Part shown: positions 1 to 61,846 of the stretch, one piece after another | Layout: every line of letters begins with the position of its first letter | Numbering within the stretch: the stretch's first letter is position 1 | Assembly: GCA_013042915.1 (NCBI GenBank) | Contig: JABDPF010000082.1 | Location: 1-61,846, forward strand | DNA: 61,846 nucleotides | Reading direction: 5' to 3' | Source: Lysobacterales bacterium | Lineage (GTDB): Bacteria > Pseudomonadota > Gammaproteobacteria > Xanthomonadales > SZUA-36 | Program-made: the position numbers and the translations under genes | The notes under the pieces: generated by a model | What the model saw: only the letters and a program-made list of their open reading frames with translations | The model's database searches: none | Told to the model about the DNA's origin: nothing

Positions 1-477
1 GCCCCAGGGGTAGCCGTAGTGCCAGGGATCGCTGAACCCCCGGTAAACGGTGACCTGGCGGCGTTTCCCCCATAACACCAGGGTATCCACGTCCAGAACG
101 GGGAAGGTGTAGCTGTAGTCCTCTACCTTTCCGACCTGGATGTTGCGGATCGTGCCGGTCGCCGTTATTTCACGCCCCTGACTAAAGACCAACGGGTCCT
201 GGAACCCGGCCTTGCAGGCAATGAACCGACCGTCGGTGTAGTCTTCACGCGCGGGGCGCAGGTACTTGTCGAGCTGACGGGACAGGACTTCGAAACAGGT
301 CTGCCCCTGTTCGACCCGCGAGCCCAGGATGACGCCACCCCAACGGACCGTGCTTCCGATCACGGCGGGATCGACCCGGGAGGGGTTCACGCTGGAATAT
401 TCACCCTGGATCTGTTCGGGCACGGTGGTGCAGGCCGATAGTGCCAGGGCAGCGAATAACGGAATCAAAAGTCGCAT
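1..477 (-). CDS. Slp family outer membrane lipoprotein (partial, C-terminus off the left edge)
   Basis: The visible 159 residues start with a lipoprotein signal peptide whose lipobox reads LSAC, so the mature protein should be a lipidated outer membrane protein. The rest follows the Slp (starvation-lipoprotein) pattern: a conserved VRWGGVI segment, a region around LRPAREDYTDGRF, a GFQDP turn, and a closing region (WHYGYPWG) rich in W, Y and G. The start codon is preceded by an AGAAGGG-like ribosome site. The role of Slp proteins is poorly defined (envelope stability, acid or stationary-phase stress). It lies downstream of tgpA on the same strand, and the 69-base gap leaves co-transcription open. 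The window ends before the stop codon. Confidence 0.8.
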   Translation of the reverse strand, partial: MRLLIPLFAALALSACTTVPEQIQGEYSSVNPSRVDPAVIGSTVRWGGVILGSRVEQGQTCFEVLSRQLDKYLRPAREDYTDGRFIACKAGFQDPLVFSQGREITATGTIRNIQVGKVEDYSYTFPVLDVDTLVLWGKRRQVTVYRGFSDPWHYGYPWG

Positions 478-546
478 TGCATATTCCCTTCTCTCGTTTT
501 GCTTACTTCTATGACCGCGAAAAGCGCAAAAAAATCTCATTTTTTA

Positions 547-2520
547 CTATTTTTTGGGTCGGAACCGGTGCACCGCCTGCTCCAGGTCCGAAACCGGTGG
601 CGGGTTGGCCGAAAATCGGCAGCGGGCATAGAGCTCGCTGATGGATACGATGCCCTCCCGATGAGCAGGAAGCCGGGCCGCTGCGTCCGCGGCCAGCTCC
701 AGGGGGCCGTTGGCCAGCGAAGCGCTGTAGCCCACCTGATTCAGGCGGCCGAGGAACCGCAGCCAGGCGCGCCTTGCCGGATCTTTTTCCGACGGCCCCC
801 TGATTCGCAGCACCAACGGTACGACGACGAGCCCGACCAGGCCCAACACCAGCGCCAGGATCAGCACCAGGGAGGCCGGCGTCATTGCACCCAGGCCCAG
901 CGGGGCCAACAGATTTGCCTGTTGGCGCGCCCCGTATTCGATGACCCAGTCATTCCAGCGCTGTTGAACGACATCCGCGCTGTTTTTCATGCTGCGCAGC
1001 CAGGGCACATCCATCCAGAAGCGGGGTTCGGGCACTGCGCCCAGCGAGCCGCGGTCGATACGGGCAGGCGATACGGCCGCCGTGGGGTCGATCGCAGTCC
1101 AGCCCTGGCCTTCCAGCCAGACCTCGGCCCAGGCGTGGGCGTCGGACTGTCTGACCAGCAGGTATTCGCCCAGCGGGTTGTAGTAGCCCCCCATGTAGCC
1201 GGTCACGACTCGGGCCGGGATTCCGGCCATGCGCATCATCACCGCGAACGCAGACGCGTAGTGCTCACAAAAGCCTGCGCGGCTTTGGAACAGGAATTCA
1301 TCCACCGAATGCTCACCCAACACCGGCGCATCCAGCGTGTAGCGAAACGGGTCCTCACCGAAGTGCCGATAGGCCCGGTCGACCAAATCGGAAGGACTCG
1401 GTGACTGACTGCGCCATTCCTCGATCATCGCGCGCGTCCTGGGGTTGGACCCTTCGGGCAATTCCAAGGCATTGAACGCCAGTTCGGCCGGGAGCTTCAG
1501 GGGTGAATCCCTGAAGTCCGGGTTGGATACCATGCGATACCGGTACAGCTGCAAGACGGGGTCGCGGCGCAGAATCTGGAAGTCAACGGTAATTCGCGAA
1601 TCGGGCGGCTCGATGGCCGGGTAGTCCAGCGCAAAAAGCCACTTGCGCTCATTGGGCTCCATCTGCACGCTGTATCGATACACCCCGGGTGCATCGTCCG
1701 GGGGCATGGGGTTCGCCGGGAGATTTCGGCTGTAAAAGCTGTCTGTCCAGGTGCGGCCGTCAAAGCGCCAAAAAACAGGACCCCTCCAGTAGCGTTCGCT
1801 GGGAGGCGGCACGGGGCCTTCGAACGTGACGCGAAAGGCCGGGCTGTCGTCCATGAACAGTTTCTGGATATCTCCCGGCGCCATCGAATCCGAGAGGCCG
1901 CTTTTCGAGTCAAGCGTGGTTTCCGGGATGCCCCACAGCGGGGTCGCAAGGCGCGGAAACAGCAGAAAAAATGCCAGTCCCGCCGGCACCGCCAGCGCCA
2001 GCAGACGCAGGCTGAACCCCAACTCCGCCAGGGACGAGTGTCGCGGGCGCGGGGGCGTCCCGCGGGTGGCCCAGGCCTCGACGCGTTGCAAGCGCACCAG
2101 GGTAGCCAGCGCGAGCAGCGTGACCGCCACGCCGTAAACCGGCATCCCGATCTTTTGTCCGAACAGGAATTGCGTCGCGCAAAGGAACAGGCTGAAGCTG
2201 ACAACCAGTCGCGCGTCCCGGAATCGATAGCATTCGATCAGCTTCAACGAGAGCATCACCGCCAGCAAGCTGACGGCCGCACGGCGCCCGGACAGGTCCC
2301 CGTAGGAGAACAACAAAGCCATCAAGGCCAGCACCGTGAGTACATGGCGCAACATCGCAGGTAAGGGATTCCAGCCACGGACTTCGGCCGCAACGCGCCA
2401 GGCGAGCGGCGCAAGCGCAAACAGTGCAACGGCTGGAGGCATGCGCAGAACCTGTGGCAACAGCGCCAGTGTGAAGGTGGCGATGACCCACAGCATCGGG
2501 TTGCGGGCTGTCGGATTCAT
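547..2520 (-). CDS. tgpA: TgpA-type membrane protein with periplasmic transglutaminase-like domain
   Basis: This 657-residue protein matches the length of Pseudomonas TgpA (about 670). Several membrane helices occupy the first 170 or so residues, a transglutaminase-core domain follows, and one more helix comes near residue 550. The catalytic triad is visible: Cys in GFCEHYASA, His in SDAHAWAEVW and Asp in AIDPTAAV. TgpA is needed for viability in Pseudomonas, although its substrate is unknown. The ATG at 2518-2520 was chosen because it overlaps the DUF58 stop (ATGA), and a membrane helix starts a few residues later. The longer upstream open frame lies wholly within the DUF58 gene and looks non-native. 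It forms an operon with the DUF58 and MoxR genes. Confidence 0.9.
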   Translation of the reverse strand: MNPTARNPMLWVIATFTLALLPQVLRMPPAVALFALAPLAWRVAAEVRGWNPLPAMLRHVLTVLALMALLFSYGDLSGRRAAVSLLAVMLSLKLIECYRFRDARLVVSFSLFLCATQFLFGQKIGMPVYGVAVTLLALATLVRLQRVEAWATRGTPPRPRHSSLAELGFSLRLLALAVPAGLAFFLLFPRLATPLWGIPETTLDSKSGLSDSMAPGDIQKLFMDDSPAFRVTFEGPVPPPSERYWRGPVFWRFDGRTWTDSFYSRNLPANPMPPDDAPGVYRYSVQMEPNERKWLFALDYPAIEPPDSRITVDFQILRRDPVLQLYRYRMVSNPDFRDSPLKLPAELAFNALELPEGSNPRTRAMIEEWRSQSPSPSDLVDRAYRHFGEDPFRYTLDAPVLGEHSVDEFLFQSRAGFCEHYASAFAVMMRMAGIPARVVTGYMGGYYNPLGEYLLVRQSDAHAWAEVWLEGQGWTAIDPTAAVSPARIDRGSLGAVPEPRFWMDVPWLRSMKNSADVVQQRWNDWVIEYGARQQANLLAPLGLGAMTPASLVLILALVLGLVGLVVVPLVLRIRGPSEKDPARRAWLRFLGRLNQVGYSASLANGPLELAADAAARLPAHREGIVSISELYARCRFSANPPPVSDLEQAVHRFRPKK

Positions 2521-3494
2521 GGATTGAACAGCGCCAGGATTTCCAGGCAGGCGTCCCGGTGTTCCTCGCCGAGGTCCGCGGGCAACGCGGCGCCGGGCAT
2601 TTCGAGACTGTACGGGATCTGCAGACGTTCGGCGCGCAGAATCCACGCCGTGAGGATGGACAACTTCTCCTCCGTGTTCCCGCTTCCCATCAGGTACCAG
2701 TTGAGCTCGCAGGCTTCCTCGCGTGGCGACTCCATTTGCCGCGAATAGAGCTTGGTGTGCCGGGCACTGGCCTTCCATGCGATCTGGCGAATGGGGTCAC
2801 CGGGCTGGTACTCCCTCAATCCGTGGAAATGTTCGCCTTCTCCGGGTCGGGCGGCGCCGTATTCTCCCCGCCCGGTTTTCGGCAGGGCGGGAGCCTGGGC
2901 CGCGGGTTGTGGGTAAACCAGACAACGGGCGCGGGGGATCAGAACAGACCACGCCCGGAACATGCCAAGCGGATAGCGTGTTTCAGCCCGGAACGGGTCC
3001 ATCTCCATCCAGCCCCTCTGCCAAGTCTGCTGGGTGAGTTCGAGTCGGACGGTGCTTTGCGGCGGCAGGTCATCGCAGTCTCGCCCCTCGTCGTTGAGAA
3101 CCGATACCGCGAAGCGATGACGGCCTTCATCACTGTGCAACAGGATTCGGAAGGTCGCCGTCTCGCCGCAGAATACCGGCTTGGCCATCACGCCATGAAC
3201 TGTGATGTTGACGAGGTTTCGATAGGCCAGCAGCGTCGTCAGAAGCGCAATCGAGGCCAGCAGGAAACCCAGGCCCAGGGTCATGTTGTTATTGAAGTTG
3301 AGCCCGCCGACCAGCATCAGTGCCAGCAACAGTCCGAACCAGGCGCCAAACCCGGTTGGCAACACGTAAACGTCCCGGTATTCGAGGGTGTGCGGCAGGG
3401 CCGTCACGCCGCGCCGGCTGTGAACGCGTTCCAGCAGCCAACGATCGAACCGCCCCGCGGGCTGAAAATCTTCGCTGCCGGCGACGCTTTCCAC
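2517..3494 (-). CDS. DUF58 domain protein of the MoxR/transglutaminase operon
   Basis: The 325-residue product has two adjacent membrane helices at about residues 45-90 (around GAWFGLLLALMLVGGLNF and LLASIALLTTLLAYR), followed by a soluble beta-rich region. The DUF58 signature GLREYQPGDPIRQIAWKASA is at about residues 215-235. DUF58 proteins usually travel with MoxR ATPases and are related to von Willebrand A-like domains; they are thought to act as adaptors for chaperone-type assembly at the membrane. The gene starts 5 bases after the moxR stop and its stop overlaps the tgpA start, so the three genes are almost certainly co-translated. Confidence 0.88.
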   Translation of the reverse strand: MESVAGSEDFQPAGRFDRWLLERVHSRRGVTALPHTLEYRDVYVLPTGFGAWFGLLLALMLVGGLNFNNNMTLGLGFLLASIALLTTLLAYRNLVNITVHGVMAKPVFCGETATFRILLHSDEGRHRFAVSVLNDEGRDCDDLPPQSTVRLELTQQTWQRGWMEMDPFRAETRYPLGMFRAWSVLIPRARCLVYPQPAAQAPALPKTGRGEYGAARPGEGEHFHGLREYQPGDPIRQIAWKASARHTKLYSRQMESPREEACELNWYLMGSGNTEEKLSILTAWILRAERLQIPYSLEMPGAALPADLGEEHRDACLEILALFNP

Positions 3495-3499
3495 CCGGG

Positions 3500-4429
3500 C
3501 TAAGGAATGGGAACCTGGGACAGGAGCTCCCTGACTTGCTCCTCGGGGTCCTGGCTGAAGCCGGAAGGACTCAGGCGATGACGGGTCAGGGCGGGGAATA
3601 TGGTCTTGATATCTTCGGGGGCCACGTAATCGCGACCGGCCAGGAACGCGTGGGCTCGGCTGGCGGCCAGCAGGGCCAGGCCGGCGCGCGGCGACAGGCC
3701 GGCCTCGAACCAGCGTTCATCCCGCGTTTCGGCGAGCAGGGCCTGCACGTAATCGAGCAGGTTTTCGCTGACGTGGATCGCGTTGCAGTCCTCCTGCAGG
3801 GCCCGGATTTCAGCGGGGCTCAGGATTTGCTCGGTGCGGTCGAGCAGCAATGCTCGGTCTTCCGCCACCAGCAACGCACGTTCGGCTTCCGGCGCTGGAT
3901 AGCCGATGGAAAAACTGATCAGGAATCGGTCGAGCTGCGAATCGGGAAGCGGGAAGGTGCCGACCAGGTCCAGGGGATTTTGTGTGGCCATCACGAAAAA
4001 CGGATCGGGCAGGGCATGTGTTTCGTTTTCGATCGTCACTTGGCCTTCGGCCATACCCTCGAGCAGCGCGCTCTGGGTCTTGGGCGTCGCCCGGTTGATT
4101 TCGTCCGCCAGGATAACCTGTGAAAAGATCGGGCCGGGATGTAGTTCGAATACGTCCTTTTCCCGCTTGTAGATCGAAACGCCGAGGATATCGGCGGGTA
4201 GGAGATCGCTGGTGAACTGGACGCGCTGATAGTTGGAGCCGATGACCCGGGCCATGGCATGCGCCAGGGTCGTTTTCCCCACGCCGGGGACGTCCTCGAT
4301 CAGCAGGTGCCCACGGGCCAGCAGGCAACAAAACGCCAGGTTCACCTGGCGGTCCTTGCCCAACAGGATCCGATTGACAGCTTCGGTTGCTTCCTGCAGT
4401 CGCTGCAGACGGTTGTCGGTCTCGCTCAT
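3500..4429 (-). CDS. MoxR family AAA+ ATPase
   Basis: This is a 309-residue AAA+ ATPase of MoxR type. The Walker A motif GVGKTTLA is near residue 50, the Walker B/Asp-Glu region reads ILADEINRATPKTQ, sensor 1 lies around FVMATQNP, and an arginine-rich lid follows near the C-terminus (HRLSPSGF). MoxR ATPases act as chaperones that mature or insert metal ions into partner complexes; here the partner is probably the DUF58/TgpA membrane complex encoded next. I chose the ATG at 4427-4429, which gives the usual MSE-type start, over an upstream in-frame codon because the extra 43 residues are arginine/proline-rich and unlike the family. Confidence 0.9.
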   Translation of the reverse strand: MSETDNRLQRLQEATEAVNRILLGKDRQVNLAFCCLLARGHLLIEDVPGVGKTTLAHAMARVIGSNYQRVQFTSDLLPADILGVSIYKREKDVFELHPGPIFSQVILADEINRATPKTQSALLEGMAEGQVTIENETHALPDPFFVMATQNPLDLVGTFPLPDSQLDRFLISFSIGYPAPEAERALLVAEDRALLLDRTEQILSPAEIRALQEDCNAIHVSENLLDYVQALLAETRDERWFEAGLSPRAGLALLAASRAHAFLAGRDYVAPEDIKTIFPALTRHRLSPSGFSQDPEEQVRELLSQVPIP

Positions 4430-4493
4430 CGTCCCTTGTCCCGGTGACCGCTGTTTTTGTTGCTGCGGAGTATAACATCCCGGTGCGGGGGCG

Positions 4494-6953
4494 TTAGGCG
4501 GCCTCGCTGTCGGCTCCGGCCTTCGACGCGCCTTCGATTTCAGCTTGTGAGAACGCATCGACCTCGATCACCGCGCGGGCCGCCTCCTGTGCAAGGCGCA
4601 CGGTCGTGGCTTGCTCTTCGGTGATGACGCCGCTCTCCACCGCCTTCTGCACCAGTTCCCGGTGATTCTCCCAGGTGACCGATTGCTTGAGCGCGTTACG
4701 CACGGCGCTTTCCGCCTGCGACGCAGTGAGAACGAGGTGAAATGCCGTGTGCACCTGGCCGCTGGCGTCCTCCTGGTCTGAAATGTACACGCCGTCGACC
4801 AGTCGGTCGCGCGCATCGTTCTCGGTGAGCAGGATCTGCGCAACATCCTTGCAGGTGTCGTCCGATGGCGGTCGGTACGGGGAGCCGTAGGGAAAAATCA
4901 GCCACTTCACCGGCCGGCCGACGCCGGGTATCGGGAAGTTCTGCAAAACGCCCTTCAGACTCTCCTGGATCGTATGCAGGCTGTCGTCCATCGCCCAGGT
5001 CAGCAGCGGCAGGTCCTCTTCCGGGCGCCCCTGGTCCTCGAAGCGCTTCAGCGCGGCGCTGCCCAGGTAGAGGTGGATCAAGGCGTCGGCAAGGCGGCCC
5101 GAGAGCATTTCCCTGAACTTGAACCCGCCGCCCAGCGAGACCAGCACCAGGTCGGATACGAAACAGAAGGCGGCGGTCATGCGGGTCATCTGGCGAAAAT
5201 AATGCGCGCTGGGGCCCTTGACCGGGGGCCGCGTCGCACGGCCACGCGAGAGGCCCAGCATCAGTGCGCGAACGAGGTTGCTGATCATGTAGCCGACGTG
5301 ACCGAACAATGCCTTGTCAAAAGCTTTGCGGGCGCCGGGCCGTGGATCGCGGGCCGCCGCCATCTCCTTGAGCAGCCAGGGATGGGCACGGATGGCGCCC
5401 TGGCCAAAGATGATCAGCGAGCGGGTCAGAATATTGGCGCCCTCGACGGTGATGGCGATCGGCAGCGCCTGGTAGCCGCGTGCGAGGTAGTTGTTCGGCC
5501 CGGTGATCACTCCCTTGCCGCCGTGAATGTCCATCGCGTCATTGATGCAATGCCGGTTTCCCTCGGTCAGCTGGTACTTGAGGATCGCGGACAACACGCC
5601 TGGACGCTCACCGGCGTCGAGCGCGACAAGGGTCATCTCGCGTGCTGCATCCATGCGGTAGGTGCGCCCGCCGATACGCGCGAGCGGTTCCTGGATGCCC
5701 TCGAAGAAACCGATAGGCAGGTCAAACTGTTTGCGCACCCGGGCATAGGCGCCCGACATCAGCGCCGCCATTTTTCCTCCGGCCGTGCCGGTGGCGGGCA
5801 GCGAAATGGCGCGGCCGGCTGCCAGGCTCTGCATCAGCATGCGCCAACCCTGCCCGATGCGCTTCTTACCGCCGATGACCCGGTCCAGCGGTATGAATAC
5901 GTCCTTGCCCTGCGTTGGCCCGTTCATGAACACCGCGCCGGTGGGCAGATGGCGTTTACCGATGTTCACTCCCGGTGTGTCGGTGGGCACGAGCGCGCAG
6001 GTAATCCCCAGTTCGACCGTGTCGCCCAGCAGTCCGTCCGGGTCGCGGGCCTTGAATGCCAATCCCAGTAAAGTGGCCACCGGCGCGAGGGTAATGTAGC
6101 GCTTGCTCCAATTGAGCCTCAGGCCCAAAACTTGCTTGCCATCGACTTTTTGCCGGCACACGACGCCGCTATCGATCATGCTGCCCGCGGCGTCCGAGCC
6201 CGCCGTCGTCGACGTCAATGCGAAACAGGGGACTTCTTCCCCGCTGGCCAGGCGCGGCAGGTAGTAGTCTTTCTGCTCCTGGGTGCCGTAATGCAACAGG
6301 AGTTCGCCGGGGCCCAGGGAATTGGGCACCATCACCGTGATGGCGGCGGTCAGGTTGCGACTGGCCAGTTTCATGACGGCTGCGGAATTGGCCTGGGCCG
6401 AAAAACCCAGCCCGCCATACTCTTCGGGAATGATCATGCCGAACATGCGGTGTTCGCGGATGAAGTCCCAAAGCTCGTCCGGCAGGCGGCGGTGTTTCTC
6501 GGTGATTTCCCAGTCGTTCGCGCGGCGGCACAACTCCTCGATCGGCCCGTTGATGAACTCTTGTTCCTTAGCGGTCAGTGAGGGGGCGGGCATCTTGAGC
6601 AGTTCTTTCCAGCGCGGACGTCCGGAGAAAAGATCGGCATCCCACCAGACGGTGCCGGCGTCGAGTGCTTCCTGTTCGGTTTTGGAAACACGGGGCAGGG
6701 CTTTCTGGAAAACGCCGTAGAGCCGGTCACTGATCAGCAGCCTGCGCAGTGGGGTGATCGAAAAACCGACCAGGATCAACGCGACAATGCCGTTTCCAAA
6801 ACGAAACCAGCTGGGTACGTAAAAGAGGTGCCGAAGTTCGGTCCAGACGACCGTGGCGACGACCATGATGGCCATCGCCCATATCAGCGGTACCCGCTTG
6901 TAAGCGAGCATTAGGACCGTCAGTACCAGGATGAAAAAATAAAGGGTTTCCAT
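4494..6953 (-). CDS. fadE: Acyl-CoA dehydrogenase FadE
   Basis: The product has 819 residues, close to E. coli FadE (814). Two hydrophobic segments at the N-terminus (around YFFILVLTVLML and AIMVVATVVW) are followed by an acyl-CoA dehydrogenase core from about residue 110 to 520, with DIHGGKGVITGP and ITVEGANILTRS characteristic of the FadE branch, and then the long FadE-specific C-terminal domain. It catalyses the first FAD-dependent step of fatty acid beta-oxidation at the inner membrane. The start is the ATG at 6951-6953, preceded by GGAGACATCGCGA. The partners fadIJ and fadD lie elsewhere in the window. A 19-base palindrome lies about 50 bases upstream. Confidence 0.93.
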   Translation of the reverse strand: METLYFFILVLTVLMLAYKRVPLIWAMAIMVVATVVWTELRHLFYVPSWFRFGNGIVALILVGFSITPLRRLLISDRLYGVFQKALPRVSKTEQEALDAGTVWWDADLFSGRPRWKELLKMPAPSLTAKEQEFINGPIEELCRRANDWEITEKHRRLPDELWDFIREHRMFGMIIPEEYGGLGFSAQANSAAVMKLASRNLTAAITVMVPNSLGPGELLLHYGTQEQKDYYLPRLASGEEVPCFALTSTTAGSDAAGSMIDSGVVCRQKVDGKQVLGLRLNWSKRYITLAPVATLLGLAFKARDPDGLLGDTVELGITCALVPTDTPGVNIGKRHLPTGAVFMNGPTQGKDVFIPLDRVIGGKKRIGQGWRMLMQSLAAGRAISLPATGTAGGKMAALMSGAYARVRKQFDLPIGFFEGIQEPLARIGGRTYRMDAAREMTLVALDAGERPGVLSAILKYQLTEGNRHCINDAMDIHGGKGVITGPNNYLARGYQALPIAITVEGANILTRSLIIFGQGAIRAHPWLLKEMAAARDPRPGARKAFDKALFGHVGYMISNLVRALMLGLSRGRATRPPVKGPSAHYFRQMTRMTAAFCFVSDLVLVSLGGGFKFREMLSGRLADALIHLYLGSAALKRFEDQGRPEEDLPLLTWAMDDSLHTIQESLKGVLQNFPIPGVGRPVKWLIFPYGSPYRPPSDDTCKDVAQILLTENDARDRLVDGVYISDQEDASGQVHTAFHLVLTASQAESAVRNALKQSVTWENHRELVQKAVESGVITEEQATTVRLAQEAARAVIEVDAFSQAEIEGASKAGADSEAA

Positions 6954-7003
6954 TCGCGATGTCTCCGGCCGGGGGCGCCCATGCGGCAACGCGGGGCGGT
7001 TTT

Positions 7004-7022
7004 CGGCACATGATATGTGCCG
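7004..7022. promoter_or_regulatory. Palindromic operator-like site upstream of fadE
   Basis: CGGCACAT-GAT-ATGTGCCG is a perfect 8-base inverted repeat with a 3-base spacer. It lies 50 bases before the fadE start and about 90 bases before the likely ndk -35 box. Its size fits a TetR- or GntR-type dimer. It does not resemble the PsrA consensus as I know it, and I found no second copy upstream of fadJ or fadD. Confidence 0.45.
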
Positions 7023-7111
7023 CTAATTCAGGGGGTCAAGGAGCCCCTGGCGCAGTTTGCGTGGTCGGCGAGTAGCCCGTAGAATTGTAATGATTTTGTG
7101 CGCGTTTTTTT

Positions 7112-7140
7112 TTGGCTAAAACATTTGAGTAAAGTATGAC
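7112..7140 (+). promoter_or_regulatory. Probable sigma-70 promoter of ndk
   Basis: TTGGCT and TATGAC are separated by 17 bases. The -10 box ends 30 bases before the ndk start, in an AT-rich stretch that contrasts with the coding DNA on either side. The match is moderate. Confidence 0.4.
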
Positions 7141-7170
7141 ATAAACAAACAGTTAGAGGAGTTAGTTAAA

Positions 7171-7596
7171 GTGGGAATACAAAGAACCCTTTCCATCATC
7201 AAGCCAGATGCCGTGGCCAAGAATGTGATCGGAGAGATCTACGATCGATTCGAGAAGGCGGGGCTGAAAATCGTCGCCGCGAAAATGAAGTTGTTGTCGG
7301 CCGATGACGCCCGGCGTTTCTATGCCGTACACGAGGGCAGGCCGTTCTACAACGACCTGGTCGCGTTCATGACGTCCGGCCCGGTGATGATCCAGGTACT
7401 GGAGGGTGACAATGCCATCGCCCTGAACCGTGAACTGATGGGCGCCACCAATCCCGAGGATGCCGCCCCGGGCACGATTCGTGCGGATTTTGCCAACAGC
7501 ATCGACGCGAACGCCGTGCACGGCTCCGATGCGCCGGAAACGGCTGCATACGAAATCGGCGTGTTCTTCGAAGACGGCGATATCGTCACCCGCTGA
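7171..7596 (+). CDS. ndk: Nucleoside diphosphate kinase
   Basis: This 141-residue protein is standard length for Ndk, which transfers the gamma phosphate of ATP to NDPs through a phosphohistidine in the cytoplasm. The active-site histidine is His117 in [10 protein letters not shown], and the N-terminal SIIKPDAV strand and the [13 protein letters not shown] loop are intact. The start is GTG, supported by a GAGGAG ribosome site 9 bases upstream; no ATG occurs in frame near the conserved N-terminus. It opens the plus-strand run that continues into rlmN. Confidence 0.97.
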
Positions 7597-7620
7597 ACGA
7601 ATGCGGATGCCCGACGCGTC

Positions 7621-8715
7621 ATGAAGCGAGAGCAGGAAACCGTCAACCTGATGGACCTCGAGGAAGGCCGCATGCGCTCGTTCTTTGAGTGGCTAGGTGA
7701 AAAACCGTTTCGGGCGCAGCAAGTCCTGAAATGGATTTACCACCAGGGCGTGACGGATTTCGACGAGATGACCAACCTCAGCCTGGCCCTGCGCGAGAAG
7801 TTGAAGGCGGTCGCCGTTATCGAGCCGCCCCGAATACTCAGCGAACAGCAGTCCGCCGATGGCACGGTCAAGTGGCTGATGGGTTTCGGCGGGGGCAACG
7901 CGGTCGAGACGGTCTTCATACCCGAGCCCAACCGCGGCACCCTGTGTATCTCGTCACAGGTCGGTTGCGCGCTCAATTGCACCTTCTGCTCGACCGGCGC
8001 CCAGGGCTTCAACCGTAACCTGGAGACCGGTGAAATCATCGGGCAGGTCTGGCAGGCCGCCCGCGCACTCGGCCACGAGCGCAACGGAACGCGTCGAATC
8101 ACGAACATCGTGCTGATGGGCATGGGCGAGCCCCTGGCCAACTTCAACCCGGTGGTCCGCGCCATCTCCCTGATGCGCAATGACCTGGGTTTCGGCTTTG
8201 CGGCCAAGCGCGTCACCTTGTCAACCGCCGGGCTGGTGCCAGGCATCGACCGGCTGCGGGAAACCATCGACGTGGCGTTGGCGGTCTCGCTGCACGCCCC
8301 GGACGACGAAACGCGCGTCAAGCTGGTTCCGCTGAACCGCAAGTACCCGATTTCTGAATTGATGCGCGCCTGCCGCGATTTCGTGTCGGAAAAGCACAAG
8401 CGCACCGTGACCTTCGAGTACACGCTGATCGATGGGGTCAACGATCATCCCGACCAGGCCCGGAAACTGGTCAAACTGTTGCGGCGCGTGCCCAGCAAGC
8501 TGAACCTGATTCCGTTCAATCCGTTTCCCGGCACGGAGTACCGTTGTTCACCGGATTCGCGTATCCTCGAATTCCAGTCGATCGTGATGAAAGGCGGCCT
8601 GATCGCCACCGTTCGCAAGACGCGCGGTGAGGACATCGACGCCGCCTGTGGACAGCTGGTCGGCAAGGTGCTGGACCGTACCCGACGAAGCCGGACGCTT
8701 CGAGAACAGACGTAA
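7621..8715 (+). CDS. rlmN: Dual-specificity 23S rRNA/tRNA adenine-C2 methyltransferase RlmN
   Basis: RlmN is a radical-SAM enzyme that methylates A2503 of 23S rRNA and A37 of some tRNAs. The 364-residue product carries the CX3CX2C iron-sulfur motif as Cys116, Cys120 and Cys123 (GCALNCTFC), the GMGEPLANF SAM-binding motif, and a C-terminal Cys in the IDAACGQL segment, which corresponds to the methyl-carrying/resolving cysteine of the family. It lies 24 bases after ndk and directly before pilW, a common gammaproteobacterial order. Confidence 0.96.
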   Translation: MKREQETVNLMDLEEGRMRSFFEWLGEKPFRAQQVLKWIYHQGVTDFDEMTNLSLALREKLKAVAVIEPPRILSEQQSADGTVKWLMGFGGGNAVETVFIPEPNRGTLCISSQVGCALNCTFCSTGAQGFNRNLETGEIIGQVWQAARALGHERNGTRRITNIVLMGMGEPLANFNPVVRAISLMRNDLGFGFAAKRVTLSTAGLVPGIDRLRETIDVALAVSLHAPDDETRVKLVPLNRKYPISELMRACRDFVSEKHKRTVTFEYTLIDGVNDHPDQARKLVKLLRRVPSKLNLIPFNPFPGTEYRCSPDSRILEFQSIVMKGGLIATVRKTRGEDIDAACGQLVGKVLDRTRRSRTLREQT

Positions 8716-8718
8716 AGG

Positions 8719-9450
8719 ATGCCGACAGACGTGACGATCTTCAGGTACCTCGCACTTATCACCTTGGTGGTTGTTTTGGCCGCCTGTTCTTCTGCGCCCA
8801 AACAGGACGACGGCGAGCGCCGGAAAGCAGCCGAGACCAACACCTCGCTGGGGCGGGAATACATGGATCGCGGCCAAAACGAAATTGCACTCGAAAAGCT
8901 CAAGCGCGCCGTGGGATTCGACAAGACCTACGCCCCGGCGCACACCATGCTCGGAGTGCTGTATGAATCCATCGGCCAAACCAAGGACGCCGAGCACGAA
9001 TTCCGCCTCGCCGTGCAGTACGATCCAAAGGATGGTGATGTCAACAACAATCTGGGCGCGTTCCTGTGCCGTCATGGCAAGGAGGCCGAAGCGGACCCGC
9101 ACTTCGTGACCGCCATTGAAGATCCCTTCTATTCGACCCCCGGCATTGCGATGGCAAACGCCGGGTCCTGTGCTTTGAACCGTGGCGAGTTGGACAAGGC
9201 CGAGACCTATTTGAGACAATCCTTGAAGTACGATCAACGGATGCCTGCCGCGCTCCTGCCCATGGCCGATCTCAGTTATCGCCGGGCCGATTACCTGCGG
9301 GCCAGGGCCTTCCTGCAACGCTACGAGGCCGCGGCGCCGGCAAGTGAAGAAAGCCTGTCGCTGGGTTTCCGAATCGAAACGGCGCTGGGGGACGAGGAAT
9401 CGGCACGGCGGTATCGTGATCAATTGCGCAAAATCGACCCGACCGGCTGA
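8719..9450 (+). CDS. pilW: Type IV pilus biogenesis/stability lipoprotein PilW (PilF)
   Basis: The 243-residue protein begins with a lipoprotein signal (lipobox LAAC) and then consists of TPR repeats covering about residues 35-240. Segments such as GREYMDRGQNEIALEKLKRA and NNNLGAFLCRHGK match PilF/PilW, the outer membrane pilotin that helps the PilQ secretin assemble. The ATG lies only 3 bases after rlmN; a GTG 12 bases further in frame is an alternative start that still keeps a full signal peptide. Together with pilZ at 31133 it implies that the organism makes type IV pili. Confidence 0.9.
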   Translation: MPTDVTIFRYLALITLVVVLAACSSAPKQDDGERRKAAETNTSLGREYMDRGQNEIALEKLKRAVGFDKTYAPAHTMLGVLYESIGQTKDAEHEFRLAVQYDPKDGDVNNNLGAFLCRHGKEAEADPHFVTAIEDPFYSTPGIAMANAGSCALNRGELDKAETYLRQSLKYDQRMPAALLPMADLSYRRADYLRARAFLQRYEAAAPASEESLSLGFRIETALGDEESARRYRDQLRKIDPTG

Positions 9451-9470
9451 AGGATGGGCCAGACATCAGG

Positions 9471-10355
9471 ATGAGTCACCAAAAAGAACTGATACCCGCC
9501 CGCCCGGAAGACCTGTTCCGCCATGAAAGGCGGCACAAGGACCTGTCCATCGAACGGGTCGCGCGTGAGACCCGGATCCGTCCCGCGATCCTCGAAGCCA
9601 TCGAATCAGGACAGACCGCACACATCCCGGCAGTATATCTGAAGGGATACATTCGTCATTACGCGCGCTACCTGGGCCTCGACCCGGCCGACTTCGAAGA
9701 ACTCGTCAAAGATGTCGAAACGGTCGAGCCGGAGGTGCGTTCCGTGTTCAACAGCCCCAAACGCGAAGGCCGTGCCGAAAAATGGCTGAAAGTCTCAGGT
9801 TACCTGGCCGCCTCGGTCGTGATCGCGACGCTCGCCTGGCAATTTACCGACGAAGCCGTTCGCTTCTCACACGGCGATCCCGATGTACCGGCGCTGTCGA
9901 GCGAAAATCCGCCCTCCCAGGAGCAGGGGGCCGCAAGGGCGAGTGGCAAACGGCACCTGAGCGCCTCCATTGCGCCGGTGAATGTTCGAGAGGGCGAACC
10001 GGTGTTCGTCGAAGCGCACGCGGCCAGGGAAGCCTGGTCCGCGCTGGACGACCCGCAGCCGCTGGACGGCCGTCACACGCTCGCACTCCAAACGTCGGCC
10101 GATACCTGGGTCGAAATATACGGTGCCGACGATCAACAACTCGAGATGGACCTCGTTCGGGCCGGAGAGCAGCGCAGTTACCGGGACACCGGGCCTTTCC
10201 GGATCGTCGTGGGGCGAGCTTCAGCCGTAATGCTGGCTTTGGACGGCGAGGCCGTCGATCTCGATCCGCACCGCCAGGGCGATGTCGCCAGCCTGGTCCT
10301 TGCAAACGCCGAGCCCCGCGCGGTCGATTCAGAACCGCCGCCAGAAAACGACTGA
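9471..10355 (+). CDS. rodZ: RodZ-like cytoskeletal membrane protein
   Basis: The architecture is that of RodZ: an N-terminal cro-type helix-turn-helix domain (residues about 15-80, with LSIERVARETRIRPAILEAI), one transmembrane helix near residues 105-125 (GYLAASVVIATLAW), a linker, and a C-terminal DUF4115 beta domain (TSADTWVEIYGADDQ). RodZ links MreB filaments to the elongation machinery. Its place between pilW and hisS is conserved in gammaproteobacteria, although the usual ispG between rodZ and hisS is missing here. Confidence 0.9.
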   Translation: MSHQKELIPARPEDLFRHERRHKDLSIERVARETRIRPAILEAIESGQTAHIPAVYLKGYIRHYARYLGLDPADFEELVKDVETVEPEVRSVFNSPKREGRAEKWLKVSGYLAASVVIATLAWQFTDEAVRFSHGDPDVPALSSENPPSQEQGAARASGKRHLSASIAPVNVREGEPVFVEAHAAREAWSALDDPQPLDGRHTLALQTSADTWVEIYGADDQQLEMDLVRAGEQRSYRDTGPFRIVVGRASAVMLALDGEAVDLDPHRQGDVASLVLANAEPRAVDSEPPPEND

Positions 10356-10429
10356 AGTCGGTTAGAATACCCGGGCTGCCGGCTGTGGTCGGTTGTTCGT
10401 TACTGAGCCTTGATGAGCGAGTCGTATTA

Positions 10430-11704
10430 GTGAGTTCAACCATCAATTCAATCCGCGGGATGCACGACACCCTGCCGCAAGATATGCACCTCTGGCATCG
10501 TTTGGAAGACTCGGTCCGCTCGGTTTTTTCGAGCTATGGCTTCGAGGAAATCCGGATTCCCGTGGTGGAAAAAACCGAGGTGTTCGCGCGCGCCATCGGC
10601 GACGCCACCGACGTCGTCGAAAAAGAGATGTACACCTTCGAGGACCGCAATGGCGACCTGTTGAGCCTGCGTCCCGAGGGTACCGCCGGCGTGGTCCGGG
10701 CCGTTTTGCAAAACGGGTTACTGTACGCCGCCCCGCTGCGCCTTTGGTACATGGGCCAAATGTTTCGCCGGGAACGTCCTCAGAAAGGCCGCACTCGGCA
10801 ATTTCACCAGGTGGGGGTGGAGGTGTTCGGGTCGAAGGGTCCGGACATCGACGCGGAATTGCTGGCCATGTGTCAGCGGATCTGGAACACCGTCGGGCTC
10901 AGCGGCCTGCGCCTCGAGGTCAATTCGCTGGGGACTTCGCAAGAACGGTCCCGGTACCGGGATCAACTTCATGAGTTCCTGTCGGACAACCGCGCTTCGC
11001 TTGATGCGGACAGCCTCAGGCGACTGGACCGAAACCCCCTTCGTATCCTGGACAGCAAGAACCCCCAGGTCCAGGAGATGCTTGCCGACGCACCCGTACT
11101 GAGCGAGTACCTGGGTGACGAATCAAGCGATTACTTCGACGGCTTCCTCGGCTTGCTGGACGGGTTCGGGGTTGACTACCAGGTCAACCCGCGCCTGGTG
11201 CGCGGGCTTGATTACTATTGCCACGCCGTTTTCGAATGGATCACCGACGACCTCGGCGCCCAGGGTACGGTCTGCGCCGGCGGGCGTTATGACGGACTGG
11301 TGGAAATCCAGGGAGGCAAACCCTGGCCCGGAGTGGGTTTTGCGATGGGCCAGGAGCGGTTGATCGAACTGATGCGGCTGAATGCAGAGCCCGAGGCCGA
11401 GACGCCGCACGTATACCTGGTCATGGCCGGGGAGGGCGCTGTACCGGGGGGAATGCAGCTGGCCGAGCGCCTGCGCGATGACGTTTCCGGCCTGCGCATC
11501 CAGTCGAACCTGGGCGGAGGCAGTTTCAAGGCGCAATTCAAGCGCGCCGATCGCAGCCGTGCAGCCCTGGCGATTGTGCTGGGCGAAGATGAATTGGCAA
11601 ACTCGGTGGCTACCATCAAGCACCTCAGAGAACACAAGCCACAAGAACAGGTGGCCTTTGACGACCTGGGGAAATGGTTTGATCACTGGCTACAGATCAA
11701 CTGA
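10430..11704 (+). CDS. hisS: Histidyl-tRNA synthetase
   Basis: The 424-residue product is exactly the usual HisRS length. Class II motifs are clear: RPEGTAGVVRA, FRRERPQKGR around motif 2, and the histidine-specific LVRGLDYY and GGRYDGL segments, followed by the anticodon-binding domain. The GTG at 10430-10432 is the most likely start, since it gives the SxINSIRGMHD N-terminus typical of the family. The frame stays open far upstream, but that part is an out-of-frame reading of rodZ. Confidence 0.95.
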   Translation: MSSTINSIRGMHDTLPQDMHLWHRLEDSVRSVFSSYGFEEIRIPVVEKTEVFARAIGDATDVVEKEMYTFEDRNGDLLSLRPEGTAGVVRAVLQNGLLYAAPLRLWYMGQMFRRERPQKGRTRQFHQVGVEVFGSKGPDIDAELLAMCQRIWNTVGLSGLRLEVNSLGTSQERSRYRDQLHEFLSDNRASLDADSLRRLDRNPLRILDSKNPQVQEMLADAPVLSEYLGDESSDYFDGFLGLLDGFGVDYQVNPRLVRGLDYYCHAVFEWITDDLGAQGTVCAGGRYDGLVEIQGGKPWPGVGFAMGQERLIELMRLNAEPEAETPHVYLVMAGEGAVPGGMQLAERLRDDVSGLRIQSNLGGGSFKAQFKRADRSRAALAIVLGEDELANSVATIKHLREHKPQEQVAFDDLGKWFDHWLQIN

Positions 11705-11747
11705 TTGCACGTGGTAACATACCGCGTTTGATTTTTCGGAAAACATC

Positions 11748-12407
11748 ATGGTCGAAACCTATAACGCCCACGAGCAGGGCGAAGTCGTCAAAAAGTGGTT
11801 GCAAGAGAACGGCAGCGCCATTGTCATGGGCCTGGTCATCGCATTTGGCGGGCTGTTTGGCTTCAAGCAGTGGCAGAACTGGCAGGAAAGCAACCGGCAG
11901 CAGGCGTCCTACGAATATGAAGTGATGGGTCAATTGCTGGCGCAGGACCAGCTCGATGCCGCAATGGCCAATTTCCAGGTGCTCAAGGACGACCACGGCA
12001 AGTCTCCCTACGCCTCGATGGCGGCGTTGCAAATGGCCCGCGCACGGATGGTCTCGAACCAGCCGGATCTCTCGATCGGCTTGTACGAATACGTGGTCGA
12101 AAATGGCTATCCCAAGGCAATGAGAGTGGTGGCGCGCGAGCGTCTGGCCCGGGTCTTGCTGGACCAGGGCCAGCCCGAGAAAGCGCTCGAGTTGCTCGAT
12201 GGCGCCGAAGACATCAGCGGGTTCAAGGCGCGCTACGCCGAAGTTCGCGGTGACATCCTGTTCGCCCAGGGGCGCACGGAGGAGGCCATTTCCGCCTACC
12301 AGGCGTCGCTCGATCAACTGGAAGCCGGGGCGGGAGATCGTAACAAGTTGATCATGAAGCTCGAATCACTCGGCGCCGTCGTGCCGGCGGAGGCCGGCGA
12401 ATCGTGA
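11748..12407 (+). CDS. yfgM: YfgM-type TPR membrane protein, periplasmic chaperone partner
   Basis: The protein has 219 residues with an N-terminal cytoplasmic stub, one transmembrane segment at about residues 25-42 (AIVMGLVIAFGGLFG) and a periplasmic TPR-like region. The opening EQGEVVKKWLQENG is a hallmark of the YfgM family. E. coli YfgM binds the SecYEG-associated chaperone PpiD and influences envelope stress signalling. Its stop codon overlaps the bamB GTG start, so the two envelope genes are translationally coupled. Confidence 0.9.
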   Translation: MVETYNAHEQGEVVKKWLQENGSAIVMGLVIAFGGLFGFKQWQNWQESNRQQASYEYEVMGQLLAQDQLDAAMANFQVLKDDHGKSPYASMAALQMARARMVSNQPDLSIGLYEYVVENGYPKAMRVVARERLARVLLDQGQPEKALELLDGAEDISGFKARYAEVRGDILFAQGRTEEAISAYQASLDQLEAGAGDRNKLIMKLESLGAVVPAEAGES

Positions 12408-13564
12408 CGAGGACCTTTCTCGGCCTGCTGCTCCTGGCATTGGCGCTCCCCGGTTGCAGCTGGATCCAAAGCTGGGGTGACCCTGAACCGGGCGATCCGG
12501 CACCCCTGGTTGAGTTCGAGGAATCACTCGAGGTCAGGAAGATCTGGTCGACCGACGTGGGTGACGGCATGGGCAAGAAGGGCCTCAGCATGGCCCCCGT
12601 GTATTCGTCCGGCCGCCTGTACGTGGCCGACTACGAGGGTCGGCTCGCCATCGTCGACGCCGAGACCGGCAGTAAAGTCTGGGAGCTCAAGACCAAGCAA
12701 CCGTTTTCGGGCGGTCCCGGCCTGGACGACGAACGCATCTACATGGGCACCATAGACGGGCGGGTGATCGCGTACGACCGCGAAACCGGCGCGGAACTGT
12801 GGAACGCCCAGGTCTCCTCCGAGGTGCTGGCCCCGCCTGCCTCTGCCGACGGTGTGGTCGTGGTGCGGGGTATCGATGGCCGCGTCTTCGGTCTCGACGA
12901 CATCAGCGGTCGTCGTTTGTGGATCTACGACCACAGCGTCCCCCTGCTTACGCTGCGGGGCAACGCCAACCTTCTGATCCGGGCCGGTATTGCGTTTGTC
13001 GGTTACGACGACGGCAGCGTGGTCAGCCTTCGCGTCGAAGACGGAAGCGTATTGTGGAACCAGACGATCGTGTCACTCGAAGGCCGCACCGAGCTGGACC
13101 GTCTTTCCGATATCGGCACTCAGATGGTAATTGTGGCTTCCGACCTGATCGTGTCCAGCTACAAGAACCGGCTGGCGTCCTTGGCCGCCGATTCGGGACG
13201 CCTGCTGTGGTTCAAAGACATCGCATCGGCCAGCGGCGTGGTAGTCGAGCGCACGCGGCTGGCGGTCTCGGACCGCGAAGACGAGCTGTGGCTGCTCGAT
13301 CGCCGGAACGGCTCTACCACCTGGAAAATCGACCGGTTCAGCAACCGCCAGCTGACCCGCCCGGCGTTCTACGGCAACTACGTCGTCGTCGGTGACGTGG
13401 AGGGTTATCTGCACTGGCTCGACGCCGATCTCGGCGCCTTCGTCGCCCGCGTCAGGGCAGGAAAGGACGGTTTTGACTCACCACCCCTCAGCGTGGGAAC
13501 CACGCTTTACGTCCTGACGAAAAAGGGCGACCTGGTCGCGTACCGCGCGGGCGCGGCCATCTGA
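12404..13564 (+). CDS. bamB: Outer membrane protein assembly factor BamB
   Basis: BamB is the lipoprotein beta-propeller subunit of the BAM complex, which folds outer membrane proteins. The 386-residue product has a lipoprotein signal (lipobox LPGC) and repeated PQQ-like blades, for example GRLYVADYEGRLAIVDAETG, GRVIAYDRETGAELW and GDLVAYRAG. The start is the GTG at 12404, four bases overlapping the yfgM stop (GTGA). The yfgM-bamB-der order is the same as in E. coli. Confidence 0.95.
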   Translation: MTRTFLGLLLLALALPGCSWIQSWGDPEPGDPAPLVEFEESLEVRKIWSTDVGDGMGKKGLSMAPVYSSGRLYVADYEGRLAIVDAETGSKVWELKTKQPFSGGPGLDDERIYMGTIDGRVIAYDRETGAELWNAQVSSEVLAPPASADGVVVVRGIDGRVFGLDDISGRRLWIYDHSVPLLTLRGNANLLIRAGIAFVGYDDGSVVSLRVEDGSVLWNQTIVSLEGRTELDRLSDIGTQMVIVASDLIVSSYKNRLASLAADSGRLLWFKDIASASGVVVERTRLAVSDREDELWLLDRRNGSTTWKIDRFSNRQLTRPAFYGNYVVVGDVEGYLHWLDADLGAFVARVRAGKDGFDSPPLSVGTTLYVLTKKGDLVAYRAGAAI

Positions 13565-13581
13565 GCAGACCCTCAGCGGAT

Positions 13582-14985
13582 ATGCTTCCCGTAGTCGCCA
13601 TTGTTGGCCGGCCGAACGTAGGCAAGTCCACATTGTTCAACGCCTTGACCCGCACCCGGGACGCCCTGGTGGCCGATATGCCGGGCGTCACCCGTGACCG
13701 CCAGTACGGTATATCCCGGGTCGGCCAGCGATCCTGCCTGTTGGTCGACACGGGAGGATTGATCACCAACGCGGAAGGCATCGACTACCTCACAGCCCAG
13801 CAGGTCGAGCAGGCCATCGACGAGTCCACCACGGTCCTGTTCCTGGTCAGCGCACGTGACGGGCTGACGGCGGACGATGAACAGATCGCGGCCCGCCTGC
13901 GCAAGTCATCCCGCGAGGTCGTGCTGGTCGCGAACAAGATGGACGGGCTCGATGAGGACGTGGCCTTGGCCGATTTCGCCCGTCTCGGGATGGGCGAGCC
14001 CCTGGCGGTCACCGCCTCGCACCGTCGCGGCCTGGACACAATGATGGAGGCGGTCATCGCCACCTTGCCCGCCGAGGTCGAATCCGAGCAGCAGGAAGAC
14101 GACGAAGACGTGTTGCGACTGGCGGTCGTGGGGCGGCCCAATGTCGGTAAATCGACCCTCGTCAACCGCTTGCTCGGAGAAGAGCGGGTGCTCGCCTACG
14201 ATCAACCGGGAACCACGCGCGACACGATTCGCAGCCGCCTGGAACGGGATGGCCGCCAGTACGAATTGATCGATACCGCCGGGGTGCGCCGCCGCTCGCG
14301 GGTGACCGAGGCCGTGGAGAAATTCAGCACCATCAAGGCGCTCCAGGCGATCGAGCGAGCACACGTCGTGGTATTGATGCTGGACGCTCGTGAGGGCCTG
14401 ACCGACCAGGACACGACGCTGCTCGGCCACATCCTCGAGCAGGGCCGTGCCCTGGTGATCGTTCTGAACAAGTGGGATGGACTGGATCCTGAGCATCGCA
14501 AGCGCGTTAAAAGTGAACTGGACCGCAAGCTGACCTACGTGGACTGGGCGCAGCGGGTCACGATGTCCGCGCTGCACGGCTCCGGCATCCAGGAAATGCT
14601 CGATGCGGTGCACCGAGCCTGGGCCAGCGCGCTGGCAGATTTCAGCACACCGGAACTCACGCGCGTGGTCAAGGCCGCGTTCGAAGCCCATCAACCCCCG
14701 ATGAAGCAGGGCAGGGTGGCGAAGTTGCGCTACGCGCATTCCGGCGGAAAGTTGCCTCCGCGGATCATCATCCATGGCAGCAGGACCGATACCATCCCGG
14801 ATTCATATCGGCGCTACCTGGTGAACCGCTTCATCAAGCATTTCAAATTGCGCGGCACGCCCGTTTTCATCAGTTTCCGCAACAGCGACAATCCCTACAA
14901 GGATCGCAAGAACGTGCTGACGCGCCGCCAGAAGGAAAAGCGCAAACGGCTGAAGAAATTCACCGGCCGCAAGTCGCGAAAATGA
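13582..14985 (+). CDS. der: Ribosome assembly GTPase Der (EngA)
   Basis: This 467-residue protein has two tandem GTPase domains, each with a GRPNVGKSTL P-loop (near residues 9 and 188), NKxD motifs (NKMDG and NKWDG), and a C-terminal KH-like domain with a very basic tail (RRQKEKRKRLKKFTGRK). Der is essential for 50S subunit maturation. It starts 17 bases after bamB, and its stop overlaps the start of the next gene (ATGA). Confidence 0.97.
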   Translation: MLPVVAIVGRPNVGKSTLFNALTRTRDALVADMPGVTRDRQYGISRVGQRSCLLVDTGGLITNAEGIDYLTAQQVEQAIDESTTVLFLVSARDGLTADDEQIAARLRKSSREVVLVANKMDGLDEDVALADFARLGMGEPLAVTASHRRGLDTMMEAVIATLPAEVESEQQEDDEDVLRLAVVGRPNVGKSTLVNRLLGEERVLAYDQPGTTRDTIRSRLERDGRQYELIDTAGVRRRSRVTEAVEKFSTIKALQAIERAHVVVLMLDAREGLTDQDTTLLGHILEQGRALVIVLNKWDGLDPEHRKRVKSELDRKLTYVDWAQRVTMSALHGSGIQEMLDAVHRAWASALADFSTPELTRVVKAAFEAHQPPMKQGRVAKLRYAHSGGKLPPRIIIHGSRTDTIPDSYRRYLVNRFIKHFKLRGTPVFISFRNSDNPYKDRKNVLTRRQKEKRKRLKKFTGRKSRK

Positions 14986-16058
14986 ACCCCCTGGAGGTAA
15001 CGGTCGAGCAAGCCGGGCAGCAGCTGCAGGCCGGTATACCGCTGGTCGATATCCGTACGGACTCGGAACGCCTGCTCGGCGCCGCTGAAGGGGCCCAGCC
15101 GATGACCCCCGCAGAACTGAGGGAACGCTGCGCCGCTGAAGCCGGCCAGCGCGTCAACCTGCTCTGTTCCGGCGGGGCTCGGTCCCTGGTACTGGCCGCG
15201 GTACTGAAACGCGAGGGCCTGGCCGACGCGCGCAGCGTGGCGGGCGGATTCGAGCGCTGGCTGGCGGCCGGGCTGCCCCTGGCGGAGGCCGATTCCTCGC
15301 GGCGTGAAGCAACGGAGCGTTACGCGCGCCAGGTCGTCATGCCGCATGTCGGTCTAGCCGGCCAGGAGAAACTGGGCAGGGCGCGTGTGCTGCTGGCCGG
15401 ACTGGGCGGTTTGAACAGCCCGGCGGCCCTGTACCTTGCGGCAGCCGGAGTGGGTACGCTGGGCCTGCTGGACGATGACCGGGTGGACCGCAGCAATCTT
15501 CAACGCCAGGTTCTGTACGGCGAGGCAGCGCTCGGTGAGGCCAAGACCCGGGCGGCGTCGCGGCGCCTGCGTGACCTGAACCCGGACGTCGAAACCGAGT
15601 TGCTGGAGACGCGCGTGGACGCGGACAACGCCGGACAGCTGTGTGGTAACTGGGACGTGGTCGTGGACGGCACCGATAATTTCGCCGCGCGTTACGCCCT
15701 TAACCGGGCGTGCGTGGCGGCGGGTGTGCCGCTGGTTTACGGCGCCGTGATGAGGTTCCAGGGGCAGGTGTCCGTTTTCTGGCCTGCCAGCGCGCAGGCG
15801 CGGGCGCCCTGCCTGCACTGTCTGCTGCCCGAGGATGCCTCCCACCAGGCACCTCCGTCCTGCGCCGAGGCCGGTGTCCTGGGGGTCGTGCCCGGACTGA
15901 TCGGTTCCCTGCAGGCTGCCGAGACCCTGAAACTGTTGCTTTTACAAGGTGAGCCGCTGCTGGGGCAACTGCTGATGATCGACGCGCTGGCGATGGAATT
16001 CAGAAAAACCCGGATCCAGCGCAATCCCGACTGCACCGTGTGCGGCCGGGGGAGTTGA
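14982..16058 (+). CDS. Rhodanese-MoeB/ThiF fusion, sulfur-carrier adenylyltransferase
   Basis: Residues 1-105 form a rhodanese domain with an active-site Cys62 in LLCSGGARS. Residues 110-358 form an E1-like MoeB/ThiF adenylation domain with SNLQRQVLYGE, the DGTDNF acidic loop and the zinc pairs CLHC and CTVC. MoeB-type enzymes adenylate the C-terminal glycine of MoaD or ThiS, and the rhodanese would supply persulfide sulfur. The rhodanese usually sits at the C-terminus (MoeZ type), so the order is reversed here. The nucleotide loop reads GLGGLNSP, with Asn145 where Gly is usual. Overlap with der (ATGA) indicates coupling. Confidence 0.85.
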   Translation: MNPLEVTVEQAGQQLQAGIPLVDIRTDSERLLGAAEGAQPMTPAELRERCAAEAGQRVNLLCSGGARSLVLAAVLKREGLADARSVAGGFERWLAAGLPLAEADSSRREATERYARQVVMPHVGLAGQEKLGRARVLLAGLGGLNSPAALYLAAAGVGTLGLLDDDRVDRSNLQRQVLYGEAALGEAKTRAASRRLRDLNPDVETELLETRVDADNAGQLCGNWDVVVDGTDNFAARYALNRACVAAGVPLVYGAVMRFQGQVSVFWPASAQARAPCLHCLLPEDASHQAPPSCAEAGVLGVVPGLIGSLQAAETLKLLLLQGEPLLGQLLMIDALAMEFRKTRIQRNPDCTVCGRGS

Positions 16059-16080
16059 AACGGCGCGAGGAACGCTGCGC

Positions 16081-16569
16081 CTAAAGGTACCAGCTCGAAA
16101 CGTTTCGTTCGATCTGGTGGTGTACGGCCGAATCGTCCGGTTCGATGTCTGATGGCCAGTGCTCCAGCAGGTCTCCTTCGCGGTCGAACAGGTACTTGAA
16201 GAAATTTCCAGTGGGCAGGATGTCGTTCGAGTATTCCTCGCGCAGCGCGATGAACAGGGGATGCGGCCTGGGTCCGATGATCTCGACTTTCTCGGTGATC
16301 GGGAAATTCACCCGGTGGGTATCCCAGTAATGCGCGTCCAGGTCGTCGCCATCAAGCGGTTCCTTGTCGCCGAAGTCGTTGCAGGGGATACCCAGCACGA
16401 TCAGGCCCGAGGGCATGTATTCCTGGTTGAGTTCCTGCAATTTGCGAAGCTGGTGGGCGAACTGGCTTTCCGAGGCGGTGTTGACGAGCAGCAGGGGCTG
16501 TCCGGTCCAGCGTTCCAGCGACAGCGTGACACCCCGGATGGATCGGAACATGTACTCGTGAACATGCAT
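16081..16569 (-). CDS. Glutathione-peroxidase-like protein lacking the catalytic residues
   Basis: The 162 residues align along their whole length with bacterial glutathione peroxidases: LLLVNTAS, GLIVLGIPCNDFG, VNFPITEKVEI, HPLF and NFFKYLFDREG all have counterparts. The catalytic tetrad is mostly gone: the peroxidatic Cys/Sec position is Ser35, the Gln position is Asp65, and the Trp before the conserved Asn122 is Gly121. The resolving-Cys position is Tyr81. It is therefore probably not a thiol peroxidase. The start ATG at 16567-16569 has a strong AGGGAGGT site 7 bases upstream. It is divergent from folD. Function unknown. Confidence 0.8.
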   Translation of the reverse strand: MHVHEYMFRSIRGVTLSLERWTGQPLLLVNTASESQFAHQLRKLQELNQEYMPSGLIVLGIPCNDFGDKEPLDGDDLDAHYWDTHRVNFPITEKVEIIGPRPHPLFIALREEYSNDILPTGNFFKYLFDREGDLLEHWPSDIEPDDSAVHHQIERNVSSWYL

Positions 16570-16651
16570 CACAATTACCTCCCTGTTTGACCTAAAATAC
16601 CCGGGTTTGGCCGTTAATAAAACCGAAATAACAGAAATCGGAACCCACATC

Positions 16652-17548
16652 ATGTCCGAAAAACCGCCACAATCCAGAATTCTGGACGGCAACGAGGTCA
16701 GCTCCGCGGTCATCGAGCGCGTTCACACCGCCATCGAACACCACGTGGGCGAGGGCGGGCGGCGGCCCGGGCTGGCGGTCGTGCTGGTCGGCACCGATCC
16801 GGCCTCGACCATCTACGTTCGCGCCAAGCGGCGCGACTGCGAGCGGGCGGGTATCCTGGCGCGGGACTTCGACCTCGATCGGAACACGACGCAAGAAGCA
16901 CTGCTGGACCTGATCGACGACCTGAACGACGATCCGTCCATCGACGGCATACTGGTTCAGTTGCCGCTGCCCCCGCACATCGAGGAGGCGGCGGTGACCA
17001 ACCGGATAAGGTCGGCCAAGGACGTGGACGGGTTTCACGCCTTCAATGTGGGAAAACTGGCCCTGCGCCAGCCCGGACTCAGGCCCTGCACGCCGCGCGG
17101 CGTGATGGCTCTGCTGCACTATTACGGGATCGCCAACAAGTCGATGCACGCGGTGATCGTGGGGGCGTCGAACATCGTCGGACGGCCGATGTCCCTGGAG
17201 CTTCTGGTTTACGGCTCCACGGTGACCGTGGCCCACCGCTTCACGAAGGACCTCGCGCGACACGTCAGGGGAGCCGACCTGCTGATCAGTGCGATTGGAA
17301 AACCGGGCGTCATCGATGCCGACTGGATCAGTCCGGGCACGATCGTGGTCGACGTAGGTATCAACCGCCTGCCCGGGGGAAAATTGGTGGGCGATCTCGA
17401 ATTCAAGCGGGCCGCGAAGCGCGCTGCCTGGATCACGCCTGTTCCCGGCGGCGTGGGCCCGATGACCCGTTCGATGCTGATGCTCAACACGGCCGAGGCG
17501 GCCGGCCTGACGGTCGACCTGCCGTACACGCCCCAACCGATGGGTTAA
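16652..17548 (+). CDS. folD: Bifunctional methylene-THF dehydrogenase / methenyl-THF cyclohydrolase FolD
   Basis: FolD interconverts 5,10-methylene-, methenyl- and 10-formyl-tetrahydrofolate using NADP. The product has 298 residues and shows the catalytic Tyr-x3-Lys (YVRAK), ILVQLPLP, KDVDGFH, the NADP-binding GASNIVGRPM and the closing TPVPGGVGPMT. The start ATG at 16652 was chosen because the 15 residues upstream are not family-like. Its stop abuts the fadI stop on the other strand with no spacer. Confidence 0.96.
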   Translation: MSEKPPQSRILDGNEVSSAVIERVHTAIEHHVGEGGRRPGLAVVLVGTDPASTIYVRAKRRDCERAGILARDFDLDRNTTQEALLDLIDDLNDDPSIDGILVQLPLPPHIEEAAVTNRIRSAKDVDGFHAFNVGKLALRQPGLRPCTPRGVMALLHYYGIANKSMHAVIVGASNIVGRPMSLELLVYGSTVTVAHRFTKDLARHVRGADLLISAIGKPGVIDADWISPGTIVVDVGINRLPGGKLVGDLEFKRAAKRAAWITPVPGGVGPMTRSMLMLNTAEAAGLTVDLPYTPQPMG

Positions 17549-18838
17549 TCAGTCTTCGGCGGGCCGCTCGACGATCGCGGAGACGCCCATGCCGCCGGCG
17601 GTGCAGACCGAGATCAGCCCCCGGCCGGCGCCATCCTGTACGAGCAACTCGGACAAGGTACCCAGGATGCGCGCTCCGGTCGCGGCAAACGGGTGTCCGA
17701 TCGCCACGCTGCCACCCTTGATGTTCATCTTGTCCCGGTCGATCGAACCCAATGCCTCGTCCAGGCCAAGGCGGTCTCGGCAATACTCTTCGGATTCCCA
17801 GGCCTTGAGCGTGCACAGTACCTGGGCGGCAAACGCCTCGTGGATCTCGTAATGATCGAAGTCCTGCAGGGCCAGGTTGGCCCGTTGCAGCATCTCGGCC
17901 ACGGCCACCGTGGGTGCCATCAGAAGGCCCTCATCGTTGACGTAGTCCACGGCCGCGGTGCGCCCGGCGGTGATGTAGGCCTGAACGGGTAAGTCTCGCT
18001 CGCGAGCCCAGTCCTCGGAGGCCAGCAGGACCGCGGCTGCGCCGTCGGTAAGGGGTGTGCTGTTACCGGCGGTCATGGTCGGCTTGCCGCCCGTCGAGAA
18101 AACGGCGCGCAGGCTGCCCAGTTTTTCCATCGAGCTTTCGGGCCGGATGTTGTTGTCGCGGCTGACACCGCCCCAGGGCTGCACGATTTCATCGAAAAAC
18201 CCTTCATCCCATGCTTTTGCCGCATTGTGATGGCTTTGCATCGCCAATCGATCCTGGTCTTCGCGGCTGATGTTCCATTCCCGCGCCATTCGATCGCAGT
18301 GCTGCCCCATGGAGAGTTGGGTTCGGGCCTCGGCATTGCCCGGGACAGCCGGCTTGAGCTCGGCCGGGCTGAAGCCCTTGAACGCGGCCATGCGCTGCTG
18401 CATGCTGCGCGCCTTGCCCAGCTTGGCCACGCGGCGCGAGAATTTCGGTCCGTACGTCACCGGGAAATCCGAGGTCGTGTCGGTGCCCGCGGCAATGGCG
18501 CAATCGATTTGTCCGCTGGCAATCTTGGCGCCCAGCAAAAGCGCTCCCTGCAGGCTGGTGGCGCAGGCCTGCTGCATCGTGATGCCGGGCGTCAGGGGCG
18601 ACAGCGTCGTCGATTGCAGGGCTTCGCGCGCCAGGTTCCAGTCCCGTGAATGGGTAGTCACCGCGCCCGCGGATACTTCGTCAATCTTGACGCCATGCAG
18701 GTCAAAGCGGTCGACCAGGCCCTGCAGCGCGGCGGCAAGGAGGTCCATGTTGGTTTTTTCGAAGTAGACGGTATTCGAACGGCAGAACGGAATCCTGCTG
18801 CCGCCGATGACTGCAATTCTGCGCAGTTGATCGCTCAT
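17549..18838 (-). CDS. fadI: Acetyl-CoA acyltransferase (beta-ketothiolase), FadI type
   Basis: The 429-residue thiolase has the nucleophile Cys in MQQACATS (about residue 90), the His of IGHPFAATG and the second Cys of CTAGGMG near the C-terminus. Length and the extended loop region fit FadI (436 residues in E. coli) better than FadA. It cleaves 3-ketoacyl-CoA in the last step of beta-oxidation and should form a complex with the FadJ-like protein encoded just upstream, whose stop overlaps this start by 4 bases (ATGA). Confidence 0.9.
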   Translation of the reverse strand: MSDQLRRIAVIGGSRIPFCRSNTVYFEKTNMDLLAAALQGLVDRFDLHGVKIDEVSAGAVTTHSRDWNLAREALQSTTLSPLTPGITMQQACATSLQGALLLGAKIASGQIDCAIAAGTDTTSDFPVTYGPKFSRRVAKLGKARSMQQRMAAFKGFSPAELKPAVPGNAEARTQLSMGQHCDRMAREWNISREDQDRLAMQSHHNAAKAWDEGFFDEIVQPWGGVSRDNNIRPESSMEKLGSLRAVFSTGGKPTMTAGNSTPLTDGAAAVLLASEDWARERDLPVQAYITAGRTAAVDYVNDEGLLMAPTVAVAEMLQRANLALQDFDHYEIHEAFAAQVLCTLKAWESEEYCRDRLGLDEALGSIDRDKMNIKGGSVAIGHPFAATGARILGTLSELLVQDGAGRGLISVCTAGGMGVSAIVERPAED

Positions 18839-20799
18839 GATTCCTGCTCCCCGCGGTTTTCAAGGTAGAACATGGGGCCGCCCCGGAAGGGGGCGAAACC
18901 GGTGCCGAACACCATGCCGGCGTCGACGGCGTCTGCATCCTCGACGATGCCGTCGGCCAGGCAGGCCTCGCATTCATCGAAATAGGGTTGCATCAGCTCC
19001 TTGGCCAGCGATTTCAGGTTGACGCCTTCAGCGGCCTCCTTGTCTTTGACCGCCTTACCCTTCTCCCAGGTGTAGAATCCTTCGCCGCTCTTCTTGCCGA
19101 GCTTGCCCTGGTCCACGTAGGACTTGAGCAGGCCGGATTCGGCGGACGCGTCTTTCCCTCCCAGGGTGTCCAGCACGTTCATTCCAACATCCAGGCCGAC
19201 GGTGTCGGCCAATTCGACCGGTCCCATCGGCATGCCGAAATTTTCCATCGCCTTGTCGATCGCTTCCTTGGGCACATCGCGTTCGCGGTGAATGCGGAAC
19301 GCCTGCAGCATGTAGGCGCCCAGCACCCGGTTGACCAGGAAACCCGGGCTGCTTTTCACCAGCAACGGGAAACGGTTGATACGGTTCCCGAACGCGGCGA
19401 CCCGCTGAATTTCCGCCGGGTCGGTGTCTTCTTCGTATACGATTTCGACCAGCGGCATCTTGTAAACCGGGTTGAAAAAGTGAAGCCCGACCAGCCGGTT
19501 CGGCCGCTCCAGGACCGATGCGATTTCCCGCAGCGGAATGGCCGAGGTGTTGCTGGCCAGCAGCGCGTCCGGACGCGCCGTCGCTTCCAGTTTACGGAAC
19601 AGCTCCTGCTTGGCTTCCAGGTTTTCAAAGATGGCCTCGATGATCACGTCCGCTCGCGCCACACCGTCGCCCGCCACGTCCGCGATCAGGCGGCCCTTCG
19701 CGCCGGCGATCCGGTCAGAACTTTTCAGCCGTCTCTTGAACAGCTTGCCGGCCCGGGCGAGGGCGGGCTCGATGTACTTCATCTCGCGGTCCTGAAGAGT
19801 GACCTCCATGCCCTGCAGCACGCACCAGGCGGCGATGTCTCCGCCCATTACGCCGGCGCCGATCACGTGAACACGCCGCGGATCGATATCGACGCCCTTA
19901 CCCCGGGATTTGAGGTTTTCCATCAACCAGAAGACACGGCGCAAGCCGCGCGAGGTATCACCGGTGATGAGACGGGCGACTCGAACGGCTTCCTGGTTGA
20001 GCATTTCGCGGAAGTCGTCACCGTGTTCTTCCCAGGCGTCGATCATCTCGAAAGGTGCCGGGTAATGGGCCGGATTGGCCTTGGCGGCCGTTTGCTTGCG
20101 CATCTGGCCGGCCAGGAACTTGCGGGCGGGGCCGGTGTTCGTCAGCCGATCGGTCCGCCGCGGGCCCCGCGTTTTACGCCCTTTGAGTACCGCGTTGCGG
20201 GCTGCCCAGCGCAGCGAGCCGTGCGGTCCGACCAACTGGTCGACGAGGCCCATGCCTCGTGCCTGCCGGGCGCGCAGCATGCGGGCGGTCAGCATCAGGG
20301 GCAGGGCCTTGTATCCGCCAATCAGGCGCGTTGTTCGGGCGCTGCCCCCGAATCCGGGGTAGATGCCCAGTTTGACTTCGGGAAATCCCAGCCGCGTCTT
20401 GTCGTTGTCACGGGCAATTCGATAGTCGAAGCACAGGGCGAGTTCCAGGCCTCCACCCAGGCAAAACCCGTCGATGATGACGGCCTTGGGAAAGGCCAGG
20501 GCTTCGACCCGGTCGAACAGGGCATGCACGCTGCGAATGAAGCCTTCGGCCTCTTCGATACTGCTGACCTGGTCGAACTCACGAACATCGGCGCCAACGA
20601 TGAAGCTTCCGTGCTTGCCGGACTGCAGGACAAGGCCTTTCGGAGGAGATTTTTCAAGGCGGTCGACAATGGACTCGAGTTCTGTCAAAACGTCCTGCGA
20701 GAGGCTGTTGGCCGTCTCGCCCTCACGGTCGAGCGTCAGCCAGCACACGCCATCCATATCGCTGTCGAGCTGCCAGTTTCGGTACTCGGCTTGGTTCAT
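18835..20799 (-). CDS. fadJ: Fatty acid oxidation complex alpha subunit (enoyl-CoA hydratase / 3-hydroxyacyl-CoA dehydrogenase)
   Basis: Residues 1-200 are a crotonase domain with both catalytic glutamates (GGGLELAL and FPEVKLGIYPGFGG) and the SFIVGADVREF oxyanion segment. From about residue 305 there is an NAD-binding 3-hydroxyacyl-CoA dehydrogenase domain (GAGVMGGDIAAW), with the catalytic His in GLHFFNPVYKMPLVEIV, followed by C-terminal 3HCDH helices. At 654 residues it is shorter than FadJ (714) or FadB (729). It is translationally coupled to fadI. FadJ is preferred over FadB because of the FadI-type partner and the alpha-before-beta order. Confidence 0.88.
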   Translation of the reverse strand: MNQAEYRNWQLDSDMDGVCWLTLDREGETANSLSQDVLTELESIVDRLEKSPPKGLVLQSGKHGSFIVGADVREFDQVSSIEEAEGFIRSVHALFDRVEALAFPKAVIIDGFCLGGGLELALCFDYRIARDNDKTRLGFPEVKLGIYPGFGGSARTTRLIGGYKALPLMLTARMLRARQARGMGLVDQLVGPHGSLRWAARNAVLKGRKTRGPRRTDRLTNTGPARKFLAGQMRKQTAAKANPAHYPAPFEMIDAWEEHGDDFREMLNQEAVRVARLITGDTSRGLRRVFWLMENLKSRGKGVDIDPRRVHVIGAGVMGGDIAAWCVLQGMEVTLQDREMKYIEPALARAGKLFKRRLKSSDRIAGAKGRLIADVAGDGVARADVIIEAIFENLEAKQELFRKLEATARPDALLASNTSAIPLREIASVLERPNRLVGLHFFNPVYKMPLVEIVYEEDTDPAEIQRVAAFGNRINRFPLLVKSSPGFLVNRVLGAYMLQAFRIHRERDVPKEAIDKAMENFGMPMGPVELADTVGLDVGMNVLDTLGGKDASAESGLLKSYVDQGKLGKKSGEGFYTWEKGKAVKDKEAAEGVNLKSLAKELMQPYFDECEACLADGIVEDADAVDAGMVFGTGFAPFRGGPMFYLENRGEQES

Positions 20800-20889
20800 T
20801 TCAGGGCTCCGTACTCTTGGGTATGGTCAGGGCCGGGCTCGCCGGCGTTAGCGAATGATTATGACAGATATCACCCGAGGCTTCTCACA

Positions 20890-21477
20890 TCACGGCAGGC
20901 GAACCCCGCCTGCCCGCAACCCCTTCGTCAGTTCGATCAGGGGCAATCCCATGATGGCCGTCGGATCGTCCGAACGCATGGCTTCCAGCAAGGCGGGACC
21001 GCTAGCCTCCGAGCGGAAACTCCCCGCACAGTCGAGGGGTTGATCGAGAGCAACGTACCGTTCGATCTCGCGGCTTTCGAGCCGTCGGAAAATCACTTCG
21101 GTGATCACGGTGCGCTCGTAGACGAATGCGTTGTCCCTGCGCACGATGGCGAAAGCCGACAGGAAGCGAACGGTGCGGCCGCTGAATCCGGCCAATTGCA
21201 TCCTCGCCCGCGCTTCGCTACCGGGTTTACCCACCCACGCGCCCTCGCACTCCGCAACCTGGTCGGAGCCGATCACCAGCGCAGAAGGGTGCGCGGCGGC
21301 GACGGCTTCGGCCTTCTCGCGCGCGAGGCGACGCACCATTTGACGAGGCGTTTCGCCTGGCTTCTCTGATTCATCCACTTCCGGTGCAGCGGTTTCGAAA
21401 GGCAGGGAAAAGCGTTCGAGCATCAATTTCCGGTAGGGACTGGTCGAGGCGAGAATAATGGATGACTGTCGTTGCAT
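20890..21477 (-). CDS. yceF: Maf-like nucleotide pyrophosphatase YceF
   Basis: The 195-residue Maf protein opens with ILASTSPYRKLML and has PEVDE, a GSDQVAE acid site and an SFRSEASG segment. In E. coli the YceF branch hydrolyses 7-methyl-GTP and lies next to yceD-rpmF, exactly as here. The ATG at 21475-21477 gives the family N-terminus; about 20 residues upstream in frame lie in the intergenic region and were left out. It is divergent from yceD. Confidence 0.92.
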   Translation of the reverse strand: MQRQSSIILASTSPYRKLMLERFSLPFETAAPEVDESEKPGETPRQMVRRLAREKAEAVAAAHPSALVIGSDQVAECEGAWVGKPGSEARARMQLAGFSGRTVRFLSAFAIVRRDNAFVYERTVITEVIFRRLESREIERYVALDQPLDCAGSFRSEASGPALLEAMRSDDPTAIMGLPLIELTKGLRAGGVRLP

Positions 21478-21546
21478 TTTTGTTGTAAAATAGGCGGTTA
21501 ACGTTAATGGATTAGTGCGGCCTGGGCCGCCTGACATTTTGAGCTG

Positions 21547-22110
21547 ATGTCCCGAGAATTTCCAGACATTGTAGACCCTTGGAAGGTCGCAGAGGGTAAG
21601 CGTACTTTCCAGGGCACCATGCCGCTGGTCCGGTTGCAGCGGCTGGCCGAGCTGCTGGCGCCGGTGGAGGGGAGCGGTGAAGCGTCACCCGCGCGGGATG
21701 CGGTGCCGTTCGAGGCCCGCTTCGGTATTGACCGACAGGGGTTGGTCGTGATCGACATCCGGGTCAGCGCGTCGTTGCCGCTGGTCTGCCAGCGCAGCCT
21801 GGAGGTGTTCCAGTTACCCGTGGAGCGCCGGAGCAAACTGGTGGTCATCGAGGACATCGCCAATCAGGAGTCGGTTCCTGACATTTACGAACCGATTCTC
21901 GTCGAAGACCGGCGCCTCGCGATGGCCGACCTGGTAGAGGAAGAGTTGCTGTTGGCGATACCGCAGGTGCCACGCCGACCCGGCGCGGAAAACGAAGAGA
22001 GGGTGTCGAAGGGCGTCGCCGAGTCGACGGACCTCGAGGCCGAGGAAGAACCTACCCACCGACCTTTCCAGGGCCTGGCGGGACTGATGAGGAAAACGTC
22101 CGGCACGTGA
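21547..22110 (+). CDS. yceD: YceD/DUF177 protein, large-subunit rRNA accumulation
   Basis: The 187-residue product fits the YceD family: an N-terminal beta region with DPWKVAEGKRTFQG, the central VCQRSLEVFQLPVE (the conserved CQRCL-type site, here CQRS), and the acidic DLVEEELLLAIPQVPRR. YceD/Rl1H-type proteins are tied to 23S rRNA accumulation and nearly always precede rpmF. The second cysteine of the usual C-x2-C pair is serine and the C-terminal cysteines are absent, so metal binding is unlikely. Confidence 0.9.
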   Translation: MSREFPDIVDPWKVAEGKRTFQGTMPLVRLQRLAELLAPVEGSGEASPARDAVPFEARFGIDRQGLVVIDIRVSASLPLVCQRSLEVFQLPVERRSKLVVIEDIANQESVPDIYEPILVEDRRLAMADLVEEELLLAIPQVPRRPGAENEERVSKGVAESTDLEAEEEPTHRPFQGLAGLMRKTSGT

Positions 22111-22164
22111 GGTTGCCCCGCGGACCGGCTTGAAATTTGACTATTCGACTTTGGAGATAGAGCC

Positions 22165-22362
22165 ATGGCTGTCCAGAAAAATCGCAAAACGCCGTCTAAG
22201 CGCGGTATGCGCCGCTCTCACGACTCGCTGAAAGCACCCACGCTTTCGGTTGATTCCACCACCGGTGAAACCCACCTGCGTCATCACGTGACGCCGGACG
22301 GTTACTACAAAGGCCGCAAGGTCATCGACACCCCGGTCGTTGAATTCGACGACGAGGATTAA
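22165..22362 (+). CDS. rpmF: 50S ribosomal protein L32
   Basis: A 65-residue basic protein that begins with the L32 pattern [19 protein letters not shown] and ends with an acidic FDDED tail. It has no zinc cysteines, as expected for the gammaproteobacterial zinc-free type. A GGAG site precedes the ATG. Its TAA stop shares bases with the plsX start (TAATG), coupling ribosome and lipid genes. Confidence 0.97.
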
Positions 22363-23390
22363 TGAAGCAAACGATCCTGGCCCTGGACGTCCACGGTGGC
22401 GACCAGGGCCTTGACGTTTCCGTGCCGGCGGCTCTCGCAGCCCTGGCACAAGACCCCCATCTCGACATCATCCTGGTGGGCCGGGAGAGCGCCATCGAGG
22501 CTGCTCTGGAATCGAATGACGGCTCACCGCCGTTTCTCGAACGGCTCCAGGTCGAACCCGCCCACAGTATCGTCCCCATGGACGCAAAACCGGCTCACGT
22601 GCTCCGGCGTGGACGTGACAGCAGCCTGTGGAAAACCTTTGAACTGGTTGCCGAGGACCGGGCCGACGCCTGCGTCAGCGGAGGCGGAACCGCGGCAATG
22701 ATGGTCACCGGCGTAAAACTGCTGGGTATGCTGCAGGGCATCCAGCGGCCCGCGCTGATGGCCTGGTTACCGAATGATCATGCGTACACGGGAATGCTGG
22801 ACCTCGGGGCCAATTTGAACGTGGGCGCCGACCAATTGGTCCAGTTCGCGGTGATGGGCGACGTCACGGCACGGATAGCCGAAGGAATTGAGGCTCCGCG
22901 AGTCGGGTTGCTCAACGTGGGGCACGAGGACAGCAAGGGTCACGATACCGTCCAGCAGGCTCACGAGCGACTCAGGAATCTGCCGTTGAACTACGTCGGT
23001 TTCATCGAGGGCAACGGCATATTTGACGGGAGTGTCGATATCGCCGTGTGTGACGGCTTCGCCGGGAACCTGGTGCTGAAGTCCACGGAGGGCCTGGCGC
23101 GCATGCTGATGCAGCAGTTCCGGGAGGCCTTCTCGGACAACCTGGCCAGCAAAGCAGGCGCGTGGCTGGCCGCGCCGACGCTCAAACGCATGCTGGCGCG
23201 CCTCGACCCCTCCGCGCATAATGGTGCCCCTTTACTGGGCCTGAGGCGCGTGGCCGTCAAGAGCCATGGCAGTTCGGACCTCAAGGGCATGACAAGAGCC
23301 ATCCTGGAAGCCGGCCGTGAAGCACGCCGGCAGGTTCCGGGAAAAATTGAGGCCCTGGTGCGTGAGTACCAGTTGGAGAGTGCATCGTGA
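22362..23390 (+). CDS. plsX: Phosphate acyltransferase PlsX
   Basis: PlsX makes acyl-phosphate from acyl-ACP for phospholipid synthesis. The 342 residues show the family landmarks ALDVHGGDQG at the N-terminus, the GGGTAAMMVTG segment (usually S/A-G-N-T-G-A), GLLNVGHEDSKG, and CDGFAGNLVLKS. The central SGN-type motif is altered to SGGGTAA, a mild departure. It is translationally coupled to rpmF before it and fabH after it. Confidence 0.95.
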   Translation: MKQTILALDVHGGDQGLDVSVPAALAALAQDPHLDIILVGRESAIEAALESNDGSPPFLERLQVEPAHSIVPMDAKPAHVLRRGRDSSLWKTFELVAEDRADACVSGGGTAAMMVTGVKLLGMLQGIQRPALMAWLPNDHAYTGMLDLGANLNVGADQLVQFAVMGDVTARIAEGIEAPRVGLLNVGHEDSKGHDTVQQAHERLRNLPLNYVGFIEGNGIFDGSVDIAVCDGFAGNLVLKSTEGLARMLMQQFREAFSDNLASKAGAWLAAPTLKRMLARLDPSAHNGAPLLGLRRVAVKSHGSSDLKGMTRAILEAGREARRQVPGKIEALVREYQLESAS

Positions 23391-24361
23391 TCTATTCTAG
23401 AATTGCAGGAACGGGCAGCGGCCTGCCTGAAAAAATCGTCACGAACCAGGATCTCGAGAAGATCATGGACACCAGCGACGAGTGGATTCGCGGCCGAACC
23501 GGCATCGCCGAACGCCGTGTCATTTCGAACGGCGAATCCACCACGACCCTGGCCGAGGTGGCCTGCCGCAAGGCCATGGAGGCCGCTGACGTCGACCCCT
23601 CGCAGATCGATCTTCTCGTCATGGGCACCACCACGCCCGACGTGGTCTTTCCCAGTTCGGCCTGCCTGATCCAGAAAAAGCTGGGGCTGCCGGACTGCGG
23701 GGCCATGGACGTGAATGCTGCCTGTTCCGGCTTCATGTACGCACTCAGCATCGCCGACAAGTTCATTCGATGCGGCGAGGCGAAGAAAGTCCTGGTATGC
23801 GGCGCGGAGACATTAACCCAACTGGTGAACTGGGAGCGCCGCGACACCGCGGTGCTTTTTGGCGACGGGGCAGGCGCCGTCGTGCTCGAGGCCTCCAACG
23901 AGGCCGGCATCCTGTCCACCCACATCCATGCAAACGGCAATTACGCCGATCTGTTGCGCACCGACACCGGCGTTTCCCGCGGGTTCGGGGATATGTCGCA
24001 CAACGATTACAAGCCCGAAGTGGAGATGAAAGGCAACGAGGTGTTCAAGGTCGCTGTTCGCACCCTGCACCGGATCGTCGAAGAAACCCTGGGCGCCAAT
24101 GACCTGCAAAAATCCGACCTGGACTGGCTTATTCCGCACCAGGCCAACCTGCGGATCATCTCGGCCACGGCACGCATGCTGGACATGAGCATGGACAACG
24201 TGGTGGTCACGGTGGACCGTCACGGCAACACCTCGGCCGCTTCGGTGCCCCTGGCGCTGGACGAGGCCGTGCGCGACGGGCGTATCCGGCGCGGCGAGCT
24301 GATGCTGCTCGAGGCCTTCGGTGGCGGCTTTACCTGGGGCTCGGCACTGATTCGGTTCTGA
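23387..24361 (+). CDS. fabH: Beta-ketoacyl-ACP synthase III
   Basis: FabH condenses acetyl-CoA with malonyl-ACP to start type II fatty acid synthesis. The 324-residue product has the Cys-His-Asn triad: Cys113 in NAACSGFMYAL, His in WLIPHQANLRI and Asn in HGNTSAAS. The start is a GTG overlapping the plsX stop (GTGA). A typical family N-terminus (YSRIAGTGSGLPEKIVTN) follows at once. Confidence 0.96.
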   Translation: MIYSRIAGTGSGLPEKIVTNQDLEKIMDTSDEWIRGRTGIAERRVISNGESTTTLAEVACRKAMEAADVDPSQIDLLVMGTTTPDVVFPSSACLIQKKLGLPDCGAMDVNAACSGFMYALSIADKFIRCGEAKKVLVCGAETLTQLVNWERRDTAVLFGDGAGAVVLEASNEAGILSTHIHANGNYADLLRTDTGVSRGFGDMSHNDYKPEVEMKGNEVFKVAVRTLHRIVEETLGANDLQKSDLDWLIPHQANLRIISATARMLDMSMDNVVVTVDRHGNTSAASVPLALDEAVRDGRIRRGELMLLEAFGGGFTWGSALIRF

Positions 24362-24375
24362 AGAGGACGCACGCC

Positions 24376-25305
24376 ATGAAGAAAACCGCTTTCCTGTTTC
24401 CCGGCCAGGGCTCCCAGTCGATCGGCATGATGTCCGGTTTCGAAACGAACATCGTGCGTGGCACGTTTGAGGAGGCTTCGAACGTCCTGGGCTATGACCT
24501 CTGGACGGTTGTGCAGGAGGATCCGGATGACCGGCTGGGAAGCACGGAGGTCACGCAACCGGCGCTGCTTGCCGCGGGCATTGCAACCTGGCGTGCCTGG
24601 AAGGACGAGGGCGGCGCCGATCCGGACTATCTCGCCGGTCACAGCCTCGGTGAATATTCGGCGCTGGTCGCCGCCGGGTCGCTTGCCTTCGACGACGCCG
24701 TTTCGCTGGTGGCCAGGCGCGGACAGCTGATGCAACAGGCGACACCGCCCGGTAGCGGTGCGATGGCCGCCATTCTCGGGCTCGACGACGAGGTGCTGGT
24801 CGAGGTCTGTGCCAAGGCGGCAGGGGACCAGGTCGTTTCGTGCGCGAACTTCAATTCGCCCGGCCAGGTGGTCATCGCGGGTGACAACGATGCCGTGGCC
24901 CGGGCCGGCGAGGCTGCGCTGGAGGCGGGTGCACGAAGAGCCGTCACCCTCGCGGTCAGCGTCCCCTCCCACTGCCTGCTGATGAAACCCGCCGCCGATG
25001 CGATGGCGGAGGTTCTGGCCACGCTCACGGTTAAAGAACCTTCGATTCCCGTTCTGCACAACGTCGATACCGCCACCGCCGTGAACGCGGATGCAATCCG
25101 GCAGGCCTTGGTGAACCAGCTGTGGCAACCGGTGCGTTGGTCCGCGACCGTGCAGCGGCTGGTCGAAATGGGAGTCGACCGCTTTGCCGAATGCGGTCCC
25201 GGAAAGGTGCTGTCGGGGCTCAACCGCCGCATTTGCCGGTCCTGCACCACGGTTGCACTGACCGGAACGGACATCCTGAATGACACGCTGAACGATTGGA
25301 GCTGA
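24376..25305 (+). CDS. fabD: Malonyl-CoA:ACP transacylase
   Basis: The 309 residues include the FPGQGSQ start, the nucleophile serine in GHSLGEYSAL and the histidine in SVPSHCLLM. FabD loads malonyl groups onto ACP. The gene lies 14 bases after fabH and 2 bases before fabG, inside the fatty acid synthesis operon. Confidence 0.96.
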   Translation: MKKTAFLFPGQGSQSIGMMSGFETNIVRGTFEEASNVLGYDLWTVVQEDPDDRLGSTEVTQPALLAAGIATWRAWKDEGGADPDYLAGHSLGEYSALVAAGSLAFDDAVSLVARRGQLMQQATPPGSGAMAAILGLDDEVLVEVCAKAAGDQVVSCANFNSPGQVVIAGDNDAVARAGEAALEAGARRAVTLAVSVPSHCLLMKPAADAMAEVLATLTVKEPSIPVLHNVDTATAVNADAIRQALVNQLWQPVRWSATVQRLVEMGVDRFAECGPGKVLSGLNRRICRSCTTVALTGTDILNDTLNDWS

Positions 25306-25307
25306 AG

Positions 25308-26057
25308 ATGGAGATCAATCTGAACGGACAGGTGGCGATCGTCACCGGCGCAAGCCGCGGTATTGGCGCCGCCATCGCCGACAAGCTGGCCGGTTCCGGC
25401 GCCGTCGTGGCCGGCACGGCTACCACGCCTGAAGGGGCCGAAGCGGTCAGCACCCGATTGCAGCAGTTATCGCCCCAGTGCCGAGGTTATGCGCTTGACG
25501 TCAACGACGAGGGCGCGGCCGACCGGCTGCTAAAAAGCGTGACGGCTGACCTAGGAGCCCCCACCATCCTAATCAACAATGCCGGCATCACGCGCGACCA
25601 GATCCTGCTCAGGATGAAGGATGAAGATTGGGACACCGTGATGGGCACGAACTTGCGTTCGGTTTTTCGTCTAAGCAAAGCCTGCCTGCGGGGTATGATG
25701 AAAGCCCGCGGCGGCCGGATCATCAGTATTGCCTCGGTGGTCGGGTCCATGGGCAATCCCGGCCAAAGCAATTACGCCGCCGCCAAGGCGGGCATGATGG
25801 GCTTCACGCGCTCGCTGGCTCGCGAGGTGGGTTCTCGTAACATTACCGTCAATGTCGTGGCGCCCGGTTTCATCGATACCGACATGACGCGCGCACTGGA
25901 CGACAAGCAGCGCGACGCGCTGATCAACGATATTCCTCTGAATCGCCTGGGTGCGGCCGAGGACATCGCCGCCGCAGTGCTGTTCCTTGCATCGGCGCAG
26001 GGCGGTTACATCACGGGGCAGACGCTGCACGTCAACGGCGGCATGTACATGACCTGA
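25308..26057 (+). CDS. fabG: 3-oxoacyl-ACP reductase
   Basis: An NADPH-dependent short-chain reductase of 249 residues, with the TGASRGIG dinucleotide loop, NNAGITRD, and the Ser-Tyr-Lys catalytic set (SIASVVGSMGN and NYAAAKAG). The ATG at 25308, preceded by GGAGCTGAAG, was preferred to a TTG 12 bases upstream that would overlap fabD. It carries out the first reduction of the fatty acid elongation cycle. Confidence 0.96.
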   Translation: MEINLNGQVAIVTGASRGIGAAIADKLAGSGAVVAGTATTPEGAEAVSTRLQQLSPQCRGYALDVNDEGAADRLLKSVTADLGAPTILINNAGITRDQILLRMKDEDWDTVMGTNLRSVFRLSKACLRGMMKARGGRIISIASVVGSMGNPGQSNYAAAKAGMMGFTRSLAREVGSRNITVNVVAPGFIDTDMTRALDDKQRDALINDIPLNRLGAAEDIAAAVLFLASAQGGYITGQTLHVNGGMYMT

Positions 26058-26094
26058 GCCATGGGGCTACTGGTCGCATTTAACATTTTTTAAA

Positions 26095-26124
26095 CTGGCA
26101 TAGAGTCGATAATTTCACTAGAAT
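26095..26124 (+). promoter_or_regulatory. Probable acpP promoter
   Basis: CTGGCA and TAGAAT are 18 bases apart, ending 38 bases before the acpP ATG in an AT-rich gap after fabG. An internal promoter here would explain the high ACP levels that cells need relative to the Fab enzymes. Confidence 0.45.
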
Positions 26125-26162
26125 TGCGAGTCTGAACTCCCTTGAAGAGGAATGAATCCACA

Positions 26163-26396
26163 ATGAGCACTATCGAAGAGCGCGTTAAAAAGATCGTCGT
26201 CGAACAACTTGGAGTCAAGGAAGAGGAAGTCACGCCCAGCGCGTCTTTTGTCGATGACCTTGGCGCCGATTCCCTCGACACCGTAGAACTCGTTATGGCG
26301 CTCGAGGAAGAATTCGAATGCGAAATCCCTGACGAGGAAGCCGAGAAAATCACCAGCGTGCAGCAGGCGATCGACTACGTTTCCTCCAACGTCTGA
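26163..26396 (+). CDS. acpP: Acyl carrier protein
   Basis: A 77-residue acidic protein with the phosphopantetheine-accepting serine in [13 protein letters not shown] (about residue 37). It carries growing acyl chains during fatty acid and lipid synthesis. The ATG at 26163 gives the usual MSTIEERV start; the 7 residues upstream in frame overlap the ribosome site GAGGAATG and were not used. Confidence 0.98.
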
Positions 26397-26419
26397 TTTT
26401 TTGCAACCCCCATCTTCAG

Positions 26420-26439
26420 CGGCCGGCCTTTGCCGGCCG
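26420..26439 (+). terminator. Hairpin between acpP and fabF (possible attenuator)
   Basis: CGGCCGGC and GCCGGCCG form an 8-base-pair GC stem with a CTTT loop, 24 bases after the acpP stop. No T-run follows, so it is more likely a partial terminator, processing site or RNA-stabilising element than a full stop. It could set the acpP:fabF transcript ratio. Confidence 0.4.
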
Positions 26440-26502
26440 TTGCCCGTTCTAAATCAGGACCTGTTCGCCTAGTGTGAGCCGGCCCTGCGAGAGGTCGCCA
26501 TC

Positions 26503-27753
26503 GTGTCATCCCGTCGCGTAGTAGTCACAGGCATGGGCCTGGTCTCCCCCCTCGGCAACACGGTCGATACCACCTGGGAGGGGCTGTGCAACGGTCGCAG
26601 CGGTATCGGCCCGCTGACCGAGTTCGATGCATCCGAACTGGCCACCCGAATCGCGGGTGAGGTTCGCGATTACGACGTCACCGAGTTCATTCCGCCGAAG
26701 GATGCCAGGCGATTCGACAAGTTCCTGCATTACGGAGTCGGAGCGGCACACGAAGCCCTGACCGAGGCGGGTTTGGCGGATGATGCTTCTGACGTCGATG
26801 CCACCCGTGTGGGCCTGGCCCTCGGCGCCGGTATCGGCGGCATCGCCTCGATCGAGCAGAACATGTTGATCTATCGGGACAAGGGACCGCGCCGCGTATC
26901 GCCGTTTTACATTCCCGGTTCGATCGTCAACATGATCAGCGGATGGTTGTCGATCAAGTACGGCTTCAAGGGTCCGAACATCGCCGTGGTGACGGCCTGC
27001 ACGACATCGACCCACAATATCGGCCTGGCCGCTCGAATGATCCAGTATGGCGATGCCGACGTCATGGTGGCGGGGGGGTCTGAATACGGGACGACCCCCA
27101 CCGCGATGGCCGGTTTCGGATCAGCCAAGGCCATGAGCACGCGCAACGACGACCCGGCGGGCGCCAGCAGGCCCTGGGATGCCGACCGCGACGGTTTCGT
27201 GCTGTCCAACGGGGCAGGCATCCTGGTACTCGAAGAGCTACAGCACGCCAGGTCCCGCGGAGCCGAAATTATCGCCGAACTCGCCGGTTTCGGCATGAGC
27301 GGGGACGCCTACCACATGACCGCCCCGCCGGCCGACGGCGAAGGGGCGGCCCGCTGCATGGAAGTCGCTCTGAATGATGCCCGCATCGGACCCGAGACTG
27401 TGGACTACATCAACGCGCACGGCACCTCCACGCCGCTGGGCGACGTGGCCGAGACCGAGGCGGTGAAAACGGTATTCGGCGACCACGCCTACCGCATGGC
27501 GATGAGTTCAACGAAATCCATGACCGGGCACCTGCTCGGTGCCGCTGGCGGCAGCGAGGCGGTGTTCACCGTGCTGAGCCTGCGCGACGGTATCATTCCA
27601 CCGACGATCAACCTCGACACGCCCGGTAAGGGCTGTGACCTGGATTACGTACCCCACTTCGCGCGCGAGACGCCCCTGGATGTCGCCCTGTCCAATTCCT
27701 TTGGATTCGGAGGCACCAACGGTACACTTGTGTTCCGCCGATTCAGCGGCTGA
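26503..27753 (+). CDS. fabF: Beta-ketoacyl-ACP synthase II
   Basis: FabF performs the chain-elongating condensation in fatty acid synthesis. The 416-residue product has Cys in VVTACTTSTHN and histidines in NAHGTSTPLGD and SMTGHLLGAAG. The start is GTG, supported by a GAGAGG site 8 bases upstream and by the immediate SSRRVVVTGMG N-terminus. Confidence 0.96.
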   Translation: MSSRRVVVTGMGLVSPLGNTVDTTWEGLCNGRSGIGPLTEFDASELATRIAGEVRDYDVTEFIPPKDARRFDKFLHYGVGAAHEALTEAGLADDASDVDATRVGLALGAGIGGIASIEQNMLIYRDKGPRRVSPFYIPGSIVNMISGWLSIKYGFKGPNIAVVTACTTSTHNIGLAARMIQYGDADVMVAGGSEYGTTPTAMAGFGSAKAMSTRNDDPAGASRPWDADRDGFVLSNGAGILVLEELQHARSRGAEIIAELAGFGMSGDAYHMTAPPADGEGAARCMEVALNDARIGPETVDYINAHGTSTPLGDVAETEAVKTVFGDHAYRMAMSSTKSMTGHLLGAAGGSEAVFTVLSLRDGIIPPTINLDTPGKGCDLDYVPHFARETPLDVALSNSFGFGGTNGTLVFRRFSG

Positions 27754-27769
27754 CTGCAAGGACATCACA

Positions 27770-28569
27770 ATGATCGCATGCCTCGTAGACGGCGAGATCA
27801 GCGAACACATCAGCGCCGGCGATCGGGGTTTGCAGTACGGTGACGGTCTTTACGAGACCATCGCAGTTATCGACGGCCAGCCGCGCTTCTGGCAGGGCCA
27901 CATGGACCGCCTGTCCGCCGGCTGCGAACGGCTCGACCTGCCGATGGTTCCCCAGGCGGTGCTGCTGCGCGAAGTCCAGACTGTAAGCGCGGGGTGCAGC
28001 CCCTGCATGGTCAAGATCATTCTCACCCGTGGAGAGACCCGAATCGGCTACCGTGCGCGCCCGGTCGCGGAACCCGTCCGGGTGGTGAGCTCGCACGAGT
28101 GGCCCCGCCTGGAGGGTGATTCGGTGATGACCGGGGTGCGGGCGCGCATGTGCACGCTGCGCCTGGGAATCCAGCCGGAGCTGGCGGGCATGAACCATCT
28201 TAACCGGCTCGAGCAGATTCGGGCTCGCGCCGAGTGGAACGACGAAACCATTCACGAGGGTGTCCTGTTGGACCGAGAGGACCACGTGGTGTCGGCAATC
28301 CGATCCAACATCTTCGTGGTCTTTGGACATCGAATTCTGACGCCCCGGCTGGATCGCTGCGGCATCCGTGGAGTGATGCGCGCGGCGATCCTGGCGGCTT
28401 TCCGCGAACGCTGCGAACAACGCCGCGTGATGCTGGACATGTTGCCGGAAGCCGACGAGGTGTTCCTGTGTAACGCCCTGCACGGAGTCTTACCGGTGAC
28501 CCACATCGACCACTGGGAGTACGCGATCGGTCCCGTCACCCGTGAAGTGCAGGAGTGGCTGGCAAAATC

Positions 28570-28573
<4 letters not shown>
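27770..28573 (+). CDS. pabC: Aminodeoxychorismate lyase homologue (PabC) lacking PLP residues
   Basis: The 267 residues align end to end with PabC, a fold-type IV PLP enzyme that makes p-aminobenzoate for folate: GDRGLQYGDGLYET, MNHLNRLEQIRA, SNIF, TPRLDRCGIRGVMR and CNALHGVLPV. Two PLP contacts are changed. The lysine of the K-H-L-N-R-L-E-Q motif is Asn142 (codon AAC at 28193-28195), and the Glu that pairs with the pyridine nitrogen (VxE in the V-x-E-x4-N-x-F motif) is Ser. This looks like a pseudoenzyme or a repurposed protein. The position after fabF and before mltG-tmk-holB is the normal pabC position. Confidence 0.82.
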
Positions 28574-31123
<2,550 letters not shown>

Positions 31124-31132
31124 GAAGGAACC

Positions 31133-31474
31133 ATGGCGCAACAGGGAATTCTCTCACTATCCATCAAAGACAAGCAGGCGCTTTACCGGTCTTACATGCC
31201 GTTCGTTACCGGCGGCGGGCTGTTCGTGCCGAGCACCAAGAAGTTCAGCCTGGGTGACGAGGTCTTCCTCCTGCTGACCGTAATGGAATTCGAAGAACGC
31301 CTGCCGATTCCCGGCAAGGTCGTCTGGATTACGCCGCAGGGCGCGGCCGGAAACCGCAAGGCCGGCATCGGCGTGCAGTTTGCGGACACGCAGGACGGCG
31401 CCCACGCACGCACCGTGATTGAATCCCACCTGGCGCCGTTGCTGAAAAGCAACAAGAGCACCCATACCATGTAG
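31133..31474 (+). CDS. pilZ: Type IV pilus protein PilZ
   Basis: A 113-residue single PilZ domain directly after holB, as in Pseudomonas and Xanthomonas. The N-terminus (ILSLSIKDKQALYRSYMPFV) lacks the RxxxR motif needed for c-di-GMP binding, which is normal for the true PilZ pilus protein. GGLFVPSTKKFSLGDEVFLLL and the GIGVQFAD strand define the fold. It is required for type IV pilus assembly and probably works through PilB/FimX-type partners. Confidence 0.92.
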   Translation: MAQQGILSLSIKDKQALYRSYMPFVTGGGLFVPSTKKFSLGDEVFLLLTVMEFEERLPIPGKVVWITPQGAAGNRKAGIGVQFADTQDGAHARTVIESHLAPLLKSNKSTHTM

Positions 31475-31477
31475 CAG

Positions 31478-31496
31478 CGGACAACCCGTCCGTTTT
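31478..31496 (+). terminator. Weak hairpin with TTTT after pilZ
   Basis: CGGAC-AACCC-GTCCG followed by TTTT lies 3 bases after the pilZ stop, between convergent genes. The stem has only 5 pairs and the T-run only 4, so the terminator call is weak. Confidence 0.35.
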
Positions 31497-31513
31497 CGGA
31501 GACGCGGTCGGCC

Positions 31514-32650
31514 TCAAAGGGCCTCCTGCAGAATGTTTGCCAGCCGCTGGAAGAAAGCTTCCAGTTCTTTTTCTCCCTGGTAAAAGTGCGGTGAAATTCT
31601 GACCGAACCCTCTCTTACCGCGCAGCTGATGCCCTCTTTCTTCAGGGCTTCGTAAATGGCCCTCGGGTCGATTCGTTCGTGTACGAAGCTTACGATTCCG
31701 GATTGGCGATTCGCCTCGATCCGGCTGGTCACTCGAACACCGCTCATACCCCGCAGCCCCTCTAGCAAGTGGCTCGTATTGGTGAGTACGCGTTGCGCCA
31801 CGCGGTCCATCCCCAATTCGAGTAACAGTGCCGTGGAGGCATGCAGCGCGGCCTGGCCTATTGAATTGGGGGTGCCGGCCTCGAAGCGAATCGCGGTTTC
31901 CGACGGCGGCCACTCGTTGCGGTCAAAGTCCCAGAACCGGTCGACCATGTGCCAACCCTGTTGCATCAATTTCAGCCGGGGCCGCTGTTCCGCCCGGCAA
32001 TAGAACACCGCGATACCCTCCGGCCCCAGCAGCCACTTGTGGGCATCGGCCGCGAGGAAATCGATATGCGCCGCGTCAACGTCGAGGGGCAGGGCGCCTA
32101 ATTGTTGGATGGCGTCCACGAAAAAGAGCACGTCGCGCTTGCGGCAGGCCTCGCCCAGCCTTTCCAGGTCAAAACGGAATCCGTCGGCCCATTGAACCGA
32201 GCTGACCGACAGCAAGCGGGTGTTCGAGTCCATCGCGTCGATCAGGGCCTGCTCCGCGTCAACGGCCGAACGAATATCGATCTCGCGAGCCTCCACGCCA
32301 CGTTCGGCCTGGGCAAGCCAGGGCAGGCGGTTGGATGGGAACTCGGCCGACGGCAATACGACATTGTCACCGGCTTGCCAGTCCAGCCCCCAGGCCACCA
32401 GGCTGATGCCCTCGGTAGTGTTCTTCAACAGGGCAATGTCATCGGGCGATGACGCACCGGTCATGAGCGCGAGGTTTTTCCTGAGTTCCTTTTCCCTCTC
32501 CATCCATTGAATGTAGTTGTTTGATCCGTGCCGCATGTTCTCCTCCGCGAAGGCCTGCGCGGCTTCCGCGGTGCATCGCGGCCAGGGGCCGACGGCGGCG
32601 TGGTTGAGGTAAGGGGCGGCGTGTTCGAGTATCGGGAATTGAGAAATCAT
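31514..32650 (-). CDS. Class V (cysteine-desulfurase-like) aminotransferase
   Basis: The 378-residue protein is a fold-type I PLP enzyme of class V. NTTEGISLVAWG (PLP phosphate region), DAIQQLGALPLD (Asp to the PLP ring) and AADAHKWLLGPEG with the Schiff-base lysine (about residue 222) are present. The C-terminal VREGSVRISPHFY matches the CsdA/isopenicillin-epimerase-like branch, but there is no obvious active-site cysteine loop, so true desulfurase activity is doubtful. The substrate is unknown. It is convergent with pilZ and divergent from dinB, with only 50 bases between the two starts. Confidence 0.8.
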   Translation of the reverse strand: MISQFPILEHAAPYLNHAAVGPWPRCTAEAAQAFAEENMRHGSNNYIQWMEREKELRKNLALMTGASSPDDIALLKNTTEGISLVAWGLDWQAGDNVVLPSAEFPSNRLPWLAQAERGVEAREIDIRSAVDAEQALIDAMDSNTRLLSVSSVQWADGFRFDLERLGEACRKRDVLFFVDAIQQLGALPLDVDAAHIDFLAADAHKWLLGPEGIAVFYCRAEQRPRLKLMQQGWHMVDRFWDFDRNEWPPSETAIRFEAGTPNSIGQAALHASTALLLELGMDRVAQRVLTNTSHLLEGLRGMSGVRVTSRIEANRQSGIVSFVHERIDPRAIYEALKKEGISCAVREGSVRISPHFYQGEKELEAFFQRLANILQEAL

Positions 32651-32655
32651 GTCGA

Positions 32656-32661
32656 TATAAT
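32656..32661 (+). promoter_or_regulatory. Possible -10 box of dinB
   Basis: A perfect TATAAT lies 40 bases before the dinB ATG. No convincing -35 box or LexA site was seen in front of it. Confidence 0.3.
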
Positions 32662-32700
32662 GAGGGGGCTAGAGACGCCGGGCAAGCACTGGGAGTGAAC

Positions 32701-33882
32701 ATGCCGAATTCGGATGGCCGGGCCATCCTGCACGTGGACATGGACGCGTTTTACGCGTCTGTGGAAGAGTTCGACGATCCCACGCTGGCGGGACAGGCCG
32801 TTATAGTGGGCGGTCTCGGGAACCGAGGTGTGGTCTCGACCGCCAACTACGAGGCGAGGCGTTTCGGCGTTCATTCGGCCATGCCGATGGCGCGCGCGCG
32901 AAGGCTCTGTCCAGGGGCACGATTCCTGCGGCCTCGCCCGGCGCGTTACCGCGAAGTTTCCGCGAGCGTGTTCTCGGTGTTCCGCGAGTTCACCCCACTG
33001 TTCGAAGGGCTGTCGCTGGACGAGGCGTTTCTTGATATCGGCCAGAGTATTCGCCTGTTTGGCCCGCCCGACGTAATCGCCGAGGAGATCCGTCGCCGTA
33101 TCCGGTCACGCACCGGCCTGACCGCCTCGGTGGGCGTTGCCCACAACAAGTTTCTCGCCAAGCTGGCTTCCGACGTCCGAAAACCCGATGGCATGTTCGT
33201 GGTCGAGCCGGGGCGAGTCAGGGAATTTCTGGACCCCATGCCGGTCGAGCGGTTGTGGGGAATCGGCAAGTGCACGGCGCCGAAGTTGCGGCAGATCGGC
33301 GTCCTGACGGTGGGGCAGCTGCGCCGCAGCGAGCCCGCCCTCCTGCAACAGGCCCTCGGAAACCGGGTGCAGCATTTTCTGCGGCTCGCCCGGGGGGAGG
33401 ACGACCGGCCCGTGCAGCCCGACCGTCCGGACAAGTCCATCAGCAACGAACAGACGTTTGAGGTTTCGCTGACGTCGAGGGATGCGCTACTCGCTGAGCT
33501 GTTGGGCCAGGCCGAGAACGTCGCCGGGAGGCTCCGAACGAGGCAACTGCTTGCGCGAACGTTGACCGTCAAGATACGCGACGACCGGTTCCGAACGGTC
33601 ACCCGCAGCAAAAGCATGGTTGCTCCATCGAACAGCACGCTGACGTTGTATCGGCTCGCCAGGGCGTTGTTGATGCGCTGGCGGGGAGAGCATTCCGCAA
33701 CGCCCGTTCGCCTGCTGGGTATCGGGGTCACCGGGCTGGAGGGTGACGAGGGGGCAGGGCACCTGGCCGGAGACAGCGCGGACGACAACGCCGCCCGGCG
33801 CGTGGATCGGGTCTTCGATTCCATTAACCGCCGCTACGCGGGCGGTGTGGTGCACGGAAAGACGTTGAAAAGGGAAAAATGA
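32701..33882 (+). CDS. dinB: DNA polymerase IV (Y-family, translesion)
   Basis: The 393-residue product has the Y-family signatures DMDAFYASVE, YEARRFGVHSAM, SLDEAFLDI (catalytic acids) and GVAHNKFLAKLASD, then HhH and little-finger domains. It bypasses damaged bases with low fidelity. The ATG at 32701 was chosen because a GGGAG site ends 5 bases before it; an in-frame GTG two codons upstream would overlap that site. No clear beta-clamp-binding peptide is visible at the C-terminus (ends KTLKREK). Confidence 0.94.
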   Translation: MPNSDGRAILHVDMDAFYASVEEFDDPTLAGQAVIVGGLGNRGVVSTANYEARRFGVHSAMPMARARRLCPGARFLRPRPARYREVSASVFSVFREFTPLFEGLSLDEAFLDIGQSIRLFGPPDVIAEEIRRRIRSRTGLTASVGVAHNKFLAKLASDVRKPDGMFVVEPGRVREFLDPMPVERLWGIGKCTAPKLRQIGVLTVGQLRRSEPALLQQALGNRVQHFLRLARGEDDRPVQPDRPDKSISNEQTFEVSLTSRDALLAELLGQAENVAGRLRTRQLLARTLTVKIRDDRFRTVTRSKSMVAPSNSTLTLYRLARALLMRWRGEHSATPVRLLGIGVTGLEGDEGAGHLAGDSADDNAARRVDRVFDSINRRYAGGVVHGKTLKREK

Positions 33883-33887
33883 CGGCA

Positions 33888-33918
33888 GGCAGGGACGAGC
33901 CGTCTGCCTGTCCCTGCC
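33888..33918. terminator. Long hairpin between convergent dinB and fadD
   Basis: GGCAGGGAC and GTCCCTGCC form a perfect 9-base-pair stem around a 13-base loop, lying between the two stop codons. There is no T-run on either side, so it may act as a bidirectional transcript-end structure rather than a classic intrinsic terminator. Confidence 0.45.
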
Positions 33919-33931
33919 ACCCGGGGGCTAA

Positions 33932-35611
33932 TCAAGAATCGGCTTTAATCGACTCGTCGCGCAGTTCGCGCCGCAGGATCTTCCCGACGTTGGACTTCGG
34001 CAACTCGTCCCGAAACTCGATATGGCGCGGCCGCTTGTATCCGGTCAGTTCATTCTTGCAGTAGGCGCGCAATTCCTCTTCGGTCAGCGAGGAATCCTTC
34101 GGAACGACGAACATCTTCACGGCCTCGGTGGACTTGCTGTCTGGAACCCCGATGACCGCCACCTCCTGGACCTTGGGATGATGCGCCACGACGTCCTCGA
34201 TCTCGTTGGGGAAGACGTTGAAACCCGAAACAAGGATCATGTCTTTCTTGCGGTCGACGATCTTGAAGAAGCCCTCTTCGGTCATCATCGCCACGTCGCC
34301 GGTCCGTAACCAGCCGTCCTCCGTGATGACCTTCGCGGTTTCCTCGGGGCGCTGCCAGTAACCCTTCATCACCTGCGGCCCTCGCAGGACCAGCTCGCCC
34401 ACCTCACCCTGCGCGAGGAGGTTGCCGTCGTCGTCCATGATGGCGCCCTCGGTTGACGAGATCGGCAAACCGATGCAGCCGTTGAATTCTTCGATGTCCA
34501 TCGGGTTGATGCAGGCCGCCGGCGAGGTCTCGGTCAAACCGTACGCTTCGATCAGCCGCGACCCGGTGACCTCCTGCCATTTCTCCGCCACCGCGCGTTG
34601 CACGGCCATTCCACCGCCCAGCGCGGCCTTCAGGGTACTGAAGTCGAGGTCGGCGAAGCCCGGCGTGTGCAGCAACATGTTGAACAGGGTATTGACGCCC
34701 GGGAAGAAGGTGAAAGGAATTTTTTTCAGTTCCTTTACGAAGCCCTGCTCGTCTCGCGGATTCGTGATCAGAACGTTGACGCCGCCCATGGACATGAAGG
34801 CGAAGCAGTTCGCCGTCAGTGCAAAGATATGATAAAGCGGCAAGGCGGACACGACCCATTCGACGTCTTTTCCGAGGTCTGCCGATCCGATCCAGGCCTT
34901 GGATTGAAGCGTATTCGCCACGATGTTGCGATGGGTCAGCATGGCGCCCTTGGCCACGCCTGTGGTGCCGCCCGTGTACTGCAGGAAGGCCAGATCGTCC
35001 AGCGACAGTTCCACCTGGTGCAATTGATGGCGTGAACCTTCACGCAACGCTTCGCCGAAGCCGATCGCGCCGGGCAGGCTGAAAGAGGGCACGGCCTTTT
35101 TGATGTACTTGAGGGCCAGGTTGATCAGGATGCCCTTGGGAAAACCGAGCAGGTCGCCGACACGTGTCGTGATGACGTGCTCTACCGGCACGTCGTCGAT
35201 CACTTTTTCCAGCACGCTGGCGAAGTTCTCGATCACGACGATCGCGCGAGCGCCGGAGTCGTTAAGCTGATGTTTGAGCTCGCGCCCGGTGTACAGGGGG
35301 TTGGTATTCACCACCACCAGGCCCGCCCGCAAGGCGCCCATGATGGCAACCGGGTACTGCAGGATGTTGGGCATCATCAAGGCAATCCGGTCACCCTTCT
35401 GCAGACCCAGTGATTGCAGGTAAGCGGCGAAATCCCGGCTCAGCCGGTTCCACTCGTCAAAGCTCAGCTTCTTGTCGAAATTGATGTACGCTGGACGGTC
35501 GGTGTATTTTTCGACGGCTTCGTCGTACATGTCGAGAATGGAATCGTATTCGCTCAGGTCGATCTCGGCGGGTACGCCTTCGGGGTATCGGTCCAGCCAG
35601 GGCTTGTTCAC
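33932..35611 (-). CDS. fadD: Long-chain fatty acid-CoA ligase
   Basis: FadD activates fatty acids with ATP and CoA as they enter the cell. The 559-residue product carries the AMP-binding P-loop [26 protein letters not shown], the hinge segment [11 protein letters not shown] and the C-terminal catalytic lysine region [11 protein letters not shown]. Length and motifs match gammaproteobacterial FadD (561 in E. coli). Together with fadE and fadIJ it gives a complete beta-oxidation set in this window. Confidence 0.94.
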
Positions 35612-35761
35612 GTGCTCTCCTCGTTCGTGTTCGCAGCTCGACCATTATAGCCAAACTTTTCGGGGGCGCGCCCGGGCTAGAGTTCGTGAAAGGCAAGCTC
35701 GGCAAACACCTGATATCATTGCCCTGCCGGGATCGGCCGATGTCAATCGGGAAACAACCGA

Positions 35762-37678
35762 ATGGGTGAACAAAACGTCAAGCTCCTCAACGACGAGGAA
35801 ACCAGCCAGGCATTCATGCGTGCGCTGCTGGTCGAAGTGCATGCCTTGGAGAGGATGCTGGAAATGGGCCTGGTCGAAACCGGGGTCCGCCGCATCGGCG
35901 CCGAACAGGAAATGTTCCTGATCGACAAGGCCAACAAGCCTGCGCTGAAAGCCCTGGATATACTCGACATCATTGACGACGAGCGCTTCACGCACGAACT
36001 GGGCTTGTTCAACCTCGAAGCTAACCTCTCACCCCACCGGCTCGGGGCGGACTGCCTGAGCAAGATGGAAAAAGAGGTGCAGGAAATCTACGAGAAGGCC
36101 CGCCGTTCCGCCGCCCGTTTCGACTGTGACATTGCCCTGGTGGGCATTCTGCCGACCCTAACCAAGAACAACCTCGGTCTCGACTCGATGGTTCCCACAC
36201 CGCGCTACCACGCTCTCAACGACGCGATCTGCCGGATGCGGGGCAAGGATTTCGAGTTCACGATCAACGGGATCGACCAGCTGTCGGTCAAGCACGACAA
36301 CGTCATGCTCGAAGCCTGCAACACCAGTTTCCAGGTGCATTTCCAGGTCAGCCCGGAGAAATTTGCCCGCAACTACAACATCGCCCAGGTCGTGACCGCG
36401 CCCCTGCTGGCCGCAGCCGTCAATTCGCCCGTCTTGCTGGGCAAGCGCCTCTGGCACGAGACGCGCATCGCGGTGTTCGAGTATTCGATCGACACGCGTT
36501 CCAACCTGCAGCAGGAACGGGGGCTCATGCCGCGCGTCCATTTCGGGGATCGATGGATCGAGGAGTCGGTCACCGAGATTTTCAAGGAGGACATCGCGCG
36601 TTTCCGGACGGTCCTGACCACCGACACCGAGGATGATCCGCTCGGCATGCTCGATCAGGGCATCACGCCATCGCTTAACGCGTTACGGCTGCATAACGGC
36701 ACCGTCTACCGATGGAACCGACCCTGCTACGGCGTCAAGGACAATGTCCCCCATCTGCGCATCGAAAACCGGGTCATTCCCTCCGGCCCCACGGTGCTGG
36801 ACGAAATCGCCAACGCCGCATTCTTCTTCGGCATGATGACCGGGATGATCGAGCAGGACATGGATGTTCGCAAGCTACTGACGTTTGCCGATGTGAAGTC
36901 CAATTTCCTGGCCGCCGCCCGCGACGGCATCCGGGCACAGATGAACTGGTTTAACGACACCCATCTGCCGGCCAAACAACTGGTGCTCGAACAGCTTCTC
37001 CCGCTCGCGCGCGAAGGGCTCGAAGAATCCGGCATCGACCGGGACGATATCGACCGTTACCTGGGCGTGCTGCGCGACCGCGTCACCCATCGCCGCACCG
37101 GCGCACGCTGGGCACTGGAATCACTGGAATCCATGCACGGCCACGGTACCGCGGACCAGCGCCTGCGCTGCGTGGTTTCCTCGCTGGTGGAGCAGCAGGC
37201 TACCGGTACGCCGATCAGCGAATGGCGCCTCGCCGATTTCCGCCCCGAACAGGACTGGCGAGACAGTTACCAGACCATCGGCCAGTTCATGACCCAGGAC
37301 CTCTTCACGGTGCGGCACGACGACATCGTGGACTTCGCCGCCACCATCATGGATTGGCGACACGTCCGACATGTTCCGGTCGAAGACGACGACGGTCACC
37401 TGATTGGGCTGATTTCCCACCGCTGCCTGCTCAAGCTGTTTGCCCACGGCCGCGTGGGGCGGGAACAAGAAGTGACGGTGGGCGAGATCATGAATACCGA
37501 GCCGCGAACGGTGGAGCCGGACACGCCGACCGTCGAGGCGATCCGGATCATGCGCTCGGAGCGCCTGGCCTGTCTGCCGGTCACCCGCGAGAACAAGCTG
37601 GTCGGGATTGTGACCGAGCACGACTTCATCAAGCTCGCCTCCCGCCTGCTCGAAGACCAGCTCTCTTCAGAAGACTGA
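35762..37678 (+). CDS. GCS2-family carboxylate-amine ligase fused to a CBS-domain pair
   Basis: Residues from about 40 to 400 match the glutamate-cysteine ligase type 2 (YbdK-like) fold: GAEQEMFLID (metal/ATP-site glutamates 48 and 50), LFNLEANLSP, EACNTSFQVHFQV and LRIENRVIPSG. The C-terminus holds two CBS motifs (about 506-570, IGQFMTQDLFTV; about 573-638, VGEIMNTEPRTVEPD). CBS pairs usually bind adenine nucleotides, so the ligase may be gated by cell energy state. The true substrate is unknown; glutathione-precursor synthesis is one possibility. Its stop overlaps the start of the next gene. Confidence 0.82.
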   Translation: MGEQNVKLLNDEETSQAFMRALLVEVHALERMLEMGLVETGVRRIGAEQEMFLIDKANKPALKALDILDIIDDERFTHELGLFNLEANLSPHRLGADCLSKMEKEVQEIYEKARRSAARFDCDIALVGILPTLTKNNLGLDSMVPTPRYHALNDAICRMRGKDFEFTINGIDQLSVKHDNVMLEACNTSFQVHFQVSPEKFARNYNIAQVVTAPLLAAAVNSPVLLGKRLWHETRIAVFEYSIDTRSNLQQERGLMPRVHFGDRWIEESVTEIFKEDIARFRTVLTTDTEDDPLGMLDQGITPSLNALRLHNGTVYRWNRPCYGVKDNVPHLRIENRVIPSGPTVLDEIANAAFFFGMMTGMIEQDMDVRKLLTFADVKSNFLAAARDGIRAQMNWFNDTHLPAKQLVLEQLLPLAREGLEESGIDRDDIDRYLGVLRDRVTHRRTGARWALESLESMHGHGTADQRLRCVVSSLVEQQATGTPISEWRLADFRPEQDWRDSYQTIGQFMTQDLFTVRHDDIVDFAATIMDWRHVRHVPVEDDDGHLIGLISHRCLLKLFAHGRVGREQEVTVGEIMNTEPRTVEPDTPTVEAIRIMRSERLACLPVTRENKLVGIVTEHDFIKLASRLLEDQLSSED

Positions 37679-38154
37679 TGCACCGCCGGCTGGTCTTGCT
37701 GGCACTGGCGCTGTTGACGGCGGCATGTAGCCCGCCCCTGACCGTGTCCCAGCAGATCATTCACGCCATTCGCGAGATGGAGGCGCGCATCGAGGCGGGC
37801 GAGCGCCGCGAGTTCATGGAATTCATCGCCGACGATTTCAGTGCGCAGAACGAGCGGATGAATCGCGACCAGGTTCGCGCGCTGGTCGTGTTCCAACTGC
37901 GACGCTACGAACGCCTCAACGGCCAGCTTTTCCCGATTTCGGTCACTGAAACCGCCCCCGACACGGCCGAGGCCCGCTTTCGCGCACTCATCACCGGAGG
38001 CCCCGGCTGGATTCCGGACAGCGGCCAGGTTTACGACTTCGAGACCTGGTGGCGTTTCGAGGACGGTGACTGGCTGTTGACGAGCGCCAACTGGGACGAG
38101 GTGCCGTTGGACGAAGTCCTTGACGATATCCCGCTCCCCACGCCCGACCGCTGA
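37678..38154 (+). CDS. NTF2-like lipoprotein
   Basis: A 158-residue protein with a short signal peptide and lipobox TAAC, followed by a compact alpha/beta region (QIIHAIREMEARIEAGE, then strands ending in WWRFEDGDWLLTSANWDEV) that looks like the SnoaL/NTF2 cone fold. No catalytic residues can be assigned. The ATG overlaps the GCS2-CBS stop (ATGA), which points to joint expression with that ligase. Confidence 0.7.
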   Translation: MHRRLVLLALALLTAACSPPLTVSQQIIHAIREMEARIEAGERREFMEFIADDFSAQNERMNRDQVRALVVFQLRRYERLNGQLFPISVTETAPDTAEARFRALITGGPGWIPDSGQVYDFETWWRFEDGDWLLTSANWDEVPLDEVLDDIPLPTPDR

Positions 38155-38358
38155 CTCCATCGCGTCCGCCCGACTGGCGGTGTTGCAAAGCCGCAAGCGA
38201 CCCACGGCCTGCCGCCGTTCGTTCAAGGTTTCTTGCCGATGGGCAAACCGCCATTCGCTTCCTTCTGGCCTGCCCCGGTTGAACGGTTCTGAAACCATTC
38301 TGCACCAGGGATGTCGCAGTTTCTCAGGAATTGAGAACAGGCTAGGTACAATGATGCG

Positions 38359-41300
38359 ATGGAACTGAGCGCTTTTCATCCTGCCGTCCGCAGCTGGTTC
38401 GACCAAAGCTTCGAGCACGCCACCCCGGTGCAGGAGGAGGCCTGGCGAAAAATTGGTTCTGAGCAGAACATCCTGGTCGCGGCGCCGACCGGCAGCGGCA
38501 AGACCTTCGCCGCTTTCCTGTGCGCCATCAACGATTTGGTCGAGCAGGGCGCTCGCGGACCGCTGGCCGAGGGCGTCCAGGTGCTGTACGTCTCCCCGTT
38601 GAAGGCGCTTTCCAATGATATCGAGAAGAACCTCCGCGAGCCGCTGGCCGGAATCGACGGATGGCTCGAAGAAAAGAAGCAGCCGGCTTCGGGTATCCGG
38701 GCGATGGTTCGAACCGGTGACACCCCGCCTGGAGACCGGCAAAAGATGCGACGGAAACCGCCGCAGATTCTCGTCACCACGCCGGAATCGCTCTACCTTT
38801 TGCTCACGTCCGATTCGGGTCGCGGCATCCTGTCCGGCGTCAGCACCGTCATCGTCGATGAAATCCATGCCATCGCGGGCAGCAAGCGCGGCAGCCATCT
38901 GTCACTTTCGCTGGCGCGCCTGGATGCGCTGACGCTTGAGCGCAACGGCGTTCGCGCCCGCCGCATCGGCCTGTCGGCAACGCAGAAACCCATCGGGGAA
39001 ATCGCCTCGTTCCTGTCGGGCGGAGAGCCTTGCGCGATCGTCGACACCGGGCACCAGCGCGAACGGGATCTCGCCATTGAAATTCCCGCGTCCCCGCTCA
39101 GCCCGGTGCTGTCGGCCGAGGTGTGGGAAGAGATCTACGATCGAATCGAGTCGCTGGTGGACCACCATCGCACTACGCTGATATTCGTCAATACGCGGCG
39201 ACTGTGCGAACGGATGGCCAAACACCTGGCCGAGCGGCTGGGCGAGGACGCGGTGACCGCGCACCACGGCAGCCTGGCCCGTGATCACCGGCTCGAGGCC
39301 GAACAGGCACTGAAGGGCGGGCGATTGAGGGCCCTGGTGGCCACCGCCTCGCTCGAACTGGGCATCGATATCGGGCATGTCGACCTGGTCATACAGGTCG
39401 GTTCACCGGGCGGTATTTCGCAACTTATCCAACGGGTTGGACGGGCCGGGCACGCGGTTGGAGAAACTCCCAAGGGCCGCCTGTTCCCGGTCTCGAGAGA
39501 TGACCTCGTGGAATGCGTTGCCCTGCTGCAGGCGGTCAACGAGGGGCAGCTCGATACGATCCTCATCCCTCTCGCTCCGTTAGACGTGTTGTCCCAACAG
39601 CTGGTGGCGGAAATCAGCGCACGGGACTGGGACTGCGACGCGTTGTTCGCCCAGGTTTGCCAGGCGTGGCCGTACCGGGATATCGAACGCGATGATTTCG
39701 ACGAAGTCGTCCACATGCTCGCCACGGGCTTCGCCACGCGTCGCGGCCGCCGCTCGGCCTACATCCACCACGACGCCGTAAACGGCCGCGTCCGCGCGAG
39801 GCGCTCGGCCCGCCTGGCTGCCCTGCAGAACGGCGGCGCCATTCCGGACCAGTTCGACCAAGACGTGATCCTGATGCCGCAGGGCTATCGCATCGGCACG
39901 CTGAACGAGGATTTCGCGTTCGAGAGCATGGCGGGTGACATATTCCAGCTGGGTAACACCAGTTACCGCATCCTCAAGGTCGAGACCGGCAAGGTCCTGG
40001 TCGAGGATGCGCACGGGCAACCGCCCACGATTCCATTCTGGGTGGGCGATGCGCCGGGACGCAGCGACGAGCTGTCGCAAGCGGTCTCGGATCTGCGCCG
40101 GCGCTCTGAGCGCTTGCTGCGACAGGAAGGGAAAGATGCCGCCATGCAATGGCTGCAGGAAACCGGTATCGACCCCGCCCCGGCCGCGCAGACCGTTGAA
40201 TACCTCGCCGCCGCCCGTGATGCCTTGGGCTGTCTGCCAACCGATCGGCGAGTCGTGCTCGAGCGCTTTTTCGACGACACCGGCGACATGCACCTGGTCG
40301 TTCACGCCCCGCTGGGGTCTCGCATCATGCGCGCCTGGGGGCTCTCGCTGCGCAAGCGGTTCTGCCGGCAGTTCAACTTCGAGTTGCAGGCCTCGGCCCT
40401 GGAGGATTCGCTGATTCTTTCGCTGGGGGAGACCCATAGCTTCGAAAGCTCCCAGGTGCCGGGTTACCTGAAGCCTGAGACCGTCCGTAACGTGCTCGTA
40501 CAGGCATTGCTGGATGCCCCGCTGTTCGAAGTTCGATGGCGCTGGAACGCGACCATCTCGCTGGCGGTCCAGCGGATGCGAAACGGCCAGCGCCTGCCCC
40601 CGCAGTGGCAGCGAAACAACGCCGAGGACCTGGTCGCGGTCGTGTTTCCGGATCAATTGGCCTGCCTGGAAAACATCCGCGGAGAGCGCGAGGTACCCGA
40701 TCACCCGTTGGTGCGCCAGACACTGGACGACTGCCTGACCGAGGCCATGGACATCGCCGGCCTGGTCGAGGTATTGAAGGGCATCGAAGCCGGCGACATC
40801 TCGGTGCGCTGCGTTGATCTCAACGGCCCCTCACCGCTGGCCGCCGAGATCATCAATGCCCGCCCATACGCCTTCCTCGACGACGGAGAAGCCGAGGAGC
40901 GCCGCACGCGCGCCATCAGCCAGGGGCCGGACGATCTCGGCAGCGCCGCGACCCTGAGCATCATTTCGGTCGAAGCCACCCAACAGGTTCGGTCCGAGGC
41001 CTGGATCCGGCCCCGCAATCCGGACGAACTACACGACGGCCTGCTGCAGCTTGGATTTCTGTGCGAAGACGAGTTTCACACGGGCACCTGCAGCACAGGC
41101 ACTCCGTCGGACGCGGCCCAGTGGCCCAACTGGTTTCGGGCGCTCGCCGGGGAACTACGCGCCTGCACGACCCAGGCCGGCGGCCGGCGCTGGTGGGTGG
41201 CCACCGAGCGCCTGTGCGAATTCCTGGCGCTGCATCCAAAGGCGACGCTGAACCCCGACCCCCGGGCCGCCTTCGCCGTTGACGATGTCGACCCGGACCG

Positions 41301-42666
41301 GGCATTGATCGAGCTGCTGCGCGCCCGCCTGTCCGGTCTGGGGCCGGTCGACGAAGCACGGCTGGCCGGCGATTTCGGTTTGCCGGGCGCCCGCGTCAAC
41401 ACGGGTTTGCTGGCACTGCAGGCCGAGGGTTTTGCATTGACCATGAACCAGGGCCGCAGCGACGACGACAAGGGCAAGACCTGGTGCGAGCGCCGTTTGC
41501 TGGCGCGGATCCATCGATACAGCCGGGAGCGCCGCCGGCGTGCCGCCAAGCCGGTACCGCCCACCGCATTCATGCGCTTTCTGCTGCACTGGCACGGTTT
41601 TGACGAGCCCGTCGGAGAACTCGAGCAAGCCCTTGGTCAACTCGAAGGCTGGGTGGCCCCCGCCGTTTCCTGGGAAACCGGTCTGCTGGCCCGGCGTTGC
41701 GCCGACTACGCGCCCCAGAGGCTCGACGAGCAGTTTCTCAGCGGCTACCTGACCTGGTTCCGGCCGGCCGTCCAGGGCGAGGGCGCGGCAAACCTGGTGG
41801 CAGCGACACCGATCGCGTTCGTTCCCAGAACGGGCCTCGACGCCTGGCGCCTGGGCGGGGCGCCTTCGGCTGAAAGCCTGGGTTCCACGGCGGAACGGAT
41901 CGTGCGGGTTCTCGAACGCCACGGCGCGATGTTCACCGCGGATATCGCGGCGGAGGCAGGCCTGCTCCCCATGGCCGTGGAGCAGGGCATCGCCGAATTG
42001 GTGGCACGCGGAATCGTGACCGCGGACGCCTTCTCACCTCTGCGCTGGTTGATCCGCCCGGAAGCCGAGAAACGGCGTCAGCAGAAACGGCTGTCACGGG
42101 CCCGGCGCGCCGCAGGTCCCACGCTGCTTGGCCGCTGGAGTCTGCCGCGGCCTGCCCATGTCGCCGATGAGGAAACCCTGTTTCGCGACCAGGCCCGGCT
42201 GTCGACCGTGTGTTCGGCATTGTTGAGACGGTACGGCGTAGTATTTCGGGCGCTGCTGGAACGCGAATCATTGACGCCCCCGTGGCGATACCTGTTGAAC
42301 TATTTCCGACGTATGGAGGACCGGGGGGAAGTACAGGGCGGACGATTCGTCGAGGGGTTTTCGGGCGAACAGTTCGCGCTGCCGGAAGCCGTCGGTTTGC
42401 TCAGACGCCAGCTCACGGAAGCGCGAGGAGACGCCCCGCACGTCATCCACGCCGCCGACCCGCTGAACCTCGGTGGCATTCTGACCCCGGGTGTAAAAAC
42501 CCCGTCCAGGCCGGGCAACCGGATTCTGCTGCAGAACGGCGAACCGGTGGCCCGGATACTGGGCGATGAACTGGAGATCCTGGGACGAAACGTCGATATG
42601 ACGGAAGCGGAGCGCCATCTGCGGATCGTCCGGCCTTTCGCCAAGGCCGGACGCTTTAACCGGTAG
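38359..42666 (+). CDS. lhr: Large ATP-dependent helicase Lhr
   Basis: This 1,435-residue superfamily 2 helicase shows Walker A APTGSGKTFAAFL near residue 45, a DEIH box (VDEIHAIAGSKRG), motif III-like LSATQKP, and the RecA2 motifs TASLELGIDIGHVDLVIQ and QRVGRAGH. The long C-terminal winged-helix and Lhr-specific domains follow. Lhr acts in DNA repair, and in some bacteria it works with a nuclease or exonuclease partner; none is encoded next to it here. The length is close to E. coli Lhr (1,538). Confidence 0.92.
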   Translation: MELSAFHPAVRSWFDQSFEHATPVQEEAWRKIGSEQNILVAAPTGSGKTFAAFLCAINDLVEQGARGPLAEGVQVLYVSPLKALSNDIEKNLREPLAGIDGWLEEKKQPASGIRAMVRTGDTPPGDRQKMRRKPPQILVTTPESLYLLLTSDSGRGILSGVSTVIVDEIHAIAGSKRGSHLSLSLARLDALTLERNGVRARRIGLSATQKPIGEIASFLSGGEPCAIVDTGHQRERDLAIEIPASPLSPVLSAEVWEEIYDRIESLVDHHRTTLIFVNTRRLCERMAKHLAERLGEDAVTAHHGSLARDHRLEAEQALKGGRLRALVATASLELGIDIGHVDLVIQVGSPGGISQLIQRVGRAGHAVGETPKGRLFPVSRDDLVECVALLQAVNEGQLDTILIPLAPLDVLSQQLVAEISARDWDCDALFAQVCQAWPYRDIERDDFDEVVHMLATGFATRRGRRSAYIHHDAVNGRVRARRSARLAALQNGGAIPDQFDQDVILMPQGYRIGTLNEDFAFESMAGDIFQLGNTSYRILKVETGKVLVEDAHGQPPTIPFWVGDAPGRSDELSQAVSDLRRRSERLLRQEGKDAAMQWLQETGIDPAPAAQTVEYLAAARDALGCLPTDRRVVLERFFDDTGDMHLVVHAPLGSRIMRAWGLSLRKRFCRQFNFELQASALEDSLILSLGETHSFESSQVPGYLKPETVRNVLVQALLDAPLFEVRWRWNATISLAVQRMRNGQRLPPQWQRNNAEDLVAVVFPDQLACLENIRGEREVPDHPLVRQTLDDCLTEAMDIAGLVEVLKGIEAGDISVRCVDLNGPSPLAAEIINARPYAFLDDGEAEERRTRAISQGPDDLGSAATLSIISVEATQQVRSEAWIRPRNPDELHDGLLQLGFLCEDEFHTGTCSTGTPSDAAQWPNWFRALAGELRACTTQAGGRRWWVATERLCEFLALHPKATLNPDPRAAFAVDDVDPDRALIELLRARLSGLGPVDEARLAGDFGLPGARVNTGLLALQAEGFALTMNQGRSDDDKGKTWCERRLLARIHRYSRERRRRAAKPVPPTAFMRFLLHWHGFDEPVGELEQALGQLEGWVAPAVSWETGLLARRCADYAPQRLDEQFLSGYLTWFRPAVQGEGAANLVAATPIAFVPRTGLDAWRLGGAPSAESLGSTAERIVRVLERHGAMFTADIAAEAGLLPMAVEQGIAELVARGIVTADAFSPLRWLIRPEAEKRRQQKRLSRARRAAGPTLLGRWSLPRPAHVADEETLFRDQARLSTVCSALLRRYGVVFRALLERESLTPPWRYLLNYFRRMEDRGEVQGGRFVEGFSGEQFALPEAVGLLRRQLTEARGDAPHVIHAADPLNLGGILTPGVKTPSRPGNRILLQNGEPVARILGDELEILGRNVDMTEAERHLRIVRPFAKAGRFNR

Positions 42667-42727
42667 GAACCCGCCCGCGGGCGACCGTTTCACGAGGCAT
42701 ACGGTCGGCCCCGGGGGGGTTAAACAA

Positions 42728-45382
<2,655 letters not shown>

Positions 45383-45500
45383 GGTGGTCTCCGTGTGCTT
45401 CTGAATTGGGGTTGGCTTATCCGGTCAATTATGGACGATCGGTCCCGGTGTTCACAGTATCAAGCGCTAAGTTTTTTGATAAGCAGGGTTAATGCTGGGC

Positions 45501-46109
45501 TCAACTGACCAGGAATTCCTGCACGTCCTTGAGAATTCGTTTGCGCGAGAACATTAGTTCGAGGCGACCTCCACCGAGCTGCTGCCACAGGGTCGCCGAT
45601 CGGATGCCGGCCATCAGCAGGGTGCGGATCCAGTCGGTCACGCGTTCGTTCTGGAGGTACTGCGGGTTGCCGCTGACCATGATGCGCGGTGAGATGAGGC
45701 TCAGCGTGCGCGCATACAGGCTCGCTACGTCGTGGGCCTGCCGGTCTTCGCGCTCGTGCTGCTCGAGCTCCTCGTCCTGGCGTGCGATCTCTTGCAAGGC
45801 GTTGCCGACCTCGTCCTGAACGCGCCCGCTGCGGTTGAACTTGCGCTGCAATTGCAGCAGCCCAACCGAGTAACGCAGCGTGTCGGCGTAATCGTTCTCG
45901 CCCTGCAATACCGCCTGCAGGGTTTCGAGTCCCAGCCGCATCCGCTGCCGGTCGCCGTATATTTCGTCCAGGGAGTCGGCCTCGAGGCGAAACAGGCTGT
46001 CCAGGCACGCGGTTGCCGCATAGCCGGACCACGTGCCGTGACAGGCAGCCTGCCGTACGAGCTCCGATGACTGGAAAACGCCCGCGAGCGCCAGTGTCTT
46101 GTCCTTCAT
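45501..46109 (-). CDS. hflD: HflD-like membrane-associated protein
   Basis: The 202-residue, mostly helical protein matches HflD (YcfC): [14 protein letters not shown] at the start, [13 protein letters not shown] in the middle, and [24 protein letters not shown] toward the end. In E. coli HflD sits with mnmA and influences the lambda CII protein. Its normal cellular role is unclear, and no prophage is present here. The start overlaps the mnmA stop by 4 bases (ATGA). Confidence 0.92.
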
Positions 46110-47263
46110 TCCTTATCCTCGTTTTTGAGAGTGGCCTGGGCCGGCATGGGCGGCGCATCCGCCCAGTCGATGATGCCGCCACCAAGGCAACTCTCCTGAT
46201 CGTAGAGTACGACCGATTGGCCCGGGGTGACTGCCCGCTGGGCCCGCTCGAATTCGATGGTCATAGCGCCGTCGTCCACCGCGCGGACGACGCAGGCCTG
46301 GTCTTGCTGCCGATAGCGCACCTTGGCGCTCAGCCGCTGTCCCGGGGCCGGCGGGGTATGCACCCAGCTGAGTCGGCTGGCCGTCAGGCGGTTCGACATC
46401 AGCCACGAGTGTTCGTGCCCCTGTCCGACGTACAGGGTATTCGAGTCGAGGTCCTTGTGCAGCACGTACCAGGACTCTTCGGGGTAGCCTTTCACGCCGC
46501 CGATTCCCAAACCCTGGCGTTGTCCGAGCGTGTAGTACGCCAGGCCCGCATGTTGCCCGATCAGCGCGTTGTCGGGGGTTCGAATATCGCCGGGATTCGG
46601 CGGGATGTACTCGCTGAGGAACTCCCGGAAGTTGCGCTCTCCGATGAAACAGATGCCGGTGCTGTCCTTCTTGTCGTGCACCTCGAAGCCCTTGTCGCGG
46701 GCCACGCGCCGCACGTCCGGCTTCAGCAGTTCACCGACCGGGAACAGCGTGCGCGACAGGGGCTCCTGGCCGATCGTGTACAGGAAGTAGCTCTGGTCCT
46801 TGCCCGGGTCTAGCCCTTTAAGCAGGCGGTAAACGCCGTCGACGCAGTCCGACCGCACGTAGTGACCCGTCGCCATGTACTCGACGCCGAGATCCAGCGC
46901 GTGTTCCAGGAAGGTTTTGAACTTGATTTCGCGGTTACACAGGATATCGGGATTAGGCGTGCGCCCCGCGCGGTACTCGGCCAGGAAATCTTCGAACACG
47001 AAATCCCAGTACTCGGCCGAGAAATTCCGGCGGTGCAGACGAATGCCCAGCCGATCGGCCACCGACTGCGCATCGGCAGCGTCCTGCGCAGCCGTGCAGG
47101 CGCCTAGACGGTCGTCCTCTTCCCAGTTTTTCATGAACATACCGGCTATCGAATGCCCCCGGGACTGCAGCAGGGCCGCCGAAACGGCCGAATCGACTCC
47201 GCCCGAGAGGGCAACCACGACCTCTTTCCGTGTGAAAGCATTTGGCTTGTTGTGCCGGTCCAT
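46106..47263 (-). CDS. mnmA: tRNA-specific 2-thiouridylase MnmA
   Basis: MnmA puts sulfur on U34 of tRNA-Lys, -Glu and -Gln. The 385-residue product has the PP-loop [15 protein letters not shown], the catalytic Cys in [13 protein letters not shown], the second Cys in [12 protein letters not shown], and a C-terminal beta barrel. The first ATG gives a slightly long N-terminus (about 13 residues before the P-loop strand) and lacks a strong ribosome site. Confidence 0.95.
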
Positions 47264-47348
47264 AGCCCATAGATAGGGTCAACGAGGCGCTCACAAAAGT
47301 CGAATGATGCAACTCGTGACGTTTTTCGAATTGGGATAGAATCGCCGC

Positions 47349-47669
47349 ATGGGACAGGACCTGGAATCACACAAAGACCACGGACTCGCGCTGGAGGAAT
47401 CCCGGCCGGAGGTCACGCTGCCGCCCATGTACCGGGTGGTATTGCTGAACGACGACTACACGCCGATGGATTTCGTCGTGGAAATCCTCAGGGTCTTCTT
47501 CGGCATGAACCACGACCGCGCAACCCAGGTGATGCTCCAGGTCCATACCAAGGGCAAGGGCGTGTGCGGCGTGTTCACGTACGAGATTGCCGAGACCAAG
47601 GTGGCGCAAGTCAACGAATACGCGCGGCAGAACGAACACCCGCTGAAATGCACGTTGGAGAGGGCCTGA
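47349..47669 (+). CDS. clpS: ClpAP adaptor protein ClpS
   Basis: The 106-residue ClpS presents N-end-rule substrates to ClpA. The N-degron pocket region [16 protein letters not shown] and the [17 protein letters not shown] segment are conserved. It is separated from clpA by 3 bases. Confidence 0.96.
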
Positions 47670-47672
47670 ACC

Positions 47673-49979
47673 ATGTTCAGCAAGGAACTCGAAGTTTCCA
47701 TCAGCCAGGCCTACCAGGAGGCCCGTGACAAGCGTCATGAATACCTCACGGTCGAGCACATGCTGCTGGCTCTGCTGGAGAACGGCTCGGCATTGAGCAT
47801 CCTGAACGCCTGCGGTGCCGATGTTGGCGCGCTCGAGAACGACTTGCGCAAATTGATGGCGGACAACACCCCCGTGCTGGAAGAGGAAGGCCGCGACACC
47901 CAGCCGACCATCGGCTTCCAGCGCGTGCTGCAACGCGCCCTTTACCACGTTCAATCCGCCGGCAAGGACGAAGTTCTGGGAGCCAATGTCCTGGTGGCCA
48001 TTTTCAGCGAAAAAGACTCGCTGGCCGCTTTTCTCCTCAACCGCCACGACGTGACTCGGTTGGACGTGGTCAACTTCATTTCCCACGGGATCAGCAAGAT
48101 CGAGGGGGATGACGAGCCCACCGAGGACCCCTCGGCGCTCGACGGCGATGACCTAGAGGGCCAGAAGCAGGCTACTGCACTGGAGCAGTTCACGACCAAC
48201 CTTAACGAGCGGGCCGCAAACGGTCAGATCGATCCGCTGATCGGACGGGAAAAGGAAATCCAGCGGACGGTGCAGGTACTGTGCCGCAGGCGCAAGAACA
48301 ACCCGCTGTACGTCGGTGAATCCGGTGTCGGCAAGACCGCAATGGCCGAGGGCCTGGCGCTGCGCATCGTTGAGGGCGAAGTTCCCGAAATTCTCGCCGA
48401 CGCGACCATCTACGCTCTCGACCTGGGTGGTCTGCTGGCCGGCACGAAATACCGCGGCGACTTCGAGAAGCGGCTCAAGGCGGTTGTCAAGGAACTGCAG
48501 GCGATTCCGGGAGCCGTGCTGTTCATCGACGAGATCCACACCATCATCGGCGCGGGTGCGGCGTCGGGCGGCGTGATGGACGCTTCCAACCTGATCAAGC
48601 CGGTGCTGGCCTCGGGCGAACTGCGCTGCATCGGCTCGACCACGTTCCAGGAATTCCGGAGCGTGTTCGAAAAAGACCGTGCGCTGGCGCGGCGATTCCA
48701 GAAAATCGACATCACCGAGCCGAGCACGTCAGAAACCGTGGAAATCCTGCGCGGCCTGAAGGCGCGCTTCGAGGAGCACCACCACGTTGAATACTCCGAC
48801 CAGGCCCTGGTGACCGCGGTCGAGCTCTCGGTTCGTCACATCAACGACCGGCACCTGCCGGACAAGGCCATCGACGTGATCGACGAGGCCGGCGCCCGGC
48901 AGCGCCTGGTGCCCGAAGAGGACCGCAAGACGGTGCTCGAGGCCTCGGACATCGAGGAAATCGTGGCCCACATGGCGCGTATCCCCGCCAAGCACGTATC
49001 GCGCTCGGACCGGGATTCGCTCAAACACCTCGAGCGCGACCTCAAGCTGGTCGTGTTCGGCCAGGGCGAAGCCATTGGCGCACTGGCCTCCGCCATCAAG
49101 ATGACCCGCGCGGGTCTGGGCGAGGAAGAAAGGCCGATAGGTTCCTTCCTGTTTGCCGGGCCAACCGGCGTGGGCAAGACCGAGGTGACCCGACAGCTGG
49201 CTCTGACCATGGGCATCGAGCTGATCCGCTTCGATATGTCCGAGTACATGGAGGCGCACTCGGTTTCCCGCCTGGTGGGTGCCCCCCCGGGCTACGTCGG
49301 GTTCGACCAGGGCGGACTACTGACCGAGGCCGTCACCAAGAACCCGCACGCCGTGCTGTTGCTCGACGAGATAGAGAAAGCGCATCCCGACATTTTCAAC
49401 GTGCTGTTGCAGGTGATGGACCACGGCCGATTGACCGACGCCAACGGCCGCGAGGCGGATTTCCGCAACGTGATCCTGGTGATGACCACAAACGCCGGTG
49501 CGGCCCAGAGCGCGAGGCGCTCGATTGGCTTTGCCGAACAGGACAACTCGTCCGACGCGATGGAGGTGATCCGCAAGGCGTTTGCCCCGGAGTTTCGCAA
49601 CCGGCTCGATGCGATCATCAACTTCAAGGCGCTGGACATGCCCGTCATCCTGATGGTGGTGGACAAGTTCATCCTGGAACTGGAAGCCCAGCTGGCGCTG
49701 AAAGACGTCAACATCGAGGTGACCCGCGAGGCGCGCGAGTGGCTGGCGCATAAGGGTTTCGACCCCAAGATGGGCGCACGGCCCATGAAACGGGTCATCC
49801 AGGAGCAGATCAAGCGACCGCTGGCCGACGACCTGCTGTTCGGCGACCTCGCTGCCGGTGGGCAGGTCCAGGTGGACGCGCCGAGGGCCGACGGCTCAGG
49901 AGAGGCCGGTGATCAACTCGTACTTGAGATCGCCGCGATAACCGACGAGCGTAAGGCATTGCCGGCATCCACGGAGTGA
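47673..49979 (+). CDS. clpA: ATP-dependent Clp protease ATP-binding subunit ClpA
   Basis: This 768-residue AAA+ unfoldase has an N-terminal Clp repeat domain, then D1 with [13 protein letters not shown] and D2 with [14 protein letters not shown], and no ClpB-type middle domain, as expected for ClpA (758 in E. coli). It feeds substrates into ClpP, which is not in this window. The gene ends only 9 bases from the convergent infA stop. Confidence 0.96.
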
Positions 49980-49988
49980 CGAGCCGGC

Positions 49989-50207
49989 TTACTTCGTGCG
50001 GTAGGTGATTCTTCCCTTGCTCAGGTCGTAGGGGGTGAGTTCGACTTTTACCTTGTCCCCCGTGAGAATCCGGATGTAGTGCTTGCGCATGCGGCCGGAA
50101 ATATGGGCGGTCACGACGTGACCGTTCTCAAGCTCTACGCGAAACATCGTATTGGGCAGCGTCTCCATGACGATGCCGTCCATTTCAATGACGTCTTCTT
50201 TGGCCAA
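49989..50207 (-). CDS. infA: Translation initiation factor IF-1
   Basis: IF-1 blocks the ribosomal A site during initiation. The S1-like fold motifs [15 protein letters not shown] and [17 protein letters not shown] are canonical. I chose the TTG at 50205-50207: it gives the standard 72-residue protein beginning AKED, and a GGAG site lies 8 bases upstream. A GTG two codons earlier leaves only 2 bases after that site and adds two residues not usual in the family. A TTG start would match the low, tightly set level of an initiation factor. Confidence 0.93.
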
Positions 50208-50264
50208 AGCCACTTCTCCAATTTTTGAAACGCGCTATTGTGCCACAAATTGAGTCGAATGGTG

Positions 50265-50292
50265 TTGACACTCATGGGGTTTGGCTTACAAT
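50265..50292 (+). promoter_or_regulatory. Strong promoter of tRNA-Gly
   Basis: TTGACA (a perfect -35) and TACAAT (5 of 6) are 16 bases apart, 11 bases before the mature tRNA. This is among the best sigma-70 matches in the window and fits a stable-RNA gene. Confidence 0.75.
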
Positions 50293-50303
50293 ACGCATCC
50301 TCC

Positions 50304-50379
50304 GCGGGTGTAGCTCAGCTGGTAGAGCGGTACCTTGCCAAGGTACAGGTCGACGGTTCGAACCCGTTCACCCGCTCCA
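50304..50379 (+). tRNA. tRNA-Gly (anticodon GCC)
   Basis: A full cloverleaf: acceptor GCGGGTG pairs with CACCCGC, the D-arm carries AGCTGGTAGA, the anticodon stem GTACC/GGTAC encloses TTGCCAA (anticodon GCC), and the T-arm has GGTTCGAACC. TCCA is encoded at the 3' end. In many gammaproteobacteria this tRNA is followed at once by tRNA-Cys and tRNA-Leu; here those lie 9.7 kb away. Confidence 0.96.
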
Positions 50380-50386
50380 GACATGA

Positions 50387-50423
50387 AAGCCTGGTCGCCG
50401 TCTTGGCGCTCCAGGCTTTTTTT
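50387..50423 (+). terminator. Intrinsic terminator after tRNA-Gly
   Basis: AAGCCTGG and CCAGGCTT form an 8-pair stem with an inner GCC/GGC helix in the loop, followed by seven T residues. It ends tRNA-Gly transcription right at the edge of the downstream island and may also cap the convergent DAGK-like gene. Confidence 0.8.
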
Positions 50424-50433
50424 CTGCTTCAAG

Positions 50434-51348
50434 TCAACGCAGCCAGTCCAGGTGGAGCACGGTCAGCCCACGCGGCACAATATCCAGGTCGAAGCGACGG
50501 TGGGTCAGGATAATCTCTCCGTCACCAAAGAACGGCATGGACTCAGCCGTTTTAATGCGGGCGGATACGGCCCTGAGAACATGGCAGTCTCGCTCTCGTT
50601 GGACCGCAGCCGTGGCGATGTGGCCCGTGATCATCAGGTCTCGCAGCCGACTTCCGGTATTCAACACACAGATTTCGAAATGACCATCGTCATTGATTGC
50701 TTCCCTGACCACGGTTAATGAACCGGCGAAGGTCGCTTGATTGCTAACAAACAGGGCTTTGGTCTGCAATCGCAAATTCCTGGTCTTGCTGGAATCGACA
50801 TCCTCCCACTCAATTTCCACCCATTGGTTGCGAGCGCCTCCCCAAAGCACCTGGTTTGCAGCGATAAGGGGATAGATGTATCGACCCATTTTTCGACTCA
50901 ACCACTCACATCGATTCTGCCTTAACCGGTTGACCTCCCGGGCAACCGTGCTGGGGATACCCAGTCCTCCCGTGGTGCAGAAAGACTGGCCATTGACGCC
51001 AATTCGATCGATGCGCAGGGCCAGGCCCGATGGCTTACCCAGGCTTCGATGCAGGTCGTTGGCTGTACCCAGTGGAAAAACAGCGAGGAGGTCGCCTTCA
51101 TTCATGGCCCGAACGCATAGATTGATCGTCCCATCCCCACCGGCAGCGACTACCAGGTCGGGCTGAGACGCCTCCAACGCGCTCTTCACAGAGCCCGGTG
51201 TGCCGGCTTCTATCTCGGCGGTGATGCTTACGTGGCGGGTAAGCGACTCACGGATTTCCGGCCAATGGTCTGCGTGAAGGCGCCGCGTGGCGGGCGTGTA
51301 CACCACCACGGCCCGACCTCCGTGAACGCAAGCAGCAAACGCGTTCAT
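50434..51348 (-). CDS. Diacylglycerol-kinase-like lipid kinase
   Basis: The 304-residue protein has the DAGK catalytic fold of the YegS/BmrU/sphingosine-kinase type: VVAAGGDGTINLC (nucleotide loop), PLGTANDLHR, and later FVSNQATFAGSL and DDGHFEICVLN. It probably phosphorylates the free hydroxyl of a lipid with ATP. The ATG overlaps the stop of the CarS-like gene by 4 bases (ATGA), making it the last gene of the lipid operon. Typical GC content here is lower than in the flanking housekeeping genes. The actual lipid substrate cannot be read from sequence. Confidence 0.82.
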   Translation of the reverse strand: MNAFAACVHGGRAVVVYTPATRRLHADHWPEIRESLTRHVSITAEIEAGTPGSVKSALEASQPDLVVAAGGDGTINLCVRAMNEGDLLAVFPLGTANDLHRSLGKPSGLALRIDRIGVNGQSFCTTGGLGIPSTVAREVNRLRQNRCEWLSRKMGRYIYPLIAANQVLWGGARNQWVEIEWEDVDSSKTRNLRLQTKALFVSNQATFAGSLTVVREAINDDGHFEICVLNTGSRLRDLMITGHIATAAVQRERDCHVLRAVSARIKTAESMPFFGDGEIILTHRRFDLDIVPRGLTVLHLDWLR

Positions 51349-51923
51349 CCGACCCTCTGTTTCAATTTGAGTGCAACCATCAAGGTTGCGACAGTCGGGT
51401 GCAGAATAAGCGTGAACGCGATCACCAAGAGGTATACCTCAGGATTGGGGCGCCTAACGAAACTGAGCGCAATGAGAACAGCGACAACGCTGTCGACCTG
51501 ATCCACAAACCAAAACAACTTTTGCAGCTGCCCGTTGGCGACTGACCCCGGAGGGATGTTCAACTGCCTCTTGATCAATGAGTTTGGAAGCTCCCCAACG
51601 ATGTAGGCACTTCCGAACAGAAAACCCAGGCTGGCAGAGCCCAGTTGTTCCATTGGGATGTAACGAAGGTCAGCGTCAAGGTTCAGAGTTGTTTGAACAT
51701 GGTCCAATACGATGGTCCAGACAATCGTCGCGCATATCATTACAACAGCGCCACGAACCGTCTTGTTTGCGCCGAATAGGTCCCGGCCACGCAGTTTCAT
51801 TCCACAATCGAGCCGCAATCGGGCCAGCGAAGGAAGTGCATCCGCTTTGATCATTGCGACATGGGTGATGCCACCGAGGGTCAGGGGCAAGCAAAGCCAG
51901 ATACTTTGCTGCAGGGTGTTCAC
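51345..51923 (-). CDS. CDP-archaeol synthase (CarS) family cytidylyltransferase
   Basis: The 192-residue, multi-helix membrane protein matches the CarS family of CTP:lipid-phosphate cytidylyltransferases, best known from archaea. RLRLDCGMKLRGRDLFGANKTVRG (residues about 36-58) equals the L-D-x-G ... G-x-x-KT-x-RG motif. GELPNSLIKRQLNIPPGS (110-127) equals the archaeal G-D-L-x-x-S-F-I-K-R-R-L motif with Glu for Asp, and FVDQVDSVVA equals the DQ-D segment. It would make a CDP-activated lipid. GTG start with GGAG 6 bases upstream; the 114 bases to the UbiA-like stop hold no gene. Confidence 0.78.
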   Translation of the reverse strand: MNTLQQSIWLCLPLTLGGITHVAMIKADALPSLARLRLDCGMKLRGRDLFGANKTVRGAVVMICATIVWTIVLDHVQTTLNLDADLRYIPMEQLGSASLGFLFGSAYIVGELPNSLIKRQLNIPPGSVANGQLQKLFWFVDQVDSVVAVLIALSFVRRPNPEVYLLVIAFTLILHPTVATLMVALKLKQRVG

Positions 51924-52037
51924 GTTGCTCTCCAACCCAACTCGATGGGAAAACAGGTCGCACTGGTGCGCATTTTTCCACTGTAGCCAACGGTTGGATT
52001 GGCGTGGGTGTCGCGACGACAGGCGCAAGCACGGAGA

Positions 52038-52775
52038 TCATCCATTTCGAGCACCCTGGAAAACGAGGGCGGAAAAAACGAAAAAAGCCGGGGCAAGGGC
52101 AGGCAACCTCCGGGTATACGCCAGAAGACTCAGCGCGGTTGTCGCCGACCAGGCGACCATCCACAACCACCATGAGCCGTTCACGGACATAACGGTAACA
52201 AGTCCGACACAAACGAAATAGCAAATCAAAATGAGCATTGAACCCGGTTTTTCGCGCAGTGATTCATCCTGGATCCGCTCATAAATACCGAAGCACAAGT
52301 AGACCAGCAGCGGTGCGGCCCAGTGCTCAGCGCCAATGGCCACAACGATGATTGGATATTTGAGCAAGACCCAGTACTCCCGATAACCCAAACCGAAGCG
52401 GTACAGCCCGTCGAAGCAGACCGCCAACGCAAGCACAAGGGCCGGCCCGAGCCAACCTGTAAGCACCAGGAGTAAAAGCGAGCCGACCGTGAGCAGGCCC
52501 AGTGCGGTGAACCAGAATGGCCGAAGGTCGGAGACCCCCACGAGCACCCGGTAAGGTGTCCTGACGGCGTCCCGCGGCAGATCGTAGATGTCGTCCTGGA
52601 TGCGAAAGGCAGCCACCAGGCACCAGGCGGCAAGCACCTGCACCGCGAACATCAATGGCGAACTTTCTTGAGGAACGGTGCTCGCATCAGTGGCTGCCAG
52701 CCCCAAATAGACCGACAGCAGCCCAAAAAGGAGTATGGGCATTCGCTCGCGGTGCCAGGCAAGTACCGCTTTCAT
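52038..52775 (-). CDS. UbiA-like membrane prenyltransferase
   Basis: A 245-residue protein with about eight membrane segments. Residues 60-69 read QDDIYDLPRD, followed by VRTPYRVLVG, which matches the first Asp-rich motif of UbiA enzymes (N-D-x-x-D-x-x-x-D then P-x-R). The second motif, near 165-171 (YERIQDE), is less typical. UbiA proteins transfer prenyl chains to aromatic rings, heme, or glyceryl-prenyl phosphates; the CarS-like neighbour favours a lipid acceptor. The ATG overlaps the dikinase stop by 4 bases. It is shorter than common UbiA proteins (about 290). Confidence 0.68.
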   Translation of the reverse strand: MKAVLAWHRERMPILLFGLLSVYLGLAATDASTVPQESSPLMFAVQVLAAWCLVAAFRIQDDIYDLPRDAVRTPYRVLVGVSDLRPFWFTALGLLTVGSLLLLVLTGWLGPALVLALAVCFDGLYRFGLGYREYWVLLKYPIIVVAIGAEHWAAPLLVYLCFGIYERIQDESLREKPGSMLILICYFVCVGLVTVMSVNGSWWLWMVAWSATTALSLLAYTRRLPALAPAFFVFSALVFQGARNG

Positions 52776-55342
52776 TTGACGGTACCTTCACGATAGACCC
52801 GGCCCTGGTCCCCATCAACCAGCAGCAAGTCTCCTGTTTTTAACAGATCCGCCGCGTGCGGCACGGCGATGACGGCTGGAATCCCGAACTCCCTTGCCAC
52901 AATGGCACCGTGAGAAAGCATTCCTCCTCGTTCCATGATCAGGCCGCTTGCCAGAAAGAACAGCGACGCCCAGCCGGGGTCCGTCTGACGGGCGACCAAT
53001 ATCTCACCCTTTTGAAACTGCGCCGACTCGCCCAGCCCGGCCATGACTCGGGCACGGGCTCGAATTCTGCCACCCGAAACACCGACTCCTCGGAGTTCAC
53101 CTACCGCCTGCTGAACGACCGGAGTTTGCGTATCCGACTTGAGATATTCCCCCGGTGGAAGCTGGATGGTGTCGGGCACCGCCCGGGCCGACTGGGCCAG
53201 GTGTTCTCGACGACGCAGCGCTACGAGTCCCGGTATGGTGGCGGGAAGCATGTAGTTGCCGCTCAGCCAGGCATCAATCTCTGACCATTCGAGGAAAAAC
53301 AGGTCGTCCGGCCGGTTGAGTCGTCCTTGCCGGACAAGACCCCGGCCCATGGACAGCAAGACCCCTCGAAATCTTCGATAAATCAGGGCCTGCATCAGCC
53401 TTACCCGCTCTCGATAGCAGATGCTGCGCTGAGCAGTCAGCAACGCCAGTCTCAGCTGGAGAGCCCGACACCGGCCCAGTCTTTTGCAAAGATCAGCCAT
53501 TGCGGTATCCCTGCGCTCGGCCTGAAGGCCTGTCGATGCCTCTGGCGATGGCCCGTCAATATCGATGAAGCCCGCGACGACGGGCAGCAGGGTTGCGGGC
53601 TCTTCCTGGTAACAGGGAATGTGAAGCATCAGTTCGCCCGAGACACGAAAGCCCCAATGCTCGATGTGACGGATGAAATCCTCATGGAATTCAGGAAAAG
53701 CCCCATTGCACAGCGCCGAGTAAAGCGTGTCCCAGTCTTTGGCACTGGCGGCCGCGCGGAGCTCATGGCACAACACAGGATTGTCACGGGCGGTACGCGA
53801 CAACTCCCAGAGAGAGTTCACGGCGCCCGCGCTGACCACGTTGGGAATGGCCAAAAGAAGGTTAGGGGGAAGCGTCTGTGCCGCCTCGGCGCCCAGGCGA
53901 TGGTGCAGGAAAGACTTGAGCGCAGCATAACTCAGGGCGGCCGCCACGTCGGCCAGCGAGGCGTCAGTCCAACCCCGGAACCGAATGTCGATAAAGCGGC
54001 GATAGAGTCCCAGGAGTTCCAGTGGTGTCGAGTCCATCAACGCTTTGGCCCCGGCGTCGCATGAATAAGCGCGTGCCCGGGCCTCGAAGCGCTCCACGCG
54101 CCAGGGCAAGGTGGAAAGCGACCGAGCGGCCGACAGTACGGCCCAGGTCAATTGCAACTGCGAGGCCGCTCGCGCGGTTGCATCGACCCGGGTTTTTTTC
54201 CCGGTTCTACCCTCGTCGTCCACGCCCACGAAGTTGTCGAAAGCAGCGGAAAGGTAGGCCCCGAATGGAGCAGCATTGATGCAATGATGAATGCTGCTCA
54301 GGTTGTAATAGAGTCTGGCGCCGTGAACACCCACGCTGTATCGAAGCCAGGACCGCAGGTCATCCAGCGCGGCTTCGGAAAATCCGAATGCTCGTCCAAT
54401 ATTGGAAAAGTAGTTCTCGTAGGCCTCCCGAGCGATGGAGTACAGCAACGGACTGACGGGCTCAGGGTAGTTTTCGTTGATGTTTACGTTAGACCAGACC
54501 ACGGACTGGCGGGCTTTTGGGGATACCGTGATGGGACGGCACTGCACGAACCAGAGTGTTTCGGAACGGTCGATCAGCCACTCGATGTCCTGCGGTGCTC
54601 CGTAGGACTGTTCAAGCGCAAGGGCCTGCGCAGCCAGTTGGCCAAACCGCTCATGATCTGGAGCATTGCGGGGCAGTACAACGCTTTGTGGGGTCTGGGT
54701 ACCATTGACCAGGGTTTCCGGATGACCTTCAACATACTCAATGCGCAATGTTTCCGTATCATCCGGCGCACGGGTGAACAGCACACCCCCCTGGAGGGGC
54801 TCGATCATGGTTTGAATGATCACCCCCATGGAACGCAATGGCACTTCCTGACTGATTCGGTAAACCAGGGCGCGCTCAGACCAATAGGAAGCCCAACACC
54901 GCAACACCGCTGCCTGCATGGCATCGAACGAATTCACGTTGAGCACTGAATCCAACTGGCCCGCAAAAGATGCCGTTCCCGAGTCTTCCCCTACGGCAGA
55001 GCTTCGTACGATCCAAAAACCAGTTTGGTTCGCCCACCACTCGGCGAGTATCTCGAGGATTTCAGGGGGCAAACTGCACGACATCAACCGATCCCGGATC
55101 TGGGCTGATCGTTGCGTGAATCGTGGCCGGTCAGCGAGGTCGAGGCCCGGTTCAATCTCGAGCGCACCCAGGTCATTGCCACGTATAAAAAGATCGAAGG
55201 ATTGACACGTGAGCACCATGCCGGGGGGTACAGCGACGCCAAGAGACGCCATTTTCGCCAGGCTCCACGCTTTACCACCAGCCTCTTTCGCCGACTTCAA
55301 AGACGAGACTGGTCGAAATAAAGACGTTGACTCAAAAGTCAT
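52772..55342 (-). CDS. Rifampicin-phosphotransferase-like dikinase (PPDK N-terminal and PEP-utiliser domains)
   Basis: The 856-residue product begins with a PPDK/PEP-synthase ATP-grasp domain (residues about 15-330; GGKAWSLAKMASLG, VRSSAVGEDSGTASFAGQLDS, ECR-like FVQCRPITV), has a long helical middle of unknown fold, and ends with the swivelling phosphohistidine domain, His811 in GGMLSHGAIVARE. There is no PEP-binding TIM barrel, so it resembles RPH dikinases that use ATP to phosphorylate a hydroxyl and release AMP and phosphate. It leads the minus-strand lipid operon (GGAG site before the ATG). The acceptor is unknown; a lipid alcohol is the simplest guess. Confidence 0.8.
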   Translation of the reverse strand: MTFESTSLFRPVSSLKSAKEAGGKAWSLAKMASLGVAVPPGMVLTCQSFDLFIRGNDLGALEIEPGLDLADRPRFTQRSAQIRDRLMSCSLPPEILEILAEWWANQTGFWIVRSSAVGEDSGTASFAGQLDSVLNVNSFDAMQAAVLRCWASYWSERALVYRISQEVPLRSMGVIIQTMIEPLQGGVLFTRAPDDTETLRIEYVEGHPETLVNGTQTPQSVVLPRNAPDHERFGQLAAQALALEQSYGAPQDIEWLIDRSETLWFVQCRPITVSPKARQSVVWSNVNINENYPEPVSPLLYSIAREAYENYFSNIGRAFGFSEAALDDLRSWLRYSVGVHGARLYYNLSSIHHCINAAPFGAYLSAAFDNFVGVDDEGRTGKKTRVDATARAASQLQLTWAVLSAARSLSTLPWRVERFEARARAYSCDAGAKALMDSTPLELLGLYRRFIDIRFRGWTDASLADVAAALSYAALKSFLHHRLGAEAAQTLPPNLLLAIPNVVSAGAVNSLWELSRTARDNPVLCHELRAAASAKDWDTLYSALCNGAFPEFHEDFIRHIEHWGFRVSGELMLHIPCYQEEPATLLPVVAGFIDIDGPSPEASTGLQAERRDTAMADLCKRLGRCRALQLRLALLTAQRSICYRERVRLMQALIYRRFRGVLLSMGRGLVRQGRLNRPDDLFFLEWSEIDAWLSGNYMLPATIPGLVALRRREHLAQSARAVPDTIQLPPGEYLKSDTQTPVVQQAVGELRGVGVSGGRIRARARVMAGLGESAQFQKGEILVARQTDPGWASLFFLASGLIMERGGMLSHGAIVAREFGIPAVIAVPHAADLLKTGDLLLVDGDQGRVYREGTVK

Positions 55343-55871
55343 TGGAGACTCCGGTCTAGCCTACCTCGGGCTCATGGAGAAACCGTTCTTCGGAGAGTTT
55401 CTTCTGCCCGGATTTTGTGCTGATGACAGAATATTACAGTATGACGTTGGACCTAGCTGCCAAGCTGTATGGATCGGTGAAACGCACAAATGATTGAACC
55501 ACCATCGTGCACCTCCTGGATATTCAGTGAGTACCATCGACAGGCTTGTCGGGGTGCTACCGATTCAAGAGGTTATCGATAATTTCGCGAACTCAGATGG
55601 ATAATCTCAAAGAGAGATAGCTTTTCATCATTATCAAACATTTGTGTCGCCTCAAATGACTCAAATCAAGCAATAGCGAAAATATTGGCGGCGAATGCGT
55701 CTGTATATCCCATACCGTTCTCATGCTATTTTTTACAACTGGAAACAAATGACGGAAGGCCACCGCAAATAAAACTCATCCAATATCGCGAGTAAAGACT
55801 CGGCCAACTTGATTGAACGGTCCTTTGCGCATTTGACCTGGAACTCATAACCCCCTGGGGCTCATCGAAAG
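55343..55871. other. 529-base AT-rich divergent intergenic region
   Basis: This is the longest gene-free stretch in the window. It separates the dikinase operon (minus) from the CDP-alcohol phosphatidyltransferase (plus). Base content drops sharply: 55621-55680 is about 35% GC by count, against roughly 63% in a sampled core line. Short open frames exist but lack ribosome sites and family resemblance. No tRNA fragment, repeat or clear operator was found. It should hold both promoters, but I could not pick convincing -35/-10 pairs. Confidence 0.6.
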
Positions 55872-56600
55872 ATGACAGAAGAAAATTCAAACGAACCCGC
55901 TTCACGGATGAAACACGACGAAACCCGTCTTCGAGACCGTGGCGCGCTGGCCCGTTTTGACGCACAGCCTCGCGGGCAAAGCATGTTGTGGTTTGTCAGG
56001 GATTTACCAAATGCGATAACCCTGGCAGGCCTGGTTCTTTCCTTACTGGCAATATTTTGGGCGGTCACCGGGATGTACGCTGCCGCAATGGTTGCGTTGC
56101 TCTGGGCCTCTCTCTTTGATTGGTTCGATGGGCCGGTCGCAAAAAGGATGGCAAACCGACCCGAGGAATCACATGCATTTGGTGTACAGCTGGATTCGTT
56201 CTCAGACCTGGTAAGCAGTAGTGTTGCTCCCGCGATAATTTTGCTGGGTATTGGCGAGTGGAGCGCATGGTATTTACCCGGCGCAATCTTGATCGTGATG
56301 GCAGGTGTTATCCGCTTGAGCTTTTTCAATGTATACGGATTATCAAGCGATCAGAGTTACCAAGGCCTGCCTGTACCAGCGAATACCATTCTGCTTACCA
56401 GTGTATTTCTAGTTTATGGCCTCGTGGACATGCGCTTGTTTCAAACGCTGCTGTATGCATCAATGCTGTTGATGGCCACTTTGAACGTGGCTCATTTCCG
56501 CTTCCCGAAGCCGAGAGGAGGCTGGTACGCAGCGATCGTGGTTTACACCTTGGTATTGACCCTGTTTTATGCGTGGCGAATGCCCCTGGCTTCGCAGTAA
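55872..56600 (+). CDS. CDP-alcohol phosphatidyltransferase, class II PS/archaetidylserine-synthase type
   Basis: A 242-residue membrane protein with the CDP-alcohol motif as D83-x2-D86-G87-x2-A90-K91-x12-G104-x3-D108-x3-D112. Lys replaces the usual Arg and the spacer is 12 rather than 8 residues. LDSFSDLVSSSVAPA and RLSFFN...GLPVPA are typical of the serine-transferring class II PssA/archaetidylserine synthase branch, so serine is the likely but unproven alcohol. It is divergent from the dikinase-UbiA-CarS-DAGK run and would use its CDP-lipid. About 50-57% GC in sampled lines. Confidence 0.8.
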   Translation: MTEENSNEPASRMKHDETRLRDRGALARFDAQPRGQSMLWFVRDLPNAITLAGLVLSLLAIFWAVTGMYAAAMVALLWASLFDWFDGPVAKRMANRPEESHAFGVQLDSFSDLVSSSVAPAIILLGIGEWSAWYLPGAILIVMAGVIRLSFFNVYGLSSDQSYQGLPVPANTILLTSVFLVYGLVDMRLFQTLLYASMLLMATLNVAHFRFPKPRGGWYAAIVVYTLVLTLFYAWRMPLASQ

Positions 56601-56666
56601 CGAATGGGATCCAGAGCTTAGCTGATGTTTGGGCTATTCAAGCCGTCGTTTGAGCGCATCGGTTAT

Positions 56667-58412
56667 TTATTGCGGTACCGTGGCCGCGGCGCCGCCCAGC
56701 GCGTCGAGCCGGTGAACATCGTCCTTGCGATCCAGGTACTCCCAGCGCTGCAGGGCGATCGGCACGTTCCCGTTTTCCATCAGGTAGTCGTGGAATGCCC
56801 GTAAGGAAAAGTCGCCGCCCTGGTCCAGCCGGGCATCAGCCAGGAAGCGGATGATCTGCAGCTTGCCAACCTGGTAGGTGATGGCCTGGCCCGGGTTGAA
56901 GGCGAAAAATACGGCTTCTTCCAGCGCGGTTTCGGAGTCCATCGGCACGGTGCGGGCCAGGTATTCGGCGGCTTCCGCGATGGAAAAATCGCCCACGGCT
57001 AGCTGGATGTCCACCTCGACTCGCAGGGCACGCAGCCGCGCATAGCTGTAGATAATTTCACGGGTCTTGGGGCTGAAATCGAACAGGCCGGCCTGCAGCA
57101 GCATTTCCTCAACGTAATACGCAATGCCCTCGTTGACGCTCGAATCGATGTAGCGGCGTCGGATCGGGTTGGGCTGGGCCCAGGACAGCGCCATCTGATA
57201 ATAGTGGCCGGGCACGCCTTCGTGGAGGATCAGCGGCCGCGGGTCCTTGGCGGCGGACAGCTGGAAGTAGGACAAGCCGGGGTCGGGTTCGACGATGTAC
57301 CGGCAGGCATCCTCGTCCAGGCGGGTTTCCGAGGTCAGGTCGTCGGCCACGCCCAAAAAGGAGATCGGCGCCAGGTGTGCTGGCATCGGGCAACTCCGGT
57401 AATGCCGCAGCCAGTCGGGCACGGTCATCAGGTCTCTTGATTCAAGGAAAGCCCGGATGGATTTTTCGTGCATGTCGGCGGCGGCAACCTGTTTTTCGAT
57501 GCTCTCGAACAGCGGCAGTTTGCCGACATCGCGGTTGCGGTTCTGCTCGAGCACGTCCCAGGCGACCGCCCGGCTCCACTCCTGGCGGCCCTGGGCCAGC
57601 AATTCAGCGGGCGTGTGCGGAACCAACGCTACCTGGGTCAGGAACCAGGTGTACGCCTCCGGGCCGATTGCAAAGCTCTCGCGCATACCCTCGCGTTCGG
57701 ACTGGAGCCAGCGGCGGTATCTTTCCAGGGCCTTGTTCGCCTTCGAAACCGAGCGATGCAGCCGCCTCTCGAGGTTAGGCGGCACCTGGGCTTCGAGTGC
57801 CCGCTCAACGGCATCGAGGCGCTCGTCGATGTCGGTCAGTACCGAGATCGTGGCATCAGCGAACGGGCCGACGGCTTCGTCGAGGTTTTTCCGAGCATGG
57901 CTCAACGTTTGCGGAATGCGCTCGAGGCGAAGGATGATGTTTTCCAAGCGCGCCTCGTCGACCGGGCTGGCAATCAATAACAGCTCGAACACGCTTCCTA
58001 GGGTCTGCTGCACGTAGAACAACGGGTTGCGATGGGGTGACCGCAGTATGTCCAGTTCCCAGTGGACGCGCTGGATGGCGGCCCGCAACAAGCGGGCGTC
58101 CACTTGCTGCCCAACCGGCCAATCTTCGACGCGCAGCGCATCGACTGACTGTATGAATTTCTGGTAGTCCGCACGGTAGGTTTCCAGCGCCTCGGGTGAC
58201 CAGTCCGGCGCCCAGCCATCGGGACGCTCGACCCGTGGAATATCGTCACCCGCGGCCGGCTGCTGCCCGCGTCGCCATGCAAAGAAAGAGCGGGAGAGCG
58301 TGGCGAGTCGGGTGTCCGTCGTAAAGGTGTGCTGAGTCGCTTGTGCCTGCGCAGGGGATGCGGACAGGCAGACAAGCAGGGTCAGCAGATACAGGGTGCA
58401 GGAGTTTTTCAC
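56667..58412 (-). CDS. DUF885 family putative secreted metallohydrolase
   Basis: The 581-residue protein has a signal peptide (cleavage near AQAQA) and then a helical DUF885 domain. LILHEGVPGHYYQ provides an HExxxGH-type zinc site, and SSVNEGIAYYVEEML supplies a downstream Glu. DUF885 proteins are related to thermolysin/M3-like peptidases, but their substrates are mostly unknown. It is convergent with the CDP-alcohol transferase and returns to the GC content of the core genome. Confidence 0.82.
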   Translation of the reverse strand: MKNSCTLYLLTLLVCLSASPAQAQATQHTFTTDTRLATLSRSFFAWRRGQQPAAGDDIPRVERPDGWAPDWSPEALETYRADYQKFIQSVDALRVEDWPVGQQVDARLLRAAIQRVHWELDILRSPHRNPLFYVQQTLGSVFELLLIASPVDEARLENIILRLERIPQTLSHARKNLDEAVGPFADATISVLTDIDERLDAVERALEAQVPPNLERRLHRSVSKANKALERYRRWLQSEREGMRESFAIGPEAYTWFLTQVALVPHTPAELLAQGRQEWSRAVAWDVLEQNRNRDVGKLPLFESIEKQVAAADMHEKSIRAFLESRDLMTVPDWLRHYRSCPMPAHLAPISFLGVADDLTSETRLDEDACRYIVEPDPGLSYFQLSAAKDPRPLILHEGVPGHYYQMALSWAQPNPIRRRYIDSSVNEGIAYYVEEMLLQAGLFDFSPKTREIIYSYARLRALRVEVDIQLAVGDFSIAEAAEYLARTVPMDSETALEEAVFFAFNPGQAITYQVGKLQIIRFLADARLDQGGDFSLRAFHDYLMENGNVPIALQRWEYLDRKDDVHRLDALGGAAATVPQ

Positions 58413-58460
58413 GGAATTTCTCGGGCCTGGACTGAGCCCATTGTGAGCGTTGTGCGATGC

Positions 58461-58490
58461 AAAAAAAAGCCCGGCCAGGCCGGGCTTTTT
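58461..58490 (-). terminator. Intrinsic terminator after the secreted 148-residue protein gene
   Basis: GCCCGGCC-A-GGCCGGGC is an 8-pair GC stem flanked by an A8 tract on the left and T5 on the right. Read on the minus strand it gives a hairpin followed by eight T residues, just past the stop of the 58506-58952 gene and before the DUF885 gene. Confidence 0.8.
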
Positions 58491-58505
58491 CCGAAACGCG
58501 GTCGA

Positions 58506-58952
58506 TTACTTGATATCGATCTTTCGAACCAGGTACTCGCCGGTGATCTCGCGCATCGACGGGTAGTTTTTGGTTACTTCACGCGTCGCGTCCTCGTTGG
58601 CGCTACCCCAGGCTTTCATGAATTCGTCGTATCGCGCCTTGTTCGGTTCCAACTGGCTGCTGTCGGCGAATTTCACGACGAGGAACAGGTTAAAGTCGCC
58701 GCCCTGAGGGAGCTGGCTGCGGTAGATTGCAAAATCCTCGATATGGCCCAGTTCCATCGCCACCTTGTTGGCGGCAACCCAGGTGCCCCTGAGGCCCTCG
58801 AGGTAATCGTCACCCAGGTTTGGGTGGACCTTTACCGTGGTGATATTCCACAATTCCTTGCTGACATCGTAGTCCTTCCAGGGCTCCAGCTGCGCCATCG
58901 CCTGCGTGGAACCAATCAACAACATCAGTATCGTCAGGAATTTATATCGCAT
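58506..58952 (-). CDS. Secreted protein of unknown function
   Basis: The 148 residues start with a clear signal peptide (FLTILMLLIGSTQAMA, cleavage before QLEP). The mature part has TTVKVHPNLGDDYLEGLRGTW and FNLFLVVKFADSSQLEPNKARYDEF, which look like a small ferredoxin-like alpha/beta sandwich, possibly of the dimeric barrel kind, but I do not recognise a family. AGGAGAG precedes the ATG. It has its own terminator, so it is probably a single-gene unit. Confidence 0.72.
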   Translation of the reverse strand: MRYKFLTILMLLIGSTQAMAQLEPWKDYDVSKELWNITTVKVHPNLGDDYLEGLRGTWVAANKVAMELGHIEDFAIYRSQLPQGGDFNLFLVVKFADSSQLEPNKARYDEFMKAWGSANEDATREVTKNYPSMREITGEYLVRKIDIK

Positions 58953-59087
58953 TGCGTACTCTCCTAGTAATTTTTTTAGTGTCTCGACATTGAGACCGGG
59001 CGACTATAACAGGCGACAAAGATTTCGCCTAAGAGCATCGGCGGTCACGGTAAGATGCGAGTTACAGGTCTGCCCTGGGTAAACGCC

Positions 59088-60047
59088 ATGAATCCTCTGA
59101 CCCCTTTTTTGCAACAGCAAGGCTTCGTCATGCTCGATGGCGGCCTGTCCACACAGCTCGAGCGGTTGGGTGCAGATATTACGGGAGAGTTGTGGACCTT
59201 TCGTGTGCTGCTTGAACAACCTGAACTACTCGAAAGAGCGCACGCCGCGTTTTTCGATGGGGGAGCAGACATCGTTGCAACGGCGAGCTACCAGGCGAGT
59301 ATCGAAGGTCTTCAGCGTGCCGGCTATTCCGCCGGCGACGCAAAACGCCTGATGAGGCATTCCGTGGCCATCGCGGCGCGCGCTCGAGACGCCTATTGGA
59401 GCCGGGCTAGAGACGGGGGAGGGCGCCTGTGCCCGCTCGTGGCCACATCTCTGGGTCCTTACGGCGCTTGCCTGCACGATGGTTCCGAATACCACGGCAA
59501 GTACACACTGACCCGGGCCGAACTGGCGGACTTCCATCGCCGGCGCATCGCCATCCTATCTGATGCGGGCGCGGACCTGTTCGCGTTCGAAACCTTTCCC
59601 TCCCTGGCCGAGGCCGAAGCCTTGCTTGACGTACTGCCGGAGTTTCCGAAACTGCGAGCTTGGCTCAGTTTCACCTGCCGTGACGAAAAAAAAGTCGCCC
59701 ACGGCGAGCCCTTCGCAGAGTGTGCCGCACTGGCCACCTCGTGTGAAAACCTCGTTGCCGTTGGCATCAATTGCCTTGACCCGTTGAAGGTGCCGGCTCT
59801 GCTGGATACCGCGGCGGGCTGCGACTTGCCGCTGATGGCCTATCCCAACAGCGGCGAGTACTGGGATGCCGATGCACAGGAATGGCGCGGAGATCCCAGG
59901 AAACACATGAATGTAGCGGCCTGGAGGCGCCACGGGGCACGCCTGATCGGTGGTTGCTGTCGCACGGATGCCGACGACATCCGTCAAATGCGGGGGGCGT
60001 TGGAAAATACGTTCCGATCAGGCATGGAAAAGCACGGGGCAGAATAG
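59088..60047 (+). CDS. mmuM: Homocysteine S-methyltransferase
   Basis: MmuM moves a methyl group from S-methylmethionine (or SAM) to homocysteine. The 319-residue product has LDGGLSTQLERLG, TASYQAS, GPYGACLHDGSEYHG, and the zinc cysteines in GINCLDP and GGCCRTD. I prefer the ATG at 59088, which gives the family N-terminus (NPLTPFLQQQGFVMLDGG); an ATG 33 bases earlier is in frame. No S-methylmethionine permease gene is nearby. Confidence 0.9.
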   Translation: MNPLTPFLQQQGFVMLDGGLSTQLERLGADITGELWTFRVLLEQPELLERAHAAFFDGGADIVATASYQASIEGLQRAGYSAGDAKRLMRHSVAIAARARDAYWSRARDGGGRLCPLVATSLGPYGACLHDGSEYHGKYTLTRAELADFHRRRIAILSDAGADLFAFETFPSLAEAEALLDVLPEFPKLRAWLSFTCRDEKKVAHGEPFAECAALATSCENLVAVGINCLDPLKVPALLDTAAGCDLPLMAYPNSGEYWDADAQEWRGDPRKHMNVAAWRRHGARLIGGCCRTDADDIRQMRGALENTFRSGMEKHGAE

Positions 60048-60053
60048 TAGAAT
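60025..60053 (+). promoter_or_regulatory. Probable tRNA-Cys/Leu promoter inside the mmuM end
   Basis: TGGAAA and TAGAAT are 17 bases apart, followed by the GC-rich discriminator GCGCGCC typical of stringently controlled stable-RNA promoters. The tRNA starts 29 bases after the -10 box. Confidence 0.5.
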
Positions 60054-60082
60054 AGCGCGCCTTGACAGTATCCTGTTACCGG

Positions 60083-60156
60083 GGCTAGGTGGCAGAGTGG
60101 TTATGCAGCGGCCTGCAAAGCCGTGTACGCCGGTTCGATTCCGACCCTAGCCTCCA
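60083..60156 (+). tRNA. tRNA-Cys (anticodon GCA)
   Basis: Cloverleaf with acceptor GGCTAGG/CCTAGCC, anticodon loop CTGCAAA (anticodon GCA), T-loop GGTTCGATTCC and encoded TCCA. It lies just after mmuM and before tRNA-Leu on the same strand. Confidence 0.95.
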
Positions 60157-60261
60157 TTTCTCTTTCACGTCTCGTGTTCCGACGTTCGGATGCATCCGTT
60201 TGGCCTGCAAAGTACAATGCGGTCTGCCTCCATGTTCGAAGCGCAGGCCTTCACGTCGCAA

Positions 60262-60348
60262 GCCCGGATGGCGAAATTGGTAGACGCAAGGGACTTAAAA
60301 TCCCTCGGTAGGAATACCGTCCCGGTTCGAGTCCGGGTCCGGGCACCA
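60262..60348 (+). tRNA. tRNA-Leu (anticodon TAA)
   Basis: A class II tRNA with a long variable arm: acceptor GCCCGGA/TCCGGGC, anticodon stem GGGA around CTTAAAA (anticodon TAA), variable arm near CGGTAGGAATACCG, T-arm GGTTCGAGTCC, and encoded ACCA. It follows tRNA-Cys by 105 bases; that gap holds a CGGATGCATCCG palindrome at 60187-60198 but no gene. Confidence 0.96.
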
Positions 60349-60523
60349 CGCTTGTTGGTCGTTGACGATGATCCAACGCGGGTTCTGACTGTCTGCTCCA
60401 GCCGTCAACGCCGCGATGCGTTTCGGCTTCGCGCATGAAACCGGTCGCGTTTTCAACACTCTGACTAACGGCACATCTCCGCGCATTCGGCCTTTGGTAG
60501 CCTCGTCGGAAACGAGGAGTGAC

Positions 60524-61036
60524 ATGAGCTTTGTAAACCTGCAAGTCCAAACCGACGATCTTCCGGGGGTCGAGACCTTGAATTTCGAACCCATGTCGGC
60601 GGTTTATCGAAAGGAAGTGAAGGTCCAACTGGCTATCGTGTTCCTGCCCTTGCTGATCGCTTCATTTATCCCGCTGGCAATCGTGCAGGCCCTGCCGCTC
60701 CTGCTGATACCGGTCGGCATCCTGTTGCTGGCAATCGCTGTCTCGTACCTGGCGCTGGGTAAGGCGAAGGTGAAAGGACTTGCGCTTCGCGATCACGATG
60801 TTGCCTACCGTCATGGCCTCTTCTGGCGCAAGACCGTGCTGTTACCATTTAACCGTATACAGCACGTGGAAGTGTCCAGCGGACCGCTGCAGCGCAAGTA
60901 CGGGCTGGCCACGCTGAAGTTTTTTACAGCGGGCGGAAGCAGCGTTGATCTCAAGGTCGATGGTCTTACAGAGCAGCGAGCCGAACAGATCCGGTCCCTG
61001 GTCACGGCCAAGGCCGCCGGGCAAAGCACCGAATGA
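60524..61036 (+). CDS. PH-domain membrane protein, YdbS-like (bPH2)
   Basis: The 170-residue protein has two close membrane helices (residues about 32-75) followed by a bacterial PH domain (DUF304) with AYRHGLFWRKTVLLPFNRIQHVEV, a core feature of the YdbS family. The ATG at 60524 has GAGGAG 6 bases upstream; the longer upstream frame runs through the gap after tRNA-Leu and was rejected. Its stop overlaps the start of the paired YdbT-like gene (ATGA). Function is uncharacterised; the pair is often co-encoded. Confidence 0.82.
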   Translation: MSFVNLQVQTDDLPGVETLNFEPMSAVYRKEVKVQLAIVFLPLLIASFIPLAIVQALPLLLIPVGILLLAIAVSYLALGKAKVKGLALRDHDVAYRHGLFWRKTVLLPFNRIQHVEVSSGPLQRKYGLATLKFFTAGGSSVDLKVDGLTEQRAEQIRSLVTAKAAGQSTE

Positions 61037-61846
61037 CCGCGAACGATCAATCGACGGATTGGCACCGTATTTCCCCGGTTTCGGTCGTGTTTTTCCTGTT
61101 CCGGACGGTCCGCGAAGTCGCGTTCAATAGCCTGCCGGCGATTATTGTCCTGTTTGCGTTCCTGGCCTCGGGTGGGCCGGGACGCAAGGCGATGGTTGGG
61201 GGTCTTCTGGGCCTGGCGTTAGTCGCCGCCGTGGGTTTTTCCGTGCTTCACTGGTTGCGGTTTCGCTTCCGGGTCTCCCCGGACCGTGTGCTGGTACGCA
61301 GCGGCGTCATCCAGCGGGAAGAGCTTGAAATTGATTTTGGGCGAATCCAGAACGTCAGTATCCGCGAGCCGTTCTACATGCGGCCCTTCAGCCTGGCTAT
61401 CCTGGGCATCGATACCGCAGGCAGCAGCCAGAAAGAAATTCAACTCGGGGGCATCGAAAAACGGTTCGCCCTGGTCCTGAAAGAGACCTTCCTGAAAGCG
61501 GGCAGGTACGAGTCGCCAGGCTCGGCGCAGGAAGGAGAGGGCACGGACAGTGACTCCGCCTTGCTGACACGTGATGCACGCGACATCGTCATTTACGGCC
61601 TGACGGTGAATTTCCTCCTCTGGGTGCTGATTGCGCTGGGCCTGCTGTTCGGTGGCGGCGAGAACACCGAGCCGATGCTGAACTGGCTTGCCGAGAGGGT
61701 GCAAATCGAACAGCTCGTCGCTTCGCTGGAGGGGATAGGGCCGACCGGGCTGAGTATGCTGGCGGTAGGCGCGGTTTTTGCAACACTCACGCTTCTTTCG
61801 CTGCTCTCTGTGTTGGGCGCCCTGTATCGCTACCACGGCTATCGCC
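61033..61846 (+). CDS. PH-domain membrane protein, YdbT-like (partial, C-terminus off the right edge)
   Basis: About 271 residues are visible: two N-terminal membrane helices, then a PH-like unit with RFRVSPDRVLVRSGVIQREELEIDF-type strands and RIQNVSIREPF, then another pair of membrane helices starting near residue 190. YdbT proteins carry several such repeats (about 500 residues in total), so roughly half is missing. The start overlaps the YdbS-like stop by 4 bases. Confidence 0.8.
   Translation, partial: MTANDQSTDWHRISPVSVVFFLFRTVREVAFNSLPAIIVLFAFLASGGPGRKAMVGGLLGLALVAAVGFSVLHWLRFRFRVSPDRVLVRSGVIQREELEIDFGRIQNVSIREPFYMRPFSLAILGIDTAGSSQKEIQLGGIEKRFALVLKETFLKAGRYESPGSAQEGEGTDSDSALLTRDARDIVIYGLTVNFLLWVLIALGLLFGGGENTEPMLNWLAERVQIEQLVASLEGIGPTGLSMLAVGAVFATLTLLSLLSVLGALYRYHGYR

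Follow-up and report, generated by a model that had tools for sequence, protein, structure and literature searches.

The 61,846-nt stretch of Lysobacterales DNA analysed here (the window) carries, beside a tRNA gene, one horizontally acquired block of five genes, which we read, with roughly even confidence, as encoding the synthesis of a dedicated, non-standard polar membrane lipid whose headgroup derives from serine. The sequence-only reading that preceded this work had named five gene families, four in a minus-strand run and one divergent, and on this it was right: all five genes are present in that arrangement, intact and with no internal stops (Table 1).

Table 1. Features of the acquired block and its left edge, in window positions.
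Feature	Coordinates	Strand	Basis or remark
tRNA-Gly(gcc), left edge of the block	50304-50379	+	
Acquired block, 6,287 bp, tRNA-Gly to DUF885 gene	50380-56666		
DAGK/YegS-type lipid kinase	50434-51348	-	Pfam/NCBIfam scores
CarS-like CTP:lipid-phosphate cytidylyltransferase (predicted)	51345-51923	-	GTG start; Pfam score, motifs
Compact UbiA-like integral membrane protein	52038-52775	-	Family alignment, AlphaFold2 model
Dikinase with rifampin-phosphotransferase (RPH) architecture	52772-55342	-	Pfam domains, structure matches
Divergent intergenic region, 529 bp, GC 0.459; candidate promoter region	55343-55871		
PSS-type CDP-alcohol transferase	55872-56600	+	Pfam/NCBIfam scores, serine-site residues

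The DAGK and CarS genes overlap by 4 bp, as do the UbiA and dikinase genes, and the UbiA and CarS genes are 114 bp apart. The CarS-like frame starts at a GTG behind GGAGAG at 51923, and a longer TTG ORF extends to 52028. When the predicted families were searched with Pfam models, CarS, CDP-alcohol transferase, DAGK and PPDK_N all scored above cut-off, but the UbiA model found no match. For the kinase, DAGK_cat (PF00781) gave 47.3 bits against a cut-off of 23.6 and YegS_C 34.3 against 27; the protein also contains GGDGT, which we take to be the DAGK/YegS-type motif.

That the five genes constitute one acquired block follows from the empty site in relatives and from the lower GC3 of all five. 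We read the corresponding region in 12 relatives. The tRNA-Gly is present in ten of them, and in three of these ten a DUF885 gene follows it after 68, 261 and 25 bp, compared with 6,287 bp in the window; none of the island genes has a match in any of the 12 regions (tblastn, E ≤ 1e-4). GC3 is 0.56-0.68 in the island genes and 0.78-0.82 in clpA, mnmA and the DUF885 gene. Between the window tRNA-Gly and its counterpart at the equivalent place in the three relatives, 19 of 76 positions are different, and the block ends (50301-50520 and 56501-56800) share no word of 9-20 bases that could form a direct repeat. A single-sequence query with the island CarS matched none of 100 relatives; since a query of the same kind yields just one other weak match among 397 other genomes phylum-wide, this absence holds for close CarS only. 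A plasmid origin was set aside after no plasmid matched CarS (E ≤ 0.01) or the dikinase (at the strict limit of E ≤ 1e-40), and the viral contigs searched gave no match either.

The linkage of dikinase, UbiA and CarS extends across phyla. A search with CarS alone returned 74 loci, with a dikinase in 42, a UbiA protein in 38 (all 38 having both) and a CDP-alcohol transferase in 34, fused to CarS in ten loci. Dikinase and CarS lie on the same strand in 41 of the 42 dikinase-bearing loci, and among loci of at least 18 kb the dikinase is found in 29 of 40. The partner genes had no match in 12 clpA control loci. The profiles behind these counts included rows from loci being counted; an earlier pass with rows from the window, L035, L036 and L043 only found the dikinase in the identical 42 loci, and leaving out the seed contigs L056, L078 and L111 gives 40/71 for the dikinase and 36/71 for UbiA. 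The matches in L107 and L122, which are among the 42 for the dikinase, are weak and probably represent other PEP-utilizing proteins. The tested partners were not found in 14 of the 74 loci, several of them on contigs shorter than 9 kb; two of these 14 are the loci to which the window CarS is closest. A Pfam tally of PF01864 (98/369) can be taken as a maximum for CarS, many of the weaker matches falling in frames of 270-320 aa, the size of CdsA; besides the window's own, 29 loci from this tally were examined over about 3 kb each, with a partner gene in two, and longer stretches showed one in 2/14. Because the site is empty in relatives and the gene set recurs, the finding is more than chance. 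Recurrence of the gene set in other bacteria was a check that the sequence-only reading had named; the part shown to recur is the dikinase/UbiA/CarS core. A DAGK gene is near CarS in none of the 74 other loci, so the role of DAGK is specific to this locus. In three of the 74, one of them archaeal, CarS has a PS decarboxylase gene no more than two genes away.

Related clusters are carried by Massilia glaciei B448-2, Polaribacter filamentus ATCC 700397 and Aestuariivivens insulae, and also by Zooshikella harenae, Marinobacter sp. SS5-14b and Thalassolituus alkanivorans. In Marinobacter, Thalassolituus, Zooshikella and HdN1 they take the form UbiA, HMG-CoA-reductase/kinase, dikinase, AMP-binding ligase, CDP-alcohol transferase and CarS. 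Like the window, these clusters bring together genes for dikinase, UbiA, CDP-alcohol transferase and CarS within a single run; unlike them, the window has no HMG-CoA-reductase/kinase, GNAT-like or AMP-ligase gene, carries DAGK and a compact UbiA, and keeps the serine site in its transferase. In the literature searched we found no description of either the window gene set or the HMG-CoA-reductase-type clusters. The HMG-CoA reductase elsewhere in the window's genome (G000:C41) was considered as completing the pathway and rejected: its neighbourhood holds no other pathway genes, and a match in 12 of 40 relatives, one of them marginal, also argues against that role. Weak or partial matches in G014, G017 and G023 formed no cluster.

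The window belongs to a sub-type that it has in common with Planctomycetes, Flavobacteriaceae, a Bdellovibrionales MAG and Massilia glaciei. Here a compact UbiA directly follows the dikinase, as seen in the window and in nine named loci scoring E < 1e-20, two of which (L060 and L101) contributed no row to the compact-UbiA profile. No CDP-alcohol transferase was seen near by in the nine loci, some of which are on short contigs, and the PSS step therefore lies outside the shared core there. The closest kin of the dikinase/compact-UbiA pair are bacterial, with desaturase, PlsC-type acyltransferase, methyltransferase and HMG-CoA-reductase/kinase genes as neighbours. In the dikinase tree the window, a long branch, groups with Massilia and Planctomycetes (support 92/91, below the tool's star), and this group joins five Flavobacteriaceae rows and one Bdellovibrionales row with starred support of 100/99.

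The dikinase matches PPDK_N with 186 bits (cut-off 27) and PEP-utilizers with 84.3 (23.1). It combines an ATP-grasp domain, a large helical middle domain and a C-terminal swinging His domain (His811), as RPH does, and has no match to a PEP/pyruvate barrel; R113, E119, E254, R269 and His811 are invariant in 21 rows. Scores stay below the curated cut-offs for both RPH (266.7 bits against 999) and PEP synthase TIGR01418 (222.8 against 739.75). In the structure search the best whole-length PDB matches are RPH, with TM 0.38-0.49, a large rmsd across the whole chain and 22% identity for the best match; PEP synthase is matched only over part of the length. RPH releases AMP and Pi from ATP. Unlike RPH, the window dikinase sits among lipid-type genes. 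Rhodococcus HpeI, which acts in alkylphenol phosphorylation, was also among the PDB matches. This match, and an RPH architecture suited to a hydrophobic hydroxyl acceptor, would fit salvage of isoprenoid or fatty alcohols, in which the dikinase phosphorylates a scavenged phytol- or geranylgeraniol-like alcohol, the UbiA-like enzyme moves the chain to an acceptor and the other enzymes add a headgroup; so would the HMG-CoA-reductase-type clusters of Marinobacter, Oleispira, Thalassolituus and HdN1, which are users of hydrocarbons or phytol. We consider salvage rather unlikely, as UbiA enzymes need diphosphates and no second kinase for the diphosphate step was identified, and as DAGK and PSS are better suited to headgroup chemistry.

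The dikinase also matches the RedH (300 bits) and PigC (275 bits) models, and class III aminotransferases lie near CarS in two other loci, L035/L111 (with two dikinases) and L084, the enzyme of the latter matching PigE with 313 bits. A pathway to a phosphorylated small molecule, a natural product involving a ligase of the prodigiosin kind and a CDP step for tailoring, could be read from these matches. They are far below the RedH, PigC and PigE cut-offs (1350, 1300 and 850), four of the five window proteins come from membrane-lipid enzyme families and the block contains no PKS or NRPS gene, all of which makes such a product improbable.

With modest confidence, we place the compact membrane protein among the kin of UbiA on the basis of a family alignment with the Asp-rich motif and of an AlphaFold2 model. 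It matches no Pfam family at E ≤ 1, UbiA (PF01040) included; the UbiA proteins of related loci do match that model, L036 above cut-off and L035 just below. Its NCBIfam matches are weak, the best being DGGGP synthase PRK12872 (E 0.0016, 18.1 bits against a cut-off of 278). Its characteristic stretches are FRIQDDIYDLPRD, KYP and YERIQD. The first Asp-rich motif is present, with R58, D61 and D69 invariant in 24 rows and D61, D62 and D69 in eight compact rows; K139-Y-P is invariant in the compact rows and is followed by an acidic stretch, with spacing unlike that of the DGGGPS motifs. The model is of modest quality (pLDDT 71.6). Foldseek ranks DGGGP synthases first among its PDB matches (E 0.04 and 0.07, probability 0.99, TM 0.41-0.49), and Z scores of 11-12 to UBIAD1, ApUbiA and many isoprenyl synthases alike mean that the structure search does not separate these.

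The window CarS scores 41.3 bits with PF01864 (cut-off 22) and 55.3 bits, below the cut-off of 148, with the NCBIfam CDP-archaeol synthase equivalog (PRK04032), and by these scores it is a member of the PF01864 family, not the archaeal equivalog. It contains LFGANKTVRG, GELPNSLIKRQL and DQVDS, and the single alignment obtained with a CarS profile (A2) was to ApCarS 5guf (E 0.0038). The transferase scores 57.5 bits with CDP-OH_P_transf (cut-off 22) and 79.6 with TIGR00473 (PssA; cut-off 107), and it keeps the motif DxxDGxxAR...GxxxDxxxD except for an Arg-to-Lys change (Lys91). The serine ligands of MjPSS, a PS synthase of known structure (D62, S63, D66 and F105 in the accessible text of PMC8633023), correspond to D108, S109, D112 and F152 in the window and are likewise kept in the genome's own PssA. 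In GRYLD-type transferases Gly replaces the serine-contacting Ser in 23 of 25 rows, and headgroups therefore differ between loci.

In addition to the locus, the cell has an ordinary phospholipid pathway, as the sequence-only reading had predicted: plsX, fabH and fabD are in the window outside the locus, and the same genome encodes a CdsA-type CTP_transf_1 protein (178.8 bits), a PssA above the curated TIGR00473 cut-off (113.6 bits against 107) and, at a contig end, a third CDP-alcohol transferase that we take from its motif to be PgsA. This pathway, together with the recurrence in other bacteria, supports the earlier proposal of a second, dedicated lipid-headgroup locus. DAGK, CarS and PSS alone would complete a second ordinary glycerolipid route, from diacylglycerol, recycled by DAGK, through phosphatidate and CDP-DAG to phosphatidylserine, leaving dikinase and UbiA unrelated to it, and the conserved PSS site agrees with this; we nevertheless judge such a route unlikely, given the CdsA-type and PssA enzymes already in the genome, the linkage of dikinase, UbiA and CarS across phyla, and the preference of archaeal CarS for isoprenoid lipids over phosphatidic acid in the accessible text of PMC9385802.

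The analysis gave no support for the archaeal sequence of reactions (DGGGP synthase, CarS, archaetidylserine synthase) put forward in the sequence-only reading. A CarS-like protein in which KR and DQxD stretches are conserved, a UbiA-like protein whose best Foldseek match is DGGGP synthase and a transferase whose top NCBIfam match is archaetidylserine synthase (101.8 bits, below 240) do recall that pathway. The 96% complete genome, however, has no match to GGGP synthase/PcrB (PF01884), the two matches to PF13685 are AroB and an ordinary iron alcohol dehydrogenase rather than G1P dehydrogenase, the UbiA-like protein is shortened and far below the DGGGPS cut-off, and the ordinary PssA scores alike against archaetidylserine synthase (102.6 bits); the window moreover adds DAGK and an RPH-type dikinase. 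After these searches an archaeal-type ether lipid (archaetidylserine) pathway was set aside as very improbable.

For the dedicated serine lipid that we favour, we propose that the dikinase would use ATP, yielding AMP and Pi, in phosphorylating a hydrophobic compound with a hydroxyl group, and that before or after this step the UbiA-like enzyme would attach a prenyl- or alkyl-type chain to give a lipid alcohol; the lipid backbone, including any prenyl nature, is conjectural. Judging by its family, DAGK would phosphorylate the finished lipid alcohol, and CarS, by family and conserved motifs, would transfer CMP from CTP to form a CDP-lipid. The PSS-type enzyme would then exchange CMP for L-serine, the step best supported, by its residues. 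This is the logic of the bacterial CdsA-PssA-Psd pathway to phosphatidylserine and phosphatidylethanolamine (lipid phosphate, CDP-lipid, serine transferase), except that a CarS-type enzyme stands for CdsA and that the bacterial pathway has no role for a dikinase or a UbiA-like protein. DAGK occupies the position of the HMG-CoA-reductase/APH-type kinase fusion found in many related clusters, and a kinase feeding CarS may therefore be the constant logic across them. Multi-phylum operons with a UbiA-like enzyme have a precedent in the conserved ebo cluster, where the accessible text of PMC9235831 lists UbiA-297/EboC with EboA, B, D and E; the partner genes differ from those here, and 'CDP' and 'PEP' are absent from the main text of that paper.

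More tentatively, the loci may together represent a so far undescribed, multi-phylum class of bacterial membrane lipid, in which a compact UbiA and an RPH-type dikinase acting on a lipid alcohol build the backbone, CarS activates it with CDP, and kinase and headgroup transferase are exchangeable modules: DAGK and a serine transferase here, HMG-CoA-reductase/kinase and a different headgroup transferase elsewhere. As named strains carry related clusters, the hypothesis is testable. If true, a widespread bacterial lipid has been overlooked, and its synthesis involves a swinging-His dikinase, an enzyme type familiar from antibiotic inactivation and from central metabolism, not from membranes. CarS-type enzymes, taken as signs of archaeal lipids, may then serve a different bacterial pathway, which would bear on how archaeal lipid genes within bacterial genomes are interpreted.

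The sequence-only reading had proposed a membrane-lipid locus of five adjacent genes, four on the minus strand and one divergent, and this layout is confirmed: all five genes are intact and four of the five families pass their Pfam cut-offs. Two of the joints are 4-bp overlaps, the UbiA-like and CarS-like genes are separated by 114 bp, and the divergent genes lie 529 bp apart.

Genes of the lipid island and the adjoining tRNA gene
Feature	Position	Strand	Family evidence
tRNA-Gly(gcc)	50304-50379		
DAGK	50434-51348	-	Pfam cut-off passed
CarS-like	51345-51923	-	Pfam cut-off passed
UbiA-like	52038-52775	-	no Pfam hit; weak NCBIfam matches only
Dikinase	52772-55342	-	Pfam cut-off passed
CDP-alcohol transferase	55872-56600	+	Pfam cut-off passed

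The dikinase residues R113, E119, E254, R269 and His811, which we take to be catalytic, are invariant across 21 aligned rows. Its structural model (pLDDT 84.6) matches rifampin phosphotransferase across the whole length (E 2.7e-39, TM 0.49) and PEP synthase only partially. The CarS-like protein keeps KR and DQxD in alignment with the solved archaeal enzyme ApCarS. The UbiA-like protein, the fold match of which is modest, carries D61-x3-D65-x3-D69, a KYP stretch and YERIQD; of the three motifs given for DGGGPS (D-x3-D, Y-x5-K and another Asp-rich one further on; PMC9385802), the first alone is clearly present. Finally, the transferase retains all four residues described as serine contacts in the solved PS synthase MjPSS (D62, S63, D66 and F105; PMC8633023), as does the PssA encoded elsewhere in the same genome. 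Of 25 GRYLD-type transferases found at other CarS loci, 23 have Gly in place of Ser63, the serine-contacting Ser of PS synthases.

Using clpA, obtained from 20 relatives, as an anchor, we retrieved 12 regions of 3-16 kb covering the same site. The tRNA-Gly gene is present in ten of these. In three same-family genomes only 68 bp (G005), 261 bp (G004) and 25 bp (G012) separate it from the DUF885 gene, compared with 6,287 bp containing exactly the five genes in the window; for the other seven tRNA-Gly-bearing regions DUF885 had no match within the stretch. None of the island genes was matched in the 12 regions (tblastn, E<=1e-4), and a single-sequence query with the island CarS matched one of 101 genomes, its own. 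GC content at third positions is 0.56-0.68 across all five genes, against 0.78-0.82 for clpA, mnmA and DUF885; a homocysteine methyltransferase gene outside the island is likewise low (0.66). Given the empty site in relatives and the lower third-position GC of all five genes, the divergent transferase most likely arrived together with the four minus-strand genes. The tRNA-Gly copies that occupy this site in three relatives are identical to one another, and the window's tRNA-Gly(gcc) departs from them at 19 of its 76 positions, although its immediate upstream flank resembles the one in G004; replacement of the tRNA gene may have accompanied the arrival of the block.

Matches to PF01864, an upper bound for CarS, occur in 98 of the 369 genomes of the class. 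Partner genes were found at two of 29 short loci (the island itself not counted), and 14 longer stretches yielded the same two. At L035 the partners are two dikinases together with a UbiA gene, an aminotransferase and a CDP-alcohol transferase. At L036, CarS is fused to the transferase, a second fusion joins HMG-CoA reductase to an APH kinase, and genes for a UbiA protein, a dikinase, an AMP-binding ligase and a formyltransferase-like protein are also present. A search with a CarS alignment gave 74 named loci, at which recurrence in other bacteria, a check named in the sequence-only reading, was examined: a dikinase is present in 42 (two matches, at L107 and L122, being doubtful) and a UbiA-like gene in 38. 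An HMG-CoA reductase gene is present in 38 (kinase domain Pfam-checked for three proteins), a CDP-alcohol transferase of any kind in 34, a CarS-transferase fusion in 10, PS decarboxylase in three and DAGK in none. The tested partners are absent from 14 of the 74, several of these on short contigs, and from all 12 clpA control loci. Restricting the count to loci of 18 kb or longer, 40 in all, leaves 29 with a dikinase and 27 with a UbiA gene. Note that some partner-gene profiles include rows from counted loci; a first pass without these rows gave a dikinase in the same 42, and removing three seed contigs gave 40/71 for the dikinase and 36/71 for UbiA.

Several arrangements stand out at these loci. 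Many Gammaproteobacteria (L064, L066, L069, L073, L080 and others) share a conserved run of UbiA, a fusion of HMG-CoA reductase with an APH/EcKL-type kinase, dikinase, a weakly GNAT-like protein, AMP-binding ligase, CDP-alcohol transferase and CarS. Long class III aminotransferase proteins lie close to CarS and the CDP-alcohol transferase at L035/L111, where two RPH/PigC-type dikinases intervene, and at L084, where the protein has a below-cut-off PigE match and an NAD-binding-like C-terminal domain. A PS decarboxylase gene lies at most two genes from CarS in Jeotgalibaca caeni, a Woesearchaeota MAG and a Halobacteriovoraceae MAG (L086, L092, L093). An MMPL-type exporter gene adjoins CarS or lies within three genes of it at L058, L073 (Pfam-checked), L082, L087 and L093, as would be expected if a lipid product were exported.

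Sequence identity of the window's dikinase is highest to two Planctomycetes proteins (37-38%), followed by flavobacterial and Bdellovibrionales proteins (34-35%), and falls to 23-29% for the remaining aligned rows. The tree places it beside Massilia glaciei and Planctomycetes (92/91, not starred), its exact position being unsure because of long branches, and this group then joins five Flavobacteriaceae rows and one Bdellovibrionales row (100/99). Common to these loci is a compact UbiA-like protein whose gene comes next after that of the dikinase, with D61, D62, D69 and KYP conserved. A profile of eight compact rows matched nine named loci at E<1e-20, two of them (L060, L101) from outside the profile, always directly downstream of the dikinase; among the 369 class genomes it found the window's own and, weakly, G132 (E 1.4e-4), within that genome's CarS/dikinase locus. 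Neighbours in the flavobacterial and Massilia loci are a PlsC-type acyltransferase, HMG-CoA reductase, methyltransferase and desaturase (protein clusters and Pfam; the Massilia methyltransferase and desaturase assigned by eye); for Planctomycetes the neighbours are a desaturase plus a methyltransferase. No CDP-alcohol transferase lies nearby in the nine loci. The CarS tree, weaker than that of the dikinase, places the window's CarS with two Steroidobacteraceae rows, inside a set of eight rows (SH-aLRT 89) to which the Massilia and Planctomycetes CarS belong as well.

A dedicated lipid route fits the island best. The dikinase and UbiA-like enzyme would produce an unusual lipid alcohol or phosphorylate it, the least certain step; DAGK would phosphorylate this alcohol, CarS would convert the lipid phosphate to a CDP-lipid and the PSS-type transferase would attach serine. 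Judging from gene content alone, DAGK may substitute for the HMG-CoA-reductase/kinase fusion as the kinase feeding CarS. The genome's own HMG-CoA reductase (G000:C41:7871-9430, L164) was considered and set aside: it is a stand-alone protein of 520 aa, unlinked to the island, and 12 of 40 relatives have a match to it, one of these marginal. A plain second route to PS is less likely, since the genome encodes CdsA-type and PssA enzymes besides the island. The dedicated lipid route of the earlier interpretation is thus supported, while its archaeal side, read as an ether-lipid route, is not: the genome has no match to GGGP synthase and, by a PF13685 search, no G1P dehydrogenase.

In a full-text search of open-licence literature, outside which subscription papers mostly lie, we recognised no description of this gene set. 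The nearest reported case is the ebo cluster with UbiA-297, which differs in its other partner genes (PMC9235831), and Ca. Cloacimonetes MAGs, reported to have archaeal-type lipid genes but no CarS, present the converse of the window locus (PMC7852524). If the shared dikinase/UbiA/CarS core does make one new lipid class, the finding would gain in interest.
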